Shown here piece by piece: positions 1-64,000 of a stretch of DNA of 64,000 nucleotides (positions are counted from its first letter, which is position 1; each line of letters opens with the position of its first letter). This stretch comes from Bradyrhizobium embrapense (GTDB lineage: Bacteria > Pseudomonadota > Alphaproteobacteria > Rhizobiales > Xanthobacteraceae), in contig NZ_LFIP02000010.1 of assembly GCF_001189235.2 (NCBI RefSeq), positions 87,111 to 151,110 of the forward strand, given 5' to 3'. The notes under the pieces are model-generated. The model was not told the DNA's origin, made no database searches, and saw only the letters and a list, made by a program, of their open reading frames with translations. The translations under genes were made by a program, and so were the position numbers.

Positions 1-36
1 GGGGAGAGGTCGGCTGCGCAGCAGCCGGGTGTGGGG
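1..36. repeat. Left inverted repeat flanking the DUF559 gene
   Basis: This 36-bp sequence contains the hairpin CGGCTGC-GCA-GCAGCCG (11-27) and is the reverse complement of 392-427 with a single mismatch. Together the two copies bracket the minus-strand DUF559 gene. The element may extend left of the window. Confidence 0.85.
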
Positions 37-45
37 TCTCTCCGC

Positions 46-390
46 TCATTCGAACCGAAGCGAAGTCTCGATCATCTCGAGCACGCCTTCGAGATTTTCA
101 TACACGTCAGTGTTAGAGACCCGGACAACAAGAAAGCCGCAGGCCTCAAGCACGCCCGTCCTCGCCTCATCGCGCTTCATCTCAGATGATGTTGAATGCG
201 TCACGCCGTCGACCTCGACAATCAGCTTACCGTCGAGTGCGATGAAATCGACGATGTACCGGTCGACTGGGTGCTGGCGACGAAACTTCCACCGCACCAA
301 TCTTCGATTGCGCAGCGCCTGCCAAAGCTTGGCCTCGGCGCTTGTCTGTGATGCGCGGAGGTTTCGCGGTCTCGCCTTGAACCGCTCCAT
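46..390 (-). CDS. DUF559 domain endonuclease-like protein
   Basis: A 114-residue protein of the DUF559 family, which is related to Vsr-type mismatch endonucleases and has a PD-(D/E)XK-like fold. The basic N-terminus (MERFKARPRN) is followed by the family pattern of an arginine-rich strand (KFRRQHPVDRYIVDF) and then the acidic core LIVEVDG at about residues 56-62; the C-terminus holds GFLVVRVSN and a short helix. The ATG at 390 was chosen because the reading frame upstream runs into the flanking repeat. The gene is antisense to, and directly upstream of, trpA, and inverted repeats at 1-36 and 392-427 enclose it, which suggests the whole unit was inserted. The biological role of the family is unknown; nuclease activity is inferred from fold family only. 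Confidence 0.85.
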   Translation of the reverse strand: MERFKARPRNLRASQTSAEAKLWQALRNRRLVRWKFRRQHPVDRYIVDFIALDGKLIVEVDGVTHSTSSEMKRDEARTGVLEACGFLVVRVSNTDVYENLEGVLEMIETSLRFE

Positions 391-391
391 C

Positions 392-440
392 CCCCTCACC
401 CGGCTGCTGCGCAGCCGACCTCTCCCCGGAGGGGAGAGGT
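392..440. repeat. Right inverted repeat flanking the DUF559 gene, two hairpins
   Basis: Positions 392-427 match 1-36 in inverted orientation with one mismatch. The element folds into two adjacent hairpins: CGGCTGC-TGC-GCAGCCG (401-417) and a 10-bp stem with loop GGA (418-440). It ends 22 nt before the trpA start codon. Confidence 0.85.
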
Positions 441-462
441 ATAGCACAGCGATGGTAATAGC

Positions 463-1299
463 ATGACCACCCGTATCGACGCACGTTTCGCCGAGCTGAA
501 GCAGCAGGGCCGCTCCGCCTTCGTCACTTTCGTGATGGCCGGCGATCCCGACGCAAAAACCTCGCTCGACATCCTCAAGGCGCTGCCGAAGGCCGGCGCC
601 GACGTCATCGAGATCGGCATGCCGTTCACCGATCCGATGGCCGATGGCCCGTCGATCCAGGCCGCCGGCCTGCGCGCGCTCAAGGGCGGCATGACCTTGC
701 GCAAGACGCTGGCGATGGTTCGCGACTTCCGCAAGGAGGACAACGCGACGCCGATCGTGCTGATGGGCTACTACAATCCGATCTACATCTACGGCGTCGA
801 CAGCTTCCTGGCCGATGCCAAGACGGCCGGCGTCGATGGCTTGATCATCGTCGACCTGCCGCCGGAGGAAGACACCGAGCTCTGCATCCCCGCGATGAAG
901 GCCGGACTGAACTTCATTCGCCTCGCGACGCCGACCACCGACGACAAGCGCCTGCCCGCGGTGCTCGCGAATACCTCGGGCTTTGTCTATTACGTCTCGA
1001 TCACCGGCATCACCGGCGCTGCGACGGCCGATTCGAACGCGGTCGCGGAAGCGGTTGCCCGCATCAAGCGCCACACCAAGCTGCCGGTCTGTGTCGGCTT
1101 CGGCATCCGCACCCCGGAAACGGCACGTGCGATTGCCGAGAACGCCAATGGCGCCGTGGTCGGCACCGCGATCGTCGATGTGGTGAGGGCCAATCTCGAT
1201 GCCGAGGGCCGCGCGACGCCGAAGACCGTGAGCGCGGTGGCGGACCTGGTGTCCGCGCTGGCGCAGGGGATCCGGGGCGCCAAGCAGGCCGCTGAATAA
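463..1299 (+). CDS. trpA: Tryptophan synthase alpha subunit
   Basis: Cleaves indole-3-glycerol phosphate to indole and glyceraldehyde 3-phosphate, passing indole to TrpB in the cytoplasmic alpha2-beta2 complex that makes tryptophan. The 278-residue length is normal. The catalytic pair is visible as Glu50 in [11 protein letters not shown] and Asp61 in DPMADGP, and the phosphate-binding loops GFGIRTPE and GAVVGTAIV are present near the C-terminus. trpB would be expected just left of the window. accD and folC follow on the same strand, the usual alphaproteobacterial order. The inverted-repeat-flanked DUF559 unit ends 22 nt upstream of the start. Confidence 0.97.
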
Positions 1300-1403
1300 G
1301 CCACATTTTGCGGCAACAAGGCCGCAGACGGCGGCTTGCCGGGTTCGCCCGGCCCGCCATATATCCAGCTGGTGCGGGAGCGACCCGCATTTCGGAGCGA
1401 ACC

Positions 1404-2345
1404 ATGAACTGGCTCACCAACGTCGTCCGGCCGAAGATTCGCAACATCCTGCGGCGCGAGACGCCGGAAAACCTCTGGATCAAGTGCCCGGATTCCGGCC
1501 AGCTCGTGTTCTACAAGGACGTCGAGGCGAACCAGTTCGTGATCCCCGGCTCGAACTACCACATGCGCATGGGCGCGGTGGCGCGGCTGAAGTCGATCTT
1601 CGATAACGAGACCTGGTTCGACGTCGCGCTGCCCGAGGTCGTCGCCGACCCGCTCAAATTCCGCGACGAGCGCAAATATGTCGACAAGATCAGGGATGCG
1701 CGGAGCAAGACCGGCCTGAACGACGCGGTCAAGGTGGGTTACGGCAAGCTGGAAGGCACCGGCGTCGTGGTCGCGGTACAGGATTTCGATTTCATGGGCG
1801 GCTCGCTCGGCATGGCCGCAGGCGAGGCGATCGTGCGCGGGCTCGAACTCGCGGTCGAGAAGAAGTCGCCCTTCATCGTATTCGCCGCGTCCGGCGGCGC
1901 ACGGATGCAGGAAGGCATACTCTCGCTGATGCAGATGCCGCGCACCACGGTCGGCGTGCAGATGCTGCGCGAGGCGCGGCAGCCCTATATCGTCGTACTG
2001 ACCAATCCGACCACCGGCGGCGTCACCGCTTCCTATGCGATGCTCGGCGACGTCCAGATCGCCGAACCCGGTGCGCTGATCGGTTTTGCCGGCGCGCGGG
2101 TGATCGAGCAGACCATTCGCGAGAAGCTGCCGGAAGGTTTTCAGCGCGCCGAATATCTGCGCGAGCACGGCATGGTCGACATGGTCGTGCACCGCCATGA
2201 CATGAAGGCCACGCTGGCGCGGTTGTGTCGCCTGCTCACCAAGGCGCCGGCGCTCGAAACCGCGTCCAAGCCCACGGTCGCCGTCACCGAGCCGGCCCAG
2301 ATCGTCACGGCACCGGAGACGGTGCCGGCTGCGCCGCACGCGTGA
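1404..2345 (+). CDS. accD: Acetyl-CoA carboxylase carboxyltransferase beta subunit, zinc ribbon degenerate
   Basis: Carboxyltransferase beta subunit of acetyl-CoA carboxylase; with AccA it transfers carboxyl from biotin to acetyl-CoA to give malonyl-CoA for fatty acid synthesis. The 313-residue protein has the crotonase-fold core ([40 protein letters not shown]). The N-terminal zinc ribbon, normally CxxC...CxxC, is eroded: only Cys28 in WIKCPDSG remains, the other three positions being Ser, Ile and Ser. The ATG at 1404 is supported by the family start [10 protein letters not shown]; a longer in-frame opening upstream has no family similarity. It overlaps folC by 4 nt. Confidence 0.96.
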
Positions 2346-3685
2346 CCGCAAGCGCCGCCCCATCGCAACCCTCGTTCGAGGCGTTGATCGCGCGGATATC
2401 GGCGCTGCATCCGAAGCGCATCGATCTCAGCCTCGATCGCATGCGCGGCCTGATGGAGCGGCTCGATCATCCTGAGCGCAAGCTGCCGCCGGTGATCCAT
2501 GTCGCCGGCACCAACGGCAAGGGCTCGACGATCGCCTATCTGCGCGCGATCCTCGAGGCCGCCGGCCTGCGCGTGCACGTCTTCACCTCGCCCTATCTGG
2601 TGCGGCTCAACGAATGCTACCGGCTGGGCGCCGCAGGCGGCGGCAAGCTCGTCGGTGACGACGAGCTGCGCACCACGTTCGAGCATTGCGAGCGCATCAA
2701 CGCCGGCCATCCCATCACCATCTTCGAGATGGAGACGGCGGTCGCTTTCTGCCTGTTCGCGAAGCATCCGGCCGACGTCGCGTTGCTCGAGGTCGGCCTC
2801 GGCGGCCGCCTCGATTCCACCAACGTGGTCGAGACGCCGCTCGCTTCGGTGATTGCGCCGGTCAGTATGGATCACATGGAATTCCTTGGCGATACGCTGG
2901 CTCTGATCGCCGGCGAGAAGGCCGCGATCATCAAGCGCAAGGTGCCGGTGGTCTGCGCCGAGCAAGCGCCGGATGCGATGGCGGTGATCGAGGCGGAGGC
3001 GAACCGCATGCGCGCGCCGCTGCATGCGGCCGGCCAGCAATGGCATGTCGGCGTCGAGCGCGGCCGGCTGGTCTATCAGGACGAGCACGGCCTGATGGAT
3101 CTTGCTGCGCCAAAACTGTTCGGCCGGCACCAGTTCGACAATGCGGGCCTTGCGATCGCGACCTTGCGTGCGATCGGCACCTTCAGGCTCAACATCGCGG
3201 CCTATGAGGCCGGCATCGTCAGCGCGGAATGGCCGGCGCGGATGCAGCGGCTGGTCGCAGGCAGCCTCGTCTGCCAGGGACCGCAGGGCTCCGAGGTCTG
3301 GCTCGACGGCGGCCACAATGCCGAGGGCGGCCGCGTCGCGGCGGCAGCGCTCGGCGATCTTGAGGAGCGCGTGTCGCGGCCGCTGGTCGTGATCGCTGGC
3401 ATGATGGCCAACAAGGATGCCAACGCCTTCCTCGCCAATTTCGCCGGACTGACGCGTCATATCATCGCAGTCCCGGTGCCTGGCCGCGACAACGGCATGG
3501 CGCCGGACAAGCTCGCCGACGCCGCGCGTGCGCTCGGCATGCGGGTCGAGATCGCATCCGGTGTCGACGCCGCGCTGCAACGGCTCGCCACGCTGGCCTA
3601 TGAGGTGCCGCCGCGCATCCTGATCACCGGCTCGCTTTACCTCGCCGGTCCCGTGCTTGCGGCCAACGGCACGCCTCCTGCATGA
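2342..3685 (+). CDS. folC: Bifunctional folylpolyglutamate synthase / dihydrofolate synthase
   Basis: Adds glutamate to dihydropteroate and to reduced folates in the cytoplasm, consuming ATP. The start is GTG at 2342, overlapping the accD stop as GTGA, which indicates translational coupling; this gives 447 residues, normal for the family. The Mur-ligase-type P-loop AGTNGKGS lies at about residues 55-62, followed by the folate loop [11 protein letters not shown], the central [12 protein letters not shown] and the C-terminal-domain motif [11 protein letters not shown]. It is the third gene of trpA-accD-folC. A REP-like palindrome (3695-3783) follows immediately. Confidence 0.96.
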
Positions 3686-3694
3686 TGTCGGCGT

Positions 3695-3783
3695 CGTAGC
3701 CCGGATGGAGCGCAGCGAAATCCGGGACGGCTCGATCCGCGGTAGCAGGACCCCGGATTGCGCTTCGCTCCATCCGGGCTACG
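3695..3783. repeat. REP-like palindrome (CGTAGCCCGGATGGAGCG family)
   Basis: Two inverted arms, CGTAGCCCGGATGGAGCGCA and its complement near 3760-3783, flank a GC-rich centre. This is a common intergenic repeat of Bradyrhizobium genomes. It sits between folC and the phosphoesterase. A fragment of the same arm (CATCCGGGCTACGG) occurs at 33831-33845. Confidence 0.85.
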
Positions 3784-3798
3784 GGAGGACAACACATC

Positions 3799-4539
3799 AT
3801 GCGTTTTGCTGCGATCGCCGACATCCACGGCAACCATCTCGCTCTTGAAGCTGTCCTGTCGGACATTCGCGCGCAAGGGATTTCCGAGATCATCGATCTC
3901 GGCGACATGGTGAGCGGGCCACTCGACGCCCGTCCGACCATCGATATGCTGATGGCACTCGACGCGGTTCATCTGCTCGGCAATCACGACCGCTATCTGA
4001 TCGACCGCCCGCACGAGAAGATGGGCTCATGGGAGCGGCTGACCTACACCCAGCTCGAGCCGCGACATCTCGACTGGTTGCGCACGCTGCCGGCGAACGC
4101 GGTCTATCGCGACGCGGTGTTCCTCTGTCACGCCACGCCGCAGGACGACGACACTTATTGGCTTGAGACCGTGCTGCCGGGCGGCGAAGTCCTGATGTCG
4201 TCGCTGGAATCGATCGAGGCGAGGGCGGCCGGCGTGACGCAATCGCTGATTCTCTGCGCACACACACATACCGCGCGCGCGGTGCGGCTTCGCGACGGGC
4301 GGCTGATCGTCAATCCCGGCAGCGTCGGCTCGCCCGGTTATCGCGCCGGCAAGCCGTATCCGCATGTCGTCGAAGCCGGTTCGCCCGCTGCGCGCTACGC
4401 CGTTCTCGAACAGGTCGACGGCAACTGGGACGTCACCTTCCGTCACATCCCGTACGACCACGCAGCGATGGCGGCGCTGGCGCGGCGCAATGGTCAGGCC
4501 GAACTCGCCTCGGCGCTGGCAACGGGGTGGATACGCTGA
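3799..4539 (+). CDS. Calcineurin-like metallophosphoesterase
   Basis: A 246-residue cytoplasmic protein of the YfcE/MJ0936-like metallophosphoesterase superfamily. All metal-binding motifs can be seen: ADIHGN (Asp8, His10), LGDMVSGP, GNHDR and the C-terminal AHTHTA/NPGSVGSPG block. No signal peptide is present. Substrate cannot be predicted; relatives are phosphodiesterases acting on small molecules or, in diverged forms, scaffold proteins. The start follows the REP element by 15 nt with GGGAGGA as ribosome binding site. It converges on the ligase gene with only 5 nt between the stop codons. Confidence 0.9.
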   Translation: MRFAAIADIHGNHLALEAVLSDIRAQGISEIIDLGDMVSGPLDARPTIDMLMALDAVHLLGNHDRYLIDRPHEKMGSWERLTYTQLEPRHLDWLRTLPANAVYRDAVFLCHATPQDDDTYWLETVLPGGEVLMSSLESIEARAAGVTQSLILCAHTHTARAVRLRDGRLIVNPGSVGSPGYRAGKPYPHVVEAGSPAARYAVLEQVDGNWDVTFRHIPYDHAAMAALARRNGQAELASALATGWIR

Positions 4540-4544
4540 CGGAG

Positions 4545-5609
4545 CTATGCCTTCAACAGCTTCATCGGATCGGCGGCCTTCTGCTTCAGCTGGTCGAGCG
4601 TACATTGTTTCGGCGCCTTGTCCGGCCGCCAGCGAAGGATCGAGGTGCCGTGGCGGAAACGATCGCCACTGAAATGGTCGTAGCAGACCTCGATCACGAG
4701 TTTGGGCCGCAGCGGGCACCATTGTGCCGAGCGCTCGGTCGACCACCGGCTCGGGCCGCCCGGCGCATTTCCGGTAAAGCCCGGCTTGGCGATCAACGGC
4801 TCGAGGCGATCCGTGAGCGCCGGCTTGTCCTGCTGCTTGATCGCCGAGGTGAAGCCCACATGGTGCAGCAGGCCGTCGTGATCGTAGAGGCCGAGCAGCA
4901 GTGAACCCACCACCTTGCGGCCGTCGATTTTGTTCGTGGCATAGCGAAAGCCGCCAACCACACAATCGGCGCTTCTGAATTTCTTGATCTTCTGCATGCC
5001 GTCGCGGTTGCCGGCCTGATAGGGCAGATCCAGGCGCTTGGCGATGACGCCGTCGAAGCCGCCGCCCGACCGCGCCAGCCACTTCTTCGCGAGCAGATAA
5101 CTTGGCGTCGCCGGTGAGAGGCGAAAGCTGGAGTTCGATTTCAACTGCGACCGGGCGAACGTTTCGAGCTTCGGCCGCCGCTCGCTCAACGGTCGTCTCG
5201 ATAGCTGCTTCGCGCTCGGGCAGGCCAACAGGTCGAACACCAGGAACAAGGCCGGGGTCTCCCGCGCGAGCCGCTTCACGCGGCTGACGGCAGGATGGAT
5301 GCGCTGCAGGAGGTTATCAAAGGAAAACCTCCGGCCATGCGGCACCACGATCTCGCCGTCGAGTACGAAGCCCTTGGCCTTCACTTCTTGTGCTGCAACG
5401 ACGAGCTCGGGAAAATAACGGCTGAGATCCTCGCCGGATTTCGAGCGCAGATCGACTTTGTTGCCGTCGCGTCTCAGCAGGCAGCGGAAGCCGTCCCATT
5501 TGGGCTCGTACTGCCATTGCTCGCCCCGGGGAATGTCAGCCACCGAACGCGCTTCCATTGCAGCAAGCCGAGCCGGTCCGGACGGGGGCTTATGACGCGA
5601 GGACGGCAA
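4545..5609 (-). CDS. ATP-dependent DNA ligase (LigC/LigD ligase-domain type), TTG start
   Basis: Seals DNA nicks using ATP. The adenylation domain holds motif I EPKWDGFR (adenylated Lys37), motif III FVLDGEIVV, motif IV FDGVIAKR and motif V VVGGFRYAT, followed by an OB-fold domain; total 354 residues, the size of stand-alone LigC-type enzymes. I chose TTG at 5609 because AAAGGT lies 8 nt upstream and the family N-terminus begins just after; a longer frame upstream lacks similarity. No Ku or LigD polymerase/nuclease genes are nearby, so it is a solitary ligase. Probably a repair enzyme, accessory to NAD-dependent LigA. Confidence 0.9.
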   Translation of the reverse strand: MPSSRHKPPSGPARLAAMEARSVADIPRGEQWQYEPKWDGFRCLLRRDGNKVDLRSKSGEDLSRYFPELVVAAQEVKAKGFVLDGEIVVPHGRRFSFDNLLQRIHPAVSRVKRLARETPALFLVFDLLACPSAKQLSRRPLSERRPKLETFARSQLKSNSSFRLSPATPSYLLAKKWLARSGGGFDGVIAKRLDLPYQAGNRDGMQKIKKFRSADCVVGGFRYATNKIDGRKVVGSLLLGLYDHDGLLHHVGFTSAIKQQDKPALTDRLEPLIAKPGFTGNAPGGPSRWSTERSAQWCPLRPKLVIEVCYDHFSGDRFRHGTSILRWRPDKAPKQCTLDQLKQKAADPMKLLKA

Positions 5610-5651
5610 GCGCTGGGACCTTTCGAGGCAACACACGTCATGCCAACGCAA

Positions 5652-5675
5652 ACGGCCGGCGAATCCGCCGGCCGT
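5652..5675 (-). terminator. Hairpin terminator of trxA
   Basis: A perfect 10-bp stem (ACGGCCGGCG/CGCCGGCCGT) with 4-nt loop, 31 nt beyond the trxA stop. On the minus strand it is followed by TTTGCG, a weak T-run, so termination may be partial. Confidence 0.65.
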
Positions 5676-5705
5676 GCTCAAAATTATTTAATCAGGAGAA
5701 CCGGA

Positions 5706-6026
5706 TCAGACCGCAGCGGTGATCCACTGCTGCAGCTTGGCCTTCGGCGCGGCACCGACCTGACGGGAGGCCATTTCGCCGCCCTTGAAGATCATCAGGG
5801 TCGGGATCGACATCACGCCGTACTTCGACGCGGTCTTCGGGCTCTCGTCGACGTTGAGCTTCACGATCTTGACCTTGTCGCCCATCGCGCCGGAAATCTC
5901 ATCGAGAGCGGGCGCGATCATGCGGCAGGGGCCGCACCATTCGGCCCAGAAGTCGACGACCACCGGCCCGGTCGCCTTGAGCACTTCGGCTTCGAAATCG
6001 GCGTCAGAAACCTTGCCAACGGCCAT
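5706..6026 (-). CDS. trxA: Thioredoxin
   Basis: Cytoplasmic disulfide reductase, 106 residues. The active site WCGPC is at residues 30-34 (Cys31, Cys34), with the cis-proline motif MSIPTLMIFKGG and the usual C-terminal glycine region. The ATG at 6026 has GAGGT 6 nt upstream; a longer in-frame extension shows no family similarity. It lies downstream of addB-addA on the same strand, 115 nt from addA, an arrangement seen in other alphaproteobacteria, and is closed by a hairpin at 5652-5675. Confidence 0.97.
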   Translation of the reverse strand: MAVGKVSDADFEAEVLKATGPVVVDFWAEWCGPCRMIAPALDEISGAMGDKVKIVKLNVDESPKTASKYGVMSIPTLMIFKGGEMASRQVGAAPKAKLQQWITAAV

Positions 6027-6141
6027 GTGAGTACCTCGTTCGGTTGGGATAAAGGGCGCGGTTGAGAATCGCGCCCGGGAGCATGGGGCAAACGTATGAA
6101 TGCCCCCTTGCCGGGTCAAGCTCGCTCACGCCGACATGAAC

Positions 6142-9100
6142 TTATGCCAGCCCGGCGTCCAGCGCGGAGGCGGAAATCTCCATCATTTCAGGGATTTCGG
6201 TCCAGAGCAGGGCGGCGTGGATGATCCTTTGGGGATAAAGTTTTGCCAGCACCGCACGGTACAGCGCGAGCTGCCGGATATAACCCTCGGCGGCGGTCTT
6301 TGGCGGCGCGTGGTTGGTCTTGAAATCGACGATCAGGACCTCGTTCGGCGTGACCACCAGGCGGTCGATCTGGCCCGAGACCAGCACCTTCGGCTGGCCC
6401 GGCCGCTCCAGCCGGCCCACGATCGAAACCTCGGCACGGCTGCCGGGGGCAAACACCGGCGCAAAGCGCAGATCGACCGTCAGGGCGACCACCTGCCGAG
6501 CCAGCGCAGCGCGCTCATCCTCGCTCCAGCCGTCGGCGTTACGCGCGAGATAACCGAGCGCCGCGCCGAGCCGTCGTTCCACCGCGACATCGGGCAGCGA
6601 TTGCAGCAGGCGATGCACCAGCGTGCCGCGTTGCAGGGCGCGGGCGCGCAGCAGCACCGATTCGCCGGTTCGGATCGGATGGCTGTCGCCGTCAGCCGGA
6701 TCGGACGGGCGCAGCACGCGCGCAGCGGATGCTTCAGGGGCTGCCGCAGCGCGCAGCCAGGACGGCAGCACGATCGGCGGCGCAGCTGCCGATGCAGAAG
6801 CGCCGGTGAGTTCGGCAATGTCGTCCGGCCGCGAATAGCGCATCACCTTGCCGGCCGGCGTCTGCTCTTCTTCGAGCTTAAGCCCGGAATTGGCGAGCCC
6901 CCTGGCGATCAGATCGTACCAGGAGGATTTCCGCACCGTGTTCATGTTGCCGGGCATGCAGCCGCCGACGATCAGCCGGTCGGCGGCGCGGGTCATCGCG
7001 ACATAGAGCAGGCGGCGATATTCGTCCTCGGTGTCGCTGAGCATTGCCTTGCGCGCCTCGGCGACATTGGGGGGATCCTCGGCCTTCTTGCCGGCCCACA
7101 CCACGACGCCGGGCGCGTTCGGCGCCGCGTTGCCCTGCGGCAGATGGATCAGCCGCAGCCGCTGCGTGTCCGACGGCGAGGTTGTGGTGTCGACCAGGAA
7201 CACGACAGATGCTTCGAGGCCCTTAGCGCCGTGCACGGTCATGACGCGGACCTCGTCGCGCGAAATCTCCATGTCGCGCTTCACCTCGGTGTCGGCGGCG
7301 CGCAGCCAGGCGACGAGGCCCTGCAGCGAGGCCGGCGCCTTGCGCTCGTAGCTCAGAGCCAGTTCGAGAAACTCGTCGAGCGCGTCGTTGGCCTCGTGGC
7401 CGAGCCGGCGCAGGATGCGCGCGCGTCCGCCGTCCCCGCCAAGCAGCCAGGCGTAGAACGCGAACGGCGTCTCCTGGGTGAAACGGCGCTCGCATTGTTC
7501 CAGGCGGCGCAAGGCGGCCGAAAAGCGTTCATCGGTCGGCGCGTGCGCGGCCAGCGCCTCGCGCAGCGAGCCGCGGCGCTGATACGCCAGCTTGAACAGA
7601 TCGTCGTCGTCGAGACCGAACAGCGGGCTCTTCAGCGCCACCGCAAGCGCGAGATCGTCCTGCGGCAGCAGCAGCGCGTCGGCGAGGTTCATCAGGTCGA
7701 TGATCGCGATGTGCTCGGTCAGCTTCAGCCGGTCGGCGCCGGCGACCGGGATGCCGGCGTGCTTCAACGCCTGGATGACAGCGTCGAAGGCGTTGCCGCG
7801 CCGCCGCACCAGGATCAGCATGTCACCGTAACGCAACGGCCGCCGGCTGCCGGCGCTGCCGGTCATGGTGCCGCTGGTGACGAGGCGCTTGATCTCGGCC
7901 TGGATGCGCCGCGCGAGTTTCACTTCGGGGCTCGTCACCGCGACGCCGTCGAACGGCGCGCGCCAGCCCTCGATGTCCTGGCGGTCATCGGCGACGGCGA
8001 GATCCCACAGCTCGATCAGGCTGGGGCCGGCGTCAGCCATCGCATTATGGATCGGATAGCCGTTCTCGACCGCATGGATGCTGCGGAAGATCTCCTGCTC
8101 GCGGAACACATGGTCGACCGAATGCAGGATCACCGGTCCCGAGCGGAACGAATAGGTGAACGACACCGGATCGAATTTCAGCCCGGCGTCCTCGAACCGC
8201 CGCTTCAGCTCGCGCCGACGCAGGTCGAACTCACGGGGTGCTGCGCCCTGGAACGAGAAGATCGACTGCTTCTCGTCGCCGACCGCGAACACCGTGCGCA
8301 CCAAGCCGTCGCGCGCACCGGCGCCGGAGGTGAATTCCGAGATGATGTGGGCGACGATATCCCATTGCCGCGGGCTGGTGTCCTGCGCCTCGTCGATCAG
8401 CACGTGGTCGACGCCGCGGTCGAGCTTGTAATGCACCCAGCCCGAGGAGACGCGGTCGAGCATCGCCAGCGTCTTGTCGATCAGGTCGTCATAGTCGAGC
8501 AGGCCGCGTTCCAGCTTCTCGCGCCGGTAGTGCGCAGCCGCCGCGGTCGCGATGTGGATCAGTGCTTCGCTGCGGTCGCGCGCGACTACCGCGCGGCGCC
8601 GCTCGATCAAGGGACCGAGACGATCGATCTCCGCCTCGAACCTGTGGCCTGCAACAGGGTTCTTCTTGATGAAATTGTTGGTGATGACGGAGGCGCGCGG
8701 CGCGCGGTCGTCGGTCAGGAAGACGCCGAGATACTCGTCGACCTGCGCCGCACCGGTGAAGGCCAGCGCGCTGCGCAGCCGTTCGGCCTGCTTCTGATCC
8801 GCCTTGCTGCTGGTGTCGAGCAGCGTCGCCATCTCCTTCCAGCTCGCGCGCGGCAGGTTCGGCCCGTCGACGATCTCGCGCTCGACATCCTCGATGCGAT
8901 CATCGGAGGAGACGCCGAGCGCCGCCGACATCTGCGCGGCGGCGGCCGCGGCGCTGCCGGCGGCATCGGTCCAGGCCATGAAGTGGTCGCGGCTCAGGCA
9001 GGCCTCGCGCACCACCTCCTTGAAAGTGACGTCGGCGGCATTCGCCATCGCCGTCCGCAGCGCGCGGCCGATCGGACTGTCGGGAATCCGCGACGCTTCG

Positions 9101-9609
9101 AGGAACACGGCGAGATTGGCGCGCTCCATCATCTCGTTCTGGTCGCGATCGTCGAGCACGGCGAACCGCGCCGGCACGTTGGCCTCGAACGGAAACTGTT
9201 GCAGCAGGCGGGTGCACAGCGCGTGGATGGTCTGCACCTTCAACCCACCGGGCGTCTCCAGCGCGCAGGCAAACAGCTTTCGCGCCTCGCGCCGCAGCGT
9301 GGCGGAGGGATGCGCGATGCCGGCCTCGCGGATCGCGGCATCGAGCGCGGCGTCGTCGAGCGTCACCCAATGGCCGAGCGTCGTGAACACGCGTTCGGCC
9401 ATGTTCGCGGCGGCGGCCTTCGTGAAGGTGATGCAGAGGATCTTCTCCGGCGGCACGCCGGACAGCAAAAGGCGGATCACCCGCTGCACCAGCACATGGG
9501 TCTTGCCGGAGCCGGCATTGGCCGACACGAAGGTCGATGCCTTCGGATCGGACGCGCGCGCCTGCGCGTCGCGCACCGCCGGCGGGATTGGGCGCGGTGC
9601 CTTTACCAT
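6142..9609 (-). CDS. addA: Double-strand break repair helicase-nuclease AddA
   Basis: UvrD/Rep-type superfamily 1 helicase with a C-terminal RecB-like nuclease; with AddB it processes double-strand breaks and loads RecA, replacing RecBCD. The 1155-residue protein has Walker A ANAGSGKT at about residues 30-37, the DEAQD motif (LIDEAQDTSPRQW), GDEKQSIFSFQGA, the late helicase motif VMTVHGAKGLEA and the nuclease core VLIVDFKTNH near the C-terminus. The ATG at 9609 overlaps the end of addB by 7 nt, showing translational coupling. The opposite strand is open over the same stretch only because of codon bias. Confidence 0.97.
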   Translation of the reverse strand: MVKAPRPIPPAVRDAQARASDPKASTFVSANAGSGKTHVLVQRVIRLLLSGVPPEKILCITFTKAAAANMAERVFTTLGHWVTLDDAALDAAIREAGIAHPSATLRREARKLFACALETPGGLKVQTIHALCTRLLQQFPFEANVPARFAVLDDRDQNEMMERANLAVFLEASRIPDSPIGRALRTAMANAADVTFKEVVREACLSRDHFMAWTDAAGSAAAAAAQMSAALGVSSDDRIEDVEREIVDGPNLPRASWKEMATLLDTSSKADQKQAERLRSALAFTGAAQVDEYLGVFLTDDRAPRASVITNNFIKKNPVAGHRFEAEIDRLGPLIERRRAVVARDRSEALIHIATAAAAHYRREKLERGLLDYDDLIDKTLAMLDRVSSGWVHYKLDRGVDHVLIDEAQDTSPRQWDIVAHIISEFTSGAGARDGLVRTVFAVGDEKQSIFSFQGAAPREFDLRRRELKRRFEDAGLKFDPVSFTYSFRSGPVILHSVDHVFREQEIFRSIHAVENGYPIHNAMADAGPSLIELWDLAVADDRQDIEGWRAPFDGVAVTSPEVKLARRIQAEIKRLVTSGTMTGSAGSRRPLRYGDMLILVRRRGNAFDAVIQALKHAGIPVAGADRLKLTEHIAIIDLMNLADALLLPQDDLALAVALKSPLFGLDDDDLFKLAYQRRGSLREALAAHAPTDERFSAALRRLEQCERRFTQETPFAFYAWLLGGDGGRARILRRLGHEANDALDEFLELALSYERKAPASLQGLVAWLRAADTEVKRDMEISRDEVRVMTVHGAKGLEASVVFLVDTTTSPSDTQRLRLIHLPQGNAAPNAPGVVVWAGKKAEDPPNVAEARKAMLSDTEDEYRRLLYVAMTRAADRLIVGGCMPGNMNTVRKSSWYDLIARGLANSGLKLEEEQTPAGKVMRYSRPDDIAELTGASASAAAPPIVLPSWLRAAAAPEASAARVLRPSDPADGDSHPIRTGESVLLRARALQRGTLVHRLLQSLPDVAVERRLGAALGYLARNADGWSEDERAALARQVVALTVDLRFAPVFAPGSRAEVSIVGRLERPGQPKVLVSGQIDRLVVTPNEVLIVDFKTNHAPPKTAAEGYIRQLALYRAVLAKLYPQRIIHAALLWTEIPEMMEISASALDAGLA

Positions 9610-12600
9610 TCCTCGATCCCCAGGCCGCCGGCGGCGGACCATTCCTTGATGCGCGCGAGGTCGTCATAGGCGCCGTAGCGGTTCGCCCACATCGAGAGGT
9701 TCAGCGAAGTGTAGGCCTGGCTCTCGTCGTCGAAGGCGCGGATCAGGGCTTCCAGCTTGCGCCGCGCGGCGTCGGCGGCTTCATCGGGCGGCTGCGGCGT
9801 GTCGCTGGTCTTGACCTTCAGCTCCAGCGAACGCTGCTCGCCCGGCGGGTTGTTGCCGCTCAGCCTGACATAGACGAGGTCGCCGACCGAGGAGCCGGCC
9901 GGAATATCGGCAAAGCCGCCCTCGCGCAGGATCGCGGCTTCCAGCGTCAGCTGCGGCGACAGCCCCATGCGCACCTGCTTGCCGGTCGGCGGCTGGCCGG
10001 TCTTGTAGTCGAGGATCGCAAAGCTGCCGTCGTCGCGCCGCTCGATGCGATCGGCGCGCGCGGAGAGCGTGAATGTCCTCGTAGCATCGAGCGGAATGCC
10101 GATCTCGCCGCGGATCTCGGCCCTGATTGCGTCGATGCTGCCGCGCCGCGCCTGTTCCCATTCGGCGAACCACGCCGCGATGCGCTGGAAGCGCGGCCAC
10201 CACAGCGCACGCGCTTCGGGCCGCTCCATCAGCGGCGCGAAATGCCTGGCCCCGATCTCGCGCAGCGCGCGCATGGTGTCGGCGGGCAGCGCGTCCGCGT
10301 AAGTTTGCGTGAACTCGCCGAGCGCCTCGTGGATCGCCGAGCCGCGATCGGCGGCCGACAGCGGCATGTCGACCGGATCGAGCGGATCAAGCTTCAGGAT
10401 GTAGCGCGCATAGATCGTATAGGGATCGCGCAGCCAGTCCTCGATCGCGGTGACCGACATTTTCAGCGGCCGTGCCTCGCGCGGCGGCCGCGGCTCCGGC
10501 TGGGCGATCGGCTTGATCGCGTCGGGCCGGTCGAGCTCGGCGGCATATTGCACGTAGGTTTCGCCGGCCGATGTCGCCGCCTTCCAGCGCGCTTCGCCCG
10601 CGACCGCCTCTAACCGGTGCAGGAAACGCGAGGCGACCGCCGGCGCGCCGCCGACCTTGGCGGCGTGGGTGAGGATCACCTCGTCATGGCCGAGCAGCTG
10701 CGCGAAGTCGTGCGCCGACAGGCCGATGCGCCGTTCGGGAAGATCGAGCCCGAGCTCGTGCCGCATCGGCCGGCTCAGCCACGGATCGACCCGCGGCGCC
10801 GGTGGCCAGACGCCCTCGACCAGGCCGCCGAGGATGACGCGATCGGACTCGGTCAGGCGCGCCTCGAGCTGGCCGAAGATGTTGAGCTGCGCGCGCGCCG
10901 AGTCCGGGCGCCGCACCATGCGGTCGGCGAACGCGGTCTGGAACACCTCGGGGTAATCGGCGAGCGGCGTCGCCAGCCCGCTCGACTGCTGCTTGGCGAG
11001 CAACTCGTCGAAGGCGGACGCGAGCGATCCCCCGGCGCGCTCCTCGAACACGATGGCGACGCCGTTCCGATCGGCCGACAGCGCGATCAGCACCTCGCGA
11101 TGACGCGCGGCCAGCTCGGCGAAGTCGTAGGGCTTTGACGACGCCATGCCTTCGAGCGGCGCCAGCGCCGCCTGCAGTTTGGCGATCAGGCCCTCGGCCT
11201 GGTTGAGCTCGTTGTCGCGCAGCCGGGCGCGCGGCTCCATGGCATGCAGCGACGAGGTCTCGCCGCCATGCAGCTTGACGAGCTCGGCGCGGAAGCGGGC
11301 GAAGTCGCGCGCGAGGCCGGCGGTTCCCGCCTGCGGCCGGGTGCCGCGGAGCAGCGCGAGCTCCAGCACCTCGGTTGCGCGCTTCAGCGCGCCATGGGCG
11401 CCGCCGAGCCGGAACAGCGGATGCTTGAGCAGCGCGAGCAAGGTCGGCGGCTCCAGCCCCTTGGCCGCGGCCTCCGCGGTGAGGCGGGCGAATACGCCGG
11501 CCGGCGTTTCCATCAGCGCATCGCCGCCGGAATCGTCGAACTCCAGATTCCAGCGGGTCAGCGAGGCCATCACGCGCCGCGCCAACGCGCGATCCGGCGT
11601 CACCAGCGCGGCCGACTTGCCGAGATGCCGCGCCTCGCGCATCGCGACCGCAATCGCCAGCGCCTCCATTTCCGGATTGGGCGCCTGGACCACGGCGAGG
11701 TTGGTCATCCCGGCGGAAATCCGCGCCACGATCTCGGGCCGCTCCAGCCGGTCGTGCCACTGCGCGGTCGCGGTCGAGGGGCGCATCGTCTCCGACGCCA
11801 GCACCTCGCGCCCCTGCGGCGCGGGCTCGGCAAGGCTCTCGACATCGCGGCGCTTGATGCCGAAGCGATCGAGCAGCGCGTGCATCGCGAATTGCGGATG
11901 GTTCGACGAGGGCGGCGTTTTGAACATGCCGTCGTCGCCGCGCTCGCCGCCGATCGTGTCCCAGGACTCCTCGTCGAGATCGGTGTCGAGCCCCGGCAGC
12001 ACCACGGCGCCGTTCGGAAGCTTCGCCACCGCATGCAGGAATTTCGCCGTGGCCGGCATCGAGCCGGTCGAGCCGGCGGCGATCACCGGACCGACATGAT
12101 GCGTGGTCAGCCGCGCCGCCTCCGCCTCGATCAGCAGGTCGCGGCGTGCCGCGGGCTCGATCCGGCCGATCTCCTTGAGGTAGTTCGGCCAGGCATCGCG
12201 CGCGATGCGCAGGAAGTCGAGCGAGTGCTGCCAGTATTTGTCGAGCTGGTCAGGCACCAGGCGGTCGAGCGCGCGCCAGTCGACGCCGCGCGTCACCATG
12301 TCGTCCATCAGCCGCGCGAGATCACCGGCGAGCTGCAAGGTCGAGGCAGGGCCGCCGACCACCAGCGGTGCCGACACCGGCGTCTTCGCCCACGCCGCGA
12401 CCAGATGCGCCAGGGTCAGCCGGCGCTCGAGCTCGCCGAGCCTTGGCGGGATCTCCAGCGGCGCGGCGCCGCCGAAATCGTCGCCCTGGCCGGCGAAGGC
12501 GAGCTCGTCCTCGTCGATCTCACCGAGCGCGACGATGCGCGGCAGCACCGCGGCATCGGAATCGAGCACGTCGAGGAAGATTTCGCGCGCCAGCCGTCCG

Positions 12601-12749
12601 GCGCGGCGGGTCGGCAGATAGAGCGTGGCGGTGGCGAGCTTTGCCGGATCGCTCTGCGCCTCGAATCCCGGTACCAGCCGGCCATCCACCAGCGCCGAGA
12701 TCACGGTGCGCAGGAACGGCGCAGAGACGGGAACGCTGAAAACGCGCAT
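9603..12749 (-). CDS. addB: Double-strand break repair protein AddB
   Basis: Partner of AddA in the AddAB helicase-nuclease, 1048 residues. The N-terminal half is an inactivated helicase-like region with the family marker YLPTRRAGRLAREI near residue 60 and no intact Walker A; the C-terminal nuclease domain carries FAILDYKTGQPPTGKQ, with the catalytic Asp and Lys. The ATG at 12749 is chosen because MRVFSVPVSAPF matches the family start. addA follows with a 7-nt overlap. In many alphaproteobacteria murU and tsaE lie directly upstream; here three extra genes (12830-15778) intervene. Confidence 0.95.
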   Translation of the reverse strand: MRVFSVPVSAPFLRTVISALVDGRLVPGFEAQSDPAKLATATLYLPTRRAGRLAREIFLDVLDSDAAVLPRIVALGEIDEDELAFAGQGDDFGGAAPLEIPPRLGELERRLTLAHLVAAWAKTPVSAPLVVGGPASTLQLAGDLARLMDDMVTRGVDWRALDRLVPDQLDKYWQHSLDFLRIARDAWPNYLKEIGRIEPAARRDLLIEAEAARLTTHHVGPVIAAGSTGSMPATAKFLHAVAKLPNGAVVLPGLDTDLDEESWDTIGGERGDDGMFKTPPSSNHPQFAMHALLDRFGIKRRDVESLAEPAPQGREVLASETMRPSTATAQWHDRLERPEIVARISAGMTNLAVVQAPNPEMEALAIAVAMREARHLGKSAALVTPDRALARRVMASLTRWNLEFDDSGGDALMETPAGVFARLTAEAAAKGLEPPTLLALLKHPLFRLGGAHGALKRATEVLELALLRGTRPQAGTAGLARDFARFRAELVKLHGGETSSLHAMEPRARLRDNELNQAEGLIAKLQAALAPLEGMASSKPYDFAELAARHREVLIALSADRNGVAIVFEERAGGSLASAFDELLAKQQSSGLATPLADYPEVFQTAFADRMVRRPDSARAQLNIFGQLEARLTESDRVILGGLVEGVWPPAPRVDPWLSRPMRHELGLDLPERRIGLSAHDFAQLLGHDEVILTHAAKVGGAPAVASRFLHRLEAVAGEARWKAATSAGETYVQYAAELDRPDAIKPIAQPEPRPPREARPLKMSVTAIEDWLRDPYTIYARYILKLDPLDPVDMPLSAADRGSAIHEALGEFTQTYADALPADTMRALREIGARHFAPLMERPEARALWWPRFQRIAAWFAEWEQARRGSIDAIRAEIRGEIGIPLDATRTFTLSARADRIERRDDGSFAILDYKTGQPPTGKQVRMGLSPQLTLEAAILREGGFADIPAGSSVGDLVYVRLSGNNPPGEQRSLELKVKTSDTPQPPDEAADAARRKLEALIRAFDDESQAYTSLNLSMWANRYGAYDDLARIKEWSAAGGLGIEEW

Positions 12750-12829
12750 GGGCTGCCTTGTTCGAATCAGGCGCCAATATAGGGAGCGGCGGCCATCGTT
12801 AGCCACCCCTGCAGGTCAGCCATAACAGC

Positions 12830-13750
12830 TCAATGACGCAGCCGGCCGGCGGCGCGATCGACGGCATCCAGGAACCAGCGCAGCGCCGGATCCTCGGCCG
12901 CCCGGCTGGTGTGGATCAGGTCGATCGCGAAGGCAGGGATGTCGATCGGCGGCATCACGACGGTGATTTCGGCGAGCTGCGTGAAGCGGCGGGCGACGCG
13001 CTCGGCCATCGTGGCGATCAGATCGGTGCCGGCCACGGCGAACGGAACGGCCACCACATGCGCAAGCGTGACGGCCACCCGTCGCTTCAGTCCATGGCGC
13101 GCCAGCAGCGCATCGATCACGCTCGGCAGGCCGTCGCCGCCGGCCGCGGAGAACAGCGCGTGCTGCAGGCTCGCATAATCCTCCAGGCTGAGCGCTTCCG
13201 ATCGGCTCGCGCGCGCGCCGTCGCGGATGCAGACGAAGCGTTCCTCGAACAAGCGGTGCCGGACGCAGCGCGGCGAGTCCGGCAGGTGGCCGCCGATCAG
13301 CGCATCGAGTTCACCGCGCTCCAGCCTGGCCAACGCCGCCGTCGTGTCGGTCAGCGGACGCACGGCAAGCTCGGTGCCAGGCGCTTCCATCCGCAGCAGG
13401 CGGCTCAGTTCCGGCACCAGAACGAGGTCGCCATAGTCGGTCGCTGCGATGGTGAAGCGCCTTCGCGCGTTGGCCGGATCGAAGCTCCGGTCGGGCGCCA
13501 GCGCGCCCCTGATCTGCCGCAGCGCCTCGCCGATCGGACCGGCCAGCGCCAGCGCCTTCTCGGTCGGCTGCATGCCCGCGCCGGCCCGCAGGAACAATTC
13601 GTCAGCAAACAGGGCGCGCAATCTCCGTAGGGCGCTGCTCATCGACGGCTGGGCCAGCCCGATACGCTCGGCCGCGCGCGTGACGTGGCGCTCCTCCATC
13701 AGCGCCTCAAAGGCGACCAGCAGGTTGAGATCGACGGCGGCTAAATTCAT
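12830..13750 (-). CDS. LysR-family transcriptional regulator
   Basis: A 306-residue LysR-type regulator. The winged helix-turn-helix occupies residues 1-60 (NLLVAFEALMEERHVTRAAE, then QPSMSSALRRLR), followed by a substrate-binding-like co-inducer domain with the FTIAATDYGD strand. The N-terminus resembles the NodD/LinR branch. The start ATG at 13750 faces a divergently transcribed transporter gene 73 nt away, so it most likely controls transporter and DUF2891 expression from the shared region, which contains the palindrome ATGATCAT at 13761-13768. Ligand unknown. Confidence 0.9.
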   Translation of the reverse strand: MNLAAVDLNLLVAFEALMEERHVTRAAERIGLAQPSMSSALRRLRALFADELFLRAGAGMQPTEKALALAGPIGEALRQIRGALAPDRSFDPANARRRFTIAATDYGDLVLVPELSRLLRMEAPGTELAVRPLTDTTAALARLERGELDALIGGHLPDSPRCVRHRLFEERFVCIRDGARASRSEALSLEDYASLQHALFSAAGGDGLPSVIDALLARHGLKRRVAVTLAHVVAVPFAVAGTDLIATMAERVARRFTQLAEITVVMPPIDIPAFAIDLIHTSRAAEDPALRWFLDAVDRAAGRLRH

Positions 13751-13823
13751 CCTAGCAATAATGATCATAATGATAATCGATTTCAACAATGCTCTGCCCG
13801 CGCTTACGGTGGTGACCGACAGG
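13751..13823. promoter_or_regulatory. Divergent LysR/transporter control region
   Basis: This 73-bp AT-rich gap (much lower GC than its neighbours) separates divergent LysR and transporter genes. It contains ATGATCAT (13761-13768) inside the near-palindrome ATAATGATCATAAT. This is the obvious location for LysR binding and both promoters; no confident -35/-10 pair is assigned. Confidence 0.5.
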
Positions 13824-14768
13824 ATGACGAGGCGGAAAGACTTGGGACGATCATTCGCGAGACTGATGCCGCGCGGGCCGACCTTGCTGGTCATCGGCGT
13901 CCTGGCCGGACTGGCTTTCCCTGCCTTGGCGGACAGCGTGCGCCCACTGATGGCGGCGGCGATCTTCGTGCTGGTGCTGGGGACTTTTCTCCAGGTCGAC
14001 GCCGCGGCGTTCCGGCGTGCGCTGGCGCGACCGCTGGTCTCGCTGCTGCTGCCAGCGCTGGCGATGCTGGCCTGTCCCCTTGCGGTCGGCTTCGCCGCGC
14101 GCGGCGCCGGATTTCGCACCGAGCTGATCGTGGCGCTGGTGCTGTCGGTGTGCGCGCCGCCGTCGACCGGCACGGCGGCGGTCGCACGCATGCTCGGCTT
14201 CGACGCGACCATTCCGCTCGCCGTGACGCTGCTGTCGATGGGGCTGGCGCCGATCACGGTTCCGCTGATCGCAGCGGGATTTGCCGGTCTCGCGCTCGAT
14301 CCACTGGCGCTCGCCGCGCGGCTCGCGCTGCTGGTGGTCGGTTCCGGCGCGCTGGCGCTCTTGCTGCGCCGCCAGGCCGCTGCGCAATTGGCGCGGCATT
14401 CGCGCATCATCGATGCATTTGTGCTCGCCGCGCTGCTGGTGTTCGCGATCTCGACCATGGCGGGGGTGCGCGCACAGATCGCAGCGCAGCCGGCCACCGC
14501 GCTGACCTTGGCGGGCCTTGCCTTCGCCTGCAATCTCGCGCTGCAGGCGTTCGGCGCGCTGCTCACGCCGGGTCCGCTGGCCGAGCGGCTGACCACGGGC
14601 CTCATTCTGAGCAACCGCAATGTCGGACTGGTCTGGTCGGCGATGGGCGCGGCGGTGTCGCCGATGACGGCGCTGTTCTTCGCCGCCACGCAGTTTCCGA
14701 TCTATATGATGCCGCGGCTGATCGAGCTGCTGGTCCGGCGCGAGCGCAAGGAGAAAGCCTCATCATGA
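13824..14768 (+). CDS. Bile acid:sodium symporter (BASS)-like membrane transporter
   Basis: A 314-residue inner-membrane protein with about 9-10 hydrophobic helices, for example LLVIGVLAGLAFPALA, LVSLLLPALAMLACPLAVG and ALTLAGLAFACNLALQAFG. The motifs APPSTGTAAVARML and LSNRNVGLVWS resemble the two crossover regions of BASS/SBF transporters, which import organic anions with sodium. The ATG at 13824 (or GTG at 13812 just before it) gives a family-sized protein. It overlaps the DUF2891 gene as ATGA, so the two are co-translated, and a LysR regulator diverges upstream. Substrate unknown. Confidence 0.75.
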   Translation: MTRRKDLGRSFARLMPRGPTLLVIGVLAGLAFPALADSVRPLMAAAIFVLVLGTFLQVDAAAFRRALARPLVSLLLPALAMLACPLAVGFAARGAGFRTELIVALVLSVCAPPSTGTAAVARMLGFDATIPLAVTLLSMGLAPITVPLIAAGFAGLALDPLALAARLALLVVGSGALALLLRRQAAAQLARHSRIIDAFVLAALLVFAISTMAGVRAQIAAQPATALTLAGLAFACNLALQAFGALLTPGPLAERLTTGLILSNRNVGLVWSAMGAAVSPMTALFFAATQFPIYMMPRLIELLVRRERKEKASS

Positions 14769-15778
14769 GCGAGACGATCCTGACTGAAGACCTCGCCGCG
14801 CGTTTCGCCCGCATCGCGCTCGGCCATGTCACGCGCGAGTATCCGAACAAGCCGGATCATGTGCTGGCGGGACCGAAGGACGCGCGCACGCCGCGCGAGC
14901 TGCATCCGGTGTTCTTCGGCAGCTATGACTGGCACTCCTGCGTCCATAGCTACTGGATGCTCGCCCGGTTGCTCCGTCGCTATCCGGTATCCGACGTAGC
15001 GGGCGATATCCGCACACTGTTCGACGCACAGTTCGTTGACGAGAAGGTCGCGGCCGAATGCGCCTATCTTGCGGCACCGACCGCGCGTGGCTTCAAGCGG
15101 CCTTACGGCTGGGGCTGGCTGTTGAAGCTGGCGGCAGAGCTCGCGCTGCTCGACGCGGCGCGGTGGTACGAGCAGATCGCGCCGCTGGCCGCAATCTTCG
15201 CGCAGCGCTTCCGCGATTTCCTGCCGCTCGCCACCTATCCGGTGCGGGTCGGGACACACTTCAACACGGCGTTCGGGCTTCGCATGGCCGCCGACTATGC
15301 CGCGGTGACGCAGGACGATGCGCTCAATGCGCTGCTGCGCGAGACCGCGCTGCGCTGGTACGGCGCCGATCAGGATTGCCCCGCCTGGGGCGAGCCGAGC
15401 GGCGACGATTTCCAGTCGCCTGCGCTGATCGAAGCCGAATGCATGCGCCGGCTGCTGGGGCCTCGCGACTTCCTGCCCTGGTTCGACCGCTTCCTGCCGC
15501 GGTTGGCGCAACGCGAACCCGCAACCCTGTTCAGGCCCGCCACCGTCACCGATCGCACCGACGGCAAGCTCGCGCATCTCGACGGACTCAATCTCAGCCG
15601 CGCCTGGTGCTGGCGCGCGCTGGCTGGTGCGTTGCCGGAAGCCGATCCGCATCGTCCGATCCTGCTGGATGCTGCGCGAGATCATCTCGACGCCGGCCTG
15701 CCGCATATCGCCGGCGACTATATGGGCGAACACTGGCTCGCGAGCTTTGCAGTGCTCGCCATCGACAGCGCTGATTGA
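14765..15778 (+). CDS. DUF2891 family protein
   Basis: A 337-residue soluble protein of the uncharacterised DUF2891 family. Conserved-looking blocks are HPVFFGSYDWHSCVHSYWML near residue 50, WGEPSGDDFQSPALIEAE near 215 and GDYMGEHWLASFAV at the C-terminus; the pattern of helices with conserved acidic, Trp and His residues is reminiscent of alpha/alpha-barrel glycosidases, but that is only a guess. There is no signal peptide. It overlaps the transporter stop by 4 nt (ATGA), so it probably acts on the compound that the transporter brings in. Confidence 0.85.
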   Translation: MSETILTEDLAARFARIALGHVTREYPNKPDHVLAGPKDARTPRELHPVFFGSYDWHSCVHSYWMLARLLRRYPVSDVAGDIRTLFDAQFVDEKVAAECAYLAAPTARGFKRPYGWGWLLKLAAELALLDAARWYEQIAPLAAIFAQRFRDFLPLATYPVRVGTHFNTAFGLRMAADYAAVTQDDALNALLRETALRWYGADQDCPAWGEPSGDDFQSPALIEAECMRRLLGPRDFLPWFDRFLPRLAQREPATLFRPATVTDRTDGKLAHLDGLNLSRAWCWRALAGALPEADPHRPILLDAARDHLDAGLPHIAGDYMGEHWLASFAVLAIDSAD

Positions 15779-15810
15779 CGACAGCCTTGCCTAAAGGAGG
15801 ACGAGTTTCG

Positions 15811-15896
15811 GTCGAATCGGCTTGGCGCGGTCTCGGTTCACCTCTCCCAAGGGAGAGGTGAACGTGCGATGCCGTTCTATCTCAGGCTAATCTCGC
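15811..15896 (+). repeat. Dispersed repeat, copy 1 (with 31567-31655)
   Basis: About 86 bp alignable with 31567-31655 in the same orientation: a GT(C/T)GAATC-type left flank, a central perfect hairpin CACCTCTCCC-AA-GGGAGAGGTG at 15839-15860, and a GATGCC...TCTC right flank. It lies between convergent genes, where the hairpin may also help stop transcription. Confidence 0.8.
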
Positions 15897-15902
15897 CAGG
15901 CT

Positions 15903-16646
15903 CTACGCGACGCTTTCCAGATAGGCTTCTTCCGCGGCCAGGATTGCGTCGGGGGTCCCGACATGCATCCAGACGCCGTCGAGGCGCAGGCCGAACAGCC
16001 GCTCCTGCTCGTTGGCGCGGTCGAACATCTTGGTCAGCGAGAATTCGCCGGCAGGGGCGTCGGCGAACAGCGCCGGCGACATGATCGCGGCGCCGGCATA
16101 GACGAACGGGACCACTTGGTTCTCGCGCCGCTTGCGCAGCGCGCCGTCCGGCAGCATCGAGTAATCGCCGCGGCCGCTATAGCCGATGCTCGAGGCTGTC
16201 GGCGCCATCAGCAGCAGGATATCCATCCGCGCGGGATCGAAAGTTTCCGCCAGCCGCGACAGGTTGGAGCGCACGCCGTCGATCCACATCGTGTCGGCAT
16301 TGAGATGGAAAAACGGCGCATCGCCGAGCAGCGGCAGCGCCTTCACGACCGCGCCGCCGGTGCCGAGCACCTCGTCGCGTTCGTCGGAGATGATGACGCG
16401 CGGGCGGCTGCGGGGCTTGACGTGCTCGATGATCTGGTCGGGCAGATAGTGCACATTCACGACCGCTTCGCTGACGCCGGCGCCGGCGAGCTTGTCGAGC
16501 ACATGGTCGAGCAGCGGCTGGCCGGCGACGCTCACCAGCGGCTTGGGCATGGTGTTGGTCAGGGGGCGCATGCGCACGCCGAGGCCCGCAGCGAGCACCA
16601 TGGCTTTATGGGGAGTGACGGGCATCTTCCGGATATTCTCGGTCAT
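15903..16646 (-). CDS. murU: Nucleotidyltransferase, MurU-like (N-acetylmuramate 1-phosphate uridylyltransferase)
   Basis: A 247-residue sugar-phosphate nucleotidyltransferase with the signature MVLAAGLGVRMRPLT at about residues 16-30, KPLVSVAGQPLLDHVL, the metal-binding LNADTMWIDG and LLLMAPTAS. Its closest functional model is MurU, which forms UDP-MurNAc from MurNAc 1-phosphate in cell-wall recycling; the kinase AmgK supplies that substrate and its homologue is fused to TsaE two genes upstream. Other nucleotide-sugar roles remain possible. The ATG at 16646 has GAGA upstream; an ATG at 16625 is an alternative. It is separated from the kinase by a PilZ gene and a repeat. Confidence 0.8.
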   Translation of the reverse strand: MTENIRKMPVTPHKAMVLAAGLGVRMRPLTNTMPKPLVSVAGQPLLDHVLDKLAGAGVSEAVVNVHYLPDQIIEHVKPRSRPRVIISDERDEVLGTGGAVVKALPLLGDAPFFHLNADTMWIDGVRSNLSRLAETFDPARMDILLLMAPTASSIGYSGRGDYSMLPDGALRKRRENQVVPFVYAGAAIMSPALFADAPAGEFSLTKMFDRANEQERLFGLRLDGVWMHVGTPDAILAAEEAYLESVA

Positions 16647-16755
16647 TATCTCTCACGCGCCGATCATATCACGGCGATTCGGCAAGCACATCGATCAGAC
16701 GCCATAGTCACGGGACATGACGGCCGTAAGACGGCAATGGCGACCTCTGCGCCTG

Positions 16756-16807
16756 TTGGAGCATGATCTTGCCGGAAAGCCGTCTCCTCTTTCCGGATCA
16801 TGCTCTA
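16756..16807. repeat. GCATGATCC-type palindromic repeat
   Basis: Inverted arms GGAGCATGATC...CCGGAAAG and CTTTCCGGATCATGCTCT. The same family recurs at 21268, 48434 and 56152. The TAG stop codon of the PilZ gene lies in the right edge of this element (GCTCTAG). Confidence 0.8.
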
Positions 16808-17122
16808 GACGTCGGCTTGCGCGCCGCGTCTGGCAGTTTTCTTCTTCTTGTCGCCTTGTTTAAGGAAGTTGACGCCGATCTGGTCGCCGTTGACCCACGC
16901 CAATTCGCAGCGGCGATAGGCCAATCCTGTGGACGACAGCAGCAGAAAGAACTCCTTCAGGTTCAGGCCCTCGACCGAGCCTTCGACGGTCAGCTTGGCG
17001 CCCGTCTCCGACACGTCTTCCATGGTGCAGTCGCGCCGCCAGGTGCCGTCAATGCCCATCATGTGCGCGGCTATGCCGCGCTCAAACGTGACACGATCGC
17101 CCCTGCGTCGTTCCGTCCCCAT
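16805..17122 (-). CDS. PilZ domain protein (putative c-di-GMP receptor)
   Basis: A 105-residue single-domain PilZ protein. Both c-di-GMP binding motifs are intact: RxxxR (Arg6-Arg10 in RRGDR) and DxSxxG (Asp36, Ser38, Gly41 in EDVSETG). The C-terminus is a lysine/arginine-rich tail (QGDKKKKTARRGAQADV), plausibly for nucleic acid or membrane contacts. The stop codon falls in the adjoining repeat, so the last residues may vary between relatives. It lies between murU and the TsaE/AmgK fusion, but a link to cell-wall recycling is unproven. Confidence 0.88.
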   Translation of the reverse strand: MGTERRRGDRVTFERGIAAHMMGIDGTWRRDCTMEDVSETGAKLTVEGSVEGLNLKEFFLLLSSTGLAYRRCELAWVNGDQIGVNFLKQGDKKKKTARRGAQADV

Positions 17123-17209
17123 CGTGTGGTCCCGCTCCCGATCAGGCCGCGCCCTGGATGAGGTGTGGCCTCCGCGACCTTAGGGGAGCTGAGGCTAATA
17201 ACCCGTAAA

Positions 17210-18733
17210 CTAAGGTACCGGGGGAGGGACGTTAGCTATGTACCAGATCCGGAAGGTGGCCAGTGCCGGATGCGCCAGCGACCGTTCGAGGTAGGTCCAG
17301 ATCCGCGGCTGGTGCTTCAGATATTGCGGTTTGCCGTCGCGGCGGTTGAGCCGCGCAAAGGTGCCGAGCAGACGGGTGTTGCGCTGCGCCGACATGATCG
17401 CATAGAGCTCGGCGAAGCCGGCGGCATCGAAGCTCTCGTCGGTGGCGCGCCGCGCCTTGATGTAGCGGGTCAGGAGCGACAGCTCGAGCTGCTCGGGTAC
17501 GTCGATCCGCGCGTCCTGCAGCAGCGACACCACGTCATAGGCCGCAGGGCCGAGCAGCGCGTCCTGGAAGTCGATGATGCCGACGCGCAGGATGCCGGTG
17601 CGCTCGGCAAGCCAGATGATGTTCGGCGAATGGAAGTCGCGGATCACCCAGGTCTGCGGCGCCGCGGCGGGCTTCTGCAAGAGGCCGCGCCACATCCCGA
17701 GGAAGTCGGCGCGGAGCTCATCGCTGACCTGGACGCCGCGGTCGGGCAGGTACCATTCGAGCATCAGCCCGATCTCGATCAGCCAGGCGTCGATATCGAA
17801 CACCGGGATGGCGTAGCTCTCGTCTGCTGTCAGCGGCAGCGTGTCGGGCAGCACCTCGCGATGCAGCGCCGCCAGCATGTCGACGGCGGCCTCGTAACGC
17901 TCGGCGATCGGCTGCGGCGGATCGCCCTCGATCACGCCTTCGGCGCCGAGATCCTCGGTGATCAGGAAGCCCGATTCGAGATCGATGTGGCGGATCGCCG
18001 GCGCGGAGAAGCCGTGCTTGCGCAGGCCGTTTCCGATCGCGACGAACGGCCTGACGTCCTCGGCGAGATGCACCGCGGCGCTGTAGGATCTGCCGTCGTA
18101 GATCGCCGGGCCGTCGGGGCGGCGCGGCGAGTTCATCAGGATGACGCTGCCGTCGTCGTTGCGCAGTCGCGCATAGGAGCGCGTCGAGGCATCGCCCGGC
18201 ATCCGCTCGCGCCGGGCATTGAGGAAGCCGCTGCGCTCGAGGAACTGGCGTAGCTCGTGCAGCCGCGCGACCTTCGCCGCACCCTTGCCAAAGCCGGTGA
18301 TCTCGGCTGCGCGTGCGGCCGATCCGAGCGCCGGGCGGTGGCTGAACGCGATGTCGATGCGGTCCGCGGGCATCGCGTCCGGCGCGCGCTCGGGCCACTC
18401 GATCAGGGCGACGATGTCGTCGGGCATTGGCGACAGCCCGATCTCCTCGAGTTCGCTGGCATCGTTGATGCGGTAGAGGTCGGCATGAACCAGCGGAAAC
18501 GACGGCAGCTCGTAAGTCTGCGCCAGCGTGAAGGTCGGGCTCGGCACTTCCAGCGCATCGTCGGCCGCGATGTAGCGGATCAGCGCGCGGGCGGCGGCGG
18601 TCTTGCCGGCGCCAAGGTCACCCGACAGCGTGATGACGTCGCCGGCGCCGATCAGGAGCGCAAGGTCGGCCATCAGCTCTGACGTCGCGGTTTCGTTCGC
18701 GAGCGCCACCGAGAATGTCGAGGTCGCCGTCAT
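17210..18733 (-). CDS. Fusion of TsaE ATPase and AmgK-like sugar kinase
   Basis: A 507-residue two-domain protein. Residues 1 to about 150 are TsaE, the ATPase of the tRNA threonylcarbamoyl-adenosine (t6A37) machinery, with Walker A GDLGAGKT at 38-45 and the DLYRI(N) motif. Residues about 165-507 are an aminoglycoside-phosphotransferase fold kinase with IRDFHSPNI (catalytic Asp) and VGIIDFQDALLGP (metal Asp), matching AmgK, the MurNAc/GlcNAc anomeric kinase. In many bacteria these are separate neighbours. The ATG overlaps the divL stop as ATGA. murU downstream supports the cell-wall recycling role. Confidence 0.88.
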   Translation of the reverse strand: MTATSTFSVALANETATSELMADLALLIGAGDVITLSGDLGAGKTAAARALIRYIAADDALEVPSPTFTLAQTYELPSFPLVHADLYRINDASELEEIGLSPMPDDIVALIEWPERAPDAMPADRIDIAFSHRPALGSAARAAEITGFGKGAAKVARLHELRQFLERSGFLNARRERMPGDASTRSYARLRNDDGSVILMNSPRRPDGPAIYDGRSYSAAVHLAEDVRPFVAIGNGLRKHGFSAPAIRHIDLESGFLITEDLGAEGVIEGDPPQPIAERYEAAVDMLAALHREVLPDTLPLTADESYAIPVFDIDAWLIEIGLMLEWYLPDRGVQVSDELRADFLGMWRGLLQKPAAAPQTWVIRDFHSPNIIWLAERTGILRVGIIDFQDALLGPAAYDVVSLLQDARIDVPEQLELSLLTRYIKARRATDESFDAAGFAELYAIMSAQRNTRLLGTFARLNRRDGKPQYLKHQPRIWTYLERSLAHPALATFRIWYIANVPPPVP

Positions 18734-21240
18734 TCGGCAGCGTTGCGATGGGCGGTCTGGTCGATCGGGAAGTCGCAGGTCACGGTCGTGCCGCGGCCTA
18801 CGGTCGAATCGACGCGCACCCGTCCGCCATGCAGTTCGACAAAGGAGCGGACCAGCGACAGGCCGAGCCCGGCGCCGCGGTGCCGGGAGCCGTGCGAATG
18901 GCTCTCGAACCAGTTGAACACCTTGTCGCGCATCTCGGCCGGAATGCCGGGACCGGCGTCGGTCACCGCAAACACCACGCTGTGCTCGGTGCGGTGCGCG
19001 CTGATCGTGACGGTGGCGTCATGCGGCGAGAAGCCGACCGCATTGGCGAGCAGATTATAGAGCACCTGCACCACGCGCCGCTCGTCGCCGACGAAGGCGC
19101 CGATGTTGGGCTCGATATCGACCTTGAGCGTGATGCGGTCGGTTGCGAGACGGTCCTGGATGCCTTCGGCGGCGGCCTCGATCGCCTGACCGATATTGAC
19201 CGGGCCGAGCTCGAGCTTCATCGCGCCGGCGTCGATGGTGGCGAGATCGAGAATGTTGTTGGTCAGCGCCAGCAGCGCGTTGGTCGATTTGGTGACGTAG
19301 TCGAGATATTCGGCCTGCTTCGGCGTCAGCGGCCCGGTCGAGGGATCGCTGAGGAAATGCGCGAAGCCGATGATGGTGGTGAGCGGGGCGCGCAGCTCGT
19401 AGGAGACGTGGTGGACGAAATCCACCTTCATCTGGTCGGCGGCTTCCAGCGCCTCGTTGCGCTCGCGCAGCGCCCGCTCGACATTTTCGGTGTCGGTGAT
19501 GTCCTGGAAGGCCAGCAGGGTCTTGCCGTCCGGCAGCGGCACCGTCATGCAATTCAGCACGCTGCCATCCTTGCGCTCGAGCTTGAGCGCGACCTGGGCG
19601 CGGTTCTCGATCGCGGTGATCTGCTCGCGCAGTGTCCGCCAGGTCGGCGCGTCGTCGAACAGCGGCCGGCACAGCGCTTCCACCGCCTCGATATGCGGCT
19701 CGCCCTGCAGCGCATCGGCCGGCAGCTTCCACATCTTGGCGAACGGCGGGTTGAACAGCTCGGCGCGGCCGTTGCTGCCGAACACCGCGACCGCCTCGCC
19801 GAGATTGTCGAGGGTCTCGCGCTGCACCCGGGTCAGGCGGTCGTAGCGGCGCGCGAGGTCCAGGCTCTCGGTGACGTTGTCGAACAGGTAGGTGACGCCG
19901 CCCTCGAGATTCGGCGTGGTGACGACGCTGATGGCGCGGCCGTCGGGCAGGAACCAGGTGTAGGTCTCGGCTTCGACCGCGCGATAGGCCTCGTGCAGCT
20001 TGGCCTTCCAGGCGCGGAAGTCCGGCTGCTCGGGCAGCTTGCGGTTGGCGCGCAGCCGGTCGAGCACGCTGGAATCGTCCGGGTTGCTGTCGAGGAAGGC
20101 CTGGTCGAGGCCCCACAGCCGCCGATAGGACTCGTTGTAGAAGGTGAGCCGCCGGTCGGCATCGAACACCGCGACGCCCGAGGAGAGCTGATCGAGGGTG
20201 CGCCGGTGCGCTTCGACCATCCGCGCGATCGCCGCGCGCAGCGCCGCGGCTTCGCTGGCGTCGATCGCAATGCCGGCGCTGCCGCCGGAGAGTTTCAGCG
20301 CCTGGACGTCGTAGATCCGCCGCTCGCCGCTGACGACGATCGGCAGCCGGGCGGCATAATGGGCGTTGTCGTTCAGCGCGCGGGTCAGTTCGCTGCGCTG
20401 GTCGCTTTCGAGCAGTTCGAGGTTGCGCTGCAGCGCGTCCGACACGCTCTTGCCTTCGGTGGCGCGGACATAGGCCGCGTTGGCATAGCGCAGATTGCCC
20501 TCGAGACTCTTGGCCCAGATCGGCCATGGCGCGGCGGCGGCGAAATCGCGCAGCAGCTCGGTCTCCTCCTGCAGCGTCTTGTAGCGCAGGTTGGACTCGG
20601 CAAGCTCGCGGCGCAGGCCGCCAAGTTCCCGGATCCGCACGATGGCCTGGCCGCCGATCGCGCGGCCCATCGCCTCGATGGCGCGGCCGGCCGAGGTCGA
20701 GAGGTTGAGCAGGAACGCCTCGCCCTTCTCGCGCAGCGCGTCGACCGCGTGATCCATCTGCAGCGCCGGCTCGGGCGGCAGCCAGGTTCCGAACGCGAGG
20801 ATGCGTTGCGGCGCGCTTTCCTGCGACATCACCAGCGAGATGTCGCCCGAGATCTGCGGCCGGTTGTCGCCCGCGGCCCAGGAGATCAGGACCTGCGGCT
20901 CGACGAACAGCAGCGCCCGCAGCCGGTCCGACTGCGCCTGCAGGTCCGTGATCTCGGATTGCAGCTGCTCCTCGTTCCGCGTCGCGCGCAGGCGGGTACG
21001 CATCAGAAGGATCGCGGCGACGGCCGAGAAGCCGACCAGCGCGAAGGAGGTCGCGAGAACCGCGACCTCCTGGTGATTGAAGCCGAGATGGTCCGACAGC
21101 GCCTGGGCGACCAGGCTCTCGGCGGCGAACGACGCGCGGGCCGGCAGCAATGCTGACATGGCGAGCCCAAGCATGCCGTCGCGCGCCAGTGAGGTGCATG
21201 ACAGCAGGGTTCGACGCATTGCCGCGACTACGCCCGACAT
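18730..21240 (-). CDS. divL: DivL-type atypical histidine kinase with Tyr at the phosphorylation site
   Basis: An 836-residue membrane kinase: N-terminal signal/anchor, a second hydrophobic stretch (VAVLATSFALVGFSAVAAILL) near residue 70, several PAS-like domains (LSSGVAVFDADRRLTFYNESY near 355, NLGEAVAVFGSNGRAELFN near 482), then HisKA and HATPase_c. The H-box reads VSYELRAPL: Tyr614 (codon 19399-19401) replaces the usual His, the mark of DivL, which controls CckA and CtrA in alphaproteobacterial cell-cycle signalling. The ATP-binding boxes (NLLANAV, DAGPGIP, GAGLGLSL) are intact. ATG 21240 is preferred (GGGG 6 nt upstream) over TTG 21261. Five GANTC sites lie upstream. Confidence 0.92.
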   Translation of the reverse strand: MSGVVAAMRRTLLSCTSLARDGMLGLAMSALLPARASFAAESLVAQALSDHLGFNHQEVAVLATSFALVGFSAVAAILLMRTRLRATRNEEQLQSEITDLQAQSDRLRALLFVEPQVLISWAAGDNRPQISGDISLVMSQESAPQRILAFGTWLPPEPALQMDHAVDALREKGEAFLLNLSTSAGRAIEAMGRAIGGQAIVRIRELGGLRRELAESNLRYKTLQEETELLRDFAAAAPWPIWAKSLEGNLRYANAAYVRATEGKSVSDALQRNLELLESDQRSELTRALNDNAHYAARLPIVVSGERRIYDVQALKLSGGSAGIAIDASEAAALRAAIARMVEAHRRTLDQLSSGVAVFDADRRLTFYNESYRRLWGLDQAFLDSNPDDSSVLDRLRANRKLPEQPDFRAWKAKLHEAYRAVEAETYTWFLPDGRAISVVTTPNLEGGVTYLFDNVTESLDLARRYDRLTRVQRETLDNLGEAVAVFGSNGRAELFNPPFAKMWKLPADALQGEPHIEAVEALCRPLFDDAPTWRTLREQITAIENRAQVALKLERKDGSVLNCMTVPLPDGKTLLAFQDITDTENVERALRERNEALEAADQMKVDFVHHVSYELRAPLTTIIGFAHFLSDPSTGPLTPKQAEYLDYVTKSTNALLALTNNILDLATIDAGAMKLELGPVNIGQAIEAAAEGIQDRLATDRITLKVDIEPNIGAFVGDERRVVQVLYNLLANAVGFSPHDATVTISAHRTEHSVVFAVTDAGPGIPAEMRDKVFNWFESHSHGSRHRGAGLGLSLVRSFVELHGGRVRVDSTVGRGTTVTCDFPIDQTAHRNAAE

Positions 21241-21267
21241 ATGTTGCCCCAGAACGCACAAACCTTA

Positions 21268-21345
21268 AGGCATGATCCGGAAAGCAGCAGAACCGCTATT
21301 CCCTCACGGCAAACGTTGGACGTTTGTCCGGGGATCATGCCCAAG
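21268..21345. repeat. GCATGATCC-type repeat upstream of divL
   Basis: Arms GGCATGATCCGGAAAG and CCGGGGATCATGCC at the ends, with an internal CAAACGT...ACGTTTG inverted repeat. Same family as 16756, 48434 and 56152. It begins 27 nt upstream of the divL ATG, so it is probably part of the divL leader. Confidence 0.75.
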
Positions 21346-21384
21346 CAGGACCCGACAGCCCGACGAAGACCCCCCGTCGCGCTC

Positions 21385-21498
21385 GAATCAATCCAGAATA
21401 GTCCCAACCGGACTCGGCGAGTAAGAGTCCAGACCGTGAACGCAGAATCCGCTGTGAAAAAATGCGGCTGGCGATGTGGATTTTACGCGAATTGACTC
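21385..21498. promoter_or_regulatory. Cluster of five GANTC (CcrM) sites upstream of divL
   Basis: GANTC occurs at 21385, 21411, 21425, 21445 and 21494. At about 65 percent GC roughly one site per 300 bp is expected by chance. GANTC is the target of the alphaproteobacterial cell-cycle methylase CcrM, and divL is a cell-cycle gene. Confidence 0.6.
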
Positions 21499-21559
21499 CG
21501 TATTCACGCGGGGGAGCGTGATCTGCCGGAGAGCGCCGCACACTTCTCCGGTCGCTATT

Positions 21560-22021
21560 CTAGCGCCCGGTCGAGCCGAAGCCGCCGCTGCCGCGATCGG
21601 TCGCCGGCAGCACGTCGACCGGAACCAGCTCGGCCCTGGTGACCGGCGCGATCACCATTTGCGCGATGCGCTCGCCACGCCGGATCGGGAATACCTCGTG
21701 GCCGTGATTGACCAGCAGCACATTGATCTCGCCGCGATAGTCGGCGTCGATCGTGCCGGGCGAGTTCAGCACCGTGACGCCGTATTTGGCGGCGAGGCCG
21801 GAACGCGGCCGCACCTGGGCCTCATAGCCCGGCGGCAGCGCGATCGTCAGTCCGGTCGGAACCATTTCGTAGCGCCCCGGCAGCAGCAGCAACGGCGCCG
21901 ATTGCGGCACGGCCGCAAGCAGGTCGAGGCCGGCCGCGTCGGCGGTCTGGTAGATCGGCAGCAGAAGGTCTGCGCCATGCGGCAATTGGCGGACTTCGAC
22001 CTTGATGGTGGCGCTCACCAT
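21560..22021 (-). CDS. dut: dUTP diphosphatase
   Basis: Hydrolyses dUTP to dUMP and pyrophosphate, keeping uracil out of DNA and feeding thymidylate synthesis. The 153-residue protein has the five trimeric-dUTPase motifs in order: [42 protein letters not shown] and the C-terminal [12 protein letters not shown]. The ATG at 22021 overlaps the end of coaBC by 7 nt; a longer open frame upstream is inside coaBC and is not real. coaBC-dut is a common bacterial pairing. Confidence 0.97.
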
Positions 22022-23439
22022 GCGATTCCTACTTCTCTTGCGATCCGCGACACCAGCGCGGTCGCGACTTCTTCCTTGGTCATCACGGGCCAGGAGTCGA
22101 CGGTGACATCCTTGCCCTCGCGCGAGAGCAAATGAACGGTGTTGCGGTCGCCGCCCATCACGCCGGTCGCCGGCGAGACGTCGTTGGCGACGATCCAGTC
22201 GCAGCCCTTGCGGGCGAACTTGGCCTTGGCGTTCTCGATCAGATGCTCGGTCTCGGCGGCGAAGCCGATCACCAGCGGCGGCCGCTTCTCCTTCAGTTTC
22301 GAGATCGTCGCGAGGATGTCGGGGTTCTCGACCAGCTGCAGCGGCGGCATGCCGGCTGCGGTCTTCTTCAGCTTCTGGCTGCCTTCGGTGGCGACCCGCC
22401 AGTCGGCGACCGCGGCCGCAAAGATCGCGACGTCGACCGGCAGCGCGGCCTCGACCCGGTGCAGCATGTCGCGCGCGGATTCCACGCGCATCACGGAGAT
22501 CCCGGCGGGGTCGCCGAGCTCGACCGGGCCGGTCACCAGCACGACCTCGGCGCCGGCGGCGCGCGCGGCGGTGGCGATCGCAAAGCCCTGCTTGCCGGAC
22601 GAGCGATTGGCGATGTAGCGGACCGGATCGATCGCCTCGTGGGTCGGGCCGGCGGTGATCAGCACGCGCTTGCCGGCGAGCGGGCGCGGCTGCGGCGGCC
22701 GCAGCATGCGGTCGGCGGCGGCAGCGATCTCGACAGGCTCGGCCATCCGCCCGACGCCGGCCTCGCCGGCCTCCGCCATCTCGCCCGCATTGGGGCCGAC
22801 GGTGTGGACGCCGTCGCGGCGCAGTTGCAGCACATTGCGGCGGGTAGCCGGATTGTTCCACATCAAGGGGTTCATCGCCGGCGCCAGCAGGATCGGCCGG
22901 TTGGCCGCCAGCAGGGTGGCGGTGGCGAGGTCGTCGGCATGGCCCTGCGCCATCTTGGCCATCAGGTCGGCGGTCGCCGGCGCCACCACGATCAGGTCGC
23001 AATCCCGCGCCAGGCGGATATGGCCGGCGTCGAATTCGCTCTCGGCGTCGAACAGGTCGGTGTAGACGCGCTCATGCGACAGCGCGCTGGCGGCCAGCGG
23101 CGTCACGAACTGCTGCGCCGCCTTGGTCAGCACGCAGCGCACCTGGATGTGCCGCTCCTTGAGCCGCCGGATCAGGTCCAGCGCCTTATAGGCCGCAATC
23201 CCGCCGCCGATGATCAGGGTCACCCTGGGCTCGCCGGCCGCGCTGGTGACCCGTGGTGCAGGGGCTGCAACCGTCAGGGAACCCGCCGCCGGCGCCTCCG
23301 TGGGCTCCGTGCCGCCCTCTGCGAGCTCGCGGAGGATCACCCGGATCTCCTCCTCGACCGAGCGCCCGTTCCTGGCGGAGCGCAGCCGCAGATAGGCTTT
23401 CAAATTGTCGTCGAGTTTGCGGATGGTCAGGCTGGCCAT
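22015..23439 (-). CDS. coaBC: CoaBC with N-terminal FitA-like ribbon-helix-helix domain
   Basis: Makes 4'-phosphopantetheine for coenzyme A: CoaB joins cysteine to 4'-phosphopantothenate and CoaC decarboxylates the product. The 474-residue protein has three parts. Residues 1-43 ([33 protein letters not shown]) match FitA/VapB-type ribbon-helix-helix antitoxins, with a Pro/Ala linker to about 70. CoaC follows with [10 protein letters not shown], catalytic His140 (AGHIRLA) and PAMNPLMW at 187-194. CoaB starts near 255 with [19 protein letters not shown] and [10 protein letters not shown]. The flap Cys (ACG in E. coli Dfp, Cys158) reads EAG here. A perfect palindrome at 23460-23480 lies 21 bp upstream of the ATG, likely an operator for the N-terminal domain. 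Confidence 0.93.
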
Positions 23440-23459
23440 GGCGTGCCCTCAGGCATCAT

Positions 23460-23480
23460 TGTGATAGCGATGCTATCACA
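23460..23480. promoter_or_regulatory. Perfect palindrome upstream of coaBC, putative RHH operator
   Basis: Arms TGTGATAGC and GCTATCACA separated by GAT, all 9 positions pairing. It lies in the 58-bp gap between ubiB and coaBC, 20 nt upstream of the coaBC start codon. TGATAGC/GCTATCA half-sites are the type bound by FitA-like ribbon-helix-helix proteins, the domain fused to CoaBC. A second, smaller palindrome ATTGCAAT follows at 23490-23497. Confidence 0.65.
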
Positions 23481-23497
23481 TAGTGCATGCATTGCAA

Positions 23498-25072
23498 TCA
23501 GTGCGTCCGAATGGCGAAAAAGATTGCGATCAGGGCGGCGGCAATGACCCAAAGGCCGACGGTCTGCACCCGCGCCTTGCGGGCCTCGGCGCGGGCCATT
23601 TCGTCGATCGAGTCCGACGACAGCATGTGGCCCTCCCGCGTCATGGTCTCGAGCTGCTCGAGCACCGTGACGGCGCGGTTGGCGATCGACGGCAAATTGG
23701 CGATGATGCGGCTGAGTTCGCCCACACCCGATATCGCGCCCTGAATCCGGCCGGCCGGGCCGAGATTGTGCGTGATCCATTCGCGCACCACGGGGTCGGC
23801 GATCTTCCAGATGTCGAGCTTGGGATCGAAGCCGCGCGCCACGCCCTCGACCACCACCATGGTCTTCTGCAGCAGGATCAGTTCGGGCCGGGTCTGCATG
23901 TCGAACAGGCCGGTGACCTCGAGCAGAAGCGTCAACAGCTTCGCCATCGAGATTTCCTCGGCGGTGCGGTTGTGGATCGGCTCGCCGATGGCGCGGATCG
24001 CTTGCGCGAAATTCTCCACCGAATGGTGGCCCGGCACATAGCCGGCCTCGAAATGAACCTCGGCGACGCGGCGATAGTCGCGGGTGATGAAGCCGAGCAG
24101 GATCTCGGCGAGGAAGCGCCGCTCCTTCAGTCCGAGCCGTCCCATGATGCCGAAATCCACCGCAACGAGGCGGCCGGCGTCGTCGAGGAACAGATTGCCC
24201 GGATGCATGTCGGCATGGAAGAAGCCGTCGCGCAGCGCGTGGCGCAGGAAGCTCTGGATCACCTTGCGGCCAAGGTCCGGCAGGTCGACCTGGGCCTGCG
24301 CAAGGCGAGCGTGGTCGTTCAGCGCGATGCCGTCGATCCACTCCATCGTCAGCACGCTGTGCGCGGTGCGATCCCAGTCCACAGCCGGCACACGGAAATC
24401 CGGATCGTCGCGCGTGTTCTCGGCCATCTCGGACAGCGCGGCCGCCTCGAGCCGCAGGTCCATCTCCATCGCGACCGAGCGCGACATCGTGTTGATGACC
24501 TCGATCAGCCGCAGGCGCCGCGCCTCGGCGGAATGCGCTTCGGCCTTGTGCGCGACAAAGAAGAAGTCGCTGAGGTCGCGGCGGAAGCGCGCGGCGACAT
24601 TGGGCCGGAGCACCTTGACTGCAACCTGCTGTCGCACGCCGTCGCGCTCGACCTCGCCGCGATGCACCTGCGCGATCGAGGCTGCGGCCACCGCCGGACC
24701 CAGCTGCACGAAGGCCTGCGCCAGCGGCCGTTCCAGCGATTGCGCGATGACAGTCTCGGCCTCCTCCTGCGCGAACGGCGGCAGCCGGTCCTGCAGGCTT
24801 TCGAGATCGCGCGCCATCGCGACGCCGACCACGTCGGGGCGGGTGGCGAGGAATTGCCCGAGCTTGAGATAGGCGGGCCCGAGCCGGGTCAGCGCCCGCG
24901 ACAGCCGCGGACCGGACTTGGCGGAGCGGCGCTCGATCAGCCGCGCCAGCTTCAGCGCGAGCTGCCCGGGCGGCGGCACCAGCGCGGGATCGACGACGCC
25001 GAACACGCCCTCGCGCGCAAACACGAAACCGGCGCGGGCAAGGCGCGAGATGTGGGTCAGTGCAGAGATCAC
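23498..25072 (-). CDS. ubiB: Ubiquinone biosynthesis protein UbiB (atypical protein kinase family)
   Basis: ABC1/ADCK-type ATPase required for ubiquinone synthesis at the inner membrane. The 524-residue protein shows the KxGQ motif in [17 protein letters not shown], the Ala-rich loop AAASIAQVH, the catalytic region [15 protein letters not shown] and [10 protein letters not shown], and a C-terminal transmembrane helix ([17 protein letters not shown]). Start is GTG at 25072, overlapping the ubiE stop as GTGA; the open frame continues upstream within ubiE but without family similarity. ubiE-ubiB is a standard ubiquinone operon. Confidence 0.95.
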
Positions 25073-25830
25073 AAACGCCAGCCCGAATGCAGCGCCACGA
25101 TGCCGCCGGAGAGGCTCTGCCATTTCACGCGCGCAAAGCCGGCGGCGCCGATCATGTCGGCGAACGCGTTCGGCCGCGGGAATTTACGGATCGACTCGAC
25201 CAGATATTGATAGGACTCGCCGTCACCGGTGACGGCGCGGCCGAGCGGCGGGATCACCTTGAAGGAAAACAGATCGTAGATCTTGTCGAGGCCGGGGACA
25301 TCGACGGTGGAGAATTCCAGGCACAGGAAGCGGCTGCCCGGCTTGAGCACCCGATAGGCCTCGCGCAGCGCAAGGTCGATCTGCGGCACGTTGCGGATTC
25401 CAAACGCGATCGTGTAGGCGTCGAACGAACGATCGGCGAAGCCCAGCGACTCGGCATTGCCCTCGACGAACGACGCGCGGTCATCGAGATGCTGCCTGGC
25501 GGCGCGCTCGCGGCCGACGGCGAGCATGTCGGTATTGATGTCGCAGACCGTGGCATGGAAGCCGGTGCTCGCGGCCTTGGCGGCCCGGAACGCGATGTCG
25601 CCGGTGCCGCCGGCGACGTCGAGCAGCGCGAACGGCCGGTCGCCCTTCGGCGGGTCGAGCGCCGTGATCATGACGTCCTTCCAGGCCCGGTGCAGGCCGG
25701 CCGACATCAGATCGTTCATCAGGTCGTAGCGCCGTGCCACGCTGTGAAACACATCGTTCACCAGCGTCTGCTTCTCGCCCAGGGGCACGTCCCTGAAGCC
25801 GAAATGGGTGGTTTGATCCGGCCGATCCAT
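25069..25830 (-). CDS. ubiE: Demethylmenaquinone/2-methoxy-6-polyprenyl-1,4-benzoquinol C-methylase
   Basis: SAM-dependent C-methyltransferase of ubiquinone biosynthesis, 253 residues. SAM motif I is [16 protein letters not shown], motif [15 protein letters not shown] and the post-motif [13 protein letters not shown]; the N-terminal [22 protein letters not shown] is the UbiE signature. ATG at 25830 is taken rather than the adjacent GTG at 25833. It overlaps ubiB by 4 nt and diverges from mutM across a 117-bp region holding the inverted repeat ATAGCGC...GCGCTAT (25891-25917). Confidence 0.97.
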
Positions 25831-25947
25831 CACTCAGAACTCTTACCCTTTTGGTCGCGTTTTCTTCGCTCGAAAGCGCCCAGCCAAACCATAGCGCGGC
25901 GGCCGCAATGGCGCTATCACGTCACTTCCAAAAGGTGAATGCCTGCC

Positions 25948-26829
25948 ATGCCGGAATTACCCGAAGTCGAGACCGTCCGCCGCGGCCTGCAGCCGGCCAT
26001 GGAAGGCTCCAAAATCCTCAAGGCCGAGGCCCGCCGCAAGGATTTGCGGTTTCCGTTTCAAAAAGACTTTATCGCCCGGCTCGAGGGCCAGACCATCACC
26101 GGGCTCGGCCGCCGTGCCAAATATCTGATGGCGGACCTGAACTCCGGCGACGTGCTGCTGATGCATCTGGGCATGTCGGGCTCGTTTCGGGTGCTCAAGG
26201 ACGAAGACGGTGCGACGCCGGGGCAATTCCACCATCCGCGCAGTGATGACCGCGCGCATGATCACGTCGTGTTCCACATGTCGTCGGGCGCGGCGGTCGT
26301 GTTCAACGATCCGAGGCGCTTCGGTTACATGAAGATCATTGCCCGCAACGCGATCGAGGATGAGCCGCTGCTGAAGGGGCTCGGACCTGAGCCGCTCGGC
26401 AACGAATTCGACGCCGCGATGCTGGCGCGCTCCTGCCACAACAAGAAGACCAGCCTGAAGGCCGCGCTGCTCGATCAGCGCGTGGTGGCGGGACTTGGCA
26501 ACATCTACGTCTGCGAGGCGCTGTTTCGCTCGCATCTGTCGCCGCGGCGATTGGCCGCGACGCTGGCGACGAAGAAAGCCGAGCCGACCGACCACGCCAA
26601 ACGGCTGGTCGATGCGATCCATTCGGTGCTCAACCAGGCGATCAAGGCCGGCGGTTCCTCGATCAGCGACCATCGCTTGACCAACGGCGACCTCGGCTAC
26701 TTCCAGCATTCATTCCAGGTCTACGACCGTGAGGGCGAGACCTGCCGCACCTCGGGCTGCGAGGGCATCGTCCGGCGCTTCACCCAGAACGGCCGTTCCA
26801 CGTTCTGGTGCCCGAAGTGCCAGAAGTAA
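25948..26829 (+). CDS. mutM: Formamidopyrimidine-DNA glycosylase
   Basis: Excises 8-oxoguanine and formamidopyrimidines and cleaves the abasic site. The catalytic residue is Pro2 followed by Glu3, so the second ATG at 25948 ([10 protein letters not shown]) must be the real start rather than 25939; AAAGGTG lies about 10 nt upstream. The 293-residue protein has the conserved Lys in [15 protein letters not shown] and a C-terminal zinc finger, CRTSGC...CPKC, with CX4C spacing instead of the CX2C of E. coli. ubiE diverges upstream; an acetyltransferase begins 1 nt after the stop. Confidence 0.97.
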
Positions 26830-26830
26830 C

Positions 26831-27394
26831 ATGTTCGAGACACCGCGCATCGAGACGCGGAGGCTGATCCTGCGGCCGCTTGCGCTGTCGGATGCCGCGG
26901 CGATCCAGCATCACTTCAACAATTGGAACGTGATCAGGACCCTCGCCACGGTGGTGCCGTGGCCCTATCCCGACGACGGCGCGGAGAGCTTCATCAAGCG
27001 CGAGCTGCACAAGATCGCGGCCGGCGAGGAAAGCTATCAATGGGTGCTGGTGTTGCGCGACGGTGACGGCGAGGCGATCGGCAGCATCAATTTCCGGCCG
27101 CGCGCCGACGGCCGCAAGGGCAATCGCGGCTTCTGGCTTGCAGAGCCTTTCTGGAATCAGGGCTTGATGACCGAGGCGATCGCCGCGGTGAATGATTTCG
27201 CCTTCCTGACGCTCGGCCTCGATCACTTCCATGTCTGCAATGCGCAGTCCAACGTCGCCTCGCGCAGGGTCAAGCAGAAGACCGGCGCCGAATTCGTCGG
27301 CCTCGTCGAGCTTCCGCACCACAATGGCGAGTCCCGGGCGGAGAAGTGGAAGGTTACGCGCGAGACCTGGCTGCGCGATCGACCGACGGCTTGA
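26831..27394 (+). CDS. GNAT family N-acetyltransferase (RimJ/RimL-like)
   Basis: A 187-residue acetyltransferase with the RimJ-like opening ETRRLILRPLALSDAAAI and the acetyl-CoA-binding segment around GNRGFWLAEPFWNQGLMTEA, then VASRRVKQKTGAEFVG. This group acetylates N-termini of ribosomal proteins or small molecules; the substrate here is unknown. It starts 1 nt after the mutM stop, so it is co-transcribed with mutM. Confidence 0.88.
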   Translation: MFETPRIETRRLILRPLALSDAAAIQHHFNNWNVIRTLATVVPWPYPDDGAESFIKRELHKIAAGEESYQWVLVLRDGDGEAIGSINFRPRADGRKGNRGFWLAEPFWNQGLMTEAIAAVNDFAFLTLGLDHFHVCNAQSNVASRRVKQKTGAEFVGLVELPHHNGESRAEKWKVTRETWLRDRPTA

Positions 27395-27452
27395 CCGCGC
27401 CGGCGGGGCCGGAGAACATGGCGCCGATCGCTCCCCAAAAAACGAGAACACA

Positions 27453-29138
27453 ATGGCGATGAACGGCAATTGGCGCGATCGCGCCGCGACGAGCTTTCAG
27501 TGCGAGAAGCAGCCAGCTACCTCTAGCCGCGGCATGGTGGTGAGCAATCATCCGCTGGCATCGAGCGCCGGCGCCGAGATGCTGGCCGCCGGCGGCAATG
27601 CGATCGATGCAGCGATCGCGACGCTGTTCACGCTGACGGTGGTCGAGCCGATGATGGTCGGCATCATCGGCGGCGGCATGGCGCATATCCGCCTCGCCGA
27701 CGGCAGCCATCGCTTCATCGACGGCCAGAGCACGGTGCCGAAGGCGGTGCGGCCGGATACGTACATATCGAAGCCCGGCTCGGCGCATGACGTGTTCGAT
27801 ACCGTCGGCAACGAGAATTTGAACGGGCCGAAGGCGGTCGCGGTGCCGGGCTCGCTGAAGGCGTGGTGCGAAACGCTGCGCCGCTTCGGCACCATGAGCC
27901 TCGCCGACGTGATGCAGCCCGCGATCAAGCACGCCGCGCGCGGCTACGCGGCGACGCCTTACTTGCATGAATGCATCACCGACGGCGCTGAGGAGATGCT
28001 GAAGGACAAGCCGATTGCGGCGATCTATCTGCCTGGCGGCACCCCGCTGAAGCCGGGCGAGCGGGTGGTGCAGGCCGAATATGCCGAGACGCTGAGATAC
28101 ATCGCCGACCATGGCGACAACGCGCTCTATCAGGGACCGCTCGGCGACATCCTGGTCGACTACATGACGAAGCACGGCGGCTTCATCGCGCAGGAGGATC
28201 TTGCGACCTACAAGACCGTCGAGCGGCAGCCGATCCGCTGTGACTACCGCGGCTGGGAAATCCTCGGGCCGCCGCCGCCTGCAGCGTCGGGCGTGCACAT
28301 CACGCAGATGCTCAACATCCTCGAAGGCTATGACATCGCAGGCCTCGGCTTCGGCACGACCGAGACGATCCATTATCTTGCCGAGGTGCTGAAGATCGCC
28401 TTTGCCGACCGCGAAGCTGCGAGCGGCGACCCCGCCTATATCAACGTGCCGGTGGAGCGGCTCACCTCCAAGGCCTATGCCGAGGAGCGCCGCCGCGCCA
28501 TCGATCCCGACCGCGCGCAGGCGTGGGGCGCCGGCGTCAGCCAGCTCGAAAGCGCGCACACCACGCACATGACTGCGGCGGATGCGATGGGCAACGTGGT
28601 CGCGACCACCCAGACCATCAACAATCTGTTCGGCGCCAAGATCCTGATCCCGGGCCTCGGCACCGTGCCGAACAACTACATGAACCTGTTCGATCCGCGG
28701 CCGGGACACGCGCTGTCGCTGGCCGCAGGCAAGCGCGTCACCACCTCGATGTCGCCGATGATGGCGCTGCGCGACGGCAAACTGGTTTATGCGCTCGGCC
28801 TGCCCGGCGGAAAGCGCATCTTCCCGAGCGCGATGCAGGCGCTGATCAATCTGATCGATCACGGCATGGAGCTGCAGGAAGCGGTCGAGGCGCCGCGAGT
28901 GTGGACCGAGGGCAATGCGCTGGAGGTCGAGCAGGCGGTGCCGGAGAACATTCGAACCGCGCTGTCGGCGAAAGGCCACAAGGTACAGGTGGTGCCGACG
29001 GTCGCCGGCGGCATGAACGCGATCCAGTTCCATGGTGACGGTACGATGTCGGGCGCGGCCTGTTGGCGCGCCGACGGCACGCCGGTCGGCATCGCCGGCG
29101 GTCTCGCTCGTGCCGGGGTGCGGTTTGCGTTGAGGTGA
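27453..29138 (+). CDS. Gamma-glutamyltransferase family protein, no signal peptide
   Basis: An Ntn-hydrolase of the gamma-glutamyltranspeptidase family, 561 residues, expected to self-cleave before a Thr in SAHTTHMTAADAMGNVV (about residue 370) and to act on gamma-glutamyl compounds such as glutathione. Other blocks: SSAGAEMLAAGGNAIDAAIA, GIIGGGMAHIRL, VPGSLKAWCETL, PPPPAASGVHITQML and TSMSPMMALRDGKLVYALGLPGG. Classical GGTs are periplasmic, but the N-terminus (MAMNGNWRDRAATSF) shows no signal peptide, so it is probably cytoplasmic. It follows the acetyltransferase by 58 nt. Confidence 0.9.
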   Translation: MAMNGNWRDRAATSFQCEKQPATSSRGMVVSNHPLASSAGAEMLAAGGNAIDAAIATLFTLTVVEPMMVGIIGGGMAHIRLADGSHRFIDGQSTVPKAVRPDTYISKPGSAHDVFDTVGNENLNGPKAVAVPGSLKAWCETLRRFGTMSLADVMQPAIKHAARGYAATPYLHECITDGAEEMLKDKPIAAIYLPGGTPLKPGERVVQAEYAETLRYIADHGDNALYQGPLGDILVDYMTKHGGFIAQEDLATYKTVERQPIRCDYRGWEILGPPPPAASGVHITQMLNILEGYDIAGLGFGTTETIHYLAEVLKIAFADREAASGDPAYINVPVERLTSKAYAEERRRAIDPDRAQAWGAGVSQLESAHTTHMTAADAMGNVVATTQTINNLFGAKILIPGLGTVPNNYMNLFDPRPGHALSLAAGKRVTTSMSPMMALRDGKLVYALGLPGGKRIFPSAMQALINLIDHGMELQEAVEAPRVWTEGNALEVEQAVPENIRTALSAKGHKVQVVPTVAGGMNAIQFHGDGTMSGAACWRADGTPVGIAGGLARAGVRFALR

Positions 29139-29156
29139 GGTGGTCAGGCTCCCTAT

Positions 29157-29170
29157 CCCCGCAAGCGGGG
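29157..29170. repeat. Short degenerate CCCC/GGGG hairpin repeat
   Basis: CCCCGC-AA-GCGGGG between the convergent GGT and protease-like genes. The flanks (TCCCTA before, CGAGGTGAAC after) resemble a decayed copy of the CACCTCTCCCC...GGGGAGAGGTG hairpins at 15839 and 31592. It may act as a bidirectional terminator. Confidence 0.5.
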
Positions 29171-29180
29171 CGAGGTGAAC

Positions 29181-30539
29181 TTACTTCCTGACGCAGATGA
29201 CGCGGACCACGGCGGCCTTGGCGTCCGCCGATTCGCCCGACGCGTTGACGCCGTGCGCCTTCAGGAAGTTGCGCACCGTGTCGGCCGGCACCAACGCGGC
29301 TTGCGCCGGCGGCGCGGCGTTTGCGGGGCCTGCAACGATGACCGGCTTGAGCACCGCGATGCCGGCGAACTTGCCGCTGCTGTCGAGTGCCGCCGCGCCG
29401 GAGAACCCGATCGCGGGCGGCGGTGACAGCGCCTGATCGCCGCCGCCGAGTTGCGCTGCAGCGGCCTTGACGCTGCTCGCGGCCGCACCGCCGCCCTGGT
29501 TCTGCGGATCGGCGATGCCGGTGACGTCGAGCGCGGTCTGCGTCGCCTGGCCCGCGATGTTGAGCGGCTTCAGTCCGCGTGCGCCATAGATGCGCAGCAA
29601 AGCGAGGTCGTGCTCCTTGTCGGCGGCGACCCGATCGGCATTGCCGTAGCCCGGGATCGTCAGCGCGATGCAGTCGTCAGTCGCGATGCGATCGGTGATG
29701 ATTGCGCCATCGTCGCTGACCACGACGCCGGTGGCATATTCGACGGTCTTGCGCGGCGGCGGGCCGGCCTGCACGCCGGACGGAAATGCGTTGAAGGCGC
29801 TCGACATCGCGATCACCACCGGCTCGACCGTGGTCTGCATCGCCTGATCGTAGAGGATGGTGAGGATGCGGACCTCATCGCCCTTCAGGGTGCCGCGCAG
29901 ATAGAACTTCTTCAGCCCCTGCATGCCCGACAGCACGAAGAAGTCCGGCTTCACCACGGTGTAGTCGATGGTGCGGCCGGCCGGCTCCCTCTTTTCCTGC
30001 TCGGCGAGCTTCACTGTGGTCGGGCTCGCCTCCTTGCGCCGGGTCAGCAGCACCTGGACAGTGCCGGTTGGCGAGGTCCATCTGGCGCCGGAGGCGTCGC
30101 TGGTGAGCTGCGGCACCAGTTTGGTGGGAATGCCGAGCCGCGCCCCGGTGGCGGGTTCGGTGACGATCCGCCAGCCGACGCTCTCCTGTTTGCGCCGCGC
30201 GGTGTCGGCGAGCACGCCGCGCTCCTGCGGATTCAGCACGCCGGTCGGCTTGCCGCCGCGGTTCTTCTGGAATTCCTTGATCGCATTGACCATGCGTTCG
30301 CTGACGTCGCCGGTAATCGCGCCGTTATATTCGCCGACCCAGGCGAGGTCGGATTGCAGCGCCAGCCGCTCGGCCTGCGCCATCGCATTGGCGGTATCCT
30401 CCGGCTTCTGCAAGGCGGGGCGAACCGGCACGGTCGTGACGGTCTTCGGCTTGGCCCCGGCCGTCGTCGGCGGCGTCAACTGGGCGTGCGCAGCGCTCAT
30501 GGCTGCGACCATCAATGTTGCCGAAAGCACCAATCTCAT
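29181..30539 (-). CDS. Secreted peptidoglycan-binding / trypsin-like protein, probably catalytically dead
   Basis: A 452-residue exported protein. Residues 1-20 (MRLVLSATLMVAAMSAAHAQ) form a signal peptide. Residues 45-100 resemble a PG_binding_1 domain (MVNAIKEFQKNRGGKPTGVL). From about 280 there is a chymotrypsin-fold domain: ATGVVVSDDGAIITDR, DLALLRI (Asp) and IGFSGAAALDSSGKFAGIAVL (Ser). The segment that should carry the catalytic His (usually TNxHV) reads TDRIATDDC, without His, and GNSGGP is changed to GFSGAA, so it is likely a pseudo-protease. A Pro/Ala-rich stretch precedes the C-terminus. Start chosen for the signal peptide; a frame extending to 30611 lacks it. Confidence 0.75.
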   Translation of the reverse strand: MRLVLSATLMVAAMSAAHAQLTPPTTAGAKPKTVTTVPVRPALQKPEDTANAMAQAERLALQSDLAWVGEYNGAITGDVSERMVNAIKEFQKNRGGKPTGVLNPQERGVLADTARRKQESVGWRIVTEPATGARLGIPTKLVPQLTSDASGARWTSPTGTVQVLLTRRKEASPTTVKLAEQEKREPAGRTIDYTVVKPDFFVLSGMQGLKKFYLRGTLKGDEVRILTILYDQAMQTTVEPVVIAMSSAFNAFPSGVQAGPPPRKTVEYATGVVVSDDGAIITDRIATDDCIALTIPGYGNADRVAADKEHDLALLRIYGARGLKPLNIAGQATQTALDVTGIADPQNQGGGAAASSVKAAAAQLGGGDQALSPPPAIGFSGAAALDSSGKFAGIAVLKPVIVAGPANAAPPAQAALVPADTVRNFLKAHGVNASGESADAKAAVVRVICVRK

Positions 30540-30635
30540 GACAAATCCGGGGGAAATGACTGATACTATTGACGTCCACGCAATTAAGCACATCTGCTTG
30601 GTCGGCAACAACCGCGCTCCGGTTCAGGCTTCACC

Positions 30636-30734
30636 CCTCATCCTGAGGAGCGGCGAGAGCCGCGTCTCGAAGGATGAGGCCCCTGGGCGGGCCACATGGT
30701 TCGAGACGGCGCTGCGCGCCTCCTCACCATGAGG
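30636..30734. repeat. CCTCATCCTGAGGAGC-type palindromic repeat
   Basis: Two imperfect inverted arms: CCTCATCCTGAGGAGC near the left edge and CTCCTCACCATGAGG near the right edge, with TCTCGAA...TTCGAGA inside. A frequent bradyrhizobial intergenic repeat. It fills most of the 217-bp gap between the protease-like gene and moeB. Confidence 0.8.
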
Positions 30735-30756
30735 TTCAAGAGGACAGTACGAGACA

Positions 30757-31557
30757 ATGCTGAGTGCCGACGAACTTGAACGCTATGCCCGCCACATCGT
30801 GCTGCGCGAGGTGGGCGGCCCCGGCCAGAATGCGCTGAAGAAAGCGTCGGTGCTGGTGATCGGCGCCGGCGGTCTCGGCGCGCCGGTGCTGATGTATCTG
30901 GCCGCCGCCGGGGTCGGCCGGCTCGGCGTGATCGATGACGACATCGTCTCGCTCTCCAATCTGCAGCGCCAGATCATCCATACGACATCGGACATCGGCA
31001 AGCGCAAGGTCGACAGCGCGGCGGCGCAGATCCATGCGCTCAATCCGCATGTGAAATTCGAAGCGCATCCGGTGCGGCTGACCGCCGACAATGCGATGGC
31101 GCTGATCGCAAATTACGATCTCGTGCTCGACGGCTCCGATAATTTCGAGACCCGCTATCTGGTCGCCGATGCCTGCTTCCTCGCGAAGCGGCCGCTGATC
31201 ACGGCGGCGCTGGGGCAGTTCGACGGTTCGCTGACCACGATCCGCGCACACGAGAAGAATGCAGACGGCATGTTCAACCCCACCTATCGCTGCCTGTTCC
31301 CGGAAGCGCCGCCGCCGGGCACGGTGCCGGCCTGCGCCGAGGCCGGCGTGATGGGCGCACTCGCCGGCCTCATGGGATCGATGATGGCACTGGAGGCGAT
31401 CCGCGAGATCGTCGGCTTCGGCGAGGGCCTGGTCGGCCGCCTCCTGATGGTGGATGCGCGCGCGATGCGGTTCGAAACCCTGCGCTACGCGCGCGATCCG
31501 CAGAACCCGCTCAACGGCGATGCGCCAGGCATCACCGACCTGAGCGGGCATCTCTGA
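30757..31557 (+). CDS. moeB: MoeB/ThiF/HesA family adenylyltransferase
   Basis: E1-like enzyme that adenylates the C-terminal Gly-Gly of a sulfur-carrier protein (MoaD for molybdopterin or ThiS for thiamine), 266 residues. Visible are ELERYARHIVLREVGGPGQ, the nucleotide loop VIGAGGLGAPV, LSNLQRQIIH, DGSDNFETRYLV and the C-terminal CAEAGVMGALAGLMG with its conserved Cys. The zinc-binding CxxC pairs of E. coli MoeB are absent: the first is reduced to TYRC and no second pair occurs. MoeB versus ThiF cannot be decided from context. Starts 23 nt after a repeat. Confidence 0.85.
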   Translation: MLSADELERYARHIVLREVGGPGQNALKKASVLVIGAGGLGAPVLMYLAAAGVGRLGVIDDDIVSLSNLQRQIIHTTSDIGKRKVDSAAAQIHALNPHVKFEAHPVRLTADNAMALIANYDLVLDGSDNFETRYLVADACFLAKRPLITAALGQFDGSLTTIRAHEKNADGMFNPTYRCLFPEAPPPGTVPACAEAGVMGALAGLMGSMMALEAIREIVGFGEGLVGRLLMVDARAMRFETLRYARDPQNPLNGDAPGITDLSGHL

Positions 31558-31566
31558 GCCAATTGG

Positions 31567-31655
31567 GTTGAATCAGCTTACCGCGATGTCGGTCCACCTC
31601 TCCCCACCGGGGAGAGGTGAACCTTCGATGCCTCCCTAGCTCAACTTGATCTCAT
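31567..31655 (+). repeat. Dispersed repeat, copy 2 (with 15811-15896)
   Basis: Alignable with 15811-15896 along its whole length, same orientation, with central hairpin CACCTCTCCCC-ACC-GGGGAGAGGTG (31592-31616). Like copy 1 it lies between convergent genes (moeB and the aldo-keto reductase). Confidence 0.8.
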
Positions 31656-31661
31656 CATTTT

Positions 31662-32669
31662 TCAGAACGCGGTCGCGGGCTTCTCGCTGTCCATGTGCCG
31701 CAGGTGCTCTTCCGGATAGCGGCCGCCGGCCGCAGCACCAGGCGGAAATGCTTCGGCGAGCACGGCAAGATGCGCCGCGGTCAATCTCACATCGAGCGCG
31801 CCGAGCGCCTCGGTCAACCGCTCGCGCCGCCGCGCGCCGACCAGCGGCACGATGTCCTTGCCTTGCGCTGCGACCCAGGCAATCGCGACCTGCGCCGGAG
31901 AGGCGCCGATCTCGCCGGCGATGCCGCGCAGCCGCTCGGCGAGCGCGAGGTTGGTGTCGATGTTGCCGGCCTGGAAGCGCGGGCTCATCAGGCGGAAATC
32001 CTTTTCGCCTGCCTGGTTCTTCGACCAGTGCCCGCTGATCAGTCCGCGTGCCAGCACGCCATAGGCGGTGACGCCGATGCCGAGCTCGCGGCAGGTCTTC
32101 AGGATGTCGGTCTCGATGCCGCGCGAGATCAGCGAGTATTCGATCTGCAGATCGGCGATCGGATGCACCTTGTGGGCGCGGCGGATGGTGTCGGAGCCGA
32201 CCTCCGACAGACCGATGTGCCTGATCCAGCCGGCCTTGATCATGTCGGCCATCGCGCCGATCGTGTCCTCGATCGGCACATTGGGATCGAGCCGCGCCGG
32301 CCGATAGATATCGATGTGGTCGACGCCGAGCCGCTGCAGCGAATAGGCGACGAAATTCTTCACGGCATTGGGCCGGCAGTCATAGCCGAGGAAGCCGTAG
32401 TTGCGATCGCGCAGCGCGCCGAACTTGACGCTGATCACGAGATTGTCGCGGCTCCTGCTCTTCAGCGCCTCGCCGATCAGCATCTCGTTGTGACCCATGC
32501 CGTAGAAGTCGCCGGTGTCGAGCAACGTGATGCCGGCCTCGAGCGCGGCATGGATGGTGGCGATGCTCTCGCTGCGGTCGGTCGGGCCGTAGAAGTCGGA
32601 CATACCCATGCAGCCGAGGCCGATCAGCGAAACGGTGGGGCCGGTGGAACCGAGTTTGCGTGCGTCCAT
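31662..32669 (-). CDS. Aldo/keto reductase
   Basis: A 335-residue TIM-barrel NADPH-dependent oxidoreductase. Motifs: [26 protein letters not shown] (catalytic Asp and Tyr), ISVKFG (catalytic Lys) and the cofactor-binding C-terminus [20 protein letters not shown]. The usual catalytic His position (YQHRVDP in relatives) reads YRPARLDP, so one tetrad residue is replaced. ATG 32669 fits the family start [11 protein letters not shown] LysR gene diverges across 121 bp with a clear operator-like inverted repeat, suggesting it controls this gene. Substrate unknown. Confidence 0.9.
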
Positions 32670-32771
32670 GGTGGTGTTCCCAAAGTTGTGCAGCGGATGA
32701 TCCGCCGGCAGATGACGCCGCCGATATGGGCCGATCCGGCTTCCGCGATAAGCTGGACAATCCCGAATGGG

Positions 32772-32791
32772 TTGTTCACTATATCGAACAA
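32772..32791. promoter_or_regulatory. Inverted repeat at the LysR start, putative operator
   Basis: TTGTTC-N8-GAACAA, perfect arms with centre ACTATATC, overlapping the first base of the LysR ATG (32791) and lying between LysR and the divergent aldo-keto reductase. Likely the LysR auto-regulatory and target site. Confidence 0.6.
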
Positions 32792-33702
32792 TGCAGGATT
32801 TCGACCTTCGCGACCTCGACGCCTTCGTGGCGGTGGCGCGCACCCGCAATTTCAGGCGTGCAGCGCTGGAGAGCCGCGTCTCGGTCTCGAGCCTCAGCCA
32901 GCGGCTGCGCGACATGGAGGAGCGGCTCGGCGTCCGCCTGATGAACCGCACCACCCGCAGCGTCGCGCTGACCGAGGCCGGCGAGCTGCTGCTCGCCCGC
33001 GTCGCACCGGCGATCGCCAACGTCGCGGACGCGATCACGGAGGTCCGCGGCCTGCGCGCCGAGCCGTCGGGCCGGCTGCGCATCAACGCGCCGCCGCCCG
33101 CGGTCGATCTGGTGCTGGCGCCGATGATCGCGCCGTTCCTCGCCAGATATCCGCAGGTCGATCTCGACGTCGTGGCGGAGAGCGCGTTCGTGGACATCGT
33201 CGCGCAGGGATTTGACGCCGGCGTGCGCTATGGCGAGCATCTCGCGCAGGACATGGTGGCGGTGCCGCTCGGCGCGCCGCAGCGCTACGCGGTGGTGGCG
33301 TCGAGCGATTATGTCGCCAGGCACGGCCGGCCGATGCATCCGAAGGATCTGCTCAAGCACGCCTGCATCCGCACCCGCTTCGGCAGCGGCGCGATCTTTG
33401 ATTGGGAGTTCGAGAAGAACGGCCGCGTCGTGAAGGTCTCGCCACCGGCCAGGCTGATCGCGACCTATCTCGGCCTCGCCTTGCGTGCGGTCCATGACGG
33501 CGTCGGCTACTGGGCGACGTTCGAGGGCTATGTCCGCTATGGCGTGAAGTCCGGCGCGCTGGTCAGCGTGCTCGACGACTGGTGTCCGCCGTTCGACGGA
33601 CCTTTTTTGTACTATCCGAGCCGCCGCCAGCCGCCGCCGGCGCTCGCCGCCTTCGTGGCGTTCGTCGCCGACTGGCGCAAGCAGGCGCGGCGGAAGAGAT
33701 AG
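32791..33702 (+). CDS. LysR-family transcriptional regulator
   Basis: A 303-residue LysR regulator of the CrgA/DmlR-like branch: helix-turn-helix at residues 5-60 ([48 protein letters not shown]), then a ligand domain with [19 protein letters not shown] 32791 is preferred; ATG 32767 is possible but would put the operator inside the coding region. It diverges from the aldo-keto reductase, its probable target. The C-terminus (WRKQARRKR) is basic. Confidence 0.9.
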
Positions 33703-33845
33703 GTCGAGCTCTCACCACATCGTCGTCGCTGCTTTCGCAGGGACGGCACCGAGTGCGTGATTGCAGGATGGGCCCCGATCGGCCGCACCGGCTACTGTGC
33801 ATGGGGTTGTTTTCGATATTTTTGGCGGCGCCATCCGGGCTACGG

Positions 33846-33981
33846 TTCTTCTCCTTCCCCCTGTAAGGGGGAAGGCCGGGATGGGGGTCCAGCCGCAGGC
33901 GACACTCCATGCGGACAGAGTGGATCCCCACCCGCTTTGCTCTGGCGAGCAAAGCCACCTCCCCTTTTCAAGGGGAGGTGG
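33846..33981 (+). repeat. Composite repeat, copy A (inverted relative to 62826-62959)
   Basis: About 136 bp: CTTCCCCCTGTAAGGGGGAAG hairpin at the left, a centre with GATGGGGGTCCAGCCGC, then GCTTTGCTCTGGCGAGCAAAGC and a CCACCTCCCC...GGGGAGGTGG hairpin at the right. Alignable end to end with the reverse complement of 62826-62959. It lies between convergent LysR and dehydrogenase genes. Confidence 0.85.
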
Positions 33982-33991
33982 AGCTGCGAAA

Positions 33992-34996
33992 TCACAGCAT
34001 GCTCGGCAGCACGCGATCCGGCGGCTTGTGGGCGTCGAGGAAGGTTCGGATGTTGATGATCACCTTCTCGCCCATCTCGACGCGGCCTTCGATGGTGGCC
34101 GAGCCCATATGCGGCAGCAGCGTCACCTTGCCGGCCCTGGCGAGCCGCACCAGTTTCGGGTTCACCGCAGGCTCGTGCTCATAGACGTCGAGACCGGCGC
34201 CGCCGACATCGCCGGCTTCGATCAGCTTGATCAGGGTGTCCTCGTCGATCACCTCGCCGCGCGCGGTGTTGACGATATAGGCCTCTTTGCGGATCAGCTT
34301 GAGCCGCCGCGCCGAGAGCAGGTGATAGGTCGCCGGCGTATGCGGGCAGTTCACCGAGATGATGTCCATCCGCGCCAGCATCTGGTCGAGACTTTCCCAA
34401 TAGGTCGCCCCGAGCTCTTCGGCGATCATGGGAGCCACCGGGCGTCGGTTGTGATAGTGGATCTGCAGGCCGAAGGCGCGGGCGCGGCGCGCCACGGCCT
34501 GGCCGATGCGGCCCATGCCGATGATGCCGAGGCGCTTGCCGCCGATGCGGTGGCCGAGCATCCAGGTCGGCGACCAGCCCGCCCAGTGCTGCTTGCCTTC
34601 GGTCAGGATCGAGGCGCCCTCGATCAGGCGCCGCGGCACCGCCAGGATCAGCGCCATGGTCATGTCGGCGGTGTCCTCGGTCAGCACCTTCGGGGTGTTG
34701 GTCACCGTGATGCCGCGGGCATGCGCGGCGGTGACGTCGATATTGTCGACGCCGTTGCCGAAATTGGCGATCATCTTCAGCTTGCAGTCGGGCTGATTGA
34801 TCACGTCCTCGCGGATCATGTCGGTGACGGTCGGCACCAGCACGTCGGCGGTCCTCGCCGCCTCGCCGATCTGTTCCGGCGTCATCGGCGTGTCGTCGAG
34901 ATTCAGTCTGGCATCGAACAGCTCGCGCATCCGGGTCTCGATCGAGTCCGGCAGCTTGCGAGTGACGACGACGAGAGGCTTTTTCTTCACCGACAT
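33992..34996 (-). CDS. D-isomer 2-hydroxyacid dehydrogenase (glyoxylate/hydroxypyruvate reductase-like)
   Basis: A 334-residue NAD(P)H-dependent oxidoreductase. The Rossmann loop is LGIIGMGRIGQAVARRA; catalytic Arg is in VNTARGEVIDE, Glu in GLDVYEHEP, and the His in TLLPHMGSAT, followed by GRVEMGEKVI. The NFGNGVDNIDV substrate loop and size fit glyoxylate reductases of the GyaR type, which reduce glyoxylate or hydroxypyruvate. It stands alone; a composite repeat follows its stop by 11 nt. Confidence 0.9.
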   Translation of the reverse strand: MSVKKKPLVVVTRKLPDSIETRMRELFDARLNLDDTPMTPEQIGEAARTADVLVPTVTDMIREDVINQPDCKLKMIANFGNGVDNIDVTAAHARGITVTNTPKVLTEDTADMTMALILAVPRRLIEGASILTEGKQHWAGWSPTWMLGHRIGGKRLGIIGMGRIGQAVARRARAFGLQIHYHNRRPVAPMIAEELGATYWESLDQMLARMDIISVNCPHTPATYHLLSARRLKLIRKEAYIVNTARGEVIDEDTLIKLIEAGDVGGAGLDVYEHEPAVNPKLVRLARAGKVTLLPHMGSATIEGRVEMGEKVIINIRTFLDAHKPPDRVLPSML

Positions 34997-35353
34997 GTCC
35001 TGCTTTCATGAGGCGCGCGGCTCGCCAAAAACCGAGCCGTTGAGGCCTCATTAACCCGGTTGTTCGACACTGCTGATAGCCGCGCTGTCCCGGCGTTTCC
35101 TTCGCGTTTCCTAGGGTTCCCCGATACTTGCCCCGGCTTTCGCAAAGCGGCGATGTCGGGAAATTCGGGTGTTCTGGCTCTCAGGCGTTCCGTCCTCTCT
35201 AGCAGAAGGCCGGGCCAAGACAAGAACCCCTCGGAGCCATACGGGCGGGGAACGAACACCGCTGGCGCAGCGGCCTTCGGGCACGGGTTTGGATTTGGGT
35301 TTGGGTTGCAGCTCGCCGGATGCGGGTTGGACATCTCGGCAGGAGACGAGTGG

Positions 35354-35878
35354 ATGGTCTGGCGTTTCGGTTCATTGGTGGCTCTGGTCGGGAGCATGCT
35401 GAGTGCGTCGGTCATGCCCGGACATTCCGCCAAGGATTTGAGCCCCACCACCAGCGGCCTGCCGATTCCGCGCTATGTCAGCCTGAAATCCGACCATGTG
35501 AACGTCCGGGCCGGCCCGACCAAGGATAACGACGTCGCCTGGGTCTACACCCGGTCGGGGCTGCCGGTCGAAATCACCGCCGAGTTCGAGAACTGGCGGC
35601 GGGTGCGCGATTCCGAAGGTGCCGAAGGCTGGGTCTATCATTCGCTGCTGTCCGGTCGCCGCACCGCGGTCGTGACGATGAAGAACAAGGACGATCTGGC
35701 CTCGCTGTACGATCGCCCCGACGCCACCAGCGCCATCGCGGCGCGGTTGCAGGCCGGCGTCGTCGCGCAGGTCAAGAAATGCGCCAATAACTGGTGCCGG
35801 GTCACCGGCAACGGCTTCGACGGCTGGATCGAGCAGCAGCGCCTCTGGGGTGTCTACGCCGACGAGAAGGTGGACTGA
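35354..35878 (+). CDS. Secreted SH3-domain protein
   Basis: A 174-residue exported protein with two bacterial SH3 modules. Residues 1 to about 26 (MVWRFGSLVALVGSMLSASV, then MPGHSA) form a signal peptide. SH3 domain 1 spans about 38-105 (VNVRAGPTKDNDVAWVY, GAEGWVYHSLL) and domain 2 about 112-170 (LYDRPD, NNWCRVTGNGFDGWIEQQRLWGVY). Such domains bind cell-wall peptides, so an envelope role is likely. AGGAGA upstream and the signal peptide decide ATG 35354; the frame is open further upstream, including an odd Gly-Phe stretch, but this looks untranslated. A strong hairpin terminator follows. Confidence 0.88.
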   Translation: MVWRFGSLVALVGSMLSASVMPGHSAKDLSPTTSGLPIPRYVSLKSDHVNVRAGPTKDNDVAWVYTRSGLPVEITAEFENWRRVRDSEGAEGWVYHSLLSGRRTAVVTMKNKDDLASLYDRPDATSAIAARLQAGVVAQVKKCANNWCRVTGNGFDGWIEQQRLWGVYADEKVD

Positions 35879-35899
35879 GTTTCCACCTACCCGAATGAA

Positions 35900-35924
35900 A
35901 ATGGCCGGGACGAGCCCGGCCATT
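35900..35924. terminator. Bidirectional hairpin terminator between the SH3 gene and irr
   Basis: Perfect 10-bp stem AATGGCCGGG/CCCGGCCATT with loop ACGAG, between two convergent genes (22 nt after the SH3 stop, 27 nt after the irr stop). T-runs are short on both sides. Confidence 0.7.
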
Positions 35925-35950
35925 ACAACTGAGATCGACGGCAAGATCGT

Positions 35951-36442
35951 TCAGCGCTTCTTGCGCAGCCGTACGACCATGTCGACACGGGAAATCTCGT
36001 AGCCATCCGGCACGTCCGGCATCTTCGACAACACGAGGTGCGGGTCGGGAATGTCGACCAGCTCGTGATTGTGCTCGAGATAGAAGTGGTGATGCGTCGA
36101 TACGTTGGTGTCGAAATAGGTCTTGGTGCCGTCGACGCTGACCTGGCGCAGCAGGCCGGCATCGGTCAGCTGGTTGAGCGTGTTGTAGACGGTCGCCAGC
36201 GACACCGGAACCTTGGCCAGCGTGGCTTCCTCGTACAGCATTTCAGCGGTCAGGTGGCGGGCGCCCTTGCCGAACAGCAACCAACCCAGCGCCATGCGCT
36301 GCCGGGTCGGCCGGAGACCGGCAGATTGCAGCATCTCGTTGACGTCATGCCACGGACAGCCGGTCAGGGCCGGGTGGTGCCCAGCGCCCCGCGCAGCCGG
36401 GTGCACGGCATCATCGTTCACAGCCGGTACTTCCTCGTTCAT
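35951..36442 (-). CDS. irr: Iron response regulator Irr (Fur family, heme-sensing)
   Basis: Heme-responsive regulator of iron genes in Bradyrhizobium and relatives. The 163-residue protein has the heme regulatory motif GCPWHD at 28-33 (Cys29) and the His triplet at 117-119, the positions known in B. japonicum Irr, where heme binding triggers degradation and the His cluster is the second heme site. The winged helix contains LRPTRQRMALG and SLATVYNTLNQL. The ATG at 36442 is fixed by this match. Upstream are a -35/-10 pair (CTTGCA-17-TTATAT) and TTGC direct repeats consistent with Fur control. fabA-fabB-fabV diverge upstream. Confidence 0.97.
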   Translation of the reverse strand: MNEEVPAVNDDAVHPAARGAGHHPALTGCPWHDVNEMLQSAGLRPTRQRMALGWLLFGKGARHLTAEMLYEEATLAKVPVSLATVYNTLNQLTDAGLLRQVSVDGTKTYFDTNVSTHHHFYLEHNHELVDIPDPHLVLSKMPDVPDGYEISRVDMVVRLRKKR

Positions 36443-36482
36443 ATCCACTCTATGCACCCAACTCAGGCAATATTCCTCATAA

Positions 36483-36521
36483 ATATAAAAAGGATGCCCG
36501 TCAGATGCAAGTTTTTCGCAA
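36483..36521 (-). promoter_or_regulatory. irr promoter with putative Fur operator
   Basis: On the minus strand, -35 CTTGCA (36506-36511) and -10 TTATAT (36483-36488) are spaced 17 bp, a good alphaproteobacterial promoter. The direct repeats TTGCGA and TTGCAT (36504-36521) overlap the -35 box. In B. japonicum Fur represses irr at its promoter, so this is the likely site; the exact operator is inference. Confidence 0.5.
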
Positions 36522-36771
36522 CTAGAACGAATCCAAGCTGCGGTAGAAACCTAAGAAGAAACGGCAATTTATCATCGGAATGCCGCTTTGCCGCCCAGTT
36601 GGCCCTATGTTAGAGAGCGCGCGGACCACATATGCGCTTTCGGCAGAGATAACAGGTCGGTAGCGTACCCAGGTAGCGCCAAGATGCGGGACGGGTTATT
36701 CCGGTTCCCGTGGGTAGATTAGGGTCCGACCAAGCAAAGCGCTTCATCGGGACATCAGAGGTGGAAAGAGG

Positions 36772-37293
36772 ATGCTGGATCGGCGCGGCGGTTACGAATA
36801 CGAGGATTTGCTGGCTTGCGGACGGGGCGAGCTTTTCGGTCCCGGCAACGCCCAGTTGCCGCTGCCGCCGATGCTGATGTTCGATCGCATTAGCGCGATC
36901 TCGGAGAGTGGCGGCGAGTACGGCAAGGGGCTGGTGCGCGCCGAGCTCGAGGTGAAGCCCGATCTCTGGTTCTTCGGCTGCCATTTCAAGAACGATCCGG
37001 TGATGCCGGGCTGCCTCGGCCTCGATGCCATGTGGCAAATGGTCGGCTTTTATCTCGGCTGGATCGGCGGCGAAGGTCGCGGCCGCGCGCTCGGGCTCGG
37101 CGAGTTGAAGTTCTCCGGACAGGTGCTGCCGCACGCGCGCAAGGTTGTGTACAACATCGACATCAAGCGCGTGATGCGGTCAAAGCTCGTGCTTGGAATC
37201 GCCGACGGGTGGCTTTCCATGGACGACGAGATTATTTATCGCGCCAAGGACTTGAAGGTCGGATTGTTCAAGCAGGGCACGGCGCCATCCTGA
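36772..37293 (+). CDS. fabA: 3-hydroxydecanoyl-ACP dehydratase/isomerase
   Basis: Dehydrates 3-hydroxyacyl-ACP and isomerises trans-2- to cis-3-decenoyl-ACP, starting unsaturated fatty acid synthesis. The 173-residue protein has catalytic His71 in [20 protein letters not shown] and Asp85 in the same segment. GGAAAGAGG lies just upstream of the start. fabB follows after 43 nt and fabV after that, forming an unsaturated fatty acid operon that diverges from irr. Confidence 0.97.
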
Positions 37294-37336
37294 GCAGGAT
37301 GATCATGCGGCAACATAAAGGCAGGGCGAGGCGAAC

Positions 37337-38560
37337 ATGAGGCGGGTTGTCATCACGGGGATGGGGATTGTCTCGTCCATCGGTAACAACACCCAGGAAG
37401 TGCTTGCGAGTCTCTACGAGGCGAAGTCGGGCATTTCGCGTGCGGAGAAGGCTGCCGAGCTCGGCTTCCGGTCGCAGGTGCACGGTGCGCCGACGCTCAA
37501 TCCCGCCGAGGTGATCGATCGCCGCGCGATGCGGTTCCTCGCCGAAGGCGCGGCGTGGAATCACGTCGCCATGGAGCAGGCGATCCGCGACTCCGGTCTC
37601 GAGGAGAACGAGGTCTCCAACATCCGCACCGGCATTATCATGGGATCCGGCGGACCGTCGACGCGCACGCTGGTGGAGGCCGCCGACATCGCCCGCGCCA
37701 AGGGCCCGAAGCGCGTCGGCCCGTTCGCGGTGCCGAAGGGCATGTCCTCGACTGCGTCGGCGACGCTCGCGACCTGGTTCAAGATCAAGGGCGTGAACTA
37801 TTCGATCTCGTCGGCCTGCGCGACGTCGAACCATTGCATCGGCAATGCCTATGAGACGATCCAGATCGGCAAGCAGGACATCATCTTCGCCGGCGGCTGC
37901 GAGGAACTCGACTGGACGCTGTCGGTGCTGTTCGACGCCATGGGCGCCATGTCGTCGAAGTATAACGACACGCCGGCGACCGCCTCGCGTCCCTACGACA
38001 TCAGCCGCGACGGTTTCGTGATCGCCGGCGGCGCGGGTGTCGTGGTGCTCGAAGAGCTCGAGCATGCCAAGGCGCGCGGCGCCAGGATTTATGGCGAGGT
38101 GGTCGGCTACGGCGCGACCTCGGACGGTTACGACATGGTGGCGCCGTCGGGTGAGGGCGCCGAGCGCTGCATGCGCATGGCGATGTCGACGGTGAACACG
38201 CCGGTCGATTACATCAATCCGCACGCCACCTCGACGCCGGCCGGCGATCCGCCGGAGATCGAGGCGATTCGCAAGGTGTTCGGCACCGGCGACAAGTGCC
38301 CGCCGATCTCGGCGACCAAGGCGTTGACCGGCCACTCGCTCGGCGCCACCGGCGTGCAGGAAGCGATCTACTCGCTGCTGATGCTGAACAACGGCTTCGT
38401 CTGCGAAAGCGCGCACATCACCGAGCTCGATCCGGTGTTCGCCGACATGCCGATCGTGCGCAAGCGCATCGACAACGCCAAGCTCACGACCGTGCTGTCG
38501 AATTCATTCGGCTTCGGCGGCACCAACGCCACGCTGGTGTTCAGGCGGCTTGATGCCTGA
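37337..38560 (+). CDS. fabB: Beta-ketoacyl-ACP synthase I
   Basis: Condenses malonyl-ACP with acyl-ACP, elongating the cis-3-decenoyl product of FabA. The 407-residue thiolase-fold protein has Cys161 in [14 protein letters not shown] and the two His of the Cys-His-His triad in [12 protein letters not shown] and [20 protein letters not shown] closes the fold. A standard KAS I, second gene of the fabA-fabB-fabV operon. Confidence 0.97.
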
Positions 38561-38638
38561 TTTCGACTCTCCTCGCTTGCTGAGGGAGATCCGCAGGCGG
38601 CCAATGGGGATATTGCAACGATCCGGAATGGGGTGGGA

Positions 38639-39811
38639 ATGATTATTGAACCGCGCGTGCGAGGCTTCATCTGCACGACGGCACATCCCGTCGGCTGCGC
38701 CACGAATGTCCGCGAACAGATCGCGTATGTGCTCAAGCAGGGTCCGGTCGCGGACTGCCCGAAACGGGTTGCCGTGCTGGGCTGCTCGACGGGCTATGGT
38801 CTCGCGAGCCGCATCGTTGCCACCTTCGCCGGCGGCGCCGATACGATCGGCGTGTCGCTGGAGCGCGAGCCATCGGAAAAGAGAAGCGCCAGCGCCGGCT
38901 GGTACAACAACCGCGCCTTCGAGATCGAGGCCCAGAAGATCGGACGCTCGCCGCTCACGCTGGAGGGCGACGCCTTCTCCGACGAGATGAAGAAGGACTT
39001 CATCGGGCGCGTGCGCGAAAAATTCGGTCAGCTCGACCTGTTGGTCTACAGCATGGCAGCTCCGGTCCGCACCGATCCGGACACCGGCAAGACCTATCGC
39101 TCGGTGATCAAGCCGCTCGGCGCTCCGGTCGAGATCAAGACGCTCGACACCGAGACCGGCGAGGTGTTCCAGACCACGCTCGAGCCCGCGAACGAGGAGC
39201 AGACCGCGGCCACGGTCGCGGTGATGGGTGGTGACGACTGGAAACGCTGGATCGACCAGCTGGCTGACGCCGGCGTACTGGCGCCGGGCTTCCGGACACT
39301 CAACTACACCTATATCGGCAGCGAGCTGACCTGGCCGATCTACTGGAACGGCACGCTCGGCCGCGCCAAGGTCGATCTCGACCGCAAGGCGGAAGCGATC
39401 CGGGGCCGGCTCGGCGCGGACGCCGCCCGCGTCGTCGCGCTGAAGGCCGTGGTCACCCAGGCGAGCTCGGCCATTCCGGTGGTGCCGCTCTATGGCACAG
39501 TGCTGTTCAAGGTCATGAAGCAGCTCGGGCTGCATGAGGGCTGCATCGAGCAGATCGACCGCCTGTTCCGGACGAAGCTCGGCAAGGGCGTCGCGCTCGA
39601 CGATACGCAACGCATCCGGGTCGACGATTGGGAGCTTTCGCCCGAAGTGCAGACGGAGGTGTCGCGGCGCTGGCCGCTGCTCACCACCGAGACGCTCGGC
39701 GAGCTGGCGGATCTCGGCGAATACAAGAGCCAGTTCCTGCGCCTGTTCGGCTTCGGCATCGACGGCGTCGATTACACGCAGGACGTCGATCCGCGCGTCG
39801 TGCCGGGTTAG
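38639..39811 (+). CDS. fabV: FabV-type enoyl-ACP reductase
   Basis: Reduces trans-2-enoyl-ACP, the last step of each fatty-acid elongation cycle. The 390-residue protein begins with the FabV signature MIIEPRVRGFICTTAHPVGC, has the long NADH loop VAVLGCSTGYGLASRI and the YX8K catalytic motif at Tyr235 and Lys244 (PIYWNGTLGRAK), the same positions as in Vibrio FabV. The related alphaproteobacterial operon usually carries the shorter FabI here. FabV enzymes are characteristically insensitive to triclosan. ATG 38639 follows a GGGGTGGGA site; a GTG at 38633 is less likely. Confidence 0.93.
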   Translation: MIIEPRVRGFICTTAHPVGCATNVREQIAYVLKQGPVADCPKRVAVLGCSTGYGLASRIVATFAGGADTIGVSLEREPSEKRSASAGWYNNRAFEIEAQKIGRSPLTLEGDAFSDEMKKDFIGRVREKFGQLDLLVYSMAAPVRTDPDTGKTYRSVIKPLGAPVEIKTLDTETGEVFQTTLEPANEEQTAATVAVMGGDDWKRWIDQLADAGVLAPGFRTLNYTYIGSELTWPIYWNGTLGRAKVDLDRKAEAIRGRLGADAARVVALKAVVTQASSAIPVVPLYGTVLFKVMKQLGLHEGCIEQIDRLFRTKLGKGVALDDTQRIRVDDWELSPEVQTEVSRRWPLLTTETLGELADLGEYKSQFLRLFGFGIDGVDYTQDVDPRVVPG

Positions 39812-39852
39812 GCGGTTCGGGAAGCTACTGCTGTCATCCGGCTACGCGAGCC

Positions 39853-40449
39853 TCACCCGGCCGCGATCTTCTCTGCCCGCTGGAAGGCGGGCCGCGCCAC
39901 GCAGCGGTCGATATAGGCCTCGAATGACGGCCGCGGCGGCACCATCTTGAAGATGCGTACCGCAAAGTTCAGCCCCGCGCCGATCGCGATGTCGGCGGCG
40001 GAGAACTGCTCACCGAGGATCCATGGCCCCTTCTGCAGCTCGGCGTCGAGCACGTCGAACACCTGCGCCGCGCTGCCCCAAGCGGCGGTGCTGGTCGGCA
40101 CTTCGAGCTTGGTGAAGAGCTGGATCAGGGCCGGCTCGATGCAGCCCGGCGAGAAGAACAGCCATTGCAGATAGCGTGCGCGCTTCGGATCGGTCACGGC
40201 CGGCGCAAGCTTCGTTTCGGGATAGCGGTCGGCGATATAAGCGCAAATCGCCGCAGCCTCGGCGAGCTGCGCATCGCCGTCGGTCAACGCCGGCACCTTG
40301 CCCATCGGGTTGATCTTGAGGAACTCCGGTGACTTCTGCGCGCCGGTGCTGATGTCGGTCAGCACCCGCTCGTAGGGCAGGCCGGATTCTTCGAGCAACC
40401 AGATCGCGGAGAACGAGCGCGAGCGTGGCGACCAGTACAGCTTGATCAT
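39853..40449 (-). CDS. Glutathione S-transferase family protein
   Basis: A 198-residue GST. The N-terminal thioredoxin-fold domain holds SPRSRSFSAIWLLEESGLPYE (Ser rather than Tyr at the usual active-site position), NPMGKVPALTDGD and the glutathione-binding AEAAAICAYIADRY; the C-terminal helical domain ends with FSAADIAIGAGLNF and ARPAFQRAEKI. Likely cytosolic detoxification or a stress role; substrate unknown. Its stop lies 41 nt from that of fabV (convergent). Confidence 0.9.
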   Translation of the reverse strand: MIKLYWSPRSRSFSAIWLLEESGLPYERVLTDISTGAQKSPEFLKINPMGKVPALTDGDAQLAEAAAICAYIADRYPETKLAPAVTDPKRARYLQWLFFSPGCIEPALIQLFTKLEVPTSTAAWGSAAQVFDVLDAELQKGPWILGEQFSAADIAIGAGLNFAVRIFKMVPPRPSFEAYIDRCVARPAFQRAEKIAAG

Positions 40450-40610
40450 GGTGCTTCAGCCTTTCTGCGACGTGGACGAACGGGCCCGTTCATCGCGCGT
40501 CCGGCTCCAATTGGCAACATACGACGGCTGGACGAGCGCTCCGGCCTCAAATCGATATGCTGGCCAACTCAATGATCTGGGGCAGATCAGCCGCAAGCCC
40601 TCTTCCACCG

Positions 40611-41045
40611 TTAATACTTCATCATCAACCCGTTCAGCGGGTTGATCTTCTCCGCTTCATACAAGAAGCCTTCACATTCGTACCAGCGCCAGGCCTTTTC
40701 GTTTCCGCTCGCGCATTTCAGCCAGACCTCGTCGGGCATCTGCTCGCGTGTGAAGGCAAGCAAATGGCGCCCGACGCTCCTGCCCTGATAGCTGGGGGCG
40801 ACGAAGAGCTGATCGAGGTAATGGTCGGATATGTGCAGCGCCAACATGCCGGCGAGCGTACCGTTGTCGTCAGCGACGAACAGACTCCAGCCTTGCGCGA
40901 TCTCGTGGCGCACACGCTCGCGCAGATTGGAGAGCAGGGCGTCATTGGCCTCGGCGAGACCAGTCGTGACCCAGCTCTCCATCCAGACCAGGGCGATCTC
41001 GTCATACTCGTCCGGCCGGGCGATGCGGATCACCAGTGGCGTCAT
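40611..41045 (-). CDS. GNAT family N-acetyltransferase
   Basis: A 144-residue acetyltransferase: IRIARPDEYDEIALVWMESW at the start, LFVADDNGTLAGMLALH, the acetyl-CoA P-loop region LDQLFVAPSYQGRSVGRHLLAF, and the C-terminal ASGNEKAWRWYECEGFLYEAEKINP typical of the family. Target unknown. The 161-bp gap on its 3' side, up to the GST gene, holds nothing recognisable; the 180 bp between its start and the pnp stop contain the pnp terminator. Confidence 0.85.
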   Translation of the reverse strand: MTPLVIRIARPDEYDEIALVWMESWVTTGLAEANDALLSNLRERVRHEIAQGWSLFVADDNGTLAGMLALHISDHYLDQLFVAPSYQGRSVGRHLLAFTREQMPDEVWLKCASGNEKAWRWYECEGFLYEAEKINPLNGLMMKY

Positions 41046-41169
41046 TGTCGATCTCTCGGACTGCGATGCGTCTCGCGTGGAAGCGCGGCGTCTGTGGTGC
41101 GCTCAACCTACAGGATGATGATGCAGCCGGCGAGTTTTCGTCATCCGGTTCATGCGCCGCGTGTGCCAG

Positions 41170-41200
41170 CCCAAACAAAAAGGGCGGCCTCTCGGCCGCC
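41170..41200 (-). terminator. Intrinsic terminator of pnp (end of the rimP-pnp operon)
   Basis: Minus-strand stem AGGGCGGCC/GGCCGCCCT, 9 bp with a 4-nt loop, followed by TTTTTGTTT. It lies 26 nt beyond the pnp stop. A textbook rho-independent terminator that closes the whole rimP-nusA-...-pnp cluster. Confidence 0.93.
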
Positions 41201-41225
41201 CTTCGTTGTTTCGCTTCGAGCACGC

Positions 41226-43382
<2,157 letters not shown>

Positions 43383-43698
43383 TTCGGTTTCTTTCATGGT
43401 TTCACGAAAGCACGGCGCCCTGAAACACAAAGACCATGCCAAGACGGCGAGATACTGATGCGCTTGTCGCGACCAGCATCCGGCGATCCTGCCATGGTCC
43501 CTGGATTTCGGATGGCGTCCATCCTTTCGGTCATCTGGGCATCTTGCCCGGTCCAGCGGCCGGATTGCTGCTGGACGCTAGTGTGCATGGTGCGATTGCC
43601 ATGCTGTTGCGCATGATCATCTTTCGACAATTCGAAAGCCCGAGTTCACGGACGACCATGCGAAAACGCGCGCGAACCTCGCGCGCGTGCTTCTCAAA
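43383..43698. other. rpsO-pnp intergenic region, 316 bp without a gene
   Basis: Holds the rpsO terminator (43663-43688) and an inverted repeat CTTTCGA-CAAT-TCGAAAG (43621-43638). The pnp leader must start here; in other bacteria this leader forms a stem cut by RNase III for autoregulation, but I could not pick out one convincing long stem. Confidence 0.6.
43663..43688 (-). terminator. Intrinsic terminator of rpsO
   Basis: Perfect 10-bp stem ACGCGCGCGA/TCGCGCGCGT with a 3-nt loop, followed on the minus strand by TTTT. It lies 11 nt after the rpsO stop codon and separates rpsO from pnp. Confidence 0.9.
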
Positions 43699-43968
43699 TC
43701 AACGACGGATGTTGTGCTTCTCAAGCAGCGCCTTGTAGCGCGCCTCGTCCTTGCGCTTGATGTAGTCAAGCAGGGAGCGACGCGTCGACACGAGCTTCAG
43801 GAGGCCGCGGCGTGAATGGTTGTCCTTCACATGGCTCTTGAAGTGCTCGGTGAGGTTGTTGATGCGTTCCGACAGGATCGCGACCTGGACCTCGGGCGAG
43901 CCGGTGTCGCCGGCTTTGGTGGCATTCGTCTTGATGACTTCCGCTTTGCGTTCTGCGGTAATCGACAT
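43699..43968 (-). CDS. rpsO: 30S ribosomal protein S15
   Basis: An 89-residue 16S rRNA-binding protein of the small subunit platform. The four-helix pattern and the motif [33 protein letters not shown], with the conserved Asp-His-Ser-Arg patch that contacts rRNA, are clear. It starts 2 nt after the truB stop and is followed by a strong terminator; truB-rpsO-pnp is a conserved order. Confidence 0.98.
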
Positions 43969-43970
43969 CG

Positions 43971-45080
43971 TCAGTTACTTTCATTGTTGCGAGCCGGACC
44001 GGCAGTCAGTCCGTTCAGGTTGAACACGCGCTTGGGGATGAGTTCGCCATTGCCAATTTCAGCAAGCGCGAGAAGCCGGCCTGCCACCGTGACATAGACT
44101 GTGCCGCTAGTATTGGGCGCATCCCGTCCGCGCAACAAAACGGCCTGGCCCCTGTGGAGCCTTGCCGCATCAGCCCGTGTGACGGCCAGTGCCGGGATGT
44201 CGTCCAGCGCGGTCTCAACGGGCAAAAGCGCGTCGGCGAGGCTGCCCTCGCCAGACGCGGCTCTATTGCATAAAGCCTCCAACTGTTCCAGCGGAATCAT
44301 GTCCCGTTCGGTAAACGGACCGACAAGGGTCCGCCGCAGGGCGCAGATATGGCCGAAACAGCCCAGAATTCGGCCCATATCGCGGGCCAGGGCCCGGACA
44401 TAGGTTCCCTTGCCGCACTCGGCCTCGAACACGGATTGTCCGTTATCTCCATGTTCTACAAGGGTTAATTCGTGAATCTCGACTGGGCGGGGCTTCAGTT
44501 CCACAGTCTCCCCGTCGCGCGCTAGGTCATAGGCGCGCTCGCCCTGCACCTTGATGGCCGAATATTGCGGCGGGATCTGCTCGATCACCCCAGTGAAACG
44601 CGGCAGCAGCTCGCGGATCGAATCGGCGGTCGGCCGGCTCTCGCTGGTCCGGACCGGCCGTCCCTCGGTGTCGTCGGTGTCGCGTTCCTCGCCCCAGCTG
44701 ACCGTGAAGCGGTAGCGCTTGCGGCCGTCCATCACGAACGGCACCGTCTTGGTGGCCTCGCCGAGCGCGATCGGCAGCCCGCCGGAGGCGAGCGGGTCGA
44801 GGGTGCCGGCATGGCCGGCGCGCTTGGCCTGGAACAGGCGCTTGAGCACGGCGACGGCCTGCGTCGAGGTCATTCCGATCGGCTTGTCGAGCACCACCCA
44901 GCCGTGGACGTCGCGCTTGTCGCGGCGCGGCTGCTGGTTTTGCTTGCCGTGCTTCTGGCGCGGGTCGTTGTTGGTGCGGCGCGCATCGTCGGTGCGCGGC
45001 CCGGCAAAGGCGTCCCGCTCAGCGTCGCGCGCGTCGGCATCCTTCGCGTCGATCACGCTGTTGGTCGTCATCACAGTCAT
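43971..45080 (-). CDS. truB: tRNA pseudouridine(55) synthase
   Basis: Makes pseudouridine 55 in the T-loop of tRNAs. The catalytic Asp95 is in [10 protein letters not shown], with further motifs [36 protein letters not shown] and [13 protein letters not shown]. The 369 residues include an unusual N-terminal tail of about 55 charged residues ([31 protein letters not shown]) ahead of the catalytic domain. The ATG at 45080 overlaps the rbfA stop as ATGA; a second ATG (MTTNSVID) lies 3 codons on. Confidence 0.96.
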
Positions 45081-45490
45081 TCCTCGTCGTCCGAATCGGG
45101 TGCAAGGTCTCGCTGCACCGCAGGTGTCCGCAGTAGTTTCTCGATGCGCTCCGCCTCGTCGAACCGCTCATCGACGCGGAAGCGAATGTCGGGTGCAAAT
45201 TTCAGGTTGACGCGATGCGCGATCTCGCCGCGAAGGAACTTCTTGTTGCGCTCGAGCGCAGATATCACCGTGTCGGTGTCGCGGCCGCCGAGCGGCATCA
45301 CGTAGATCGTGGCGAGCTTCAGGTCCGGCGACATACGCACCTCGGGAACGGTGATGATGTGGCCTTCCAGATCGGGATCGTGAACCTCACCCTGTGACAG
45401 AATCTCGGCAACTGCATGGCGAACCGTTTCGCCGACGCGCAGCTGACGTTGCGATCCGCCGGGGCTGGAACTCTTCTTTTGACGGGGCAT
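45077..45490 (-). CDS. rbfA: 30S ribosome-binding factor RbfA
   Basis: Cold-shock assembly factor binding the 5' helix of 16S rRNA in the pre-30S subunit. The 137-residue KH-like protein shows [38 protein letters not shown] and the C-terminal [18 protein letters not shown]. The C-terminus ends in an acidic tail (APDSDDEE). It lies between infB (175-nt gap with a hairpin) and truB, with which it overlaps by 4 nt. Confidence 0.97.
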
Positions 45491-45575
45491 GACCTTTTTC
45501 CAAAACCGTCGCGCCCGCCGGCCGTGGCCGCGGGCATCAATGTCCTAGCTTTGCTTTCAATCGGACGATGCGCGG

Positions 45576-45599
45576 GTGGCCGGACTGAAGTCCGGCCAC
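45576..45599. other. Strong hairpin between infB and rbfA
   Basis: Perfect 10-bp stem GTGGCCGGAC/GTCCGGCCAC with a 4-nt loop, in the 174-bp gap between infB and rbfA. On the minus strand no T-run follows, so it is more likely an RNA-processing or stability element than a terminator. Confidence 0.6.
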
Positions 45600-45664
45600 G
45601 TCGTCGCATTTTCAGTTAAATGGACCCAACACCTAGTAAGATCTGCTCTTCGTAAGATTTGGAC

Positions 45665-48367
45665 TTACAGAGAGCGCTGGATCGTCTCGATGCGGTAACA
45701 TTCGATCACGTCGCCGACGCGCATGTCGCCGTAGTTCTCGAATGCCATGCCGCACTCCTGGCCGGCGACCACTTCCTTCACTTCATCCTTGAAGCGCTTC
45801 AGCGTCGACAGCTTGCCTTCGTGCACCACGACGTTGTCGCGGATCAGGCGAACATTGGCGCCGCGTTCGACGGTGCCGTCGGTGACGCGGCAACCCGCGA
45901 CCTTGCCGACCTTGGAAATGTTGAACACTTCCAGGATCTGCGCGTTGCCCAGCATGGTTTCGCGCAGCGTGGGGGCGAGCAGGCCGGACATCGCCTTTTT
46001 GATGTCGTCCACGAGGTCGTAGATGATGTTGTAGTAGCGGATCTCGATGCCGTTGCGCTTGGCTGCGGCCGCCGCTTCCTTGTTGGCGCGAACCGAGAAG
46101 CCGATGATCGCGGCGTTGAAGCCTTCCGCCAGCGTGACGTCGGACTCCGAGATGCCGCCGACGCCGGCATGCAGGATGCGGGCGGCGACCTCGTCGGTGC
46201 CGAGCTTCTCGAGCGAGCCCAGGATCGCTTCCAGCGAGCCCTGCACGTCGGCCTTGACGATCAGCGGGAACTCCTTGCGGCCCGCGGTCTTGAGCTGCGA
46301 CATCATCTGCTCGAGCGAGCCGCGCATGCCGGAGATCGAGGCAGCCGCGTTCTCGCGCTTCTGGTGCGCGCGGTAGCTCGTGACCTGACGGGCGCGGGCT
46401 TCGTTCTCGACGACGGCGAGACGGTCGCCGGCTTCCGGTGGGCCGTTGAAGCCGAGCACCTCGACCGGCACGGACGGGCCGGCCTCATCGAGATTCTCGC
46501 CCTGGTCGGAGATCAGGGCGCGGACGCGGCCCATCTCGGCGCCGGCCACGATGATGTCGCCGATCCGCAGCGTGCCGCGCTGGACCAGCACGGTCGCGAC
46601 CGGACCGCGGCCGCGATCGAGCTTGGCTTCGATCACCGTGCCTTCCGCCGGACGCTGCGAATTGGTCTTCAGGTCGAGGATTTCGGCCTGCAGCGCGATC
46701 ATCTCGAGCAGCCGGTCGAGATTGGTCTTGTTCTTTGCGGAAACCTCGACGTCGACGACGTCGCCGCCGAGCGATTCGACCTGCACCTCGTGCTGCAGCA
46801 ACTCGGTGCGGACGCGCTCGGGCCGCGCATCGGGCTTGTCGATCTTGTTGATCGCCACGATCATCGGCACCTTGGCCGCCTTGGCGTGGTTGATCGCCTC
46901 GATCGTCTGCGGCATCACGCCGTCATCGGCGGCGACCACCAGCACGACGATGTCGGTGACCTTGGCGCCGCGGGCGCGCATCGCGGTGAACGCGGCGTGG
47001 CCGGGCGTGTCGATGAAGGTGATCTTGGTGCCGCTCTCGGGCGACAGCACCTGGTAGGCGCCGATATGCTGGGTGATACCGCCGGCTTCGCCCGACACCA
47101 CATTGGCGTGGCGCAGCGCGTCGAGCAGCGAGGTCTTGCCGTGGTCGACGTGACCCATGACCGTGACCACGGGCGAACGCGGCTCGGTGTCGGTGGAATC
47201 GTCGACAACGTCGAACAGGCCTTCCTCGACGTCGGAGGCGGCGACGCGCTTGACGCTGTGGCCGAGCTCTTCGGCGATCAGTTGCGCGGTGTCGGCGTCG
47301 ATCACGTCGGTGATCTTGTGCATCGCGCCCTGCTTCATCAGCATGCGGATGACATCGACCGCGCGCTCCGACATACGGTTCGCGAGTTCCTGGATCGTGA
47401 TCGCTTCCGGAATGATGACTTCGCGGACCAGCTTTTCCTTCTGCTCGTTCGACGCATGTCCCTTCAGGCGCTGGGTGCGACGGCGGAACGAGGCGATCGA
47501 ACGCTCGCGCACTTCGTCGACGTTGAGCGCGGTGGTCACGGTCAGGCGGCCGCGCTGCTTCTGCGGGCCGGGCTTGTGGGTGGTCTTCGGTGCGGCGGCG
47601 GGACGCACGATGCCGCCGGGGCGGCGCACCAGACGCGGACCTTCGTCCTCGTCGGCTTCGGCGGCAACGGCCGGCGGTTTCGCCGGCGCAGAGGCCGGCG
47701 TGCGCGCGGTTGTCGTGGTCGCCGGGCGGCCTGCGGGCGCGCGGGCGGCCGGAGCAGACGCGGGTGCGGCTGTGGCCGGCTTGGCCGGTGCAGCGCCAGG
47801 CGTCGCGCCCGGCTTGGCTTCGCCCTCGCCGAAGCGGCGCTTGGCCTCGACCTCGGCCTTGCGCTTGGCCTCTTCCTCGTGGCGGTGACGCTCCTCTTCC
47901 GCCTTGCGGCGGGCCTCGGCGGCCTCGCGCTCGATCTTCTCGGCAGCCTCGCGGGCGGCACGGCGCTTGGCTTCCTCTTCGGCCTGGCGGCGTTCCTCGA
48001 TGTCGCGCTGACGGGCGTCGGCCAGCGCGCTGGCGCGCGCGGAACGCTCGTCTTCGGTCAAGGTCGGCAGCACCACGCCGGAGCGGGTGTTGCGCTGTTG
48101 CTGGCCGGGAGGCGGGCCCGAGGGGCGGCCCTGCGGCGGCCTCGGGGCGGGCGCCGCCGGCTTTGCAACCACGGGCTCCGGCGCATGCGCCTCGCCGGGA
48201 CCTTCGCCACCGACGCGACGCTTGCCGCGCTTCTCGACCACGACCTGCTTGGTCCGGCCGTGGCTGAAGCTCTGGCGCACGGTGCCCGTCTCGACGCGCG
48301 GCTTCAGCGACAACGTCTTGCTCGGGACACTCAAAGTCTTGTCGCCAGGGGTCTTGGTATCAACCAT
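45665..48367 (-). CDS. infB: Translation initiation factor IF-2
   Basis: GTPase that positions fMet-tRNA and joins the ribosomal subunits. The 900-residue protein has a long charged, Ala/Pro-rich N-terminal region with coiled-coil-like Glu/Arg segments ([20 protein letters not shown]), an IF2_N domain ([20 protein letters not shown]), then the G domain: [12 protein letters not shown] (G1), DTPGHAAF (G3) and NKIDKPDA (G4), and the C-terminal domains. The length fits alphaproteobacterial IF-2. A repeat (48434) separates it from ylxR. Confidence 0.98.
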
Positions 48368-48433
48368 TCAGCAGTCCTAATCTCGTTTCGCTGTGCGTTT
48401 ACCGCACAAATCCTTCAACGTGTCGTCGTTTGC

Positions 48434-48485
48434 TGAGCATGATCCGGTCGGAAAGACGGCATCCGCCTTCCTGGATCAGGCTCTG
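48434..48485. repeat. GCATGATCC-type repeat between ylxR and infB
   Basis: Arms GAGCATGATCCGGTCGGAAAG and CTTCCTGGATCAGGCTC. The TGA stop codon of ylxR (48476-48478) lies within the right arm. Same family as 16756, 21268 and 56152. Confidence 0.75.
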
Positions 48486-49162
48486 GAATTTCTGGCCGCT
48501 TCGGCGGTCTTGTCGTCGTCGGCCATCCGGTATCGGACCAGCATCTGGCAGCGCGACAGGAACGTCTTGCTCGCCGGGCCCGCGAGCAGCGCAGCATGTA
48601 TCACATTTGACCGCCCAAGTGCCAAATCCAATTCTTCCGACGTCAAAACATTGACGACGGCGATTACCGGCGATTCACCACGTTTTTCGCCCCTTTGCCG
48701 GACGATCGCGTCCAATTTGCGGATTCCGTCCGCTGCGCCGTCGGAAGCGTGGATCAGGGCTGCAGTTTCGTTCCGGTTGAGTGCGTCCTCGACCTTGCCG
48801 AAGCCTGCCACGACCTGACCGCCCTTGGCGGCCATCGCCAGGGCCTCGGTGACGCTGCGGACCAGGAGAGCGTCGGTGTCGGCGGGGAGGGTCGGCGCGA
48901 CGCGGACATCGCGCTTGAATCCCTTGCTAAATTGGTGACGGCGGACCGCTTCCGCAACGCTGCGCCGCGATGCGGAGACCCATAATCCGCGGCCCGGCAG
49001 CTTGCGCTTGAGGTCCGGGATCACTTCGCCCGTGGGTGCGACGACGAACCGGATCAACTCGTCGATCGGACGCACCTCGCGGCTGACCGCGCACATCCGC
49101 GTGGTCGCGGACTTCTGCGTCCGCGGCCCATCGTCGAGATCGGGGTCAGCCTGAGCGAGCAT
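48476..49162 (-). CDS. ylxR: YlxR (DUF448) RNA-binding protein with C-terminal L7Ae-like domain
   Basis: A 228-residue nusA-operon protein. Residues 15-95 form the YlxR/DUF448 domain: MCAVSREVRPIDELIRFV and PGRGLWVSASRRSVAEAV (GRGxWV motif). Residues about 105-190 (VRSVTEALAMAAKGGQVVAGFGKVEDALN) resemble the L7Ae/L30e RNA-binding fold often fused in alphaproteobacteria. Likely acts on RNA in ribosome assembly or transcription. Stop codon supplied by the adjoining repeat, so the last residues (EAARNSRA) may be recent. Confidence 0.9.
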   Translation of the reverse strand: MLAQADPDLDDGPRTQKSATTRMCAVSREVRPIDELIRFVVAPTGEVIPDLKRKLPGRGLWVSASRRSVAEAVRRHQFSKGFKRDVRVAPTLPADTDALLVRSVTEALAMAAKGGQVVAGFGKVEDALNRNETAALIHASDGAADGIRKLDAIVRQRGEKRGESPVIAVVNVLTSEELDLALGRSNVIHAALLAGPASKTFLSRCQMLVRYRMADDDKTAEAARNSRA

Positions 49163-49236
49163 CCGTAGGGCATCTCCATCATAAATCTGCGCGAGTTCTT
49201 ATCGCAAAGCCGGTATCCACCTTTGCGGAACACGCG

Positions 49237-50850
49237 CTACGACGCCGCTTCTGCTTCGGCGGCCTCGGCCTCCTCGGCAGGCTTGGCGAGGTCGGCTTCG
49301 GTGATCCAGCCGGCCTTCAGGCGGGCCTGCATGATCATGGCCTCGGCCTCGTCGCGCGTGATCTCGATGCCATCGAGGAACCCGGCATGCTTGGTCGGCT
49401 CGCCGCCTTCCTTGCGCTCGGTCCAGCCGACCAGATCATCGGTGGCGCAGCCGGCCAGATCCTCGACGGTCTTCACATCGTTCTCGCCGAGCTTCACCAG
49501 CATCTTGCCGGTGATGCCAGGCACGTCCTTCATGGCGTCCTCGACGCCGAGTTCCTTGCGCTTGGCCTCGAGCTCAGCCTCGAGCTGCTCGAGATATTCG
49601 CGGGCGCGGGTCTGCAGCTCGGTGGCGGTCTCCTCGTCGAAACCTTCGATGCCGGCGAGCTCCTTGACGTCGACCAGCGCGAGCTCCTCGACCGAGGTGA
49701 AGCCTTCGGAGGCGAGCAGCTGGCCGACCACCTCGTCGACATTGAGCGCTTCCATGAATACGCGGGTCGAGTTCTCGAAGTCGGCCTGGCGGCGCTCCGA
49801 CTCTTCCTGCTCGGTCAGGATGTCGATGTCCCAGCCGGTCAGTTGCGAGGCGAGGCGGACATTCTGGCCGCGGCGGCCGATCGCCAGCGACAGCTGGTTG
49901 TTGGTGTCGGGAACCACGACCTCGATGCGTTCGCGGTCCTCGTCGATCACGACCTTGGCGACTTCAGCCGGCGCAAGCGCGTTGACGACGAAGGTCGCGA
50001 TGTCGGGCGACCACGGGATGATGTCGATCTTCTCGCCCTGCAGCTCGTTCACCACGGCCTGCACGCGCGAGCCGCGCATGCCGACGCAGGCGCCGACCGG
50101 GTCGACCGAGGAATCGCGCGAGATCACGCCGATCTTGGCGCGCGAGCCGGGATCGCGGGCGACCGCCTTGATCTCGACGATGCCGTCGTAGATTTCGGGC
50201 ACTTCCTGCGCGAACAGCTTCGCCATGAACTGCGGATGGGTGCGCGACAGGAAGATCTGCGGGCCGCGGGTCTCGCGGCGGACGTCGAAAATGTAGGCGC
50301 GGACGCGGTCGCCGTTGCGGAACACCTCGCGCGGCAGCATCTCGTCGCGGCGCACGATCGCTTCGCCGCGGCCGAGGTCGACGATCACGCTGCCATATTC
50401 GACGCGCTTGACGATGCCGTTGACGATGTCGCCGATGCGGTCCTTGAATTCCTGGTACTGCCGGTCTCGCTCGGCCTCGCGCACCTTCTGCACGATCACC
50501 TGCTTGGCGGACTGCGCGGCGATGCGGCCATATTCCAGCGGCGGCAGCGTGTCGGCGATGGTGTCGCCGACCTGGGCGCCCGGATTGGCGCGCTGCGCAT
50601 CCTGCAGCGAAATCTGGTTCGACGAGTTCTCGACGACATCGACCACCAGCATGTGGCGGGTCAGCCGCAGCTCGCCCTTCTTGGCGTCGATCTCGGCATG
50701 GACGTCGGTCTCGCTGCCGTAGCGGGCGCGGGCGGCCTTGGCGATGGCGTCTTCCATCGCCGCGATCACGATGGAGCGGTCGATCGACTTTTCGCGCGCA
50801 ACTGCGTCTGCGATCTGCAGCAGTTCGAGTTTGTTGGCGCTGACTGCCAT
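49237..50850 (-). CDS. nusA: Transcription termination/antitermination factor NusA
   Basis: RNA polymerase-binding elongation factor for pausing, termination and antitermination. The 537-residue protein has the N-terminal RNAP-binding domain (RSIVIAAMEDAIAKAARARYG), S1 (GIVKRVEYGSVIVDLGRGEA), two KH domains (GACVGMRGSRVQAVVNEL; SLAIGRRGQNVRLASQLTGW) and C-terminal acidic repeats, ending in an Ala/Glu-rich tail. It starts 3 nt after rimP; ylxR follows after 74 nt. Confidence 0.98.
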   Translation of the reverse strand: MAVSANKLELLQIADAVAREKSIDRSIVIAAMEDAIAKAARARYGSETDVHAEIDAKKGELRLTRHMLVVDVVENSSNQISLQDAQRANPGAQVGDTIADTLPPLEYGRIAAQSAKQVIVQKVREAERDRQYQEFKDRIGDIVNGIVKRVEYGSVIVDLGRGEAIVRRDEMLPREVFRNGDRVRAYIFDVRRETRGPQIFLSRTHPQFMAKLFAQEVPEIYDGIVEIKAVARDPGSRAKIGVISRDSSVDPVGACVGMRGSRVQAVVNELQGEKIDIIPWSPDIATFVVNALAPAEVAKVVIDEDRERIEVVVPDTNNQLSLAIGRRGQNVRLASQLTGWDIDILTEQEESERRQADFENSTRVFMEALNVDEVVGQLLASEGFTSVEELALVDVKELAGIEGFDEETATELQTRAREYLEQLEAELEAKRKELGVEDAMKDVPGITGKMLVKLGENDVKTVEDLAGCATDDLVGWTERKEGGEPTKHAGFLDGIEITRDEAEAMIMQARLKAGWITEADLAKPAEEAEAAEAEAAS

Positions 50851-50853
50851 GGC

Positions 50854-51642
50854 TTAGTCTCCTTCGAATGGATCGATCTCGCCACGGCGCGCGCGCTCGG
50901 CGGCCAGGCGGTGCTTTTTGGTGTTGGTCGGGGCCGGCTTCTTGCCGGGCTTATGAGCAGGCTTGTCACCAGGCTTGGGTTTCGGCTTCTGGCTCTTCGC
51001 CGGATCGCTCTTCTTGGCGTGGGCCGGCTGCGGCGGCGCGAGGCCGAGCTCGCGGCGCAGCTCGCGCTCGGCGGCCTTGCCGCGGCGCATCGATTCCTCG
51101 ATCAGCTCGTCGGTCAGCACCAGCCGCGCGTCCGAGATGTCCTCCATGACAAGGACGACCTCGGCGTCCTCGGTCGGGCGCGGGTCGTCGCGCCTGACGC
51201 GGACCGCATTGCCTTCTACGCCGGCGAGCAGGCCGCGAAATCGCTTGCGGCCCTGATGCGGCACCGCCATCTCGATCTTCACGAGATGTCCGGTGTAGCG
51301 CTCGAAGTCGGAGCGGCGCACCAGCGGCCGGTCGATGCCGGGCGAGGAGATTTCCAGCCGGTAGGCGCGCTCGATCGGATCGGCAACATCGAGCACCGGC
51401 GACAACGCACGCGAAATCGCCTCGCAATCCTCGAGCTGCATCGAGCCGTCGGGGCGCTCGGCCATGATCTGCACGGTGCAACCGGCGTCGCCGGAAACCT
51501 TGATGCGCACTAGGCGATAGCCCATGCCCTGCAACACCGGGACCGCGACCGCCGCGACGCGGGCCGCGACCCCGGGCTCGACGACGAGCCGCGGCTCGGC
51601 GAGCAGTTCGGTGTCCACGGGCGTGGCGGTCGGATCGGTCAT
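50854..51642 (-). CDS. rimP: Ribosome maturation factor RimP
   Basis: Needed for 30S subunit maturation. The 262-residue protein shows [20 protein letters not shown], the central [27 protein letters not shown] (family signature), [17 protein letters not shown] and a long basic Lys/Pro tail ([20 protein letters not shown]) that is longer than in E. coli. ATG 51642 is preferred over an in-frame TTG at 51654. It heads the rimP-nusA operon; upstream a predicted promoter and early terminator suggest attenuation. Confidence 0.95.
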
Positions 51643-51768
51643 GTCCAGTGTCAAAGGCTGTCTAGGGTCTAACGGCTGTCTGAGGTCTGTTGTGTTGTTC
51701 AGGTGGCCTTAAGGGGCCGCTAACGCTACCTAAGCCGGATCCGGCCTCGCCGGGTCCCGTCAGGTAAT

Positions 51769-51799
51769 AAAAAAGAGCGGGTCCCGGGGGGCCCACTCT
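51769..51799 (-). terminator. Early terminator in the rimP-nusA leader (putative attenuator)
   Basis: Minus-strand stem AGAGTGGGCCC/GGACCCGCTCT with one mismatch and one G-U wobble, loop CCCG, followed by TTTTTTATT. Nothing coding lies between the predicted start site near 51830 and this hairpin, so it should cut the leader at about 60 nt. The arm sequence CGGGTCCCG recurs at 51751-51759, giving an alternative partner. Confidence 0.75.
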
Positions 51800-51836
51800 C
51801 CTACGCGATCGTATGAGATACCATAAGTTGCGCCCG

Positions 51837-51865
51837 ATATAGCCCTTTTGCCGGGGCCCGGCAAG
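51837..51865 (-). promoter_or_regulatory. Predicted promoter of the rimP-nusA-infB operon
   Basis: Minus-strand -35 CTTGCC (51860-51865), 17-bp spacer and -10 CTATAT (51837-51842), close to the alphaproteobacterial vegetative consensus CTTGAC-17-CTATAT. Transcription would start near 51830. Confidence 0.6.
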
Positions 51866-51989
51866 GCCTCCGGCCTGGGCGGAGGGCGATTTTGCGGCCT
51901 GGAGGGTGCAGGTTTGGCCTAACCCTCCGTTTACGAACCGGGCCATAGATTGCCGAAAATCGGCAGAAGTCGCCGGTTGGACAAGGCTC

Positions 51990-53060
51990 ATGACGACAGC
52001 CCCCGCGCTGATCCCGGAACTCGACGACATCGTTCGCCGCGGCGACCCCAGGCGCCGCGCCGAGGCCGCGCGGCGGCTCGGCGATCTGTTCCTGCAGGGT
52101 GCGGCGAGCTTTCGCCCCGACCATATCGACCTGTTCGACGGGGTGCTGACCAGTCTGGTGCCGCATGCCGAGCTTGCGGCGCGCATCGATCTCGCCGAAC
52201 GGCTCGCGCCGCTCGCCAACGCGCCGCGGTGTCTGGTCGGGCAACTCGCCCACGAGGACGAGGTCGCGATCGCTGGCCCGGTGCTGCGCCGCTCGCCCGT
52301 CCTCGACGATCGGGTGCTGGTCGAGATCGCCAATGCCAAGGGCCAGGGCCATCTGCTGGCGATGAGTGAGCGATCCAGGCTCTCGACCGCACTGACCGAC
52401 GTCATCGTCCGTCGCGGCGATCGCGATGTGATCCGAAGCGCGGCCGGCAATGCCGGCGCCGCGTTCTCGGACGCATCGTTCACCACGCTGGTGCGTCGCG
52501 CCGCTCAGGACGGCGTGCTGACCTTGCGGATCGGCCGCCGTGACGATCTTCCGCCCGTGCATCTGAAGAGCCTGCTGGCCGGTTCGATCGACGTGATCCG
52601 CCGCCGGTTGCAGATCGTCGCCAAGCCGGAACGGCAGGCCGAGATCAAGCTGGCGCTGAACGAGATCGAAGGCGTCGTCGCCCAGGTCGAGGGCCGCGAT
52701 TTCGCTGCCGCGCAGCGCGCGATCCTGGCCCTGCACCGCGCCGGCGAATTGAACGAGGCCGCGGTGGCAGGCTTCGCAAAGGCCTTCAAATACGAGGAAT
52801 GCGTGGCGGCGCTCGCGGCGATGACCGGCGTGAAGATTGTGACGCTCGATCGCCTGATCGCCGGCGATCGCTACGATCCGATCCTGATCGCCAGCAAGAC
52901 GATCGGTTTCGAATGGCCGACCGTGCGCGCCCTGATCCTGATGCGCCTCGGGCAGAACCGCGTGCCGTCGCCGGCCGATATCGAAGGTGCGCGGGTGAAT
53001 TTCGTCCGCCTGATGCCGTCAACGGCGCAGCGCGTCGTGGACTTCTGGAAGTCGCGCTGA
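51990..53060 (+). CDS. DUF2336 family protein
   Basis: A 356-residue protein of the alphaproteobacterial DUF2336 family, of unknown function, largely alpha-helical and HEAT-like: repeated segments such as RRRAEAARRLGDLFLQGA, ARIDLAERLAPLANAP, VLVEIANAKGQGHLLAMSER and SFTTLVRRAAQDGVL. No signal peptide or catalytic motif visible. Start ATG 51990 (MTTAPALIPELDDIV) fits the family; the frame is open further upstream. It diverges from rimP; a repeat lies 41 nt after the stop. Confidence 0.85.
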   Translation: MTTAPALIPELDDIVRRGDPRRRAEAARRLGDLFLQGAASFRPDHIDLFDGVLTSLVPHAELAARIDLAERLAPLANAPRCLVGQLAHEDEVAIAGPVLRRSPVLDDRVLVEIANAKGQGHLLAMSERSRLSTALTDVIVRRGDRDVIRSAAGNAGAAFSDASFTTLVRRAAQDGVLTLRIGRRDDLPPVHLKSLLAGSIDVIRRRLQIVAKPERQAEIKLALNEIEGVVAQVEGRDFAAAQRAILALHRAGELNEAAVAGFAKAFKYEECVAALAAMTGVKIVTLDRLIAGDRYDPILIASKTIGFEWPTVRALILMRLGQNRVPSPADIEGARVNFVRLMPSTAQRVVDFWKSR

Positions 53061-53100
53061 GTCGAGCGTCACACGACCATTGGCGGTACGCTCTCCCCTT

Positions 53101-53186
53101 CGTCATTGCGAGGAGCGAAGCGACGAAGCAATCCATGCTTCCACGCAAGCGGACAGATGGATTGCTTCGCTTTGCTCGCAATGACG
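53101..53186. repeat. CGTCATTGCGAGGAGCGAAGC-type palindromic repeat
   Basis: Arms CGTCATTGCGAGGAGCGAAG...GCAATCCAT and ATGGATTGCTTCGC...CTCGCAATGACGA flank a 24-bp centre. A very common Bradyrhizobium intergenic repeat. It lies between the DUF2336 and phytanoyl-CoA dioxygenase genes. Confidence 0.85.
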
Positions 53187-53282
53187 AGGCTGGGCCGCAG
53201 CATCAAAAATCCCTTCCCAAAAATTGCATCGGCCCGCTATGCTTTGCGCAAGGCGCGACACAGCGCCAACGGGGAGATTGCC

Positions 53283-54125
53283 ATGCTGACGGACGCCGAC
53301 ATCCAATCGCACGCCGAGCGGATCCGCGACGACGGATACACCGTGATCGAGCGCGCCGCCTCGCCGGACCTGGTCGAGGGATTGAAGGCGGCGGTCGAGC
53401 GGATCGAGAGCGAGCACAATCTTGGCCTCGCCCGGACCTCGTTCGAGGGCTTCAAGACGCTGCGCATCAACAACCTCCTGACCTATGACGAACTGTTCTG
53501 GGAGGTGCCGCTGCATGACAACGTGCTGCCGGTGGTCGAACGCGTGCTGGACAAGGAATGCCTGTTGTCGTCGTTCTGCTCGCTGGTGCTCGGTCCCGGC
53601 CAGGAAGCGCAGCCGATCCACGAAGACACCCAGTTGATCCCGCTGCCGCGGCCGCACATTCCGATCACGATCAATGCGATCTGGGCGCTGTCCGATTTCC
53701 GCGACGACAACGGCGCGACGCGGATCATTCCGCGCAGCCACAAGTTCAAATCGTCGCCGGAGTACGGCAAGCATTACGACGCGGTCACCGCGACCATGCC
53801 GGCGGGCAGTGTGATGCTGTTCGACAGCGCGCTGTGGCATGGCGGCGGCGCCAACACCAGCGATGCCAGGCGCTTTGCGTTCTCCTGCGCCTATTGCTGG
53901 GGCTGGATGCGCCAGCAGGAGAATCTGCAACTCGGCATTCCGCGCGAGACCGCGGCGCGCTTTCCGCGCCGCTTGCAGGAATTGTGCGGTTACAGCGTCT
54001 ACAAGGGCCAGTTCGGCCACATCGACAATCACGATCCGATCGAGCTGCTCGGTCGCGAGCGCGGCAAGCGCATGGTTTGGGAAGCGACCGACGTCAGGAA
54101 GGCGCGGATGGCGGGACAGGGATAA
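53283..54125 (+). CDS. Phytanoyl-CoA dioxygenase (PhyH) family protein
   Basis: Fe(II)/2-oxoglutarate-dependent oxygenase, 280 residues. The iron-binding triad can be read as His113-x-Asp115 (QPIHEDTQ) and His186 (LWHGGGANTS), followed by Arg in DARRFAF for 2-oxoglutarate. The double-stranded beta-helix core includes SVMLFDSALWHGGG. GGGGAG lies about 7 nt upstream of ATG 53283. Substrate unknown. The gene stands alone between two different palindromic repeats, so its context says little about function. Confidence 0.88.
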   Translation: MLTDADIQSHAERIRDDGYTVIERAASPDLVEGLKAAVERIESEHNLGLARTSFEGFKTLRINNLLTYDELFWEVPLHDNVLPVVERVLDKECLLSSFCSLVLGPGQEAQPIHEDTQLIPLPRPHIPITINAIWALSDFRDDNGATRIIPRSHKFKSSPEYGKHYDAVTATMPAGSVMLFDSALWHGGGANTSDARRFAFSCAYCWGWMRQQENLQLGIPRETAARFPRRLQELCGYSVYKGQFGHIDNHDPIELLGRERGKRMVWEATDVRKARMAGQG

Positions 54126-54129
54126 CTGT

Positions 54130-54235
54130 TCGTCATTCCGGGGCTCGCGCAGCGAGAGCCCGGAATCCATTTTTCAGCTTGCACGCGGCGCAATGGCTTT
54201 CGGGTCCGTGCTTCGTACGCCCCGCAATGACGACG
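54130..54235. repeat. CGTCATTCCGGGGC-type repeat
   Basis: Arms CGTCATTCCGGGGCTCGCGCA...GAGAGCCCGGAATCCAT on the left and GTACGCCCCGCAATGACGACG on the right. It ends 3 nt before the trmB stop codon and separates convergent genes. Confidence 0.8.
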
Positions 54236-54237
54236 AT

Positions 54238-54978
54238 TTAGGCCAAGCGCCGAAATCGCAGATATGCCGCCTTGCGCCCTTCGCGCTCGGCCTTGGCGCC
54301 GTAGCGCGTCATGGTGTAGTTCGGCCACGGCTCGAGCCAGTCGATCGCGCGCTCGGCGAGCCAGGCGAAGTCGGGCGAGCGCATCAGATGTGCGAGCGTC
54401 CACGCGCAGTAATCGTCGATGTCGCTGACGAAGCGGAATTCGCCGCCCGGCGGCAGCAACCGGCTCATCGCCGCGACCGTTGCATCCTGCACGAAGCGCC
54501 GCTTCCAGTGCCGCCGCTTCGGCCAGGGATCGGGATGAATGAGATCGACGCGCGCCAGCGAGCGGGCTGGCGCCCAAGCCAGCAGCTCGGCGGCGTCGCC
54601 GGCGAACAGACGGATGTTGGCGATATTTTGCGCCTCGATCTGGGTCAGGATCTTGGCCATCCCGTTGACATAGGGCTCGCAGCCGATGAAGCCGGTCGCC
54701 GGAAAAGCCTGAGCTTCCGCGATCAGATGCTCGCCGCCGCCGAAGCCGATTTCGAGCCTGACGTTTTCAATGCCATCATCGAATAGCTCGGTCAGCGCCT
54801 CGGGTGCGGGCGCCGAGATGTCGAGCGAAAGATGCGGCAGCAGCGTGTCGATCAGATCGGCCTGGTGCGCGCGCAGTTTGTGACCCTTGCGCCGCCCGAA
54901 AAATGAGCCGCGCGAATGGGCCATCGCGCCATCGTCGGACGAATCGCGATCGTCGCTGTCGTTCGGAGCAGGGGTCAT
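54238..54978 (-). CDS. trmB: tRNA (guanine-N7)-methyltransferase
   Basis: SAM-dependent enzyme making m7G46 in the tRNA variable loop, 246 residues. The SAM pocket is visible in VRLEIGFGGGEHLIAEA and FIGCEPYVNGMAKIL, and the TrmB signature in RVDLIHPDPWPKRRHWKRRFVQ. The N-terminus (MTPAPNDSDDRDSSDDGAMA) is acidic and probably disordered. Its ATG overlaps the stop of the M20 peptidase gene as ATGA, so the two are translated together. Confidence 0.96.
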   Translation of the reverse strand: MTPAPNDSDDRDSSDDGAMAHSRGSFFGRRKGHKLRAHQADLIDTLLPHLSLDISAPAPEALTELFDDGIENVRLEIGFGGGEHLIAEAQAFPATGFIGCEPYVNGMAKILTQIEAQNIANIRLFAGDAAELLAWAPARSLARVDLIHPDPWPKRRHWKRRFVQDATVAAMSRLLPPGGEFRFVSDIDDYCAWTLAHLMRSPDFAWLAERAIDWLEPWPNYTMTRYGAKAEREGRKAAYLRFRRLA

Positions 54979-56099
54979 CGCAGCGTCTGATAGAGCCGGT
55001 AGAGCAGCCGTGCGCGCGGCTCGATCGACGAGATGTAGAGCTGCTCGTAATGGGTGTGCGCGCCCTTGCCGTCGACGCCGAGGCCGTCGAGCGTTGCGGT
55101 ATGCGGCGCGGTGAAATTGCCGTCGGAGCCGCCGCCGGTGAATACATCGAGCAGCTCGAAGCCGAGTTCGCCGGCAAGCTCCCTGGCGTGCTCGTAGAGC
55201 GCGGCGCCGGCATTGCTCTTCTCGTAGGGCGGACGGTTCAATTCCCCGGTCACCTTCACGCTGACGCCGTCGGTGCGCGAGGTGATGCCGAGGATTTTCG
55301 GCACCAGCTCGTCGGCGTCGGCCATGGACGGCACGCGCATGTCGACTTCGGCGTAGGCCTCTTCGGCGATCACGTTCGGCTTGGTGCCGCCGCGCACCAC
55401 GCCGACATTGACGGTGACGCCGCGCGCAATATCGTTCATCGCCTCCAGCGCCAGGATCACATGGCCGAGTTCCCGGATCGCGCTGCGGCCATCCTCGGGG
55501 CGCGTGCCCGCGTGTGCCGGCGCGCCCTTGATATGCACGTCGAAGCGCGCGACTCCCTTGCGTCCGGTGACGATCTTACCGCCGTCGCGCGCCGGCTCGG
55601 TCACCAGCACGTATTTCGCCTTGCGTCCTTCGGCCTCGATCAGCGCGCGCGAGGTCGGGCTGCCGATCTCCTCGTCAGAGACGTAGAGCTGGGTGATGCC
55701 GAGCGGCGGGCGCGCGTCATCGGCGCAGACCTGCCGGAACGCGTGATAGGCAAGATACGCGCCGCCTTTCATGTCGTAGATGCCCGGGCCGAACGCGCTG
55801 TCGCCTTCGATCTTGAATGGTAACCGTTCGATGAATCCCATCGGATGAACTGTGTCGAGATGGCTCAACACCAGAATGCCCGGCGCGTCCTGCCCCCAGG
55901 ACGAGCGCGCGACCAGGTGATCGCCACAGCCGTCGCGTCCGGCAACGCGGTCGACGGTGGCCGGCAGGTCGCGATATTCAGAGGCGACGAGGTCGGCCAG
56001 TCTGTTGACCTGGTCCGGCCGCTCCGTCGGCGATTCGATCTCGACCCAGCGGCGAATGCCGTCGAGGATCTCAGCTGCTTCGAACGGATTGCTGGGCAT
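54975..56099 (-). CDS. M20 family zinc metallopeptidase (carboxypeptidase G2-like)
   Basis: A 374-residue di-zinc peptidase. Metal ligands and catalytic residues: HLDTVHP (His, Asp), YDMKGG (Asp), SDEEIGS (Glu-Glu), TEPARDG and the C-terminal GAHTHYEQ (His). A dimerisation domain sits in between (VKVTGELNRPPY). Related to carboxypeptidase G2 and ArgE/DapE-type enzymes that cleave amino acids from small amides; substrate unknown. It is translationally coupled to trmB downstream; a repeat lies 53 nt upstream. Confidence 0.88.
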   Translation of the reverse strand: MPSNPFEAAEILDGIRRWVEIESPTERPDQVNRLADLVASEYRDLPATVDRVAGRDGCGDHLVARSSWGQDAPGILVLSHLDTVHPMGFIERLPFKIEGDSAFGPGIYDMKGGAYLAYHAFRQVCADDARPPLGITQLYVSDEEIGSPTSRALIEAEGRKAKYVLVTEPARDGGKIVTGRKGVARFDVHIKGAPAHAGTRPEDGRSAIRELGHVILALEAMNDIARGVTVNVGVVRGGTKPNVIAEEAYAEVDMRVPSMADADELVPKILGITSRTDGVSVKVTGELNRPPYEKSNAGAALYEHARELAGELGFELLDVFTGGGSDGNFTAPHTATLDGLGVDGKGAHTHYEQLYISSIEPRARLLYRLYQTLR

Positions 56100-56151
56100 G
56101 CTGCTGTCGTCGCCTGTGAATTCGCGTTGTCATTCAGCGCACGCGCCGAGC

Positions 56152-56230
56152 CATGATCCGGAAAAGCGTGAAGTGGTTTCCGGAAAGATCATGCACAAAC
56201 AAAGAGCTAAAGCGCGACGACGATTCAACG
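56152..56230. repeat. GCATGATCCGGAAAAG-type repeat
   Basis: CATGATCCGGAAAAGCGTGA and TTTCCGGAAAGATCATGC arms, then ACAAACAAAGAGCTAAAGCG and CGACGATTCAAC. This is a full-length member of the family also present at 16756, 21268 and 48434, widespread in Bradyrhizobium genomes. Confidence 0.85.
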
Positions 56231-56305
56231 GAACTCGCCGCGCCCTAGCGTGCGCCGGAATGACATATTCCAGATTTGACGATCTCTCAAACGGATATGG
56301 CCGGA

Positions 56306-56722
56306 TCAGGCCTGCTCGGCGGCCTCACGTGCCGCGATCTGCTCGACCAGCTCGACGATGCTGCGGCGGAGCTTGGCATCCGCTATCCGCGTGAACGCCC
56401 GGGTCAGGGCCAGGCCTTCGGCGGTTGCCAGAAAATCGGACACATAGGCCGGCGAGGAGCCCTCGCTGAAGCCGTCGGCGGTCTTGACGCCGCTCGGGCC
56501 GCCGTCGAACAGGAAAGAGACCGGCACCTGCAGGATTTCGGAGATCTGCTGCAGCCGGCTGGCGCCGACGCGGTTGGTGCCCTTCTCGTATTTCTGCACC
56601 TGCTGGAACGTCAGGCCTAACGCCTCGCCCAGTTTTTCCTGGCTCATGCCGAGCATGATGCGCCGCATGCGGACGCGGCTGCCGACATATTTGTCAACAG
56701 GATTGGGCGCTTTGGTGGACAT
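56306..56722 (-). CDS. XRE-family helix-turn-helix regulator
   Basis: A 138-residue cytoplasmic repressor-like protein. The Cro/CI-type HTH covers residues 10-70: GSRVRMRRIMLGMSQEKLGEALGLTFQQVQKYEKGTNRVG, then LQVPVSFLFDGGP, followed by a C-terminal helical region. It resembles the SinR/PhrR-like regulators common in rhizobia. AGGAGA 6 nt upstream supports ATG 56722. The 263-bp region between it and lnt probably holds its promoter; target genes unknown. Confidence 0.9.
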   Translation of the reverse strand: MSTKAPNPVDKYVGSRVRMRRIMLGMSQEKLGEALGLTFQQVQKYEKGTNRVGASRLQQISEILQVPVSFLFDGGPSGVKTADGFSEGSSPAYVSDFLATAEGLALTRAFTRIADAKLRRSIVELVEQIAAREAAEQA

Positions 56723-56985
56723 TTCCAACTCTCCTAAGGGATTGCGCGCCCGGGGGGTGAGGCAAGTTGGACGTGGAGTATGCCTCAGGCGCCGGTGCCG
56801 TCAAATCCTGCAAGGAGGATCGGGACGAAATGCGGACAATTTGCGCAAAGGGGCTGACTTGGCTTGTGATTTCGCGTGGACCCGTACAATGCGAAGTGCA
56901 CGGTCGATCTGTCAACAGGTGGAATCACACTGAGGTAAATTTCGACACTTTTTCGGGTTCGTGTGACTATCGGCGATACGCGCCG

Positions 56986-58599
56986 TCAGGGTTTTCGCCT
57001 GACAAAACGCTTCCGCAGGACGATTGCGAGGGCAACTAACACAATCACTGCGGCCGGGATGTTGCCGACACGCGCATAGATCGTCGGCGCGATGGCCGCC
57101 GGCAGGCCGGCATCGAGCACGCCTTCGATGCCGAGCCCGAGCTGGGCGACGGTCCGCCCCAGCGGGTCGATGATGGCCGAGATGCCCGTATTCGCGGCGC
57201 GCACCATCGGCAGGCCTTCCTCGATCGAGCGCAGCCGGGCCTGCTGCAGATGCTGATAGGGGCCGGTCGAGATTCCGAACCAGCCGTCATTGGTGACGTT
57301 GATGATCCAGCCGGGACGGTCGTCGCGGCTCACGACGTTGCCGGGGAAGATCGCCTCGTAGCAGATTAAGGGCAGCGCGCGCGGTGCATTCGGAATATCG
57401 AGCGTGCGGCGGATCGTGCCGGGAATGAAGCCGCCCTGCACCTTGGTGAGCTGCACGAAGCCGAGCTTCTCCATCCAGTCCTGGAACGGCAGATACTCTC
57501 CGAACGGGACGAGGTGCAGCTTGTCGTAGACCGCAAGCACGCTGCCGTCATGGTCGATGACGTAGATCGAATTATATGCGCGGGTGACGCGGACGCCGGG
57601 CGGCAGATCGGGCGCGCGCACCGAGCCTGTGATCAGCACGGTTCCCTTCGGCAGCAGATCGGCAATCTGCGCCATCGCGTCGGCTTCCTTGGTCAGGAAG
57701 AATGGAAACGCCGATTCCGGCCAGATCAGGATGGTGGCGTCGCTCACGCCGGTCGAGTGCGGCCCGGAGGCACGATCCGACAGAGTGAGATATTTCTGCA
57801 TCACCGCCGCCTTGGCGGAGTAGTTGAATTTGGCGTCCTGCTGCAGATCGGGCTGCATGATGCGCAGCTTGACGCCGCTGACCAAACTGGTCGGCTGTTG
57901 CGAGAGGCGGACCGCACCGAACGCCAGCATCGCGGCGAGCACCAGCACCGCGGCCACCGGCGCGCGCCACGGCTTGCGGCCGCGCGAGGCACCGTCGATC
58001 AAGACGGCGGGACTTGCGAAGATCGCGACGGCCAGGAACGTCATGCCCCATAGCCCGATCAGCGATGCGCTCTGCGCCAGCGCCAGGGGCTCGGTCAGCG
58101 CGTAGCCGAACGCATTCCACGGAAAGCCGCTGAGCAGATGGCCGCGCAGCCATTCCGAAATCGTCAAGCTGACCGCCAGCGCCAGCACGCGCGTGGCGTC
58201 GCGCGGCCAGATCAGCCTTGCCAGCGCGAAGCCAAAGGCGGTGAACAGCGCAAGATAGGCGGGCAGGCCGAGCACCGCGAACGGCGTCAGCCAGGCGAAG
58301 GTGTCTGCGTCGACGAAGAAGGCGTAACCGATCCAGTACAGTCCCGGCACGAAATAGCCGAGGCCGAACCAGAAGCCGGACAGCGCTGCGGCGGGTACGC
58401 CGCGCCAGCGTCCGGCAGCGCTGCCATCGATCAGCCAGACCGCGATCGAAAACGTCAGGAACAGCACCGGCCAGGCGTTGAACGGCGCCATCGCCAGCGA
58501 GGACAAGGCGCCCGCTGCGAGCGCGAGCACGACGCGCCTCCAGCCCCAGGTCAGGATGACGGCGAGGCCGATCGATCGGAGCCTGTCGGAGAGCCTCAC
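56986..58599 (-). CDS. lnt: Apolipoprotein N-acyltransferase
   Basis: Inner-membrane enzyme adding the third acyl chain to lipoproteins at the outer face of the membrane. The 537-residue protein has N-terminal membrane helices (VLALAAGALSSLAMAPFN and others) and a periplasmic nitrilase-fold domain with the catalytic triad in IWPESAFPF (Glu), YDKLHLVPFGEYLP (Lys) and LICYEAIFP (Cys). A final helix (IPAAVIVLVALAIVL) precedes the basic tail RKRFVRRKP. GTG start at 58599 overlaps the corC stop as GTGA; corC-lnt pairing is conserved. Confidence 0.96.
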   Translation of the reverse strand: MRLSDRLRSIGLAVILTWGWRRVVLALAAGALSSLAMAPFNAWPVLFLTFSIAVWLIDGSAAGRWRGVPAAALSGFWFGLGYFVPGLYWIGYAFFVDADTFAWLTPFAVLGLPAYLALFTAFGFALARLIWPRDATRVLALAVSLTISEWLRGHLLSGFPWNAFGYALTEPLALAQSASLIGLWGMTFLAVAIFASPAVLIDGASRGRKPWRAPVAAVLVLAAMLAFGAVRLSQQPTSLVSGVKLRIMQPDLQQDAKFNYSAKAAVMQKYLTLSDRASGPHSTGVSDATILIWPESAFPFFLTKEADAMAQIADLLPKGTVLITGSVRAPDLPPGVRVTRAYNSIYVIDHDGSVLAVYDKLHLVPFGEYLPFQDWMEKLGFVQLTKVQGGFIPGTIRRTLDIPNAPRALPLICYEAIFPGNVVSRDDRPGWIINVTNDGWFGISTGPYQHLQQARLRSIEEGLPMVRAANTGISAIIDPLGRTVAQLGLGIEGVLDAGLPAAIAPTIYARVGNIPAAVIVLVALAIVLRKRFVRRKP

Positions 58600-59708
58600 T
58601 GCGGACCGGCTCCTTCGCCGGGCGGCGGCTGGTTGTCATTCGCCTGCGGGTTGCCGGAATCCGGGGCCTGCTCGCGGCGTCGCTCGCGCTCCTTGCGCGG
58701 CGCCGGCCGTTCCTTGCGCGTCGTGATCCGCACGCGCTTGACCCGGCGCGGATCGGCATCGAGCACCTCGACCTCGTAATTGCCGGGCCCCGAGATCACC
58801 TCGCCACGCACCGGCAGGCGGCCGACGAATGACACCAGATAGCCGCCCAGCGTCTCGACCTCCTCGCCGGCCTCGCCGGTGACGAAATCTTCGCCGATCA
58901 CCGAGCGGACATCGTCGAGGCTGGCGCGCGCGTCGGCGATGAAGGAGTTGTCCGGCTGGCGGACGATGGACGGCGGCTCGTCGGAATCGTGCTCGTCATC
59001 GATCTCGCCGACGATCTGCTCGACGATATCCTCGATCGACACCAGCCCGTCGGTGCCGCCATATTCGTCGACCACCAGCGCGAGATGGATGCGCGAGGCC
59101 TGCATCTGCGCCAGCAGGTCGATCGCGCGCATCGACGGCGGGATGTAGAGCAGCTTGCGGATGATGTGGGCGTCGGCCAGCGGCAGCGCGAGATCGACGC
59201 TGCGCAGATCGAGCCCGGCCGGGAACGGCTTCTTGCGCTTGGTCTTGGTCGCGTCGGTGACGCGCGCTTTCGCCGTCATGAAGGCGAGCAGGTCGCGGAT
59301 GTGCACCATGCCCTCGGGGTCGTCGAGGGTTTCGTTGTAGACCACGAGCCGCGAATGCGCCGCGCTCTCGAACAGGCTCATCAATTCGCCGAGCGGGATG
59401 TCGCGCTTGACCGCGACGATGTCGGCGCGATGGATCATGACGTCGGCGATCCGCCGCTCGTTCAGCGACAGGATGTTGCGCAGCATGGTGCGCTCGATCG
59501 CCGAGAAGCCGACATCGTCGGGCGTCGAGGCGTCGAGCACCACCTGCAGATCGTCGCGCACCGAGCCGGCCTTCCAGCCGAACAGCGTTCGGATCGCACG
59601 CACCAGCCAGCCTTCGGCCGCCGGGCGCTGCACCTCGCCTTCGTGGACGACGACGGGCAGGTTGCTCACGTTGCGCGGATTGTCATGGGTCGGGTCGGAA
59701 TCCGGCAT
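58596..59708 (-). CDS. corC: CorC/HlyC family CBS-domain protein
   Basis: Cytoplasmic protein of the CorC/YbeX type, 370 residues. An N-terminal region leads into two CBS domains (IADVMIHRADIVAVKRDIPL; ADAHIIRKLLYIPPSMRAIDLLAQMQ) and the C-terminal CorC_HlyC domain (RLPVRGEVISGPGNYEVEVLDADPRRVKRVRI). It lacks the transmembrane DUF21 domain of larger relatives. Linked to magnesium/cobalt efflux or to RNA/YbeY function. It begins 1 nt after ybeY stops and couples to lnt. Confidence 0.93.
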   Translation of the reverse strand: MPDSDPTHDNPRNVSNLPVVVHEGEVQRPAAEGWLVRAIRTLFGWKAGSVRDDLQVVLDASTPDDVGFSAIERTMLRNILSLNERRIADVMIHRADIVAVKRDIPLGELMSLFESAAHSRLVVYNETLDDPEGMVHIRDLLAFMTAKARVTDATKTKRKKPFPAGLDLRSVDLALPLADAHIIRKLLYIPPSMRAIDLLAQMQASRIHLALVVDEYGGTDGLVSIEDIVEQIVGEIDDEHDSDEPPSIVRQPDNSFIADARASLDDVRSVIGEDFVTGEAGEEVETLGGYLVSFVGRLPVRGEVISGPGNYEVEVLDADPRRVKRVRITTRKERPAPRKERERRREQAPDSGNPQANDNQPPPGEGAGPQ

Positions 59709-59709
59709 G

Positions 59710-60279
59710 TCAGGCGATCCGATCCGCATAGGGGTCGGGAATGCCGAGGGAGGCGAGGATCTCGCGCTCGAGCGCCTCCATGTTCTCGGCATCGTCGTCG
59801 TTCTCGTGGTCGTAACCGATCAGATGCAGGAAGCCATGCACCGCGAGATGGCTCAAATGATGGTCGAACGGTTTCTGTTCCTCGTCGGCTTCCCGCCGCG
59901 TCGTCTGATAGGCGATCGCGATGTCGCCGAGCATGCGCGGGGCATCGCCTTGGCCGCCGGCGCCTTCCGGCTGCAGCGCCGGAAACGACAGCACGTTGGT
60001 CGGCTTGTCGATGCTGCGCCAGTTGGCGTTCAGGGTGCGGATTCCGGCGTCGTCGGTCAGCATCACCGCCAGCTCGGCATCCGCGACATCGGCATCGGCG
60101 ATTGCGGCGGCAGACTCGATGGCGCGGTGAATCACCGCGTCGGCATCGGGCTCGGCCTGCCAGCATTCGGCGGTGACGAGAACCTCGGTTGCAGGGAAGG
60201 CAGACACGTTCGTTTCAAAATCTGCGTTATGGCCGGAACCCGCATCGCGCGGGCTCGCGGCCGAAGCTATTGGTCTCAA
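59710..60279 (-). CDS. ybeY: Endoribonuclease YbeY
   Basis: Zinc-dependent endoribonuclease for 16S rRNA 3'-end maturation and ribosome quality control. The signature HxxxHxxxxxH is present as HLAVHGFLHLIGYDH, with LNANWRSIDKPTNVLSFP and MLGDIAIAYQT. TTG at 60279 overlaps the phoH stop (TTGA), giving 189 residues; a GTG at 60207 (MSAFPATEVLV) would give a family-like 165. The genuine start is uncertain. Sits in the phoH-ybeY-corC-lnt operon. Confidence 0.94.
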   Translation of the reverse strand: MRPIASAASPRDAGSGHNADFETNVSAFPATEVLVTAECWQAEPDADAVIHRAIESAAAIADADVADAELAVMLTDDAGIRTLNANWRSIDKPTNVLSFPALQPEGAGGQGDAPRMLGDIAIAYQTTRREADEEQKPFDHHLSHLAVHGFLHLIGYDHENDDDAENMEALEREILASLGIPDPYADRIA

Positions 60280-61331
60280 GATCTGGTGTTTGCCGGCTTT
60301 TGCGGCAATCCCTCATAGGCGGCCACAATGCGCGCCACCAATTCGTGGCGGATGACGTCCTCGGCCTTGAAATGCACCTGCGCGATGCCTTCGACGCCGT
60401 CGAGCAGCTTCACGGCTTCCGCGAGCCCCGAGGTCTGCCCAATCGGCAGGTCGATCTGCGACGGGTCGCCGGTGACGATCATCCGGCTGTTTTCGCCAAG
60501 ACGCGTCAGGAACATCTTCATCTGCATCGTCGTGGTGTTCTGTGCCTCGTCGAGGATGATGGCGGCGTTGGTCAGGGTGCGGCCGCGCATGAAGGCGAGC
60601 GGCGCGATCTCGATCTCGTTGCCCTGCAGCGCGCGCTCGACGACGCGGGCATCCATCAGATCGTACAGCGCATCGTAGATCGGGCGCAGATACGGATCGA
60701 CCTTCTCCTTGAGGTCGCCGGGCAGGAAGCCGAGCCGCTCGCCGGCTTCGACCGCGGGCCGCGTCAGGATGATGCGATCGACTTCCTTGCGCTCGAACAA
60801 TTGCGCCGCATGGGCGACCGCGAGCCAGGTCTTGCCGGTGCCGGCCGGGCCGATACCGAACACCAGCTCATGCCGCTTCAGCGCGCGGATGTAGGAATCC
60901 TGCGCCGCGGTGCGGGCGCGCACCGGACGCTTGCGCAGATTGATCGTCTCAAACGTCGGCTTGGCGGTCTTGTTGTCGAATTCGAACAGCGAGCCCTGCG
61001 CGATCACGGCGCGGATCGCGCCTTCGACTTCACCCTGGTCGAGATCGTGTCCGGCGACCGCCTGGGCGTAGAGTGTCTCCAGCACGCGCCGCGCCGCGTC
61101 GCAGCCGTCGCGGGAGCCCGCGATGGTGACATGGTTGCCGCGGGAATCGACCACCACGCCGAGCCGCCGCTCGATCAGCGCCAGATTTTGTCCATAGGGG
61201 CCGACCAGCGCGGATGCGGCGCGGTTGTCGTCGAAATCGATGACGACCTGAGTCTCAGGTGGCATTTGCATGTCGCGGTCAGGTTTGCGGCTGGGAGCGA
61301 GCGAAGACGAATCCGATGCGCTTTTGGGCAA
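60276..61331 (-). CDS. phoH: PhoH-like ATPase (YbeZ)
   Basis: A 351-residue P-loop ATPase/helicase-like protein that works with YbeY. Walker A is GIGPAGTGKTWLAVAH, Walker B AIILDEAQNTTTMQMKMFLTR, with ILTRPAVEAGERLGFLPGD and VTGDPSQIDLP typical of PhoH. N-terminal domain contains a KH-like segment (GNHVTIAGSRDGCDAARRVL). TTG at 61331, with GGAG 10 nt upstream, is taken; ATG 61271 is an alternative. Starts 5 nt after the miaB stop. Confidence 0.94.
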   Translation of the reverse strand: MPKSASDSSSLAPSRKPDRDMQMPPETQVVIDFDDNRAASALVGPYGQNLALIERRLGVVVDSRGNHVTIAGSRDGCDAARRVLETLYAQAVAGHDLDQGEVEGAIRAVIAQGSLFEFDNKTAKPTFETINLRKRPVRARTAAQDSYIRALKRHELVFGIGPAGTGKTWLAVAHAAQLFERKEVDRIILTRPAVEAGERLGFLPGDLKEKVDPYLRPIYDALYDLMDARVVERALQGNEIEIAPLAFMRGRTLTNAAIILDEAQNTTTMQMKMFLTRLGENSRMIVTGDPSQIDLPIGQTSGLAEAVKLLDGVEGIAQVHFKAEDVIRHELVARIVAAYEGLPQKPANTRS

Positions 61332-61336
61332 GGATT

Positions 61337-62725
<1,389 letters not shown>

Positions 62726-62825
62726 GGAACCCTGAGTACGAAAATGGAAACGGCGCCATCAGGGCGCCGTTGCTGAAATATAGCTTAAACGGGCGAAAAT
62801 CCAGCGGTCCGGGGACGGTTTAGTA

Positions 62826-62959
62826 ACCTCCCCTTGAAAGGGGGAGGTCGCTTTGCTCGCCAGAGCAAAGCGGGTGGGGATTTGCTCTCTCTGCACGCAG
62901 CGCCGCCCGCGGCTGGACCCCCATCCCGACCTTCCCCCTTTCAGGGGGAAGGAGAAGAA
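62826..62959 (-). repeat. Composite repeat, copy B (inverted copy of 33846-33981)
   Basis: The reverse complement aligns along its whole length with 33846-33981: CTTCCCCCTGAAAGGGGGAAG hairpin at one end, GCTTTGCTCTGGCGAGCAAAGC, and CCTCCCCCTTTCAAGGGGAGG at the other. Its edge overlaps the 3' end of the HAD gene and supplies the TGA stop codon. Confidence 0.85.
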
Positions 62960-63642
62960 TGCTCACGCAACTGGGGTTTGGCCCCTGTCTGGGCGATCAA
63001 ATCGGGCAATTGGCGCATATCGGCGAAGGTTACGGCCGCACCTGCCCGGCGCAGCATGTCCTCATGTTCCGCCGTGCAGTGGCTGCCGCCGTGAAATCCG
63101 AGCACGGTCATCCCGGCAGCGCGGGCGCCGGTGACGCCGGCCACGCTGTCCTCGATCACGACACAGCGCGCCGGGCTGGCGCCCATCCGGTCTGCGGCGA
63201 ACAGGAACAGATCGGGCGCCGGCTTGCCGCGTTTGACCTGGGTGGCGGAGAAAATATGCGGCGCCAGCTGATCGTAGAGCCCGGCGCAGGTCAGGCCGTG
63301 ATGGATCTTTTCCGGCGTGCCGCTGGAGGCCACGCATTTCGGCAAGGTCAGGGCTGATATCGCCTCGCTGACATGCGCGATCGCGTTGAGATCGTCGGCA
63401 TAGAGACTGAGCGTCGCGTGCTTGACCTCGGCCTCGAAGGTCTCGGGCAGCGCGCGTCCGATCTCGCTCTCGACGATCCGCCGCGCCTCGCGGTCGGACA
63501 CGCCGAGGAAGCGCTTCAGCACGCCATCGGGCGTGATCGGAAAGCCGTGCCTTGTCAGCGTGTCCGCATGCGCGCGACAGGAGATCACCTCGCTGTCGAC
63601 CAGCACGCCGTCGCAATCGAAGATGACGAGTTCGAAGCTCAT
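62941..63642 (-). CDS. HAD-superfamily hydrolase (beta-phosphoglucomutase-like)
   Basis: A 233-residue haloacid dehalogenase phosphatase. Motif I is FDCDGVLVDSE (two catalytic Asp), motif II CVASSGTPEKI, motif III/IV KPAPDLFLFAADRMG and VVIEDSVAGVTGARAAGMTV. A small helical cap domain of subfamily C1 lies between motifs I and II. Likely acts on phosphosugars or similar small substrates. ATG 63642 (MSFELVIFDCDG) is chosen; the last residues (SSPSP) and the stop codon come from the composite repeat, so the natural C-terminus may have been rewritten. Confidence 0.9.
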   Translation of the reverse strand: MSFELVIFDCDGVLVDSEVISCRAHADTLTRHGFPITPDGVLKRFLGVSDREARRIVESEIGRALPETFEAEVKHATLSLYADDLNAIAHVSEAISALTLPKCVASSGTPEKIHHGLTCAGLYDQLAPHIFSATQVKRGKPAPDLFLFAADRMGASPARCVVIEDSVAGVTGARAAGMTVLGFHGGSHCTAEHEDMLRRAGAAVTFADMRQLPDLIAQTGAKPQLREHSSPSP

Positions 63643-63662
63643 GTTCCGTTGGTGCGTTTTCT

Positions 63663-63706
63663 TCACGCGAACCGGTGCCCACTTCGCTTCAAAACGCTAC
63701 GGCTTA
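63663..63706. repeat. Partial dispersed repeat (ACCGGTGCCCACTTCGC type)
   Basis: TTCACGCGAACCGGTGCCCACTTCG followed by AAAACGCTACGGC, a fragment of a repeat common in Bradyrhizobium that often ends next to GCATGATCC-type elements. It lies between the HAD gene and fur and reaches the fur stop codon. Confidence 0.55.
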
Positions 63707-64000
63707 CGACTTGCCGTCGTCGTCGAGCGGCACGCAATAGAGCTCGAGACGGTGATCGACCAGCTTGTAGCCGAGCTTGCGCGCGATCTCGGCCTGCAGC
63801 TTCTCGATCTCCTCGGAGGTGAACTCGATCACCTTGCCGTCGCGCAGATTGATCAGATGGTCGTGATGGCTCTCGGGCATCTGCTCGTAGCGTGCGCGGC
63901 CCTCGCGGAAATCGTGGCGCTCGATGATCCCTGCATCCTCGAACAGCTTGACGGTGCGATAGACCGTCGAGATCGAGATCTTGTCGTCGACCGCCACGCA
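63704..64000 (-). CDS. fur: Fur-family transcriptional regulator (N-terminus outside the window)
   Basis: C-terminal 98 or so residues of a ferric uptake regulator. The winged helix end (ISTVYRTVKLFEDAGIIERHDF) and the metal-binding region HHDHLINLRDGKVIEF and LVDHRLELYCVPLDDD are visible. There is no CxxC pair, as in Bradyrhizobium Fur. The true start lies beyond 64000; an in-frame GTG at 63997 is internal. Fur upstream of miaB/phoH is a typical rhizobial neighbourhood; it may repress irr in this window. Confidence 0.9.
   Translation of the reverse strand, partial: CVAVDDKISISTVYRTVKLFEDAGIIERHDFREGRARYEQMPESHHDHLINLRDGKVIEFTSEEIEKLQAEIARKLGYKLVDHRLELYCVPLDDDGKS

Follow-up and report, generated by a model that had tools for sequence, protein, structure and literature searches.

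A FitA-like ribbon-helix-helix domain fused to CoaBC in Bradyrhizobium, with a candidate operator in front of its own gene

Results

The coaBC locus and its protein

The window, by which we mean the whole stretch of 64,000 nucleotides of Bradyrhizobium embrapense DNA analysed here, carries the genes ubiE (25069..25833), ubiB (23498..25123), coaBC (22015..23439) and dut, encoding dUTP diphosphatase (21560..22021), in that order and all in one direction on the minus strand. The stop codon of ubiB is separated from the ATG of coaBC by a gap of 58 nt, and the start of dut is overlapped by the coaBC stop codon; dut is likely to belong to the coaBC operon. Downstream of coaBC and dut, also on the minus strand, lies a large PAS-type sensor histidine kinase gene (18730..21261), matched by many NCBIfam kinase models, all under their cut-offs. 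By eye, a 507-residue single frame on the same strand (17210..18733) resembles a TsaE-like ATPase with a phosphotransferase-like domain after it.

The coaBC product is 474 amino acids long from an ATG start and is built from four parts: a FitA-like ribbon-helix-helix (RHH) domain at residues 1–42 (23314..23439), a Pro/Ala-rich linker at residues 43–71 (23227..23313) that is predicted to be disordered, with pLDDT below 50 at residues 43–68, a CoaC (4'-phosphopantothenoylcysteine decarboxylase) domain at residues 72–239 (22723..23226; Pfam Flavoprotein) and a CoaB (phosphopantothenate-cysteine ligase) domain at residues 254–438 (22126..22680; Pfam DFP). The whole protein scores 392.1 bits against the NCBIfam CoaBC equivalog TIGR00521 (cut-off 219.7) and matches Mycobacterium smegmatis CoaBC (6tgv_A) with E 7e-73, aligned over residues 69–465. 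The CoaC and CoaB columns are conserved in the alignment, and the decarboxylase and ligase activities are predicted ones. The nearest named relative among the best 80 loci is Bradyrhizobium viridifuturi, whose protein is 97% identical.

An earlier sequence-only reading of the window had described this frame as CoaBC joined to a FitA-like DNA-binding domain, and its open reading frame, strand and coordinates were correct. The N-terminus falls within the family that was named: residues 2–39 match the Pfam FitA-like_RHH family PF22513 with E 2.4e-15 and 56.6 bits, above the cut-off of 27. We rest the assignment on this profile match, since plain phmmer of the first 70 residues against PDB sequences reaches Neisseria FitA at E 0.06–0.07 only. 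Helices are predicted at residues 11–24 and 28–40, and no strand is seen in the single-chain model. A monomer model of 60 residues of the RHH region (pLDDT 73) gave no PDB fold match at E ≤ 0.001, the weak best match being a VapBC chain. The same reading held that the fused frame contains no start signal ahead of the CoaC domain. This is close to correct: the window has GTG at codon 73, but a start codon is not conserved at that position, and 19 of 56 orthologues lack any start codon from residue 43 up to the CoaC motif. Its remark that no PIN toxin gene is adjacent holds for the neighbours ubiE, ubiB and dut and extends to the whole genome, where a search that finds PIN domains in 10 of 14 control genomes returned no match to PF01850. 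PF22513 has a single match in this genome, RHH-CoaBC itself, with 150 of 219 candidates scored.

Constraint on the RHH domain

Across 59 coding sequences the RHH domain has a median dN of 0.27, against 0.18 in CoaC, 0.23 in CoaB and 1.27 in the linker; 300 pairs were sampled, of which 263 could be used for the linker. The window protein is matched at 74% identity in the RHH domain, 80% in CoaC, 76% in CoaB and 25% in the linker. Residues invariant in all 59 sequences include R7, R20, R26, S27, E29, E31, R33 and L36. The RHH domain is under nearly the same constraint as the catalytic domains, and the linker is free.

A candidate operator in front of coaBC

The 58-nt gap between ubiB and coaBC holds a palindrome that was absent from the sequence-only reading. 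Candidate operator 1 (23460..23480) is a perfect 9-3-9 inverted repeat, TGTGATAGC-N3-GCTATCACA, that stops 20 nt short of the coaBC ATG. Candidate operator 2 (23484..23500) is imperfect, has its centre about 22 nt upstream of that of operator 1 and includes the half-site TGATTGCA at 23493–23500 on the minus strand; in many Bradyrhizobium this position is occupied by a full palindrome. In these strains TGATTGCA-N-TGCAATCA and TGATAGCA-N-TGCTATCA form a pair of palindromes spaced by 23 nt, and other genera carry three half-sites in 9-nt steps. The sequence TGCTATCA is what we take to be the FitA-type half-site of FitAB, and the same half-site stands at −40 of two FitA-type genes in our set (L220 and L222).

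No second copy of operator 1 occurs in the window at up to three mismatches, nor did 100 shuffles yield one. Its core, TGATAGC-N3-GCTATCA, occurs exactly once in the 8.27-Mb genome. Allowing two mismatches gives 8 places (7 of them with 2 mismatches) against 10 for the reversed control, and we therefore regard the near matches in this genome as background. A sigma-70 scan of the window found no promoter-like sequence at the operator. Overlap of the operator with a promoter was considered from −35/−10 spacings over 60 loci (9 at 17 nt, 26 at 21 nt and 11 at 20 nt) and is not claimed, because the 20- and 21-nt spacings come from the second operator itself.

Co-occurrence of the domain and the site

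To compare loci with and without the domain we used the best 80 loci from a scan of genome contigs, 61 with RHH and 19 without; L058 has no upstream DNA and was left out of the site scoring, leaving 60 RHH-bearing loci. The site TGATWGCANTGCWATCA is found at two mismatches or fewer within 200 nt upstream in 53 of these 60, the other 7 fused loci having no close site near the start, and in none of the 19 RHH-less loci, for which 400 nt were scanned. The best match among the RHH-bearing loci has 0 mismatches in 31, 1 in 15, 2 in 7, 3 in 4 and 4 in 3, and among the RHH-less loci 5 in 2, 6 in 7, 7 in 8 and 8 in 2. Elsewhere in the best 80 loci, over 545,440 bases, no copy occurs at up to three mismatches. 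These counts are not independent, because close relatives make up much of the set. Upstream regions could be read for 39 RHH-less family members (L142, in which the CoaC motif was not found, was left out), and 38 have neither RHH nor site; the sole exception has both, with the RHH as a separate antitoxin gene. When tallied on a tree of 83 rows, RHH and site occur together in 58, RHH alone in 4, site alone in 1 and neither in 20. Five phylogenetically independent pairs could be drawn, of which 3–4 agree and none disagree (p 0.125). By count the association is strong, but few independent changes underlie it.

Base 4 of the half-site can also be set against residue 3 of the RHH domain, with L138 left out as its start is not ATG. 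Ser3 goes with T in 127 of 134 half-sites and Arg3 with C in 10 of 10, and Thr3 is found with C (17), A (12) or T (11). This post hoc covariation of specificity is only suggestive, because relatedness was kept in and the sites were picked by best match.

Confinement of the site to coaBC

An exact TGATTGCANTGCAATCA is present as one copy each in 7 of 31 relatives' genomes, with none for the reversed-pattern control, and all seven copies lie 59–62 nt before a fused coaBC. We then searched 61 whole family genomes, allowing at most one mismatch: 34 with the fusion (two of these with the fusion in pieces on contig ends), 26 without it (one of undetermined state and one without a CoaBC match) and genome G312. 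In the 34 fused genomes, 29 of 31 sites lie at coaBC, that is within 300 nt of it, and the other two are both in G303; a coaBC site is present in 24 of the 34 and absent from 10. The 26 genomes without the fusion have no site at coaBC and 8 elsewhere. One of these, G077, whose CoaBC is RHH-less, has five copies of TGATTGCATCGCAATCA, one mismatch from the motif, at C1:96267, C2:36851, C3:239033, C6:232019 and C14:24110, away from coaBC and from both of its FitA-like genes. The single sites in G323 and G304 also lie away from their FitA-like genes, and G270 has its site some 30 nt away from a separate FitA-like gene.

Since 29 of the 31 sites in fused genomes stand at coaBC, the site looks like a private operator and not part of a regulon. 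It is unlikely that the RHH domain controls further genes, or that it activates instead of repressing: the two additional sites in G303 would fit a regulon, and neither the sigma-70 scan nor the spacing count fixes where the operator lies relative to the promoter, but nearly all sites of the fused genomes are at coaBC and the window's genome, with its one exact site, has near matches no commoner than the reversed control.

Distribution and origin of the fusion

Among 147 CoaBC-bearing genomes sampled from the window's GTDB family, 83 have the fusion in one frame, 3 have it in pieces, 60 are without it and 1 is cut. Across the order (249 genomes), the matches listed place the fusion in 8 of the 9 family genomes and in at least four of another family, belonging to a genus we call g64; across the class (385 genomes), the matches listed place it only in the window's genus. 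RHH-CoaBC is thus not one genome's quirk, given the 83 of 147 sampled family genomes and a fusion that, as judged from the sequence comparisons below, arose more than once.

Genus g64 has CoaBC in 89 of 90 genomes, fused in 66 and not fused in 23. In 19 of the 23 unfused loci a separate FitA-like RHH gene lies about 500–900 nt upstream of coaBC, and the order is ubiB, an adjoining RHH gene in one or two copies, a PIN-like gene and then coaBC. The PIN assignment was made by Pfam in all 12 of the 19 modules tested, and for the remaining 7 by reading alone, from an open reading frame of like size and start. All 18 scored standalone modules have a TGAYWGCANTGCWRTCA-type site upstream at two mismatches or fewer, 10 of them exactly, and the 19th (L118) has TGACTGCATTGCAGTCA before its antitoxin gene. 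The four loci without an RHH gene have 2, 2, 4 and 7 mismatches to the site; in two of them, L114 and L119, a two-mismatch operator-like palindrome is kept just before coaBC. The gap between ubiB and coaBC is a repeated home of differing RHH-PIN modules in this genus (L100–L113, L115–L118 and L121), some of which contain two RHH genes in tandem. In genome G437 (L123/L191) a separate second RHH gene precedes the fused RHH-CoaBC, as if it were the kept first antitoxin of a two-antitoxin module.

These data bear on whether the RHH domain is mainly an oligomerisation or tethering element, with another factor binding the palindrome. RHH domains do dimerise, and the PutA RHH added to a monomeric PutA is reported to give a dimer (PMC5293562). 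M. smegmatis CoaBC, on the other hand, is described as already dodecameric without any RHH (PMC7794376), domain and site are gained and lost together across lineages, and a like site stands in front of the standalone RHH-PIN modules, so that we consider such a role highly improbable.

Several fused N-termini resemble particular standalone antitoxins of g64. That of L191 is 81% identical to antitoxin L098-2 over 79 residues, tail included; those of L089 and L196 are of the L100/L113 type (68–76% over 67–69 residues), that of L194 is of the L110 type (72% over 76) and that of L192 is of the L121 type (55% over about 81). The commonest fused type in g64 (L086) has no close standalone partner within the set. 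For the window protein the antitoxin C-terminal tail was not matched. Because the fusions retain the tails of different antitoxins, the fusion has recurred. The tails kept in L191, L194, L192 and L089 could also mean that the RHH still neutralises a PIN toxin in trans, in the manner of an antitoxin or anti-addiction domain; this can hardly be so, as the window protein lacks the tail and its genome has no PF01850 PIN domain.

L160 (genome G312), from the window's own family, carries a perfect site and behind it a standalone gene for a FitA-like antitoxin (55.4 bits in Pfam). On the 3' side of the antitoxin there is a short stretch that looks like the start of a PIN protein joined to the ending GIEVIDPWND, which resembles the GIxIVNPW ends of related PIN proteins, and coaBC follows. 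The PIN gene was apparently lost here through an internal deletion. L202, a fused locus of the same genus as L160, has kept an antitoxin tail that is weakly similar. We infer that the direction was from module to fusion because of the antitoxin tails and the L160 scar, rather than from a rooted tree.

A tree of the CoaBC core was built from 83 proteins with the RHH columns excluded; L016, L042, L061, L069, L076, L185 and L213, in which the CoaC motif was not found, stand outside it. Fused, module-bearing and bare genes are interspersed in this tree, and g64 falls among members of its own family (support 100) and not with the window's family, a placement that rejects transfer of the whole gene between the two families. 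A single clade of all fused genes was rejected with p 1e-106, and a single clade of the g64 fused genes with p 6e-4 (quick tree).

It may be asked whether the domain is simply a non-functional fossil of a toxin–antitoxin module, fused through deletion of the PIN gene. The fusions do resemble the products of such a deletion, as seen in the near-whole antitoxin of L191 and the relic in L160. The RHH domain in the window's family evolves nearly as slowly as the catalytic domains beside a free linker, however, with residues such as R7 and R20 invariant, and the operator has been retained together with it, which makes a fossil very unlikely.

Discussion

The sequence-only reading had proposed that the enzyme binds DNA and sets its own expression. 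Comparison supports this well, through a constrained RHH domain, an operator-like site that co-occurs with it and the near confinement of that site to coaBC. We consider it likely that the protein is a functional CoaBC with an RHH domain domesticated from an antitoxin, acting in a PutA-like way as autorepressor of coaBC(-dut) at half-sites arranged head to head. In this mechanism RHH dimers displayed on the CoaBC oligomer would bind 8-bp half-sites, TGATWGCA, paired before coaBC(-dut), and binding would repress rather than activate. As CoaBC rises coaBC-dut would be repressed, the enzyme would set its own level and RHH-CoaBC would probably slow its own production. The halves of the FitAB operator are bound by RHH dimers of the antitoxin, and the PIN toxin, which makes no contact with DNA, bridges them (PMC3920265), with contacts at six of the eight bases of each operator half (PMC6118392). 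A CoaBC oligomer would show several RHH dimers and could bridge half-sites, presumably standing in for the PIN toxin of FitAB.

The earlier reading further suggested control by flavin, pantothenate or CoA status. This is plausible, because mycobacterial CoaBC is reported to be inhibited by CoA and acyl-CoAs (PMC7794376); that substrates, CoA thioesters or FMN alter DNA binding is speculative. We hold more tentatively to a wider possibility, that resident RHH-PIN modules have repeatedly been absorbed, in independent inventions in which the PIN gene was lost, the RHH was fused and the CoaBC oligomer replaced the PIN dimer as bridging co-repressor at the former module's operator, which made the enzyme an autorepressor dependent on the CoA state.

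RHH-CoaBC probably works like PutA and is not a toxin–antitoxin system. Trifunctional PutA is an RHH-fused flavoenzyme and autogenous repressor (PMC5293562), and RHH-CoaBC likewise has an N-terminal RHH on a flavoenzyme and a candidate operator at its own gene. The two differ in enzyme and pathway: RHH-CoaBC is without proline dehydrogenase and P5C dehydrogenase domains, its candidate operator is an array of FitA-type half-sites, its RHH comes from toxin–antitoxin antitoxins and any ligand or redox switch in it is hypothetical. With FitAB and VapBC it shares the FitA-like RHH and an inverted-repeat candidate operator at the gene's own start, but it has no toxin, nor in the window a toxin-binding tail, and the RHH sits on an essential metabolic enzyme. 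Canonical CoaBC (Dfp), as in M. smegmatis 6TGV, shares the CoaC and CoaB domains, whereas the RHH, the disordered linker and the candidate operator are extras of RHH-CoaBC. PADLOC gave no match to anti-phage defence for CoaBC, one antitoxin and one PIN protein. We found no report in the open-licence literature that links CoaBC or phosphopantothenoylcysteine with a ribbon-helix-helix, or CoaBC with Bradyrhizobium; the main text of a toxin–antitoxin survey (PMC2701414) contains neither pantothen-, coaBC nor Dfp, and pantothen- is also absent from the text of PMC4803016. Repeated antitoxin capture is the most unusual side of RHH-CoaBC.

The locus bears on the fate of chromosomal toxin–antitoxin modules, as living relatives show steps by which, on several occasions, an RHH-PIN module gave rise to a regulatory domain in an essential enzyme. 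The candidate binding site is predicted to the base. Control of CoA synthesis is usually taught as lying at pantothenate kinase, and a self-repressing CoaBC, if true, would be a second control point in the pathway.
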